Positions 1 through 34,511 of a stretch of DNA of 34,511 nucleotides are shown piece after piece. Source of the stretch: Candidatus Eiseniibacteriota bacterium (GTDB lineage Bacteria; Arandabacterota; Arandabacteria; JAGLYR01). The stretch covers positions 1 through 34,511 of the forward strand of contig JAGLYR010000176.1 of assembly GCA_023132135.1 (NCBI GenBank), given 5' to 3'. The notes beneath the pieces are model-generated. The model ran no database searches and was not told the DNA's origin. It saw only the letters and a list, made by a program, of their open reading frames with translations. How positions within the stretch are numbered: the first letter of the stretch is position 1; each line of letters starts with the position of its first letter. Both the position numbers and the translations under genes were made by a program.

Positions 1-54
1 ACGCCACGCGCGGGAAGGTGGCAAGTCCGGATTGGGGACAGAACGCTTGGATGG
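1..54 (+). repeat. Direct repeat, copy 1 (second copy 1040..1093)
   Basis: acgccacgcgcgggaaggtggcaag..c..attgggg.cagaacgcttggatgg occurs at both positions with a few mismatches. Confidence 0.85.
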
Positions 55-63
55 TTTTCACCC

Positions 64-98
64 TATTTCCTGTTTCCCATTTCCTATTTCCGATTTCC
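64..98 (+). repeat. Degenerate heptanucleotide array, 5 units (TATTTCC TGTTTCC CATTTCC TATTTCC GATTTCC)
   Basis: Direct reading; 7-nt period, unit NRTTTCC. Confidence 0.85.
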
Positions 99-140
99 TG
101 TGGGTACCTGGCGACGCCATCGGCCTCCGGCGAATAACAG

Positions 141-175
141 TGAATGGGAAATCGGAAATCGTGAATCGGAAATCG
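141..175 (+). repeat. Degenerate heptanucleotide array, 5 units (TGAATGG GAAATCG GAAATCG TGAATCG GAAATCG), inverted relative to 64..98
   Basis: GAAATCG is a cyclic rotation of GGAAATC, the reverse complement of GATTTCC in array 64..98. Confidence 0.85.
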
Positions 176-243
176 GGATGGCTTCCGGCCCCTGGTGAGA
201 AATGCAGGCCAGGAGCAGAAGTGGCAGGCTGTGCCGGGAGGTA

Positions 244-588
244 TCAGTCCAGCAATCCCGATGTATTCAGCAGGTGCTGGGCCAGAACCCCGGCGCGGCT
301 CGCCAGGGCTGTCCGCTGTGAGGGATCGGACCAAATGGCAGTCCACGAGCGCTGCCACCGGACAATCTCGCGCTGGAGATCAGCCAGTTCTATCTGAAGA
401 TCAATGTCCAGATCACGAGCGGTCCACTCAATGAAGAGTTTGCTCTCTTCCAGCAATCCGTGGACTACATCCCGATGATCCGGATGACCGGAGAACGATT
501 GGACCCGACCCAGGTTTGCAGCCAGCCCCCCCAGCCGGATGGGTACGGCATCACGGAGGTACCGGTCACGATTCACTGCCAAGTCCAT
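244..588 (-). CDS. Hypothetical helical protein, second gene of a DUF5674 cassette (start ATG overlaps the DUF5674 stop as TGATG)
   Basis: The frame of ORF 244..744(-), read from the internal Met MDLAVNRDRYLRDAVPIRLGG..., starts exactly at the stop of the upstream DUF5674 gene, indicating translational coupling. No family recognised. Confidence 0.65.
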   Translation of the reverse strand: MDLAVNRDRYLRDAVPIRLGGLAANLGRVQSFSGHPDHRDVVHGLLEESKLFIEWTARDLDIDLQIELADLQREIVRWQRSWTAIWSDPSQRTALASRAGVLAQHLLNTSGLLD

Positions 589-923
589 CAGGTGTCTCCC
601 AGCAGCTGTTCGGCTACGCGCTGCACCTTGGCGCGGATCTCCGCATCCAGAATTGTCATCGATCGGTTGTCCTGCTCGGGCCGGATGTTGATCAAGGCCT
701 CGAAGCGGGTTTCCTGTGTTGAGGGGATCCAGTCGGCTCCCCATACGTCGTGTTGACGACTTCCGTCCTCCAGTAACACCGTCTCACAATCAGCGTGAGC
801 TACGCCACCGCCGGCGGCGACCTCCCGCTCTATGTCGATCGCCAGCTTGATATAGTTCCCAAGAGCCACCAGCATCTCGGAGATTTGCTGCTTGGATGCG
901 CGAGCTCTGAGGAGATGAATCAT
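588..923 (-). CDS. DUF5674 family protein
   Basis: MIHLLRARASKQQISEMLVALGNYIKLAIDIEREVAAGGGVAHADCETVLLEDGSRQHDVWGADWIPSTQETRFEALINIRPEQDNRSM matches the recalled DUF5674 pattern (AGGG.LHADCE.VLLEDGS.Q.D.WGA.W.P). The ORF track starts at an upstream TTG (929); ATG is at 923. Confidence 0.8.
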   Translation of the reverse strand: MIHLLRARASKQQISEMLVALGNYIKLAIDIEREVAAGGGVAHADCETVLLEDGSRQHDVWGADWIPSTQETRFEALINIRPEQDNRSMTILDAEIRAKVQRVAEQLLGDT

Positions 924-952
924 GATCAACCCCCCTGCGGCGACGGTGTCGT

Positions 953-1025
953 TGCAATCGTGCGATTCCCCGGATCACGAAGACCTTCCCGGGATCTGCC
1001 GTAGGGGCGACCCGGTGGGTCGCCC
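953..1025 (+). repeat. Direct repeat copy 1 carrying a GTAGGGGCGACCCGGTGGGTCGCCC hairpin
   Basis: tgcaatcgtgcgattccc.ggaycacgaaga.ttcccgg.atct.ccgtaggggcgacccggtgggtcgccc; copy 2 is offset by 155 bp. Confidence 0.85.
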
Positions 1026-1107
1026 ACGCCTGGAAGAATACGCCACGCGCGGGAAGGTGGCAAGGCCATATTGGGGGCAGAACGCTTGGATGGTGGCGTA
1101 CGGTCCC

Positions 1108-1180
1108 TGCAATCGTGCGATTCCCTGGACCACGAAGATTTCCCCGGAATCTACCGTAGGGGCGACCCGGTGGGTCGCCC
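1108..1180 (+). repeat. Direct repeat copy 2 carrying the same hairpin
   Basis: Near-identical to 953..1025. Confidence 0.85.
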
Positions 1181-1272
1181 GCGCCACCGCACAGAAAAAG
1201 GCGGGCTTATCCGGGTATTCTGGCATTTCGATTGCGAGGCTGCCCAGCAGGTATTCCTGCTGGAGGTACCTC

Positions 1273-1911
1273 GTGCAATACGACCCAAAGAAACATCATA
1301 GGAGATCGATCCGCCTGCCTGAATGGGACTATGTGCAACAGGGTGCGTATTTCGTCACCATCTGCGCGCACGATAAGCGATGCATGTTTGGGGAGATCGT
1401 TTCCGGGATGATGTGGTTGAGCAAGTGCGGCGCCATTGTCCAAGAACAGTGGATTCGCACGGGGGCCGTCCGGGACAACGTGGAACTCGACGCGTTCGTA
1501 GTTATGCCCAACCATCTTCACGGCATAGTTGTGTTGAACGACCCGCGGGTTCCCGTAGGGGCGACCCGGTGGGTCGCCCGGAATGCCATTGGCCCGCCGG
1601 TGCAAAGCTGGGCGACCCACCGGGTCGCCCCTACGGGTCCGGATCGGATCCGGGCCGCTGGCCCAGAGCATGGTTCGCTTGGTGCAATTATCGGGCAGTT
1701 CAAACCTGCGGCTACGAGGGCCATCAACAGACTGCGTCACACACCAGGCGGACTTGTATGGCAACGGAACTACTACGAACACGTCATTCGTGATGAAGAA
1801 GAGTTCAATCGTATCCGCCAGTACATCTTCGACAACCCGCTCGAATGGGATCTCGATCCAGAAAACCCCGAGGGACATTGGAGAAAGCGGAAAGAGAAAT
1901 GGCAGGTGTGA
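1273..1911 (+). CDS. REP-associated tyrosine transposase (RAYT)/IS200-like Y1 transposase
   Basis: VQYDPKKHHRRSIRLPEWDYVQQGAYFVTICAHDK...VVMPNHLHGIVVL...IGQFKPAATRAINR...VWQRNYYEHVIRDEEEFNRIRQYIFDNPLEW. HxH motif in NHLHG, typical RAYT N-terminus. GTG start preceded by GGAGG (about 1262-1266). Confidence 0.88.
   Translation: MQYDPKKHHRRSIRLPEWDYVQQGAYFVTICAHDKRCMFGEIVSGMMWLSKCGAIVQEQWIRTGAVRDNVELDAFVVMPNHLHGIVVLNDPRVPVGATRWVARNAIGPPVQSWATHRVAPTGPDRIRAAGPEHGSLGAIIGQFKPAATRAINRLRHTPGGLVWQRNYYEHVIRDEEEFNRIRQYIFDNPLEWDLDPENPEGHWRKRKEKWQV
1555..1634 (+). repeat. Paired hairpin repeat (two GTAGGGGCGACCCGGTGGGTCGCCC arms in inverted orientation) inside the RAYT coding sequence
   Basis: gtaggggcgacccggtgggtcgcccggaatgccattggcc...gggcgacccaccgggtcgcccctac; translates in frame as VGATRWVARNAIGPPVQSWATHRVAPT. 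Confidence 0.9.
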
Positions 1912-2028
1912 GAAGGCGACTCCCGATTGCCGCATGGTCGCGTGAAGCTAGGCAGTCGTCAACAGATTCCTTCTCAGAAAGTGCGGTGCTTGTTGCAGCC
2001 GTTGGCGGCTTTCTTCCCGGAATCTACC

Positions 2029-2106
2029 GTAGGGGCGACCCGGTGGGTCGCCCGGAATGCCATTGGCCGGCTGGGCAAAGGCGGGCGACCCACCGGGTCG
2101 CCCCTA
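2029..2106 (+). repeat. Paired hairpin repeat downstream of the RAYT gene, same family
   Basis: gtaggggcgacccggtgggtcgcccggaatgccattggccggctgggcaaaggcgggcgacccaccgggtcgcccctac. Confidence 0.9.
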
Positions 2107-2126
2107 CAGTGTCAGTCGTTTCCGGG

Positions 2127-3875
2127 TCACCGCGTCCCCGCGTCGTCTTCCCGGCCCGTCGCCGTTTCCGGCAGGCGCGGTTTCACGAAAATGACCTCCT
2201 CGTTCGTCACCAGAGCCAGGCCGGGCCTTCCCTTGCGCGGTTTCCGCACGTATTTCTTCTCGGTGTAGCTCACGTCCACCGTCTTCGAGTTCCGGCCTCT
2301 GCTGTAATACGCCGCGATCTCGGCGGCTTCCTGGATGGTCTTCGGGCTGGGGCGCTGGCGTTTGTCGGGACGGCGGAGGACGACGTGCGATCCGGCCATC
2401 CCGCGGGCGTGGAACCAGTAATCGTGGGACGCGGCGTGCGAGTGGGTGAGAAGATCGTTCTGCCGATCGTTGCGACCCACCCACACCGTCCATCCGGTGC
2501 TCGTGGTGAAGGTACGGAAGAGGGTCGGGTGCTCCTTCGGCGACCGGGTTTCCCCTTTCGTTGAGGGCAGGAGCCCCGAATCCCTGGCCCTGGCGAGAAG
2601 GGCGTCGGTCTCCATCCCCGCGATGACGTCCATTTCCCGCTCCAGTTGTTCCTTCCGTTGAGTGAGGCGGCGGATCTCCGTGGCCAGGGCCTTCTTGGAT
2701 CGCTGGGCTTTGCGGGCTTTGGCGAAGTACTTTTCAGCATTGACCCGCGGAGACTTGGCCGGATCGGCCGGAATCCGGATGTGGGGCCGGCTGGGATCGT
2801 AGTGGTCGATCACGGTCAGCTCGCTGCTCCCCGTCTTCAAGCTGTGGAGGTTCGAGATGATGAGTTCGCCGAACCGGCGGAATTCCGCCTCGCGGGACGA
2901 GGTTCTCCTGCGCTCCGCGACACGCTCGAGACTTCGGTTCACACGCCTCAGTCCCTCGCGGACTCGTTTTCGGAATCGATTCCGCAACATCTCATCGCGC
3001 GCACCAGGGATCACGGCTCTGTAGAACGCGGTCACGGCCTCGGACACTCGCTCGAACTCCCGGCAGGTCATGTCCCCGAGGTGCATGACGGGTATCGGCG
3101 AGACGGCGACCGGGCGTGCAGGCGGGATGGCGCGAGCGTAGTAAACACAAGGGGTGAAAACTCCCCCTGTGACCTCGGCGACCCACGCAGAGAGATGGCT
3201 CGCGAGGAGATCCACCTGCCGGGGTTTCAGCGCTCCCACCGGAGTCGACGGCTCAAGGTCCGCCCGGAAAAGAATCTCCTTCGCCCAGAAGGGTGAGATC
3301 CCGGTGGAGCCCTGGACGAGGGCCGATTGAAGATCGAGATCGCCGTGGACCAGGAAGAGGTCACGGATTGTCTCGGGAGATGTGGTCAGGGGGTCGACAC
3401 GGACCGAGGCCTTTTCCCCTCCCGCGATCTGCCGCGACCGGTTCCCGGGAATCGGTCCTGGCTTGAGACTGGCGAGGGTCCCGTCGTCGGTCTCCAGGTA
3501 CAGGTTCGCTCCCCGGCCGAAGAGCCGGAGCATCAGTGTGAACCGCTCAGGCGAGCCGAAAGGGCGCCGACGGGTGAAGCCCAGGGTCATGATTCGGTCG
3601 AAGCCGAGCTGGCGGATTTCTCCGAGAACGGACCCAAGCAGGCAGGCCCGCGCTGTGTTGAGAAACGGCCCCATCTCCACTGCGGGATCCGGCTGCGCTA
3701 GAATCTCGACCCTGGGGAAGTCGGGATCGCAAGACAGAGCCAGGTATTTCGAAGATCTCTCCTTGCGGATTTCCAATTGCAGGGTGCGGGGATCTGCAAG
3801 ATCGACGGAGCGGACGGAACTCCCCTCCAGATCCGCCAGTTCGGCAAGCAAGGCACGGAGAAGAAAGGCGTCCAT
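2127..3875 (-). CDS. rqcH: NFACT/Rqc2 family protein (RqcH-like, ribosome-associated quality control)
   Basis: MDAFLLRALLAELADLEGSSVRSVDLADPRTLQLEI... and C-terminal NFACT-R/DUF814-like HSHAASHDYWFHARGMAGSHVVLRRPDKR...TIQEAAEIAAYYSRGRNSKTVDVSYTEKKYVRKPRKGRPGLA. Confidence 0.88.
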   Translation of the reverse strand: MDAFLLRALLAELADLEGSSVRSVDLADPRTLQLEIRKERSSKYLALSCDPDFPRVEILAQPDPAVEMGPFLNTARACLLGSVLGEIRQLGFDRIMTLGFTRRRPFGSPERFTLMLRLFGRGANLYLETDDGTLASLKPGPIPGNRSRQIAGGEKASVRVDPLTTSPETIRDLFLVHGDLDLQSALVQGSTGISPFWAKEILFRADLEPSTPVGALKPRQVDLLASHLSAWVAEVTGGVFTPCVYYARAIPPARPVAVSPIPVMHLGDMTCREFERVSEAVTAFYRAVIPGARDEMLRNRFRKRVREGLRRVNRSLERVAERRRTSSREAEFRRFGELIISNLHSLKTGSSELTVIDHYDPSRPHIRIPADPAKSPRVNAEKYFAKARKAQRSKKALATEIRRLTQRKEQLEREMDVIAGMETDALLARARDSGLLPSTKGETRSPKEHPTLFRTFTTSTGWTVWVGRNDRQNDLLTHSHAASHDYWFHARGMAGSHVVLRRPDKRQRPSPKTIQEAAEIAAYYSRGRNSKTVDVSYTEKKYVRKPRKGRPGLALVTNEEVIFVKPRLPETATGREDDAGTR

Positions 3876-3881
3876 CGGCTC

Positions 3882-4931
3882 TCACGCTGTCACACGGATT
3901 GTGCCGGCCGGTCCGTCGCTGATTGTGCCGATCTCGGCAATGGTGTCGACCCCGGCCGCGGCCAGCTTTTCCGCAAGCAGGTCGCCTTTGTCGGGGTCAA
4001 CCGGGATCAGGAGTCCTCCCGAGGTCTGCGCGTCCGCGAGGAGAATGCGGGCCGTCTCGTCCACTTCAGCCGCGAACTCAACACGGGACTCCACGAAACG
4101 CAGATTGCTTTTGCTTCCCCCCGGGATGGCGCCCCTGGCGGCGAACCGTCGGGCGGCAGGCAGGATGGGAACATTGGAGGCGGCAATGATGGCCGACACG
4201 CCGGACGCGACGAGCATTTCTTGCAGGTGGCCAAGGAGACCGAATCCGGTAACGTCCGTACAAGCGCGAACTCCAACTTCGACCATTGCCCGGGAAGCCG
4301 CTCGATTCAGTGTGGCCATGAGTGAGACAATTTCGTTGATGTCGGAATCGCCGACCAGATTCCCCTTGATTGCAGTGGTGATGATTCCGGAGCCAAGGGG
4401 CTTGGTGAGGAACAGGCGATTGCCCGGGTGTGCGCCGGCGTTGGTGATGATGCGGTCGGGATGGATGAGTCCGGTTACAGACAGACCGTACTTCGGCTCG
4501 TTGTCCTTTATGGTGTGTCCGCCGAGGATGGCAACCCCCGCCTCGGTGGCCTTGTCCAGTCCCCCCCTCAGGATCTGGACGAGGACCTCAAGGGGAATCA
4601 TGTTTTCCGGGAATGCGATGACGTTGAGGGCCGTCACCGGACGGGCGCCCATGGCATAGACGTCGCTCAGCGCGTTGGCCGCGGCAACCAACCCGAACGA
4701 ATAGGGATCGTCGACCATGGGTGTAAAAAAGTCCACGGTCTGGACCAGGGCCAGATCGTCCCGGACCTTGTAGACCCCTGCATCATCCGCGGTGTTCGAC
4801 CCGACCAGAACGTCCGGGTATTCCGGGATGTGCAGCTGCTTCAGCACTGCTTGCAAGCCCTCCGGGCTCATCTTGCAGGCTCACCCCGCGCCGCTGGAAT
4901 AGCCGGTGAGGCGAATGGGATCGTCCGTCAC
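3882..4931 (-). CDS. selD: Selenide, water dikinase with in-frame TGA (Sec) at 4881..4883
   Basis: ORF 3882..4871(-) is SelD-like (VGSNTADDAGVYK...TVDFFTPMVDDPYSFG...TGFGLLGHLQEML...QTSGGLLIPV). Upstream in-frame translation reads VTDDPIRLTGYSSGAG-U-ACKMSPEGL, aligning with E. coli SelD [20 protein letters not shown]. Proposed GTG start at 4931 with AAGGG upstream. Confidence 0.88.
4849..4880 (-). promoter_or_regulatory. Candidate bacterial SECIS stem-loop immediately 3' of the TGA
   Basis: GCCTGCAAG-ATGAGCCCGGAGGG-CTTGCAAGC: 8 of 9 stem pairs plus a possible inner GCCC-GGA-GGGC. Hand-folded only. Confidence 0.5.
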
Positions 4932-5022
4932 AACGCTGGCCCTTCATCGGAATCCGCTTGTGTCTCGACAACTGACCTTTCAGTATCCGGTTTCCCGGCG
5001 GAAGCGTCAAGGCAAAGTGGGG

Positions 5023-5098
5023 TACGAAGCACGAAGCACACGGCGCGGGCCCCCGCCTTTTGCGCTTTACGTCCTGGGTCTTGTGTGCTACGTGATGC
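5023..5098 (+). repeat. Heptanucleotide arrays in inverted arrangement: (CACGAAG)~3 at 5023..5043 and degenerate (GTNNTNN)5 at 5064..5098
   Basis: TACGAAG CACGAAG CACACGG, then GCTTTAC GTCCTGG GTCTTGT GTGCTAC GTGATGC; GC-rich palindromic centre GCGGGCCCCCGC. Confidence 0.6.
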
Positions 5099-5139
5099 GC
5101 ATACGCTGAGTCAATCGTTTCAAGTCTGGGAGGGCCCGC

Positions 5140-7101
5140 ATGACCGCAATTCGCTGTTCCTCGCTCACGCCGGCGCTGATGGCGCCTTTTCTGCTGGTCG
5201 TGCTGATCGGCCCGGTGAGTCCATCACCCCTGGACGAGGCCAAGATTCTTCGCATCAAGGTACTGGAGGACGACCGCTACCTCGAGAACTACGAACTGGC
5301 CCGGCTTGCACAGGACAGCGACCCGCAAGTCCGCCGGGCTGCCGTGATTGCGCTGGGACGGATTCAGCGGGAGGGTGCGCTGAGCAGCCTGATCACAGCC
5401 CTGGAGGATCCCGACGAGGATGTCCGGGGCGCAGCGTCTTTTGCTCTGGGGCAGCTCGGAGACAGCACACTGGCTCCCGTGCTGCTGGATGTGCTCGATG
5501 ATCCTTCCCGTCGGGTTCGGAGAAACGTGATCGAGGCGCTTGGGAAAACAGGAGATGTGCGGGCAGCTCCAACGCTGATGGATCTGCTGAAGAGCCGGTC
5601 CCCTGAGCTCCGGGGCGAAGCTGCTCTGGCCCTGGGCCGGCTGGAGGATCCCAGGTCTGTGGGGGCGCTCATCGGGGTGCTGGCGGATGATCCCGAAGCG
5701 GAGGTTCGGTGGCGGGCTGCCTGCGGTTTGGGGGCCATCGAAGGACTGGATGTTATCGAGGCGCTGGTGGGGGCCATCGGTGACGAGGACGCGCTGGTGG
5801 CCGCTTTCGCAGCGAAAGGACTGGGCCGGCGGGGGAAGGACGTGAACTGGGAAGCTCTCCTGCCCGCCCTCGACCATCCCGACTGGCGGGTCCAGGTGAA
5901 CACGCTTCTCGCCCTCGGGAGCTGTGCCGACTCCAACTCCGTGTCTTCCATGGTGGATGCTGTGGACTCACCCAACCACCACGTGAGGGCCACCGCCTGT
6001 GCCTTGCTGGAAGATCTGCGCGGCTCAAAATCGACGCCTCCCCTGCGGAAAGCCCTGAAGGATCCCGACCCGATGGTGCGGGCCAAGGCGGCCCGGGCGT
6101 TGGGGCAGGTTGATGGGCGGCGAGCTCTCCCCGATGTGGAAGGGTTGCTGAACGATCCACATCCGTACGTTCGGGCCAAAGCTCATGAAGCCTTGGGGAA
6201 AATCGAGTCTCTCCGGAGCGTGGAGCTCCTGGAGGCCGGTCTCCGGAACAGCGATCCGCGGATTCGATCGGCTTCCGCTTCGGGTCTGTCGACTCTCCAG
6301 CAGCGCGGTGTCATGGAGGCACTGATCGATGCCCTGAAGGATGAAGACTGGGTTGTCGTGACGGTGGCGGCCGAAGGGCTTGGGGAGCTGGAGAACAAGA
6401 AGGCCGTACGCCCGCTGAAGGAGACTTTCCATGCATATCCGGGATCCGGGGAGGAGGAAGGCGAAGTCCGCCTTGCGGTGTTGACGGCACTGCACAGGAT
6501 CGGCGTCCGGGGTCCCAGGAAGCTCTACTCGGAAGCACTTGACGACCCCGACATCCGCGTGCGGCGTGCGGCGGCGGCCGTTTTCAAGGAGTTCTGGGGC
6601 GAGGACAGGGAAGTCGCCCCTGCTGTCTTCGGCAGGGGTGAGGGGGACGGGAGCAATCTCGCGGTGGCTCTGGGGGAAAAGAAGGTCCGGATTGTGACGA
6701 GCCGGGGCGACATCGAGTGCCGCCTCTACGGAGATGATGCGCCCCAGACCGTGGCCAATTTTCTGCGTCTTGCAGAAGCAGGATACTACGACGGATTGAC
6801 CTTCCACCGGGTGGTCCCCAACTTCGTGATTCAGGGAGGATGCGCGCGGGGTGATGGGTGGGGAGGCGCGGGCTACACCATCCGCTGCGAGATCAACGAA
6901 CACCGCTATCTCACAGGCACCCTCGGTATGGCGCTTTCGGGCAAGGACACCGGTGGGAGCCAGTTCTTCATCACCCACTCGCCGCAACCCCACCTCGACG
7001 GAAGGTACACGGTCTTCGGGCAGGTCGTGGAGGGAATGGATGTGGTGAATGACATTGCGCCGGGGGACAGGATCCTGTCCATCGAGGAGATCGAAACGTA
7101 G
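5140..7101 (+). CDS. HEAT-repeat protein fused to a C-terminal cyclophilin-type peptidyl-prolyl cis-trans isomerase domain, probably exported
   Basis: Repeated [19 protein letters not shown]-type HEAT units, then [48 protein letters not shown]...[31 protein letters not shown]. Hydrophobic N-terminus. Confidence 0.92.
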
Positions 7102-7143
7102 AACGCAGGAGAATCCGCGGATTGCACGGATTCCGGGGAGAGT

Positions 7144-9474
7144 TCACGACGTGCGACCCGCGTGGACCAGAAGCACCAGGTTCGCCGCCTTGACCGCCGC
7201 GAGCAGCAGGCACGTCTGAGTCACGCCCAGCAGCGGAATCAGCAGCGAACCCGCGACGAGCGCGCCCAGGGCCGCGCCGATGTGGTCCGCGCAGTCCACC
7301 TGGCCCGCGGCGATCGCAACGTTTTCTCTCCGCTCCAGATAGATGCGGCTCGCCAGTGGGAACTGGAAAGCCGCCAGGCCGCCGCTCAGGCATGCCAGAA
7401 CGTAGAACCAGGTTTCAGTGGCCGGAGCCCCGGCGGTCTTGCCAAAAGACGCTGCAGCGCCCAGCAGAGCAGGCAGAGCCAGGCAGAGGGCCAGGATCGC
7501 CAGATCTGACCAACCGAGCATCCGGCAGGGCTTGATTCTCGCCACCACAGCGCTGGCCCATCGTCCTCCAAGGAAGAGTCCCACCATGAACGCGGCCGCG
7601 ACCAGTCCGACCTTTTCGTAGATGTACCCCAGCTGGTTCTGGAAAGAAAAGAGAATAGCCAGCTGGATTCCCATCGCGATGAACCCCGTGGTCGCGATGG
7701 TGGAGAGGGAGTTGAACAGGGGCTGAGACCGTGCGGATTTCGGGCGGGCGCGGGTCCAGACGATCCGGAGAGCCAGGACGCCGGCGAGGAGGGCGATGAC
7801 CGTCCGCAGCTTCAGATGTGCGATCCACTGGAGAGCTGAACCAATCTGCGACCCCGAAAACCGGTCCCAGAGAAGAATGCTGTGGAAGTAGGAAATTGGG
7901 CGCTGGTCCCGGTTCATACCCGCGTCTGAATACTGTTCCAGTTCGCGACGCAGCCACGTCATTCGTTCGGGAGCAAGTAAGCTGGAGTAGAGAAGGGGTG
8001 AGAACACCGGGGAGTCGACCCCGCGCTGCGTGTACCGGGAGGCCAGCTCTTTCGCATCCCCGCTGAGGACCCCTTCCGCTGGAGAGCCAAAGAAGAAATT
8101 GCGCTGCCCCGGAGTAACCAGGACGTGGGGGAAGACGCTGCGTAGCGACTGGAACAGAATGCCGCGGTACGGGCCGACCTCGGCCCCCATGTAGTTCACA
8201 GCGCCTCCGACGTCAAAGACAAAGGCGCCGCGGGGTGCCAGCCTGGCGGACACCTGCCGGAAGAACTCCACCGTGTAGAACCGGTTGAGGGTTGCTGTGG
8301 AAGGATCCGGGAGAAGTACGATCACGAAATCGTACTTCTCGTCGCTCTCTCTCAGAAACGCACGTCCGTCCCGGGCGTGAACGTGGAGCCTGGGGTCATC
8401 GAACACGAAGCGAGATTCCTGTGAGGAGTACCGGCGCGTCAACCGGATCAGCTCCGGGTCCATCTCCACGTAGTCCAGCTGCCGGACCGGGTGTTTCAGA
8501 ACTTCGGCGAGGAACCCGGGGGTGCCGCCGCCGATGAGCAGGACCCGTGTGGGGGAGGGCTGCTGGACCATGAGGAGATGAGCGGCAGCTCCGGCGTCGT
8601 AGGTGTCGGGGAGAGATTCAATGGGGGAACCGTTGGCGAAGAGTGTGACCTGATCGGAAATCCGTCCGACGGTGAGATGCTGGTAGCGGGAGTCCCTGGA
8701 TTCCAGCAGCTCGATGCCGGGGTGTCCATACTCCCAGCGCAACGCTGCGGTTTCTTTCTCGAGCCACGGGGCCCCGCCTGCCAGGAGGAAGATGGCAAGG
8801 AGCGCACCGGCCATGCTCGCGACGGCCGGGGCGAGGCGAGAGGGCCCCCGCGGGAGGTTCATGGTGAGAAGAATCGCCGATCCCACCAGCGGCAGGCCGA
8901 GAATCGCCATGGACAGGAAGTGGCTTGTTCTGCCTGCGAAGAGAAGAGTGAACAGCGTGGCGCCCAGAACGGACCCGGCGGTTTCGGAAACGTAGAGAAG
9001 GCCGATCTTCCGCGCTGCGCCGCAAGCCCGGCGTGCATAGAGGCGGGCTCCCAGCGGGAAGGTGTAGCCGATGAGAAAACTCAGGGGAAGCAGGAGCAGG
9101 ACCGTGGCCAGCACAATCCGGCCGAGCGGGATCAGAAGTCCGGGAGGCGTTCCAAGGATTCCGCGGAGGCACCGAACCAGCCCGATTTCGATGGGTAGGA
9201 CAAAGAGCGCCAGGACGACAGCAATCAACAGTGCGCCCGCGGGGTGGGAAAGACGTCGAGTTGTTCTGGATGCCACGGCCGCGCCGACCGATACCCACAG
9301 GAGCCAGCAGGCAAAGATGAGTCCGAGGCTGAGCTCGCTCCCGTAGAAGATGACGAGGAGTTCCCGGACCAGAATGATCTGCCCGGTCATTCCGTAGATG
9401 CCCATTGCCCCCAGCGCCAGGATGATCGCCAGGGGTCTGGGATGGTTCTGGTCTTCTGCGCTCAGTGTTGCCAT
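7144..9474 (-). CDS. Polytopic membrane protein with central spermidine synthase-like (Rossmann) domain
   Basis: Many TM segments flank GRISDQVTLFANGSPIESLPD...RVLLIGGGTPGFLAEVLKHPVRQLDYVEMDPELIRLTRRY...YDFVIVLLPDPSTATLNRFYTVEFFRQV. Confidence 0.85.
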   Translation of the reverse strand: MATLSAEDQNHPRPLAIILALGAMGIYGMTGQIILVRELLVIFYGSELSLGLIFACWLLWVSVGAAVASRTTRRLSHPAGALLIAVVLALFVLPIEIGLVRCLRGILGTPPGLLIPLGRIVLATVLLLLPLSFLIGYTFPLGARLYARRACGAARKIGLLYVSETAGSVLGATLFTLLFAGRTSHFLSMAILGLPLVGSAILLTMNLPRGPSRLAPAVASMAGALLAIFLLAGGAPWLEKETAALRWEYGHPGIELLESRDSRYQHLTVGRISDQVTLFANGSPIESLPDTYDAGAAAHLLMVQQPSPTRVLLIGGGTPGFLAEVLKHPVRQLDYVEMDPELIRLTRRYSSQESRFVFDDPRLHVHARDGRAFLRESDEKYDFVIVLLPDPSTATLNRFYTVEFFRQVSARLAPRGAFVFDVGGAVNYMGAEVGPYRGILFQSLRSVFPHVLVTPGQRNFFFGSPAEGVLSGDAKELASRYTQRGVDSPVFSPLLYSSLLAPERMTWLRRELEQYSDAGMNRDQRPISYFHSILLWDRFSGSQIGSALQWIAHLKLRTVIALLAGVLALRIVWTRARPKSARSQPLFNSLSTIATTGFIAMGIQLAILFSFQNQLGYIYEKVGLVAAAFMVGLFLGGRWASAVVARIKPCRMLGWSDLAILALCLALPALLGAAASFGKTAGAPATETWFYVLACLSGGLAAFQFPLASRIYLERRENVAIAAGQVDCADHIGAALGALVAGSLLIPLLGVTQTCLLLAAVKAANLVLLVHAGRTS

Positions 9475-9543
9475 TTTCCCCTCTGCCGTCTACCGATCCC
9501 CAACGCTTGCAGAAAATCGGCTCAACGTCAATAGCAAGAAAGG

Positions 9544-9578
9544 GTGCTTCGTGCTACGTGCCCCGTGCTTCGTGCAGG
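9544..9578 (+). repeat. Heptanucleotide array, 5 units (GTGCTTC GTGCTAC GTGCCCC GTGCTTC GTGCAGG)
   Basis: Direct reading; unit GTGCTNC. Confidence 0.88.
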
Positions 9579-9595
9579 GAGAAGAGCATTGGAAC

Positions 9596-9630
9596 AAGTC
9601 CCTAGTGCGTAGTCCCTAGTCCCTAGTCCA
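9596..9630 (+). repeat. Heptanucleotide array, 5 units (AAGTCCC TAGTGCG TAGTCCC TAGTCCC TAGTCCA)
   Basis: Direct reading; unit TAGTCCC. Part of an 83-bp dispersed repeat (9565..9647 = 26856..26938). Confidence 0.92.
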
Positions 9631-9663
9631 AGGAAAAGGGCATTGGAGGGGGCGGCTCAATGC

Positions 9664-9684
9664 TAGCCCGTATTTCTCACCAGG
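9664..9684 (+). repeat. 21-bp end-like motif TAGCCCGTATTTCTCACCAGG
   Basis: Related copies at 191..211(-), 16034..16052(-), 26823..26843(+), 34289..34309(+), and as the arms of 15828..15895 and 27008..27065. Confidence 0.75.
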
Positions 9685-9743
9685 TTTCTTGACGTTTTAG
9701 CGAGGGCGTGCTAAAAGTTCTGTCCAAACGGAGGGCACTGCGG

Positions 9744-10652
9744 ATGGATCGGATCTTTGATGTGGTCGGTGTGGGCTACACGGCATACGACTACCTGGCG
9801 ATCGTTCCCCACATGCCGGAACCGGACACGAAGATGGAGATGGCGGATCTGCTGGAGCAGGGTGGAGGACCGGTATCGACAGCCCTGGTCACCCTCGCCC
9901 GGCTCGGAAGGAAGACGGCCGTTATCGCGAAGGTCGGCGGGGATGTCCGCGGCCGCCTCATGCTGGAAGACCTCCAGCGGGAAGGAGTCGACACCCGCGG
10001 CGTCATCGTCTCCCGCGACCACCGCTCCCAATTCGCTTTCATCCTCGTGGAACCGGAAAAGGGACACCGGACCATCCTGTGGTCCCGCGCGGGTCTTCCC
10101 AATCTGACGGAGGGCGAGATCGATTACAATCTGGTCCGTTCCGCACGGCTTCTCCATGTGGACAACCATGAGATAGCGGGAGCTATCGCCGCAGCGAGGA
10201 TCGCGAAGGAGGAAGGCATCCCGGTCCTGGTAGACGCAGGAACGCCCGACGACCGCATCGAGGAGCTCCTCTCCCTTGTGGACTACGCGGTGACCTCGCA
10301 CTCCTTCCCCGAGAAACTCACCGGAATCGGGAACCGGGAGAAAGCACTGGAGGCGATCCGCGCATACGGTCCGAAGGTGGCGGTCACGACCATGGGACCG
10401 GAGGGAGCGTTGGCCCTGACGGATGACGGGTTCCTTCACTCGCCCGGATTCAAGGTGGATGTCGTGGATACGACCGGCGCCGGGGATGTCTTTCACGGGG
10501 CCTTTGCCTGCGCCGTCCTGGAGGGGTGGGAGCTGGAGGGAATCCTGCGGTTCAGCAATGCCGTGGCGGCTATGAAATGCCGGTCGCTGGGCGGGCGGAC
10601 CGGCATCCCGACGCGCTCGGAGACGGACGAGTTCCTGGCTGTCAGTCAATGA
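9744..10652 (+). CDS. PfkB family carbohydrate kinase
   Basis: MDRIFDVVGVGYTAYDYLAIVPHMPEPDTKMEM...GGGPVSTALVTLARLG...DTTGAGDVFHGAFACAVLEGW (PfkB signature). Start at internal Met 9744 preferred over the ORF start. Confidence 0.9.
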   Translation: MDRIFDVVGVGYTAYDYLAIVPHMPEPDTKMEMADLLEQGGGPVSTALVTLARLGRKTAVIAKVGGDVRGRLMLEDLQREGVDTRGVIVSRDHRSQFAFILVEPEKGHRTILWSRAGLPNLTEGEIDYNLVRSARLLHVDNHEIAGAIAAARIAKEEGIPVLVDAGTPDDRIEELLSLVDYAVTSHSFPEKLTGIGNREKALEAIRAYGPKVAVTTMGPEGALALTDDGFLHSPGFKVDVVDTTGAGDVFHGAFACAVLEGWELEGILRFSNAVAAMKCRSLGGRTGIPTRSETDEFLAVSQ

Positions 10653-11178
10653 CGCCGATGAACCGCATGAAGTCTTCCTCGCTCTTTCTCTTTCTGCCCT
10701 TGCGATTCCACTTTTTCACCAGATCGTCATAGTCCCACTCGCGCTTGCAGAACCTGTCGAACCGGTCTCGCAGGGCCTTCAAGGCTTTCGGCGACGCGGG
10801 CCCCGTCGGGATTCCCCTGCAGCCGTGGTGACACTCCAGATTGAACTCCACGTCGTCCTCATTGACGTCGCGAGGCTGGTAGGGGTGCATGGCGCACATG
10901 AGGGGCCGGTGGGCGTAGATCAGGCACTTGCCGTTATCGCGAAACACGCACGTGTCGTGGACACGCTTCATTGCAATGACGCGAAGCCCGTCTTCCATCT
11001 CCAGCCACTGGTCGTCGGGGGCGAATTCATCAATGAACTCGTCGGGCTCGTAGAACTGGACGAACGCCTCGGGGGGAATCTTCACGTGCTTGATGATCTC
11101 GCGGATGTCCCCGGCAACGATGAGGGGAATCTGGGAACAGCAAACGCCGCAGTTCCGGCAGTCGAATTCAGGAGTCAT
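10642..11178 (-). CDS. YkgJ family cysteine cluster protein
   Basis: MTPEFDCRNCGVCCSQIPLIVAGDI...CVFRDNGKCLIYAHRPLMCAMHPY...LECHHGC. ATG at 11178 preceded by GGAAGGA. Confidence 0.85.
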   Translation of the reverse strand: MTPEFDCRNCGVCCSQIPLIVAGDIREIIKHVKIPPEAFVQFYEPDEFIDEFAPDDQWLEMEDGLRVIAMKRVHDTCVFRDNGKCLIYAHRPLMCAMHPYQPRDVNEDDVEFNLECHHGCRGIPTGPASPKALKALRDRFDRFCKREWDYDDLVKKWNRKGRKRKSEEDFMRFIGVID

Positions 11179-11493
11179 GGGGTTCCTTCCAGGTGCTGTG
11201 AACGGTTCCGGCTCGTTGAGAGTAGACAGAGGATATGGTTTCGGGGGGGCGCGGTCAAGCGATTGGAGAGTCTCGATGAGAAATTCGCGCTCCCTCGACA
11301 ACTGGGTCATCTCCCCCGCTCCATTCGGCCTTCTCACCCCGCCCAGGCCCGAAATCCGGCATATCCTGCTTTGTCCGGAAGCCAGAAAGGCGATCTAAGT
11401 CTTTGTGAATGTTGGCGATAGGCCCCCCTCTCCGCCGCGCCTTGGTGGGAACGTATCTTGCGTTCTACTTCGGACAAGAGAGGGGAGGGTCCG

Positions 11494-13320
11494 ATGAATA
11501 CCACACCGAAGTGTCTCATTCTCCTGGGAATTGCAGTACTCCTGATCATTCCGGCGGGCACGGCATCGGCCGGCACTGCGATGGTTGATCTTCCCCTCGA
11601 AGAGCGGTTGACGACCGCAGCGCCGCACGAGCGGATTCCCGTCACAATCGTGACCCGCGGCGGATCTGCTGCGGCGATCAAGTCCGGCATGCTGCACTGC
11701 GCCGATGGCGCTCGGCGTACCCCGGCCGAGCGGCAGACCATGATCTCTGATCTCAGGGAACGGGCCGAGGATGTGAACCGGCAGCTTCTGGAATGGCTCG
11801 GCCGCGGCGCTAAGGATCCGGGATCGGATTCGGTCCGCACATTCTGGATTGTAGACGCCATCACTGCCTCGCTTTCTGCGAGCACGATTGAAGTGCTGAG
11901 GGACCATCCGGATGTCCGCGCCGTGTACCTGCGGGAATCGCAGCAGGTTCTGTGCTCAAGCAAGGGAACGAGCGAAAGCCTGGACTACGGAACGGCTGTT
12001 TGGTCCGTGCAACGCGTGGGCGCAGACAGCGTGTGGCACAGGCACGGAATCGATGGGGACGGCGTCCTCATCGCCATGCTGGATACCGGTGTGGACTACA
12101 CCCATTCGGACCTGGCGGGCCGGATGTGGACGAACCCGGGCGAGATTCCCGACAACTCCATCGATGATGACGGAAACGGCTACGTGGATGACTACTACGG
12201 GTATGACTTTGCAGTGCACAACAGCGATCCCATGGACGACGACGGCCACGGGACCCACACGGCGGGGACCGTTGCCGGTGACGGCACAGGAGGAATCACC
12301 ACGGGAGTGGCTCCCGGGGCCGAGATCATGGCTCTCAAGGTGCTGCGCTACGGCCAGGGCGCCGAGGAAGATGTCTGGGAAGCCATCCAGTACGCGGTCG
12401 AGAACGGCGCGGACATCATCAGTATGAGCATCGGCTGGATTCAGTGCCGGCACAATCCGGCCCGCGAACTCTGGCGGCAGGCGTGCGAAAACGCTCTGGC
12501 GGCAGGCGTGGTCGTCGTGGCAGCCGCTGGAAACGAGCGGGACAAGGAAGGGACGAACCTCTACTGCGCTCCTCCCGAGCAGGTCCGCACCCCTGCCGAC
12601 GTGCCGGGAGTGATTGCCATCGGCGCGGTGACAATGGGCGACTGGGTAACGGTCTTCAGTTCCGAAGGCCCGGTGACCTGGGAATCTGTCCACGGCTACG
12701 GGGACTATCCGCACCCGCCCGGTCTCATCAAACCGGATTTCTCGGCCCCCGGGCAGAACGTCAACTCGACAATCAGGGGTGGCGGCTACAGCGGCAACAC
12801 CTGGGCGGGAACTTCCATGGCCGCACCCAATGTGAGCGGCGCCATTGCACTCATGCTCCAGGCGGATTCAACGCTCACCTCTTCCGAGATCGGGGCGTTC
12901 CTCCAGGAGACCTGCGTGGACTACTACCACCCCGGCAAGGACAACCTGTTCGGTCACGGGCGGATCAATGCGCTGGCCGCCGTCGAGGCGGTGCTTGATG
13001 CGGCTACAACGGCGACTCCGGTGATGGATTCGCGGCCGTTTCAGGCGGAGACGGATCTCGTCTGCCATCCCAACCCCTTCAATCCTGATATCCATCTCAG
13101 CTTCTCGTTGTCCGCGCCGCAGGATGTCGATTTCACGATCTACGATGCTCGCGGCCGTCTGGTCCGGACCCTGTGCGACGGAGTTCTTCCGGCGGGCAGC
13201 CATCAGCTCCATTGGGACGGCCGCGACGAGAGCGCCGGGCAAGCGCCGTCGGGTGTGTACTTCTGCCGGTTCGAGTCGGAGCGCGGAGTGGTGAATCGGA
13301 AGATTGTAATGACGAAATAG
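11494..13320 (+). CDS. Secreted S8 (subtilisin-like) serine peptidase with C-terminal FlgD-like/NPFNP sorting domain
   Basis: Signal peptide; MLDTGVDYTHSDLAG (Asp), DDGHGTHTAGTVAG (His), AGTSMAAPNVSGAIAL (Ser); C-terminus HPNPFNPDIHLSFSLS...YDARGRLVRTL...WDGRDESG...SGVYFCRFESERGVVNRKIVMTK. Confidence 0.93.
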   Translation: MNTTPKCLILLGIAVLLIIPAGTASAGTAMVDLPLEERLTTAAPHERIPVTIVTRGGSAAAIKSGMLHCADGARRTPAERQTMISDLRERAEDVNRQLLEWLGRGAKDPGSDSVRTFWIVDAITASLSASTIEVLRDHPDVRAVYLRESQQVLCSSKGTSESLDYGTAVWSVQRVGADSVWHRHGIDGDGVLIAMLDTGVDYTHSDLAGRMWTNPGEIPDNSIDDDGNGYVDDYYGYDFAVHNSDPMDDDGHGTHTAGTVAGDGTGGITTGVAPGAEIMALKVLRYGQGAEEDVWEAIQYAVENGADIISMSIGWIQCRHNPARELWRQACENALAAGVVVVAAAGNERDKEGTNLYCAPPEQVRTPADVPGVIAIGAVTMGDWVTVFSSEGPVTWESVHGYGDYPHPPGLIKPDFSAPGQNVNSTIRGGGYSGNTWAGTSMAAPNVSGAIALMLQADSTLTSSEIGAFLQETCVDYYHPGKDNLFGHGRINALAAVEAVLDAATTATPVMDSRPFQAETDLVCHPNPFNPDIHLSFSLSAPQDVDFTIYDARGRLVRTLCDGVLPAGSHQLHWDGRDESAGQAPSGVYFCRFESERGVVNRKIVMTK

Positions 13321-13332
13321 CCGCGCACCGCT

Positions 13333-15138
13333 CTATTCTGTCACACGCTGCGGGTGTTCAGAGAGGGATTGAAGGAGATTCTCAGCGAGCGCCTGCCACT
13401 GGGGCGCAAGGCCGGCAGAGAGAGCTGCCTGGATTTCCCGCCGCGCATCATCGAACCTTCCTGTCTGCACATAGACCTGGGCCAGATTCAGATGGCGTTC
13501 GGCGCGGGTCGGATCCAGGCGAAGGGCGTACTTGAGCGAACGCATCGCCTCCGGATACCTCTCCATCTGTGCGTACAGAACGCCCAGGTTTGCGTACGCG
13601 CCGGCGTAGTCCGGATCCAGATCGATGGCTCTCCGGAGATGTTCCTCGGCCTCGTCCATCCGGCCGGTCGCCCCGTAGACACGTCCCAGGTTGTTGTGCG
13701 CCTTGGCGAAGTTCGGGGCGAGACCAACGGCTTGTTCGATGCTGGCGATCGCCGGTTCTGTCCGGCCTGCCTCCAGATACGCTGCCCCGAGATTGTGATG
13801 GGCCATGTAGTCCCCGGGTGATCGCCTGACGGTTTCCTCCCACAAGGCCAGGCTGTCCTGCCACACCTGATTTTGCCGGAGCGTGACGACCGAGTAGAGA
13901 ACCAGCAGTCCGCAGAGGATGATGGAGACGATCCTGCCGGCTGCGCGCCCCGAGGGTTTGGGACCCCAGGTGTGCTGAAGCAGGATGCCGGCCGCAAGAC
14001 AGAAACCCACTGAGGGCAGGTAGAGAAACCGGTCCGCGCGCAGGCTCGAGAGAAGCACAATATTGCTGGCGGGCAGGAGAGTGAGAGCAAACCACCATGC
14101 CGTGAATCCGAAAGTCCGTGACCTCTTCCCCGTCCACACTGCCGCGAGAAGGACGACGGCCAGACCGAGAAACGTCAGTGCCGCCTCGGCCGAGAAGCCG
14201 GTGACGTAGGAAGTGTCGTAGCGGGGCGCCAGGCCGATGGGCGCCGCGAGCGAACCCAGATAGGTCAGGACCACCTTCGGTACGGTCAGGAGGGTGATCA
14301 CCCGGCCTTCGGCTGTCTCCGGTCGAACGACAACACCCGCGCGGCTCACGAGCAACTCGATCCACACCAGTCCTGCGCTCAGAGCCAGGTAAGGAACATG
14401 CCGGAGGACACAGGCGCGCGAGCAGGATGAGCGCTCCCGATTGTGGTCCACAAACCAGGCGTACGCTCCCAGAACCAGGAAAGGAAAAACCGCCGCCGTG
14501 ATCTTGGAAAGCAGAGCGAGTACCAGGGCGATCAGGGACAGAACATAGGCCCAAGGCCGGAATCCGTTGGACAGGCGCGCTCGAAAAGTCGCCAGAAGGA
14601 CGGCGATCAGGAAGAACAGCGTCAGCAGGACCTCGTTTCTTCCCGAGGTCCAGGTCACGGCCTCGACGTGGATGGGGTGGACGGCGAAAAGGAGCGCGGC
14701 CAGCAGAGCGGGGAGTGAGGCCAGTCCCACCGCCAGTGCCAGGATGTAGACCAGGCCACTGTTCAGGGAATGAAGCAGCACGCTGTGCGCGTGATAGACA
14801 GCGGGATTGAGCCCGCCGAGACTGTAGTCCAGCGCGTAGCTCAGGGTCCAGACGGGGCGATACACGCCCCGGATGCCGGAGGCGCCGGTTTCGTCCGGTA
14901 TCAGAATCTGCCCGACGTGAGCGGCATCCAGGCCGCGAATTGCCGGGTTATGAACCACAGTCTCGGGATCGTCCCAGTTGGTGAAATCGTTGTCCAGGGC
15001 GTTGAGATAGACCACCCAGGAAATGGCGATGACAACCAGAAGATGGGTGATAAACGTTCGTCTGGAGGGGCCTAGTGCCTGTACTTCTGCTTCACCTCTC
15101 CCCAAGTGGCTTCCTCGCTGATAGGGCCGCTCGTGCAT
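13333..15138 (-). CDS. Membrane glycosyltransferase-like (GT-C/TMTC-like) protein with C-terminal TPR repeats
   Basis: NALDNDFTNWDDPETVVHNPAIRGL...HLHSLNSGL-like GT-C N-terminus, multiple TMs, TPRs (HNLGAAYLEAGRTEPAIASIEQAVGLAPNFAKAHNNLGRVYGATGRMDEAEEHLRRAIDLDPDYAGAYANLG). True start may be internal because of overlap with the next gene. Confidence 0.85.
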   Translation of the reverse strand: MHERPYQRGSHLGRGEAEVQALGPSRRTFITHLLVVIAISWVVYLNALDNDFTNWDDPETVVHNPAIRGLDAAHVGQILIPDETGASGIRGVYRPVWTLSYALDYSLGGLNPAVYHAHSVLLHSLNSGLVYILALAVGLASLPALLAALLFAVHPIHVEAVTWTSGRNEVLLTLFFLIAVLLATFRARLSNGFRPWAYVLSLIALVLALLSKITAAVFPFLVLGAYAWFVDHNRERSSCSRACVLRHVPYLALSAGLVWIELLVSRAGVVVRPETAEGRVITLLTVPKVVLTYLGSLAAPIGLAPRYDTSYVTGFSAEAALTFLGLAVVLLAAVWTGKRSRTFGFTAWWFALTLLPASNIVLLSSLRADRFLYLPSVGFCLAAGILLQHTWGPKPSGRAAGRIVSIILCGLLVLYSVVTLRQNQVWQDSLALWEETVRRSPGDYMAHHNLGAAYLEAGRTEPAIASIEQAVGLAPNFAKAHNNLGRVYGATGRMDEAEEHLRRAIDLDPDYAGAYANLGVLYAQMERYPEAMRSLKYALRLDPTRAERHLNLAQVYVQTGRFDDARREIQAALSAGLAPQWQALAENLLQSLSEHPQRVTE

Positions 15139-15761
15139 GGATCGCCCAGGATGGAACGGCAGTCGCCGCCGATCACGGCGCCGTGGTGAGCAATGATGGG
15201 ATCCTCGCGGAAGCTACTGGTGCAGTCCAGCGTGTAGTTGTGGGGATCGAATCTATAGCTGAATTGGCTGTCGGCCCACTGCAGAACAACGGCTTGGCTT
15301 CCGGTGAACTGCACGTCCAGGTAGGCGAAGGCCACCCCGCCGCCGGATGTTTCCGGCTCCATGCATGGATTGTTGCCCCAGGCTGCAATGCCTCCGTCGG
15401 TTGTCACATTGCCCAAGACGGGGGCATGGGTGGGGGTCAGGTAGTGCGGCCCGTCGAGCATGGAAGCCGTCCCCGGAGCGAACTCCAGGGCGAACTCGAT
15501 GCCGGCGATCCCGTCCACGTTGTAAGCCACGAGAAAGATCTTCCCCCACCCGCCACTGACAGCGAGCTCCTGCCTGGTGAGATCGCAGTCGATCTCGTCG
15601 CAGCTCTGGGGACATTCATCCAGATCGTAGAGATACTGATTGGTGGCCACGCAGTGCATGGCCAACCGGACGTCGCTATTGCCGCCCGCTGCAGCGGGCT
15701 GGGAAATGAGTACCAGCACGGCCGCGGCGATGACAACAGACGGAAACGCTCGCAAAACCAT
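15072..15761 (-). CDS. Secreted hypothetical protein
   Basis: Signal peptide MVLRAFPSVVIAAAVLVLISQPAAAGG; conserved-looking CDEIDCDLTRQELAVSGGWGKIFLVAYNVDGIAGIEFALEF; no family assigned. Confidence 0.7.
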   Translation of the reverse strand: MVLRAFPSVVIAAAVLVLISQPAAAGGNSDVRLAMHCVATNQYLYDLDECPQSCDEIDCDLTRQELAVSGGWGKIFLVAYNVDGIAGIEFALEFAPGTASMLDGPHYLTPTHAPVLGNVTTDGGIAAWGNNPCMEPETSGGGVAFAYLDVQFTGSQAVVLQWADSQFSYRFDPHNYTLDCTSSFREDPIIAHHGAVIGGDCRSILGDPCTSGPISEEATWGEVKQKYRH

Positions 15762-15827
15762 CTCGGACCTCGCCGGATAGGGGTCTGTTCAACGCCAGTC
15801 TAGCAATCCTGCCGGGGGCTGTCAAGG

Positions 15828-15895
15828 TAGCCTGGATTATTCATGAATCCCTGCTGCGACACTCTCGCGACGGGATTCCTGAATAACCCAGGCTA
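15828..15895. repeat. Palindromic MITE-like element, long form (68 bp)
   Basis: TAGCCTGGATTATTCATGAATCCC ... GGGATTCCTGAATAACCCAGGCTA. Confidence 0.9.
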
Positions 15896-15957
15896 AATGG
15901 CGGGCGATTGATGGAGAGCGCAAGCGGCGGACAGCGGCATTCCCCAATCCTAGTCGC

Positions 15958-16036
15958 TTGTCACCCGACACTTGTCACTGGGTTGGGGCCGGCGCCCCGT
16001 CCGTGTGACGAGGGCGAGTGACAAAGTGTCGAGTGT
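15958..16036 (+). repeat. Inverted pair of heptanucleotide arrays (CTTGTCA CCCGACA CTTGTCA at 15958..15978; GAGTGAC AAAGTGT CGAGTGT at 16016..16036)
   Basis: The second array is complementary in type to the first (GACACTTGTCAC vs reverse complement GACACTTTGTCAC); centre contains GGGGCCGGCGCCCC. Confidence 0.75.
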
Positions 16037-16049
16037 CGAGGAAATAGGG

Positions 16050-17132
16050 CTAGCGTGCCAGAACGGAACGATACAAATCAGCGTGTTGCTCGGCGATCTG
16101 GTCCCAGGCATAGTCGCGGATGACGCGCTCACGGGCCTTGGAGCCGAGTTCCAGCATCTCATCGGGGTGTTCAAAACACCATACGAGCTTGTCCCTGAGA
16201 TCGTCGGCGTCTCCGGAGTGGAAGGAAACCCCCACACCCTCGGCGGCCTCGAGATTCTCGGGGATGTCGCTGAACAGGATGGGTTTGCCGTAGCTCATTG
16301 CTTCGAGAAGCGTGATGGGCAGGCCCTCGATCTGGGAGGGAAGAACAAACAGGCGGCAGTTCTCGTACAGTTGCTGAAGCGCTGCGCCGTACTGGTAGCC
16401 CAGGAGGCGCACGCGGTCGTTCAGGAGGCCCTCCAGGCGATCCACGTACTCGGACGTGTGGGAGCTGCCGCCGGCGATGGCCACCTTGAGATTGCTCTGG
16501 ATTCCCTGGAATGCCTCGATGAGTGTGTGGGCCCCCTTGGTGGGGACAAGACGCCCGACGTACAGAACGTATCCGTCAGGGGAAAGATCCATCTTAGCGA
16601 GTTCATCGTGCCCGCCGGGCTCCATCACATTGACGCCGTTGGGAATGTAGGTCACTTCCCGCCCATACCTCTTCTGGTAGTACGCCCTCAGGGTCTTGGA
16701 GACGGAAATCGCTCCGTCGGCCCACCGTACGAACACGCGCTCGGCCCACTGGGACATGGCCTTGGCGGCAGGCCCCCACTTTTCTCTCCGGTAGGCCTGG
16801 CCGTGGGACGTCACCACTACCTTGCCGCCGAGCTTGGCCAGAGGTGTAAGGATCGCAGGGTCCACGCTGTGAATGTGAATGATGTCCACCCTGCGAAGGA
16901 AGAGAAGATGGAGAATACAGAGGAAGGTGTGGACGATCATCTCCACGTGTTTCTGATTGATGGTTGGAAGACAGATGATCTCAACGCCCCGGTATTCCTT
17001 CCGGGGTGGCGTGTAGCTGGATCGGCAGAGCACCAGAACCTCGAAACCGAGGGAGACGAGGCGAGTGGCGAGTTCCTCCACGTGGCGTTCCACGCCACCG
17101 TAGGTTGCAGGAACTCCCCGGTGGCCGATCAT
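16050..17132 (-). CDS. GT4-type glycosyltransferase
   Basis: MIGHRGVPATYGGVERHVEELATRLVSLGFEVLVLCR...PNGVNVMEPGG...YVGRLVPTKGAHTLIEAF...SQIEGLPITLLEAMSYGKPILFSD. Start at ATG 17132, not the ORF-track start that runs into the radical SAM gene. Confidence 0.9.
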   Translation of the reverse strand: MIGHRGVPATYGGVERHVEELATRLVSLGFEVLVLCRSSYTPPRKEYRGVEIICLPTINQKHVEMIVHTFLCILHLLFLRRVDIIHIHSVDPAILTPLAKLGGKVVVTSHGQAYRREKWGPAAKAMSQWAERVFVRWADGAISVSKTLRAYYQKRYGREVTYIPNGVNVMEPGGHDELAKMDLSPDGYVLYVGRLVPTKGAHTLIEAFQGIQSNLKVAIAGGSSHTSEYVDRLEGLLNDRVRLLGYQYGAALQQLYENCRLFVLPSQIEGLPITLLEAMSYGKPILFSDIPENLEAAEGVGVSFHSGDADDLRDKLVWCFEHPDEMLELGSKARERVIRDYAWDQIAEQHADLYRSVLAR

Positions 17133-17152
17133 GGCTACCCGGATCTTCCGCT

Positions 17153-18145
17153 CTAACTGTTCTCGTTGCAACGGATCTCCTTGCCCATCATCAGCCGGAG
17201 CTTGTTCTCGATGATCCACTTGGTGGGGGTCCAGATATGGCGCCGCATTGCCGGCCCGGCGGTCCCGACCATCCAGCAGTTCATTGGGCAGTTCTTGACC
17301 TTCTCCCGGATTTCCCTGGCCCGATCCCCGCTCCAGATTTCCTCGAAGGTCTGTTCCCGGAGGTTCCCCATGGATTCCTCCATCATGTTGCAGGGGAAGA
17401 CCTCGCCGTAGGGATCGAGGAAAAACATGTCGGTCCCGGCAGTGCAGGGAAGAAGCCGGTCCTTGCCCCGGACAAAGCGAGTGAGTCCATAGTTGAAATA
17501 GCCCCGGTACCACTGCTTCGGTTTCCAGGACTTCAGGAAGCGGGTAATCAGCTTCTCGAACTCTCGTACGATCATGTCGGGGTTCTCAAAGGCGTTGCTC
17601 ATCTTGTGGAAATAGAAGGAATTGTGCGTCGCTGCCGTTGCGAATTCCATGTCCAGCCCGCTGGCCAGAGCAAAGAGCTCCATGATGTCCCCGGCATTCC
17701 GGTCGGACACCGTGATGGCAAACCCGATGTCTTTTACGCCCATCTCCTTGAGCTTCAGGAGAGTCCGAAGACCGTGGTCGAAGCCGTCCTTGATGCCGCG
17801 GAGGTCGTCGTTGGCCGAGGCGAGCCCCTCGAGGCTGACACGGATAACCACTTCCGGGAACTTGCCGGCGATGTCGATGATGCGATCGGTGAAATAGCCG
17901 TTGGTGCTGATCTCGCACCGCCGGGTCTTCTTTGAGATTACCGCAATGACGTCATCGATGTCCTTCCGGAGCATGGGTTCGCCGCCGGTAACGTTGACCC
18001 TGCCCAGTCGGGCGGGGAGTTTCTCGATGATCTCGGGCGGAATCTCGTCCTTGGGGTCGGACGGGTGTTGCCACGTGTTGCACATGTAGCAACGCGCGTT
18101 GCAGCGGTAGGTGACGATGACAGCACCATCGAGAGACTGGAACAC
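17153..18145 (-). CDS. Radical SAM protein with SPASM-type C-terminal Cys motifs
   Basis: VTYRCNARCYMCNTW (CxxxCxxC), NVTGGEPMLRKD, C-terminal LLPCTAGTDMFFLDPYGEVFPCNMMEESMGNLREQTFEEIWSG...CPMNCW. Confidence 0.9.
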   Translation of the reverse strand: MFQSLDGAVIVTYRCNARCYMCNTWQHPSDPKDEIPPEIIEKLPARLGRVNVTGGEPMLRKDIDDVIAVISKKTRRCEISTNGYFTDRIIDIAGKFPEVVIRVSLEGLASANDDLRGIKDGFDHGLRTLLKLKEMGVKDIGFAITVSDRNAGDIMELFALASGLDMEFATAATHNSFYFHKMSNAFENPDMIVREFEKLITRFLKSWKPKQWYRGYFNYGLTRFVRGKDRLLPCTAGTDMFFLDPYGEVFPCNMMEESMGNLREQTFEEIWSGDRAREIREKVKNCPMNCWMVGTAGPAMRRHIWTPTKWIIENKLRLMMGKEIRCNENS

Positions 18146-18224
18146 TCAGGGACCCCTTTCATGTCATGATTGAGCTTGATTCATCATACACGGCTGGTTT
18201 AGTCAAGTCAACCAGACCCGCGGG

Positions 18225-19460
18225 CTACCCGCTTGGCTTCAGCACGGATTGGTACACGGTATTCAGACGTTGCCAGTGGGCCTGCGGGCTCCATTCGGTC
18301 TCTGCCTTCGCCCTTCCACTGGCGCCGAGACGGACCGCTAACTCTCTATCGGCAAGCAACGTACCCAACTTTTCCGCCAAATCGCCGGCGTCTCCCGCAC
18401 GGAAGAGGAGACCGTCCTCGTTCTCGGTCACAAGATCCGGAATCGCGCCAATCCGCGAGGCCAGCATCGGTTTTCCGAGGGCAAACGCCTCCATCACAGC
18501 GAAAGGGAAATTCTCGTACCAAATTGAAGGTAGAATCAGGCATCGGGCCCTCGATGCCAGCTCCCGGACCTCTTCCCGGGTTTTCAGGCCCACGAACCGG
18601 ACCCCGGAGATCCCTCTTCTGGCCACCGTCGCTTCCATCTCCTCCCGGAGGGGGCCATCGCCCGCAATCCGCAGGTCCCCGCTGCCGAGCCGAGCCTTGG
18701 CCTCGATGAGCGTCCGGAGCCCCTTTTCTTCGGCAAGGCGGCCCGCAAAGAGGGCAAACCCTTCATCCTGGTCCGTCGGTTTGAATCTGTCCAGTTCCAT
18801 GAAATGGGGGACGACCGTGACTTTGGTCGAAGGGAAACGGTGTTCAACCAGTTTCCGGGCAAGAAATCGGCTCGGGGCGATGAAGTGGTCCACTCTGGAG
18901 TAAACCCGCTGCCGGCGGTGCGCGTAGGCCTCGACTGCGGCGGCGAGACTCGCGCCCATGGAATCCCGTTTGCAGCGCCTGAGGGGAGCGCGGTAGAAGC
19001 GGCCCGGCCTGCAGGCCTCGCAGATCTCGCCCCTGCAGTAGAAGTGGGTGTTTGGGCATATGGGCACGTAGTCATGGAGCGTCCAGACGATGGGTACGCC
19101 CGCGGATCGTAGAGGGCCGATGATGGATGGTGTGAGGTGGCGGTGGATTCCCTGGAAGTGAGCCAGGTCGGGGCGGATCTCGGCGAGCAGTCGCTCCAGG
19201 GCTTCGCGGGCTTCGCGCGAAGAGATGGCCCGGCGGAGAACGCGAACGGCGGCGCGCAGTCCCCCCCTTGACTCCAGCTGGTCGTAGTCCACGGCCGGGG
19301 CGAAGTACGTGTCGTACTCCGATGGCAGATTCAGGGGGTGCCGGGTGGCAAACGGGATCACCCTGTGCCCCTTGGATTCCAGGAGCCGAGTCAGGGCAAA
19401 GGTGTATGTGCAGTCGCCGCCCCGCTCGTAGTGGAAGCTATTGGCCATGAGAATCTGCAC
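18225..19460 (-). CDS. GT4-type glycosyltransferase
   Basis: VQILMANSFHYERGGDCTYTFALTRLLESKGH...FAGRLAEEKGLRTLIEAKARLGSGDLRIAGDGPLREEMEA...SIWYENFPFAVMEAFALGKPMLASR. GTG start 19460 with GAGGGG upstream. Confidence 0.9.
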   Translation of the reverse strand: MQILMANSFHYERGGDCTYTFALTRLLESKGHRVIPFATRHPLNLPSEYDTYFAPAVDYDQLESRGGLRAAVRVLRRAISSREAREALERLLAEIRPDLAHFQGIHRHLTPSIIGPLRSAGVPIVWTLHDYVPICPNTHFYCRGEICEACRPGRFYRAPLRRCKRDSMGASLAAAVEAYAHRRQRVYSRVDHFIAPSRFLARKLVEHRFPSTKVTVVPHFMELDRFKPTDQDEGFALFAGRLAEEKGLRTLIEAKARLGSGDLRIAGDGPLREEMEATVARRGISGVRFVGLKTREEVRELASRARCLILPSIWYENFPFAVMEAFALGKPMLASRIGAIPDLVTENEDGLLFRAGDAGDLAEKLGTLLADRELAVRLGASGRAKAETEWSPQAHWQRLNTVYQSVLKPSG

Positions 19461-19551
19461 GGATCCATCCCCTCTGTCTTCCCCGGACACGCGGTGTACA
19501 AGTAATCGGCAGAACGACACAACTGCTTTAGTGCTCGTCAGTTAGGCACAG

Positions 19552-19579
19552 CCTGTTTCCTGCTGTCTGCTGCCTGTTT
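19552..19579 (+). repeat. Heptanucleotide array, 4 units (CCTGTTT CCTGCTG TCTGCTG CCTGTTT)
   Basis: Direct reading. Confidence 0.75.
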
Positions 19580-19592
19580 CCCCATATTCCCA

Positions 19593-20324
19593 CTAAAGGC
19601 CCAGTTTTTTCCACACGAGCTGCCGGATTTCCGCCTGGACCTCGACGGGGGATCCGCCGGCATCCACCATTTCCATCCCGAGGGCGTCGGCCATTTGCAG
19701 GTAGAGATCTCTTCGCTCTGCGAGGTATTCCTCCGGTGTCCCGTCGTCCTTGCGGGCGGCGCCCAACTTGGGGCTCAGATCCAAGAGGATAACAAGATCG
19801 GGTTTCCGGAAAAGCTTGAGGAGGGGTTCCTTCAGAAGGGTGTCCGGGGGCACATCAAGGTTGACAGAGAGGTCAATCAGAGTGTCGTAGACATAACGGT
19901 CGGCCACGACTGTTTTTCCCATCAGCATGGGAATCCGGACTTTGATGAAGATCTGGGAGGAGTGCTCCAGCAGGGCGAAGTTCTTCCAGAGGTTCGCCTG
20001 AAAGCGGCCGCGGAGGATTGTCCTCTTGGAGTCGGTGAAGCCCCGGTAATCCTCCTCGGCGACACCCCTGCGACGGACGATCGCCCGGCCGAGGCGCCTG
20101 GCGGGCAGCATGAGGATGGGTTTCCAGCGGGCCCAGGCGTGGATGGCATCCACATCCTGTTGCTGAAGAGATTCGGCCAGCGCTCCGGCCTGGGTCGATT
20201 TTCCGGATCCGTCAATTCCGAGGAGGCAGATCAGGGTTCCACCCCGCCGCACCCGGGCTCCCGTCCGTCGCCGCACCCGTCGCCCGACGTTCAGATCGGC
20301 TGCCGCTACGTTGTCCTGGATCAT
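19593..20324 (-). CDS. Thymidylate kinase-like P-loop kinase
   Basis: GTLICLLGIDGSGKSTQAGALAESLQ (Walker A), TVVADRYVYDTLIDLSVNLD (DRY), DLVILLDLSP. ATG overlaps the upstream stop (ATGA) at 20321..20324. Confidence 0.85.
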   Translation of the reverse strand: MIQDNVAAADLNVGRRVRRRTGARVRRGGTLICLLGIDGSGKSTQAGALAESLQQQDVDAIHAWARWKPILMLPARRLGRAIVRRRGVAEEDYRGFTDSKRTILRGRFQANLWKNFALLEHSSQIFIKVRIPMLMGKTVVADRYVYDTLIDLSVNLDVPPDTLLKEPLLKLFRKPDLVILLDLSPKLGAARKDDGTPEEYLAERRDLYLQMADALGMEMVDAGGSPVEVQAEIRQLVWKKLGL

Positions 20325-21379
20325 GACGCACCCCCGCCCGGAAGCATTCCCCACTTCTCCAGGGTTTCCGTGAGCCTGGCCGCGATCTGATCCCAACTGA
20401 AGGGCATGATCTGCTCGCGGGTGGACACGATGATCTTCCTTCTCACGTTTTCCAGGAGAGCAGGGATTTCCGTCACCTCGTCAAAGTACCAGATTCCCCC
20501 TCCTTCTGGAAAGTGGATAGGGAGAGCGCCGAATCGTGTGCTCAGGACGGGCAGGTTCGTGGCCATCGCTTCCAGAACGGAGAGGGGCATCTCCATGGCA
20601 GCCTGGTCCGAGTTGACCGGAAAAAGGTAGCAATCAGCGGCTTGGTAGTAATGCTCGATATCAGGAATCCGTTTCCGGATGACCATGGCCCCGGCCTGCT
20701 CCAGCTCGGCGGCCAGATCGTCATCCTGTTCGGTTGATGTACTTCCGATGAGGATCGGGCGGCAGGACGGTTCCTCGCAGAGCGCGCTCATGAAGGCGAC
20801 GTTTCTCTGCCTTCGGATATGGCCCACGTGGAGTACAGCGAAATCAGGTTCTTCCAGCCCAATGGAGCGGCGGAGCCACAACCTCTCCTGCGGACGCACG
20901 GGTTTGAACCGGTCGGTATCCACGCCGCTGGGAAGTGTGCCTTTGGGGATGTTGTCGGGACCGTCCGAAATGGAGGAGGAGTCCTGCGCCAGGAGCGCGT
21001 CCGGATGGAACCTCTGCATGATCTTGTAATCCAGCGACCCGTGGCGGCGGGGCTGGAGAGCCAGCATGACCACTGGAGCCCGGGAATACAGGCGCCCGAG
21101 TACCCACGATCGCAGGTATGATCCGACAGTGGAAGATGCCAGCGGGACATAGAGGACAACATCGGGCGAGTGTTGAGCGATCGTCCGCCTGAGTTTCCTG
21201 CTGAGGAGCAGGCGGTTTGTCTTCACTCCCCCCGGTGTGCGGGCGCCCGTGTCCAGGCCGATGGCGCGCACATCGTGTTCCCTGCCGAGGGCCTCGGAGA
21301 GAGCAAACACGAAGTTCCTCATGCCCTCGTCCTGAGTCCCGCCCAGTCCCTCGGACAACACGCAGATCTTCTGCCTCAC
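20321..21379 (-). CDS. GT4-like glycosyltransferase
   Basis: GLGGTQDEGMRNFVFALSEALGREHDV...LHVGHIRRQRNVAFMSALC...ADCYLFPVNSDQAAMEMPLSVLEAMATNLPVLSTRFG. GTG start overlapping the previous stop (GTGA). Confidence 0.85.
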   Translation of the reverse strand: MRQKICVLSEGLGGTQDEGMRNFVFALSEALGREHDVRAIGLDTGARTPGGVKTNRLLLSRKLRRTIAQHSPDVVLYVPLASSTVGSYLRSWVLGRLYSRAPVVMLALQPRRHGSLDYKIMQRFHPDALLAQDSSSISDGPDNIPKGTLPSGVDTDRFKPVRPQERLWLRRSIGLEEPDFAVLHVGHIRRQRNVAFMSALCEEPSCRPILIGSTSTEQDDDLAAELEQAGAMVIRKRIPDIEHYYQAADCYLFPVNSDQAAMEMPLSVLEAMATNLPVLSTRFGALPIHFPEGGGIWYFDEVTEIPALLENVRRKIIVSTREQIMPFSWDQIAARLTETLEKWGMLPGGGAS

Positions 21380-22521
21380 GTCGCGGATCCTCCACCCTTT
21401 TCCGCCAGCAGTTGACGGTAGAACTGCTCGCGCCCGCGCACGGTTTTTTGGATGGAAAAGAGATCCTCAGCCCTGCTCCTTGCAGCTCGACCCATCCGCG
21501 TACGGAGCTCCGGGTCATCGAGAAGGCGAATGAGCGCCTCTGCCAGGGCGTCTGCATCGCCCACGTCGAACAGATAGCCCGTCTCCTGATGAGCGACAAT
21601 GTCGGAAAGAGCTCCGACCCTTGTGGTTACCGTTGGGTTGCCACACGCCATAGCTTCCAGGATCGAAATGGGGAAGGTTTCTCGAAACGGGTACGACGAA
21701 AGAACATTGATATCGGTGAGGCGGAGAAGGTCGGGAAGATCCCGGCGGCGGCCGAGGAAATGCACCGCATCGGCCAGCCCTTTCTTCTTCGTCATCTCTT
21801 CCAGTTTCTCTCGATCCGGCCCTTCTCCGATCACGATAAACGCGGCGTTGGGGTGCTTGTTGACTACGCGTGCGGCCGCGGTCAGAAAAACGTCGTGCCC
21901 CTTGTCCGGGTACAGCGAAGCAACGATAGCCACTACCGGGCTTCCTTCGGCGATGCCGAGAGCCTCCCTCAGATTCCCGGGGGGCGACCCTGGTGAAAAG
22001 GCGTCAACATCCACGCCGTTCCACAGAACCACAATCCTGTCCGGATCCAGTTGTTCCTGATGAATAAGGAGATCTCGATGTACGCTGGCCAGGGCGACAG
22101 TCCTGTCGATGCGACCCATGGAAATCCGGGCCGGCCACTCCACCAGGCGGGACCTGCCGACTCGAGCCGTCGCGTGGACAGACACGACCTTCACCGGGAC
22201 TTTCGCCAGATCGGCCGCCAGGGCGCCGAGGAACACCGTGTTCCGCTGCAGGTCTGTGTCCAGAACGGAGATGTTCTCCCTTCTCATGATGGATGCCAGC
22301 CGCAACAACCCGAAGGGATCCAGTTTCCATTTCTGGACCCGGGTGTGCACGGGGATTCCCGCGTCTAGGAACTCGGACTCCAGCGGGCCACCGCTCTTCA
22401 GGCACGCAATGACGGGACGGAAGGATTCCTTGTCCATCTCCCGAACAATAGACAGCAGGTGGGTCTCGAACCCTCCGACGGGCAGCGAGTTAGTGAGGAA
22501 AAGAACTCCGACTGGATCCAT
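21376..22521 (-). CDS. GT4-type glycosyltransferase, paralogue of the adjacent upstream gene
   Basis: MDPVGVLFLTNSLPVGGFETHLLSIVREMDKESF...NGVDVDAFSPGSPPGNLREALGI...ISILEAMACGNPTVTTRVGAL. ATG 22521 preferred over TTG 22530. Confidence 0.92.
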   Translation of the reverse strand: MDPVGVLFLTNSLPVGGFETHLLSIVREMDKESFRPVIACLKSGGPLESEFLDAGIPVHTRVQKWKLDPFGLLRLASIMRRENISVLDTDLQRNTVFLGALAADLAKVPVKVVSVHATARVGRSRLVEWPARISMGRIDRTVALASVHRDLLIHQEQLDPDRIVVLWNGVDVDAFSPGSPPGNLREALGIAEGSPVVAIVASLYPDKGHDVFLTAAARVVNKHPNAAFIVIGEGPDREKLEEMTKKKGLADAVHFLGRRRDLPDLLRLTDINVLSSYPFRETFPISILEAMACGNPTVTTRVGALSDIVAHQETGYLFDVGDADALAEALIRLLDDPELRTRMGRAARSRAEDLFSIQKTVRGREQFYRQLLAEKGGGSAT

Positions 22522-22526
22522 GTTTC

Positions 22527-23657
22527 TCAACTTTCCGTCTTCTGCTTCACGAGTTCCCGGTACACGTTTTCACGTCTGCGAGTGACCTTGTCCATACTGT
22601 AGGTCTCTTCGGCTCTTCGGCGGGAAGCCTCTCCCGTTTTTTTTCTCAGAGCCGGATTGCCCATAAGGCGGGCGATTGCCTGCGCCAACTCCGTACCGTC
22701 CCCGACGTCCACCAGGAACCCCGTTTCCCCATCCACCACCATTTCCGGCATCGCACCGACTCGGGTCGAGACCGTCGGAATCCCGCAGGCCATGGCCTCC
22801 AGGGCGGAGATGGGTGCGGCCTCCCAGTGGGAGGAGAGCACGTTCACATCGATAATCGTGAGAAGATCGGGCATGTCTCGCCTTCGGCCAAGGAAATGGA
22901 CCGCGCTGTCCAATCCCATCTCCCGCACCTGTGTCTCGAGATGCTCACGCTCCGGACCTTCCCCGATCACGAGAAAGTGCGCGTTCCGTTGCATCTCCAG
23001 AACCTTGGCCGCGGCCTCGAAGAACAGAGCGTGTCTCTTGAGCGGGAGGAGCGAAGCAACGATGGCGGCGACGGGCGAATCTCCCGGAATCCCCAATTCC
23101 TCACGGAGATCGGCCCTCGGTGCGCGCGGGCTGAACTGCTCCGTGTCCACTCCGTTGGGCAGCACGATGACCTTCTCCGGGTCCACTCTTTCCTCGTCGA
23201 CGAGCTGCTTCCGGTGATCCTCGAAAAGGGCAATGACTCGATCGATTCGTCCCATGACCATGCGCGCCGGCCATTCGATGATTCCCGGCCGTTCCACACG
23301 GACGACGAGGTGGACGGAGACAACTGCAGCGCGGACGCCGGCGACGCGGGCAGCGAGGGTTCCCAGCAGGATTGTGTTGCGCATGACATCCGTGTCGAGG
23401 AGATGGATTCGCTCCCTCTTCATGATCCGGACCAGTCTCACCAACCCCATGGGGTCCAGGCGGTGTCTCTGGAGACGTGTGTAGACCGGGATCCCGGTCG
23501 CGCGGAATTCCTCCTCCAGGGGGCCGCCATCTTTCAGGCAGCAGAGCACGGGGTGGAAGGATTCCTTGTCGAGTTTCCTGACAATGGAGAGGAGATGGGT
23601 CTCGAAACCGCCGACCGGGAGCCAGTTGGTGAGGAAGAGAATGCCGATCCTGTCCAT
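22527..23657 (-). CDS. GT4-type glycosyltransferase, paralogue of the adjacent downstream gene
   Basis: MDRIGILFLTNWLPVGGFETHLLSIVRKLDKESFHPVLCCLKDGGPL...NGVDTEQFSPRAPRADLREELGIPG...ISALEAMACGIPTVSTRVGAMPEMV. Confidence 0.92.
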   Translation of the reverse strand: MDRIGILFLTNWLPVGGFETHLLSIVRKLDKESFHPVLCCLKDGGPLEEEFRATGIPVYTRLQRHRLDPMGLVRLVRIMKRERIHLLDTDVMRNTILLGTLAARVAGVRAAVVSVHLVVRVERPGIIEWPARMVMGRIDRVIALFEDHRKQLVDEERVDPEKVIVLPNGVDTEQFSPRAPRADLREELGIPGDSPVAAIVASLLPLKRHALFFEAAAKVLEMQRNAHFLVIGEGPEREHLETQVREMGLDSAVHFLGRRRDMPDLLTIIDVNVLSSHWEAAPISALEAMACGIPTVSTRVGAMPEMVVDGETGFLVDVGDGTELAQAIARLMGNPALRKKTGEASRRRAEETYSMDKVTRRRENVYRELVKQKTES

Positions 23658-23683
23658 AGGGGGGATTCCTCTCCTGTCGCGGG

Positions 23684-25255
23684 CTAGAGATTGCCCTCGA
23701 TTTGCCACTCTATCCCCGTGACCTCGCTCGCGTCAATGATGGTGATGATTTCGGCCGAGTCGGGGTCGGCGGTTCCGGGGTAGTAGGAGTAGGTCCGGTC
23801 CTCGCCCACGTAGTAGCGCACACCAATGATCAAGTCTCCATCCGGCAACCCTGCAATCTCAAACGAGCCGTCGGACTCCGTTCGCCAATCGCCGGGGACA
23901 CTCCAGTCCGTGCTGATGCTGGTAATGAGGAGATCGACGTTCTCAACTCCCGCCCCGGTGGCATCGAAGACACGGCCCCGGATCACGCCGCCTTTCTCCA
24001 GTGTCACTTCGATATCCACGATCTCCCCGTCTTCGGCGACGATGATGGGTGTAGCGGTCTCCCGATTGGCGGCGCGGTCGTACCACTGGGGTCGCCACGC
24101 CTCACCGGCGTGCGGCAAGATGCTCAGGTAGTACGCACCCGGCTCCAAACCTGAGAAAGCAAAAACAACATCGTTTCGTAGGAAGTAGGAATCAAGAAAG
24201 TCGTCAGGCTCCCCACGATAGAGGCTCAAGTACGCCGAGGAAATTTCCCACAAGGCCGATTCCGCGACGTGACCGACAATGCAACTGAGAACGATAGGAT
24301 TGACGTCAATCACGATTCCGGATCCGACATGGAACAGCTCTGCCTCCTCGAAACTGCTCCCACCCACCCAACCAGAATGATCCCCGTGCCGGTACCAAAG
24401 ACAGACCTGTCCAGGAGCAAACATCGGAACTGCGAAGGCCCCCTGATGGTCGACACGCTGCCGGGCAGTGACTCTCTTCTCGATGTCGTAGACGTAGACC
24501 GACGGTGTCCGAAGACCCGCCTCAATCCAGCATCCCTGGACAATTCCCTGCAGGTAACCGGGGACCGGCAGGGCGCCGCGCCATAGTGTGGCCTCGCGGG
24601 CCCGGACAGTGAACGTGTCTGCATCCTCAACAACTAACGTGTGCTCAAGCCACATCAGCGATTCCGTGGAGGCATCATAGTATGGATTGACTTCGACGTG
24701 GATATTGTAGGTGCCGGGCGGTATGGTCGGGAACGAAAATGACAACGCGGGCGAATCCACGAAGCGAGTACCCCTGGCCACCCGGTTACCGCCGTCTATG
24801 CCATGCGCCGCACAGGTGATAGCCGCTCCTTCAAGTCCGGGAGGGACGTCCATCTCGATATCAAGCGCGCCCAGAACGAAATCGGCGGTAGCAACCGCTC
24901 CTCGTGTTACAGCCAACGTGTCCGCCTCTGCGCGGACGCATGTCGGTCCGAGGCCAGAGAACCACATGGGATATATCTCATATGAGGGCAGCGCCGAGAG
25001 GAGGTAGCTGCCTGCAGGGAGGGCAAAGACGAATCGTCCGGTAGAATCGCTCACCGTCTCGGCCCTGAGGCGATACCCGGGGGTCGCATCCACTGACTCG
25101 ACGTAGATTCTGCTTCCCACGACGGGGCCGTTGGCGCTCAGGATCCGGCCGACGATTCTGCCGTCGGCACACGGAGCGCAGGTGTTGTCGCCGTCGCAGC
25201 CGAGCAGGAGGCCTGCCAGCAGAAGGGCGGCGAACACACCCATATGACACTTCAT
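23684..25255 (-). CDS. Lipoprotein with carboxypeptidase regulatory-like / Ig-like repeats
   Basis: Lipobox LLLAGLLLGCDGD; repeats such as GRIVGRILSANGPVVGSRIYVESVD...DSTGRFVFALPAGSYLLSALP and GGVIRGRVFDATGAGVENVDLLITS...ESDGSFEIAGLPDGDLIIGV. Confidence 0.82.
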   Translation of the reverse strand: MKCHMGVFAALLLAGLLLGCDGDNTCAPCADGRIVGRILSANGPVVGSRIYVESVDATPGYRLRAETVSDSTGRFVFALPAGSYLLSALPSYEIYPMWFSGLGPTCVRAEADTLAVTRGAVATADFVLGALDIEMDVPPGLEGAAITCAAHGIDGGNRVARGTRFVDSPALSFSFPTIPPGTYNIHVEVNPYYDASTESLMWLEHTLVVEDADTFTVRAREATLWRGALPVPGYLQGIVQGCWIEAGLRTPSVYVYDIEKRVTARQRVDHQGAFAVPMFAPGQVCLWYRHGDHSGWVGGSSFEEAELFHVGSGIVIDVNPIVLSCIVGHVAESALWEISSAYLSLYRGEPDDFLDSYFLRNDVVFAFSGLEPGAYYLSILPHAGEAWRPQWYDRAANRETATPIIVAEDGEIVDIEVTLEKGGVIRGRVFDATGAGVENVDLLITSISTDWSVPGDWRTESDGSFEIAGLPDGDLIIGVRYYVGEDRTYSYYPGTADPDSAEIITIIDASEVTGIEWQIEGNL

Positions 25256-25411
25256 GTCGACCTCCTTAATGTGGGATCCCTATGATCGCGCAAGGACAGC
25301 CTTGGGTCAACATGCCACTACTCCAACACTCGGGAATGGTGATGCAGGGTTTCGCCTTGCGTGGTACGATCGCAGTCGTTCCCGGAACAGGACTGAGAGA
25401 TCGGATGGATC

Positions 25412-26488
25412 ATGAAACGTCGCACGGCAGATCTTCCTCTTCATAGTGGCAGAGCGCCCCGGTGGCTTTTCTCGCGAATGACGGCGCTGGGGCGGGAGAT
25501 ATCGCTCGCCGTGATCCACGAGTACGGGCCGGAAGAGCTCCTGAAGCGCCTGTCGGATCCCTTCTGGTTCCAGGCGCTGGGGTGCGTGCTCGGGTTCGAT
25601 TGGCACTCCAGCGGGGTGACGACGACGGTGTGCGGCGCGCTCAAGGAAGGTCTCAAAGGCCTGGAGTCCGACACGGGGATCTATGTCTGCGGAGGGAAGG
25701 GAGGGCGATCGCGCAAGACGCCGGAGGAAATCGCCGGATTCACCCAGAGGATGGGGCTGGATGGAGACCGTCTTATCCACGCCTCCCGAATGAGCGCAAA
25801 GGTGGACAGCTCGGCCGTCCAGGACGGCTACCAGATCTACCATCACAACTTCTTCTTCACTCGAGGCGGGGTCTGGTGCGTGGTCCAGCAGGGCATGAAC
25901 GATGAGACGGGATACGCTCGCCGCTATCACTGGCTCTCGTCATCGATGGAATCCTTCATCTGCGAACCCCACGCTGCGGTGTGTGCCGGCGAGACGCACG
26001 ATTTGCTGAACATGGTGGCGAGTGAGAGTGAGGGAGCTCGTACTGCCTCAGTGGATGCGGCCAGGGAAAAGCCCGAGCGGTGGATCCGTGAGTTGAAGAA
26101 TGTGGCGGATTTCCGTCTTCCCGAGCGTCACCGGCTCCTCATTCGGGATCTGGACAGCCGCTACGTACGCGGCATTCTGGCCGAGACCTACGAACGGCAG
26201 CCCGTGAACTACGAATCGCTCCTGGGGCTCAAGGGCGTAGGGCCCAAGACCGTTCGGGCGCTCTCGCTCATCGCCGAAGTTGTCTACGGCGCAAAACCCC
26301 CGTTCCGTGACCCGGCCCGGTACAGCTTTGCCCACGGTGGGAAGGACGGGATTCCGTATCCGGTAAATCGGGAGCGCTATGATGAATCCATCGGGTTTCT
26401 CCGTCAGGTGGTCAACCGCGCCCGTGTGGATGTGAGCGACAAGAGGGCGGTCTTCCGGCGGCTGGCGCGGTTTTCGGGAGACGCTTGA
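25412..26488 (+). CDS. DUF763 domain-containing protein
   Basis: MKRRTADLPLHSGRAPRWLFSRMTALGREISLAVIHEYGPEELLKRLSDPFWFQALGCVLGFDWHSSGVTTTVCGALKEGL...GGKGGRSRKTPEEI, recalled as DUF763. Confidence 0.88.
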   Translation: MKRRTADLPLHSGRAPRWLFSRMTALGREISLAVIHEYGPEELLKRLSDPFWFQALGCVLGFDWHSSGVTTTVCGALKEGLKGLESDTGIYVCGGKGGRSRKTPEEIAGFTQRMGLDGDRLIHASRMSAKVDSSAVQDGYQIYHHNFFFTRGGVWCVVQQGMNDETGYARRYHWLSSSMESFICEPHAAVCAGETHDLLNMVASESEGARTASVDAAREKPERWIRELKNVADFRLPERHRLLIRDLDSRYVRGILAETYERQPVNYESLLGLKGVGPKTVRALSLIAEVVYGAKPPFRDPARYSFAHGGKDGIPYPVNRERYDESIGFLRQVVNRARVDVSDKRAVFRRLARFSGDA

Positions 26489-26599
26489 GGAGCCCATCAT
26501 CCGGCTGAGCGGAAATTCCTATTGACTTAAGAAACCGACAATGCGAGCGTTCCGGGGAAGCAGGGTGTGGGGTTGATCGTTCGAAGGAGGGAACCTGAC

Positions 26600-26806
26600 A
26601 TGCCGGACCATCGGAGTTCTGGCATAACGCCGGCCCGCCGGCGGAAGGGAAAGGAAACCGTGGATCAACCAAGTGATTACGAAGATTGCGTGGGGAAGCT
26701 GGCGAAGGCGTACGACGGGTTGCAGGAAGCGTTGGCCGCACTGGACGCGCATGACGCCGAAGGCGCCAGAGACATCATCAGCCGGACCATAGGTGTGCTG
26801 GCGTAA
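26600..26806 (+). CDS. Small hypothetical protein (68 aa)
   Basis: ATG 26600 preceded by AAGGAGG; MPDHRSSGITPARRRKGKETVDQPSDYEDCVGKLAKAYDGLQEALAALDAHDAEGARDIISRTIGVLA. An internal GTG start is possible. Confidence 0.5.
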   Translation: MPDHRSSGITPARRRKGKETVDQPSDYEDCVGKLAKAYDGLQEALAALDAHDAEGARDIISRTIGVLA

Positions 26807-26855
26807 GCTCCTGCCGATCGACCAGCCTGCGTTTCTCGCCAGCGGCCGGAGGCCG

Positions 26856-26938
26856 GTGCTTCGTGCAGGGACAAGGGCATTGGAGCGAGTCCCTAGTGCG
26901 TAGTCCCTAGTCCCTAGTCCAAGGAAAAGGGCATTGGA
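26856..26938 (+). repeat. 83-bp dispersed repeat copy 2 (copy 1 at 9565..9647) containing a TAGTCCC heptamer array (26887..26921)
   Basis: gtgcttcgtgcaggga.aag.gcattgga.c.agtccctagtgcgtagtccctagtccctagtccaaggaaaagggcattgga, equal length in both copies, few mismatches. Confidence 0.92.
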
Positions 26939-26940
26939 AG

Positions 26941-26975
26941 TAATCCGTAGCTCGTAGTACCTGGTCCATAGCGAC
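26941..26975 (+). repeat. Degenerate heptanucleotide array, 5 units (TAATCCG TAGCTCG TAGTACC TGGTCCA TAGCGAC)
   Basis: Diverged TAGTCCC-type units following the 83-bp repeat. Confidence 0.7.
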
Positions 26976-27007
26976 ACTGTTGCTCTCGGCATCTGCTACC
27001 GCCATTG

Positions 27008-27065
27008 TAGCCTGGGTTATTCAGGAATCCCGTCGCGAGCAGGGATTCATGAATAACCCAGGCTA
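27008..27065. repeat. Palindromic MITE-like element, short form (58 bp), opposite orientation to 15828..15895
   Basis: TAGCCTGGGTTATTCAGGAATCCC-GTCGCGAGCA-GGGATTCATGAATAACCCAGGCTA; arms differ by one base. Confidence 0.92.
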
Positions 27066-27067
27066 GG

Positions 27068-29056
27068 TTAGGTCATCTTCACAACGAGGAGTGTCCGGTC
27101 ATCCGAGGGGGGAGAGTGGTGCGTAAAGCTCTCCAGGTCGGCCAGGACCGAGCGGGCCATGGCCTCGGCGTCCAGACCTGCGTGCTCTCTCAACACCCTC
27201 TCCAATCGTGTTTCCTCGTAGAACTCTCCCGAGGGAGCGACGGCCTCGGTGATGCCGTCGGTGTAGAACACCACGGTATCGCCCGGCTCCAGGTCGAAGC
27301 GCTCCTCTTCGTACGGCACGTCACCCAGCATTCCCACGGGCGGACCGCCCACACGCAACCACTGAGTGGAACCGTCGTTTCTGATTATGAGTGGGGGGCA
27401 GTGGCCGGCAAGACATGAGGTGAGCCGCATCTCGCGAACGTCGATCACCGCAAACGCCATCGTGGCATAGCGGGTCGGATCGAGGACCAGGGAACAGGCG
27501 CGGTTCACCGCATCGATGACCCGGGCCGGGGACCATAAGTGGGGCACCTCCGCCCTCAATCGGCCCTGGATGTTGGACATCAGGATGGCGGCATGGAGGC
27601 CCTTGCCCGCTACATCCCCGATGGACACAGCGATCTGCTCGCTCCCGACAGGGAAGTAGTCGTAGCTGTCGCCGGCCACTTCGAGGCAGGGGTCCAGGGA
27701 ACCGTACAGATCGATACCCTTGATCTCCGGCGGTCCCTTGGGCAGCAGCATTCGCTGGATGGTCCGGGCCTCCAGAAGCTCCCGTACCTCGGCGCTCCGC
27801 CATCGTTCACCGGAGACCAGGTGCAGAGCGGCGATGGAGACGGCCGGCATTACCATTCCCAGCGCGGGGGCGACGATGGGAATCGGGATCCGTGTGTAGG
27901 ACGGAACGAGGATCGCCACCGCCAGATAGCCGAAGATCGCAACTGCCGCAACGACCAATCCCCGGGAGATAGGCAGCATCATCCCCGAGAAGGAGAGGAT
28001 CGCCGCCAGAGCGAACACCAGAGGGATCAGCTGCGTCCAGTCTACGGCGCCGGTGAGCCGATCGTAGAACAGGCTCATGATGAACGCGGCATGAATGTAC
28101 ACGCCATCCAGGCTTGCAGCCCACAGTGTGGAGTGTGTGTCGTCGACGATGTCGCCCATTCCGACGACCACGATCTTCCCGCCGACAATGCTTTCCAGGG
28201 ATTCCCCGTTCACCCGGCCGTCACCACCCAAGATGGCTCCCATCAGCTCTTCGAATGTGAAGGAGTACGAGTGCTCGGCGTCGCGAATGTTGAGGTGAAG
28301 GGATGATGGATTGAGACGGGAGCGAGCGTCGATGGGAATCCTCAGGTTCGAGGCTCCGGATCCGAGCCGCACCTCGCGCTCAACCACGGAGACCTCGTCC
28401 TCCGGGATGTCCAGGTAGGCCATGACGCCGGCTATGCACAGCGCCGGACACAAGCCGTGCTCGCAATCGATGAGGAGCGGCATGGAACGGATCACCCCAT
28501 CCTCGTCCGGGACGGTCGTCACATGCCCTACGCGGGCGGCGGAAGCGAACGGGTCCAGGGGTAAGTAGCCCGGCCGGCCCCAGAAGGGGACCACACTGGT
28601 GTCATCGGACGGGAGAACGAGTTCCGGGTTCTCTTCGCTGTGGATGTCGTAGGATGCGCCGATCACCACGCGACGGGGATACCGCTGGAATGCCGCCGCC
28701 AGCTCCTCATCGTCGCCCGGACGCGCCTGGTCGGGAAACGCGAAGAGGAGGTCCAGAACAACGGCCTTTGCGCCGTGCTGCATTATCCCGTCGATGAACG
28801 TCGCGTACTCGCGCCGGGGAATGGGCCAGCCGTACTCGGGGAGACGACTCAGGGTGTCTGCGTCGAGACGCACGACCACGACATCCCAGTGCAGGCACCA
28901 GTCGGCGATATCCCGCTCCAGGTTCCTGGCAATGGTCGTGTCGGCAATCTGGATGGACAGCAGCGTTATGACCGCGGCCAGGAGTGCTGTGAGAAGCAGC
29001 GTCCGGGGACCTATGGGCCTGAGGAATCCGGGGGAGAAGACCGACTGGGTACCCAT
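27068..29056 (-). CDS. CHASE2 sensor domain - transmembrane - SpoIIE/PP2C-type serine phosphatase
   Basis: N-terminal WDVVVVRLDADTLSRLPEYGWPIPRREYATFIDGIMQHGAKAVVLDLLFAFPD (CHASE2), TM cluster, C-terminal RTIQRMLLPKGPPEIKGIDLYGSLDPCLEVAGDSYDYFPVGSEQIAVSIGDVAGKGLHAAILMS...YTDGITEA. Confidence 0.92.
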   Translation of the reverse strand: MGTQSVFSPGFLRPIGPRTLLLTALLAAVITLLSIQIADTTIARNLERDIADWCLHWDVVVVRLDADTLSRLPEYGWPIPRREYATFIDGIMQHGAKAVVLDLLFAFPDQARPGDDEELAAAFQRYPRRVVIGASYDIHSEENPELVLPSDDTSVVPFWGRPGYLPLDPFASAARVGHVTTVPDEDGVIRSMPLLIDCEHGLCPALCIAGVMAYLDIPEDEVSVVEREVRLGSGASNLRIPIDARSRLNPSSLHLNIRDAEHSYSFTFEELMGAILGGDGRVNGESLESIVGGKIVVVGMGDIVDDTHSTLWAASLDGVYIHAAFIMSLFYDRLTGAVDWTQLIPLVFALAAILSFSGMMLPISRGLVVAAVAIFGYLAVAILVPSYTRIPIPIVAPALGMVMPAVSIAALHLVSGERWRSAEVRELLEARTIQRMLLPKGPPEIKGIDLYGSLDPCLEVAGDSYDYFPVGSEQIAVSIGDVAGKGLHAAILMSNIQGRLRAEVPHLWSPARVIDAVNRACSLVLDPTRYATMAFAVIDVREMRLTSCLAGHCPPLIIRNDGSTQWLRVGGPPVGMLGDVPYEEERFDLEPGDTVVFYTDGITEAVAPSGEFYEETRLERVLREHAGLDAEAMARSVLADLESFTHHSPPSDDRTLLVVKMT

Positions 29057-29393
29057 GGGGACAACTCCTGTGTCTGGGAGCAGTGATCCCGAAGGGAATC
29101 GAGTGCATTACCATTTTCGCTTGCGGGTCCTGCAGGTTTGCGGCAGCAATCATAGCATGCTAGAAAAAGAAAAGGAAGAGCAAAAGGACAACAATCTGGG
29201 CAGAAACCGCGAAACGCAGAGTACAGGACACGGAATTGGGAATGTTCGAAACCAACGAGCACCCGGGTGGAATTGACTCCACGGGAATCCTGTGGTAAAA
29301 TAAAGATAAGAACCATCAGAACCCACCGGATCCAGGAAGCTGGATCCAGAAAGCTCGAACCACGAAGTGCACGAAGGAAGGAAGGGCCGTGCT

Positions 29394-30752
29394 ATGGCAG
29401 TCAAGATCGGCGCTAGTGCACTGACAACGGGGCTTCTACTCCTTGTATCTGTTCTTGCTCCGGCCTGGGTTTCCGCGGGTAGCTGGCAGGCGGTCCCGTG
29501 GACCGGCTGCGATGCGCTCACGGTGTTCTTCCATCCCACGAATGCGGAAACCTGCTACGCCGGATCAATGCCCTGCGGAGAGATGCCCGAGGGTGTCCAT
29601 CGCAGCACAGACCGGGGGGCAACCTGGGCCGCACTCGGCATCCCTGCCACCGCGGTCTCGCTGGCGGTCAATCCCCTCAACACCCAGCGGATGTACCGCA
29701 CGGAAGACGGTGGCCACTACAGAACGGGCAACGGCGGGGACATGTGGCGCCGGAAGATGGACGGAATCGCGTACACCGGCTATATGACCTTTGTGGTCGT
29801 GAACTACGCCTACCCGGAAACGGTGTACACGGGCGTGGGAACCTTCTTTGGCGACGCGACCGTCTACAGAAGCTTCGATCACGCGCAGAATTGGCATGCT
29901 ATGACTATTCCGGCCCACCCGAACCGCTACCGCCCCGGGGCCTTTGCCGTGCACCCGAAGGATCCGAGCATACTCTACGTGACGATGGACAGCGAGCTGC
30001 TGGTCAGCGACAACCACGGTGAGGCGGGCTCGTGGCACACGCTCCTGGGAGAATTCGAGTATGCGCAATTTAGTGACATCGCCATCGACCCGGTGAACCC
30101 GGCTCGTACCTACGTGGCTTCCGAGGGCGCGGCGGGGAGAGGAGGCGTCTACCGGAGTACGGACGGCGGTGAGAACTGGGACCTCCTGGGCGCCGCCGAG
30201 GGACTGACCTCGACCATGGTCAAGGTCGTTGCCGTGGATCCGCTCAATCCGTCGACCGTCTATGCGGGAACGCGCAACAGCGCAACACCCGTCTTCATCT
30301 CGACCGACGGTGGGGATTCCTGGATCGCCTTCGACGCGGGGCTTCCTGTGGACTGTGATATCAACGACCTGGCTGTTGACTGGGAAACCGGAAACGTCGT
30401 GCTCGCCGCCACGTCGGACGGGATCTACAGGTACGACTACACGACGGACGTGGCCGACGGACCTTTCACTCCCCGCAGGTTTGCCCTGGAGCAGAACCGC
30501 CCGAATCCGTTCAATCCCAACACAGTGATCAGATTCAGCATCGGAGCCGAGTCGCACGTGACGCTTGGCGTCTACGACATCCGCGGGCGGCTGATCCGGA
30601 CGCTCGTCGAAGAAGTCGCGGCTGTAGGTGAACACCAGTCTCTTTGGGATGGGAAGGACGAAGGCGGGGTGGAGGTTGCCAGCGGCGTGTACTTCTGTCG
30701 GCTGGAGGCTGGCGAGTTCAGCGACACCATGAAGATAATCTTGATGAAATAA
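29394..30752 (+). CDS. Secreted BNR/sortilin-like beta-propeller protein with C-terminal NPFNP/FlgD-like sorting domain
   Basis: Signal peptide; BNR-like GGVYRSTDGGENWDLLGAAEG and PVFISTDGGDSWIAFDAGLP; C-terminus RPNPFNPNTVIRFSIGAESHVTLGVYDIRGRLIRTL...WDGKDEGG...SGVYFCRLEAGEFSDTMKIILMK. Confidence 0.9.
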   Translation: MAVKIGASALTTGLLLLVSVLAPAWVSAGSWQAVPWTGCDALTVFFHPTNAETCYAGSMPCGEMPEGVHRSTDRGATWAALGIPATAVSLAVNPLNTQRMYRTEDGGHYRTGNGGDMWRRKMDGIAYTGYMTFVVVNYAYPETVYTGVGTFFGDATVYRSFDHAQNWHAMTIPAHPNRYRPGAFAVHPKDPSILYVTMDSELLVSDNHGEAGSWHTLLGEFEYAQFSDIAIDPVNPARTYVASEGAAGRGGVYRSTDGGENWDLLGAAEGLTSTMVKVVAVDPLNPSTVYAGTRNSATPVFISTDGGDSWIAFDAGLPVDCDINDLAVDWETGNVVLAATSDGIYRYDYTTDVADGPFTPRRFALEQNRPNPFNPNTVIRFSIGAESHVTLGVYDIRGRLIRTLVEEVAAVGEHQSLWDGKDEGGVEVASGVYFCRLEAGEFSDTMKIILMK

Positions 30753-30888
30753 GGGGAATGTTGTATGGGCCCCTCGTGTTTCCCCCGGTTCCGCTTCGCT
30801 CTCAGGGGGTCTATGAGGGGTTGCACGTTGGGGTGAGGTGGTGGCTCCGCGAAGTTGAGGCGGCGGAGCAGGCGATGGACTATCGGGT

Positions 30889-32508
30889 GTGCCCGTCTGT
30901 GTCGAGCGATTCGGCACACAGGAGGGGCGTGACGTGCATTGGAGGACCAATCGACCCGAAAACCCTTCTCCGCAACCGGCCTCGGCACATCACACCGCGG
31001 GTCTGTTGGTGGTAGTAATCATTGCATTTGCCGTTTCCCGCCTTGGGTACTATTTCGCGGGAGTGCGCTTCGGAACGAAACCCCTGACTGCGTATTGGCA
31101 ATTCATCGACCCGGAGTTACTCAGGAACGATTTGCTCAGAAGCGTGTTTCACCTCCACAGTCAGCCGCCACTGTTCAATCTGTTTCTCGGCGCCACTCTC
31201 AAGTTGTTTCCGAATCATTGGACGGCAGCCTTTGCCGGTGTCTACCTGGCCTTCGGCGCGGTGCTCGCACTCAGTCTCTACTTGCTGATGATCAGGCTGG
31301 GGGTCTCCCCCTGGTTGAGTGCGGGTCTCACGCTCGTGTTCATGCTGAGCCCGACCTGTGTCCTCTACGAGAACTGGCTCTTCTACACGTACCCTCTGGC
31401 GATGCTTCTCTGTCTGGCCGCGGTGTTTTTGCACAGATTCCTTGCGAGCGGCAGAGTGAGAGATGGAATGGTGTTCTTTGCGCTACTTGCGGTGATCGGG
31501 TTGACCCGGAGCATGTTTCACGTTCTCTGGTTCGTGGCGATGGTCTTCCTTCTACTCCTCCACTCACGGCAGAGATGGCGGAGAATCGCCCTTGTCTCCT
31601 CCATTCCTCTCCTCGTAGTTCTGCTCCTGTACGCAAAGAACCTCTGTCTCTTTGGAAGCTTCACTTCCAGCAGTTGGATCGGCATGAACTTCTCCAGGAT
31701 TACCACCTTCCAACTCCCAAGAGAAGACCGCCGTCAGTTGTTCCGCGAGGGCACGGTATCCAGTTTCGTGCTTGTCCATCCGTTTACAGGGGACCCACGC
31801 TTGTATGAGTCCTACTACGCTAACTGCCCCACGACAAACATCCCGGTTCTGGACGAAGTACTCAAGACGACGGGGCGTGTGAACTACCACAACCTGGCAT
31901 TCGTCGATGTCTCGAAGCAGTACTTGGCCGACGCTCTTCTCGTCCTGACTTCATACCCACGAACCTATCTGTCTGCCGTTGGCGAAGGCTGTGCGACCTA
32001 CCTGCGCCCGGCGAGCGATTACCGGCCTCTGCGAGAAAACCGGGCGCAAATCGGACGCCTGGACCGGGTGGTCAACTTGGTGCTTTACGGCCATCTGCTC
32101 ACACGCGGGAGTTCTCCGCCCGCCGTGAAAAAGGGCATTGCACCCCCGAAGCGAGAACCCGGACAGCCCGCGCTTTGGCTGGTGGTCGGCTACCCGTTCT
32201 TGGTCGTCTGGGGCTTGGTCTTCGCCCGAAGCCGGATTGGGGCTGGGGCGGCGAATCGGGCCGTTGCCGTCACCGTCGTGTTCATCCTGATTACTGTACT
32301 TTACGTCACGGTAGTCGGCAACGCGGTCGAACTGGGTGAAAACAACCGGTTCCGCTTCATGGTGGATCCGCTCATGCTAGTGCTCCTGGGATTGTGTCTG
32401 AACCAAGGGTTGCGCAGGTTGAGGGGTGTTTCACTTCGCTGGGGAGCTGGAGGGCGGCTTGGCCGAGTGTCCGCGCACGGAGCTGATTCAGATGGAGCAG
32501 AGGATTGA
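30889..32508 (+). CDS. Polytopic membrane protein, GT-C (ArnT/PMT-like) glycosyltransferase candidate; start uncertain
   Basis: Multiple hydrophobic segments; SQPPLFNLFLGATLKLFP, YENWLFYTYPLAMLLCLAAVFLHRFL. Confidence 0.75.
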   Translation: MPVCVERFGTQEGRDVHWRTNRPENPSPQPASAHHTAGLLVVVIIAFAVSRLGYYFAGVRFGTKPLTAYWQFIDPELLRNDLLRSVFHLHSQPPLFNLFLGATLKLFPNHWTAAFAGVYLAFGAVLALSLYLLMIRLGVSPWLSAGLTLVFMLSPTCVLYENWLFYTYPLAMLLCLAAVFLHRFLASGRVRDGMVFFALLAVIGLTRSMFHVLWFVAMVFLLLLHSRQRWRRIALVSSIPLLVVLLLYAKNLCLFGSFTSSSWIGMNFSRITTFQLPREDRRQLFREGTVSSFVLVHPFTGDPRLYESYYANCPTTNIPVLDEVLKTTGRVNYHNLAFVDVSKQYLADALLVLTSYPRTYLSAVGEGCATYLRPASDYRPLRENRAQIGRLDRVVNLVLYGHLLTRGSSPPAVKKGIAPPKREPGQPALWLVVGYPFLVVWGLVFARSRIGAGAANRAVAVTVVFILITVLYVTVVGNAVELGENNRFRFMVDPLMLVLLGLCLNQGLRRLRGVSLRWGAGGRLGRVSAHGADSDGAED

Positions 32509-32578
32509 AAGCAACCCAGCGGCAAGGGTCGCGCAGCGGGAATCGTGACCCTGCCGCCCGAGGAGATCGAAACGACGG

Positions 32579-34291
32579 ATGAGGACTCTAGCCGCTCGCA
32601 TTGGATGGGAGAGTGTTGTCGTGGTATTCCTGGCGGCCATCACGATGCTGACCGCGCTGCCGGCGCCATGGCTCTGGGCTTCTCACCTGCCCGCCGCGGG
32701 TCCGCAGGATGAAATTGAGATGCTCTGGTACTTCTGGCATGTCAGGCAATTCGCGCTGGGTGAGGTGAGAGATCTATTCTACACACACATGCTCTTCTAT
32801 CCCAATGGCACCTCACTGGCACTCTCCTGCGCGCCTTGGACCTTCGCGTTCGCACTGCTCCCGGTAACACTGCTGGTGAAGGGCACCCCGGGTCTTTTTC
32901 TGGCATACAATCTCTTCATCTTGGTCAGTTTTGTTCTGACAGGCTACTTCGTGTTTCTGCTCGTTCGGGCTGTCACGAGATCTGCCCCCGCCGGGGTCGT
33001 ATCGGGTGCGATGGTTGCTTGTCATCCCTATTGCTACAACCATCTGAGTCGGTTGCATCTCTTGGCCTACTGCTGGGTTCCGCTGTTCTTGTACTTCCTC
33101 TGGCGTCTCTGGCAAAGTCCCTCGAAGAAGGCCGCTCTGCTCGCTGTGGTCTGCGCAGTGGCCTGCGCCTACACCTCGCTTCAGTATCTCGTTCAATTGG
33201 TGGGGGCGTTCGTTCTCTTCGTGCTGACCTTGAGTGTGTTGGACCGCAAGAAATGGCGGGATCGACGTCTGCGGGTCAGTCTGGCCGGCCTTGCCGCGGG
33301 TGTATGCGTTGCCGTTCTTCTGGTGACGATCCCGGCGATGTTGGCGGAGCCGATGGAGGTGGTTGGTGAAGTTGGACCTCGGTTCTGTTCGAAGTGGTGG
33401 TCCCTGAACGTGAGGGAGCTCGCGATTCCTCGATATGGGTCCATTCTCGCGGCACTGGCAGGTGGTCTGGGGGCAGAGATACATCCTGGAATGCGAGGAA
33501 GCACATATGTGGGGGTGTCACTCGTAGCGCTGTCGGTCCTGGGGTTTGTGCATCACCGGAGGCGCGATCGATGGCTATGGCTTGTCATGGCTACGGCCTT
33601 CTTGGCCCTCAGTCTGGGGGCATCGCTAAAGGTCGGAGAATCCACGTACGTTCGCGACATGATGCCATACTCCTGGCTGCGGAGGTGGGTACCGGTCCTG
33701 GTTTGGGATCGGGCCCCCGGAAGGCTCTTTCGAACAGCTCACCTGGCTCTCGCCGTGCTGGCAGGCTTGGGTTTTGCTTTCCTTTTCAAGGTTTTGCGAG
33801 ACCGGGCGGGGAGGGCTGGCGTGTTTCTATTGCCGGCCGTGCTTGCCGCCGTGATCGTGGAGTATGTGCCTACCAACGTGCAGTTCTGGTCGCCCGAGAT
33901 CCCAACCATATACGAGACGATCGCGAAGGATCTGGAGCCTGTCGCCGTGTGCCCGCTTCCCGGTGAGTGGGGCGTGAAGAGGTACCACATGCTGTACCAG
34001 ACCCTCCATGGCAAGCCTATCACGGGCGGGCGGATTGTGCGGAGGTGCGCCGCCGCGGGTCTGACAGTTGAAGGAATGCCAATCGCCCGGGCAATGCTCA
34101 CTCCTAGGCCGGGTAATCGCCAGCGGATCGAGGAGATCCGGCGAGTGCTGATGGAGAATCGCGTGAAGTATGTGGTTCTTCACCCCGTCGAATCCGGCTC
34201 CTTGAGACTCGAAACGGACCGTTGCCGTCTTGAGAAATGGCTCGAGGTGGTGGAAAGGACCGACCAGGCGGTTCTTTTCCGCGTGTTCTAG
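32579..34291 (+). CDS. Polytopic membrane protein, GT-C-like
   Basis: GPQDEIEMLWYFWHVRQFALGEVRDLFYTHMLFYPNGTSLALS..., many TM segments; YNHLSRLHLLAYCWVPLFLYFLW. Confidence 0.78.
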   Translation: MRTLAARIGWESVVVVFLAAITMLTALPAPWLWASHLPAAGPQDEIEMLWYFWHVRQFALGEVRDLFYTHMLFYPNGTSLALSCAPWTFAFALLPVTLLVKGTPGLFLAYNLFILVSFVLTGYFVFLLVRAVTRSAPAGVVSGAMVACHPYCYNHLSRLHLLAYCWVPLFLYFLWRLWQSPSKKAALLAVVCAVACAYTSLQYLVQLVGAFVLFVLTLSVLDRKKWRDRRLRVSLAGLAAGVCVAVLLVTIPAMLAEPMEVVGEVGPRFCSKWWSLNVRELAIPRYGSILAALAGGLGAEIHPGMRGSTYVGVSLVALSVLGFVHHRRRDRWLWLVMATAFLALSLGASLKVGESTYVRDMMPYSWLRRWVPVLVWDRAPGRLFRTAHLALAVLAGLGFAFLFKVLRDRAGRAGVFLLPAVLAAVIVEYVPTNVQFWSPEIPTIYETIAKDLEPVAVCPLPGEWGVKRYHMLYQTLHGKPITGGRIVRRCAAAGLTVEGMPIARAMLTPRPGNRQRIEEIRRVLMENRVKYVVLHPVESGSLRLETDRCRLEKWLEVVERTDQAVLFRVF

Positions 34292-34387
34292 CCCGCATTT
34301 TTCATCAGCCTGAGTCAGCGGAGACCGCAAGTGATCCTGGCGGGAAGGGTTGTCCATGGTATTGAGGGCCCCGCGGGATGAACACGG

Positions 34388-34511
34388 TGTCGGGTGGAAG
34401 GGTAAGGGTTCTGACTCCGGCAACTGGCCAGGTGGCATGCTTCGGACAGTGAGAACTCGTGAGGATCCAGAACCCGGCCGTAGCCAGAATCCTTACCCTT
34501 TCGACCCGACA
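34388..34511. mobile_element. Possible 124-bp MITE-like element with about 34-bp imperfect terminal inverted repeats (may be cut by the window edge)
   Basis: TGTCGGGTGGAAGGGTAAGGGTTCTGACTCCGGC at 34388..34421 vs reverse complement of 34477..34511 TGTCGGGTCGAAAGGGTAAGGATTCTGGCTACGGC. Confidence 0.65.

Follow-up and report, generated by a model that had tools for sequence, protein, structure and literature searches.

A RAYT gene with a copy of its host's REPIN inside the coding sequence

The RAYT gene and its surroundings

The window, that is, the whole 34,511-nt stretch of DNA that was analysed, contains a RAYT (REP-associated tyrosine transposase, TnpA-REP) gene at positions 1273–1911 of the forward strand, whose translation is intact and comprises a GTG start and 212 codons plus a stop. 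The first ATG of the open reading frame lies at 922, but the most likely start of the gene is GTG 1273, the codon at which homology to other RAYTs begins. In the HUH motif MPNHLH (1504–1521, forward strand; residues 78–83, with NHLH at 80–83), M78, P79, N80, H81 and H83 are invariant across 10 aligned RAYTs. The presumed catalytic residue, Tyr184 of YIFDNP (1822–1824, forward strand), does not vary among 10 RAYTs and hardly varies among 55, and the WQ motif that precedes the Y helix (W163 and Q164) is invariant in 55.

The protein matches NCBIfam entry NF047646 (REP_Tyr_transpos) with an E-value of 8.5e-19 and 67.9 bits, under the curated cut-off of 80, which is an annotation rule and no biological definition; the match is divided into two stretches by a long insert. 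The match to Pfam Y1_Tnp is weak. The AlphaFold model has a pLDDT of at least 90 for 130 of the 212 residues, with an HUH strand at residues 81–88, helix C at 136–155 and Tyr184 on a helix spanning 175–194. Its best fold match in the PDB is entry 4er8, a RAYT bound to a REP hairpin (E-value of 1.9e-7 and TM-score (target) of 0.63), and the same entry is the sole match of a PDB sequence search (E-value of 0.0024). The motifs, the family match and the predicted fold support what a sequence-only reading of this DNA had proposed, namely that the gene encodes a RAYT, with a Y1 HUH fold comprising the HUH motif and a single presumed catalytic tyrosine.

REPs belonging to one genomic family flank the gene on both sides. 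Upstream lie a REP at 1001–1025 and another at 1156–1180 (both forward strand), the latter 92 nt from the GTG start and within the second copy (1103–1185) of an 83-nt direct repeat whose first copy is at 948–1030; with these two REPs upstream, the locus is arranged as the REPtron of the literature. Downstream of the stop codon is a REPIN of 79 nt (2029–2107, forward strand). The DNA 5' of the gene also contains duplicated blocks, one pair at 1–55 and 1040–1094 (55 nt, 93% identical) and the other being the 83-nt repeat (88% identical), each block of which ends with a REP.

Rfam and tRNA scans across the window returned nothing. Elsewhere, a selD-like gene (selenophosphate synthetase) is located at 3882–5033 of the reverse strand, and its reading frame stays open 5' of the first ATG except for one in-frame TGA (about 4881–4883, residue 51). 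The context of this TGA, SGAG-U-ACK, resembles that of selenoprotein SelD, and the codon, as read from the motif, may specify selenocysteine. Two adjacent, overlapping and similar glycosyltransferase-like open reading frames at 21376–22530 and 22527–23708 (reverse strand) apparently arose by tandem duplication.

The intragenic REPIN and its genomic family

Positions 1555–1634 (forward strand) form a REPIN of 80 nt, composed of two complete 25-nt REPs in inverted order around a 30-nt spacer. Arm 1, GTAGGGGCGACCCGGTGGGTCGCCC (1555–1579, forward strand), comprises an unpaired GTAG foot, a 9-bp stem and a 3-nt loop; the spacer occupies 1580–1609 (forward strand), and arm 2 (1610–1634, reverse strand) is the 25-mer of arm 1 on the opposite strand. 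The perfect inverted arms reach 28 nt (1552–1579 and 1610–1637, with 30 nt between them). The sequence-only reading had placed an 80-nt paired hairpin within the RAYT frame at exactly these positions, and both its position and the intact frame hold. Its description is adjusted, because each arm forms its own hairpin with an unpaired GTAG foot and the unit is therefore a REPIN. Folded as single-stranded DNA, 1552–1637 reaches −45.2 kcal/mol (z = −9.5 against dinucleotide shuffles), compared with z = +0.7 for a control stretch of the same gene. The REPIN encodes VGATRWVARNAIGPPVQSWATHRVAPT, corresponding to residues 95–121 between NHLH and GAIIGQFK, and leaves the frame of 212 codons unbroken. 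It is free of stop codons in four of the six frames, and the remaining two start with TAG.

The host genome, a 3.4-Mb draft in 345 contigs, contains 42 matches to the 25-nt arm with up to three mismatches, against none for the arm read backwards, and no copies occur in seven genomes of the same class, in which no RAYT was found at an E-value of 0.001. The whole arm–spacer–arm unit is present at three further genomic loci, 91–94% identical to the intragenic REPIN; the downstream REPIN at 2029–2107, whose spacer is nearly that of the intragenic one, is among these three close copies. These matches bear out the proposal that the insert is a copy of the host genome's own REP repeat. In the three close copies the spacer measures 29 nt and the unit 79 nt, compared with 30 nt and 80 nt inside the gene, where the spacer also carries private changes. 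The difference of one nucleotide suggests frame keeping; to be called compensatory it would require an empty site. Many of the REP copies in the host genome lie within mechanically called open reading frames, which may not be genes, or near the ends of long ones.

Other repeats accompany this family. Several REP and REPIN copies (L014, L018, L012, L020 and L027 of genome G000) have the flank TGGTCAGAGCATAGTCCC in common on one side, and the REP may accordingly belong to a larger composite repeat or favour a particular target. A second palindromic repeat, AGCCTGGGTTATTCATGAATCCC, is found between genes in inverted pairs at 15828–15895 and 27008–27065 (four matches against none expected), and similar pieces flank REP copies elsewhere in the host genome. 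An intergenic direct repeat of 86 nt (9562–9647 and 26853–26938, 94% identical) is made of GTCCCTAGTCCC-like units, and tracts of this kind adjoin several REP copies of the host genome.

In the predicted structure, the insert (residues 95–121) falls inside a low-confidence loop of an otherwise confident HUH model. This variable β3–αC loop (1549–1677, forward strand; residues 93–135) has no regular secondary structure and a pLDDT of about 45–63, and is located between the strand at 81–88 and the helix at 136–155. The low pLDDT fits a flexible loop, without being proof of one; the structure model that the sequence-only reading had called for places the insert in a predicted flexible loop between β3 and helix C.

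Loops of related RAYTs

RAYTs of this type were gathered from diverse genomes and yielded 99 distinct loops. The query alignment used for sampling consisted mostly of RAYTs with such loops, and the proportions below hold for this sample rather than for all RAYTs. A GTAG-type foot (GT[AG]GGGGC or its complement) is present in 82 of the 99 loops. An inverted repeat of at least 12 nt, with one mismatch allowed, is found in 74 of them, compared with 5 and 1 in stretches of equal length on either side and a mean of none in codon-shuffled loops. At 22 of 75 loci the 8-nt core next to the foot is identical in all eight positions to that of a flanking REP within 3 kb; the permuted mean is 1.1 and the maximum 5, far below this count, so the loop often carries the local REP. 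Two loops contain arrays of REP-derived units, one with five GTAGGGGC feet (L117) and one with a repeated KPAPT (L034), which indicates that a RAYT loop can grow by repeat expansion. Neither an empty site nor a close orthologue was found for the RAYT of the window (best identity about 55–60%), for which reason we infer the insertion event and the exact ends of the insert from the sequences compared here; the RAYT is the presumed mover of the REP.

The sequence-only reading had named one sign that the segment would be native protein sequence, its presence in homologues that lack the nucleotide repeat. Among the homologues gathered, the segment instead varies together with the local REP family, and relatives bear different REPs at the equivalent loop site, which argues against native sequence. 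That the segment is native and palindromic by chance, or is an assembly artefact joining repeat copies, is scarcely credible. A multi-copy repeat in a draft of 345 contigs invites such an artefact; against it, the intragenic copy keeps the frame and has its own 30-nt spacer with its private changes, and the internal-REP architecture recurs in single-contig genomes (G148, G351 and the gamma proteobacterium HdN1). A function of the encoded peptide, with the VGATRW...THRVAPT stretch serving as a selected linker or interaction motif, is very unlikely. Consistent with such a function, this gene and almost all relatives retain the frame, and peptides of the VGATRRVAPT type recur in several RAYT loops. 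The segment is, however, predicted to be unstructured, and among 60 foot-to-foot palindromes from 131 RAYT genes the forward foot occupies phase 0 in 32 cases and phase 1 in 28, and never phase 2, which would place TAG in frame. Four palindrome cores are present in both phases and encode unrelated peptides, for example VGAYGHTPL and RGVWPYAPT. With both open frames used about equally, and four palindromes in both, the peptide looks incidental, and the emphasis that the sequence-only reading had laid on a peptide linker is not borne out. Its idea that self-insertion could tune or report on transposase activity likewise drew no support from the analysis.

Codon conservation also goes beyond the residue. 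Gene pairs with equal palindrome length and phase were compared at codons of at least fourfold degeneracy that specify the same residue; the pairs are non-independent, and no significance is attached to the counts. Core codons are identical in 186 of 266 cases at 45–55% rest-of-gene identity (28% elsewhere in the gene) and in 170 of 206 at 55–65% (31% elsewhere). Because 70–83% of core codons are identical, compared with 28–31% elsewhere, the comparison suggests that it is as DNA, and not for its encoded peptide, that the hairpin is conserved or renewed. A count of independent insertions was attempted from a tree, in which parsimony gives 17 frame changes; only 5 of the 92 inner branches are well supported, and the count was not relied on.

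Origin and persistence of the hairpin, and known systems

With high probability, this RAYT belongs to subclass 2.4 and carries in its β3–αC loop a complete copy of the REPIN of its host, with the hairpin persisting as DNA and the peptide a by-product. The REPIN would have been put into the loop, or would have replaced an older REP there, either through single-strand movement mediated by the RAYT or through recombination with a copy in the vicinity. The insert would have survived because the element is stop-free in two of the three frames on either strand and the loop appears to tolerate almost any sequence. Across the subclass, the hairpin would then persist at the loop site through renewal from other copies or through constraint at the DNA level. 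There is good support for the insertion, for the family it belongs to and for its being tolerated.

A further reading goes beyond this account to the reason for the persistence and takes the hairpin to be a functional cis-element that selection maintains at the level of DNA or mRNA, perhaps as a site where the RAYT binds to regulate its own gene, or as a portable substrate that can found a REP population in a new host. We consider this reading plausible, although on balance improbable. It is favoured by identical 28-nt palindromes in RAYTs with 45–65% identity over the rest of the gene, at which distance synonymous sites are saturated, and by the distribution of palindromes in low-copy RAYT genomes. 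In all, 386 genomes were searched with the strict double-foot pattern GTAGGGGC-N8-16-GCCCCTAC. A RAYT is present in 64 of these genomes at an E-value of 1e-40, the pattern occurs at least once in 75, and 45 have both (odds ratio of 23, p = 8e-24, with kinship ignored); the reversed pattern shows no association with RAYT across the same 386 genomes. In 31 low-copy RAYT genomes, RAYT genes contain 21 of the 65 perfect palindromes, where their length would lead one to expect 0.03, and eight of these genomes have all their perfect double-foot palindromes there. The intragenic palindrome is the only genomic copy, even with up to three mismatches allowed, in three of the eight (G148, G184 and G036); a fourth (G232) has imperfect or single-foot copies elsewhere, and the other four were counted for perfect palindromes only. 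Intragenic presence is independent of extragenic copies (8/27 versus 15/37, p = 0.44), in a weak test that is small and takes only strict double-foot forms as extragenic.

The perfect palindromes retained in genomes without other copies count against the preferred account of an inserted and persisting REPIN, in that renewal from donors is no simple explanation for them. Recent transfer of the gene together with its hairpin, or the loss of donor copies, would nevertheless look the same as selection. Moreover, a recognisable foot is missing from about a fifth of the loops, and imperfect palindromes are numerous; the hairpin is therefore not indispensable. Between a renewed passenger and a selected element, the passenger view is somewhat ahead. 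The general proposition that the intragenic REP of subclass 2.4 is a selected DNA element rather than a peptide or a passenger, acting as the gene's own substrate or as a regulatory site in the coding sequence and kept even without other genomic copies, is offered tentatively and is rather doubtful; were it true, a gene of this subclass would bring with it, on transfer to another host, either the seed of a new REP population or a control site of its own.

How REP families arise and spread, and what keeps each of them matched to a single RAYT, is an open problem. A repeat inside the gene of its presumed mover, apparently conserved at the DNA level in whichever open frame it is read and in some genomes the sole copy, offers a concrete test object, as synonymous changes can break the hairpin while leaving the protein unchanged. 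In the parts of the literature examined, in a search that was non-exhaustive, no description was found of the frame balance, the codon conservation or the RAYT-only palindromes.

Within its subclass, the finding in the window, taken alone, is nothing out of the ordinary. For TnpA-Y1 subclass 2.4, which corresponds to Bertels group 4, REPs lying in frame within the RAYT gene were described by Quentin et al. 2018 (PMC6006769), and in the parts of that paper considered here they are usual in the subclass, known since 2018, and not peculiar to the gene at 1273–1911. Judged by its WQ motif, a criterion from Table 1 of that paper, and by its insert, the gene fits subclass 2.4. It shares with the subclass, as characterized in those parts, the WQ motif, the variable β3–αC insert and the in-frame REP within the gene; the insert here is a full REPIN with a spacer, whereas a single or double-foot REP is described there. 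The motifs NHLH and YIFDNP each differ by one residue from the listed consensus (NH[IFV]H and YIxNNP), and NHLH is likewise found in close relatives that share the insert.

The locus also shares the hallmarks of REPINs and REPtrons (Bertels and Rainey 2011, PMC3116915; Nunvar et al. 2010, PMC2817692), with a spacer between two REPs in inverted order, REPs to either side of the RAYT gene, and a single RAYT in the genome together with a REP family of its own. The REPs described in those papers are extragenic, whereas here one unit is also inside the RAYT coding sequence. The sections of Di Nocera et al. 2013 (PMC3733652) drawn on here deal with GTAG REPs, their proximity to RAYT genes and the many genes that have REPs inside them. 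The REPs of this GTAG superfamily likewise have GTAG at one end of the stem-loop, form inverted dimers and occur in frame inside open reading frames; in those sections, however, the intragenic copies are in repair, replication and other genes and are not a regular part of a RAYT gene. The Rickettsia palindromic elements (RPE), as cited in the same sections, are also palindromic repeats located in frame in protein genes, but they end with CGTC and reside in many unrelated genes, whereas here the gene that hosts the repeat encodes its presumed mover.
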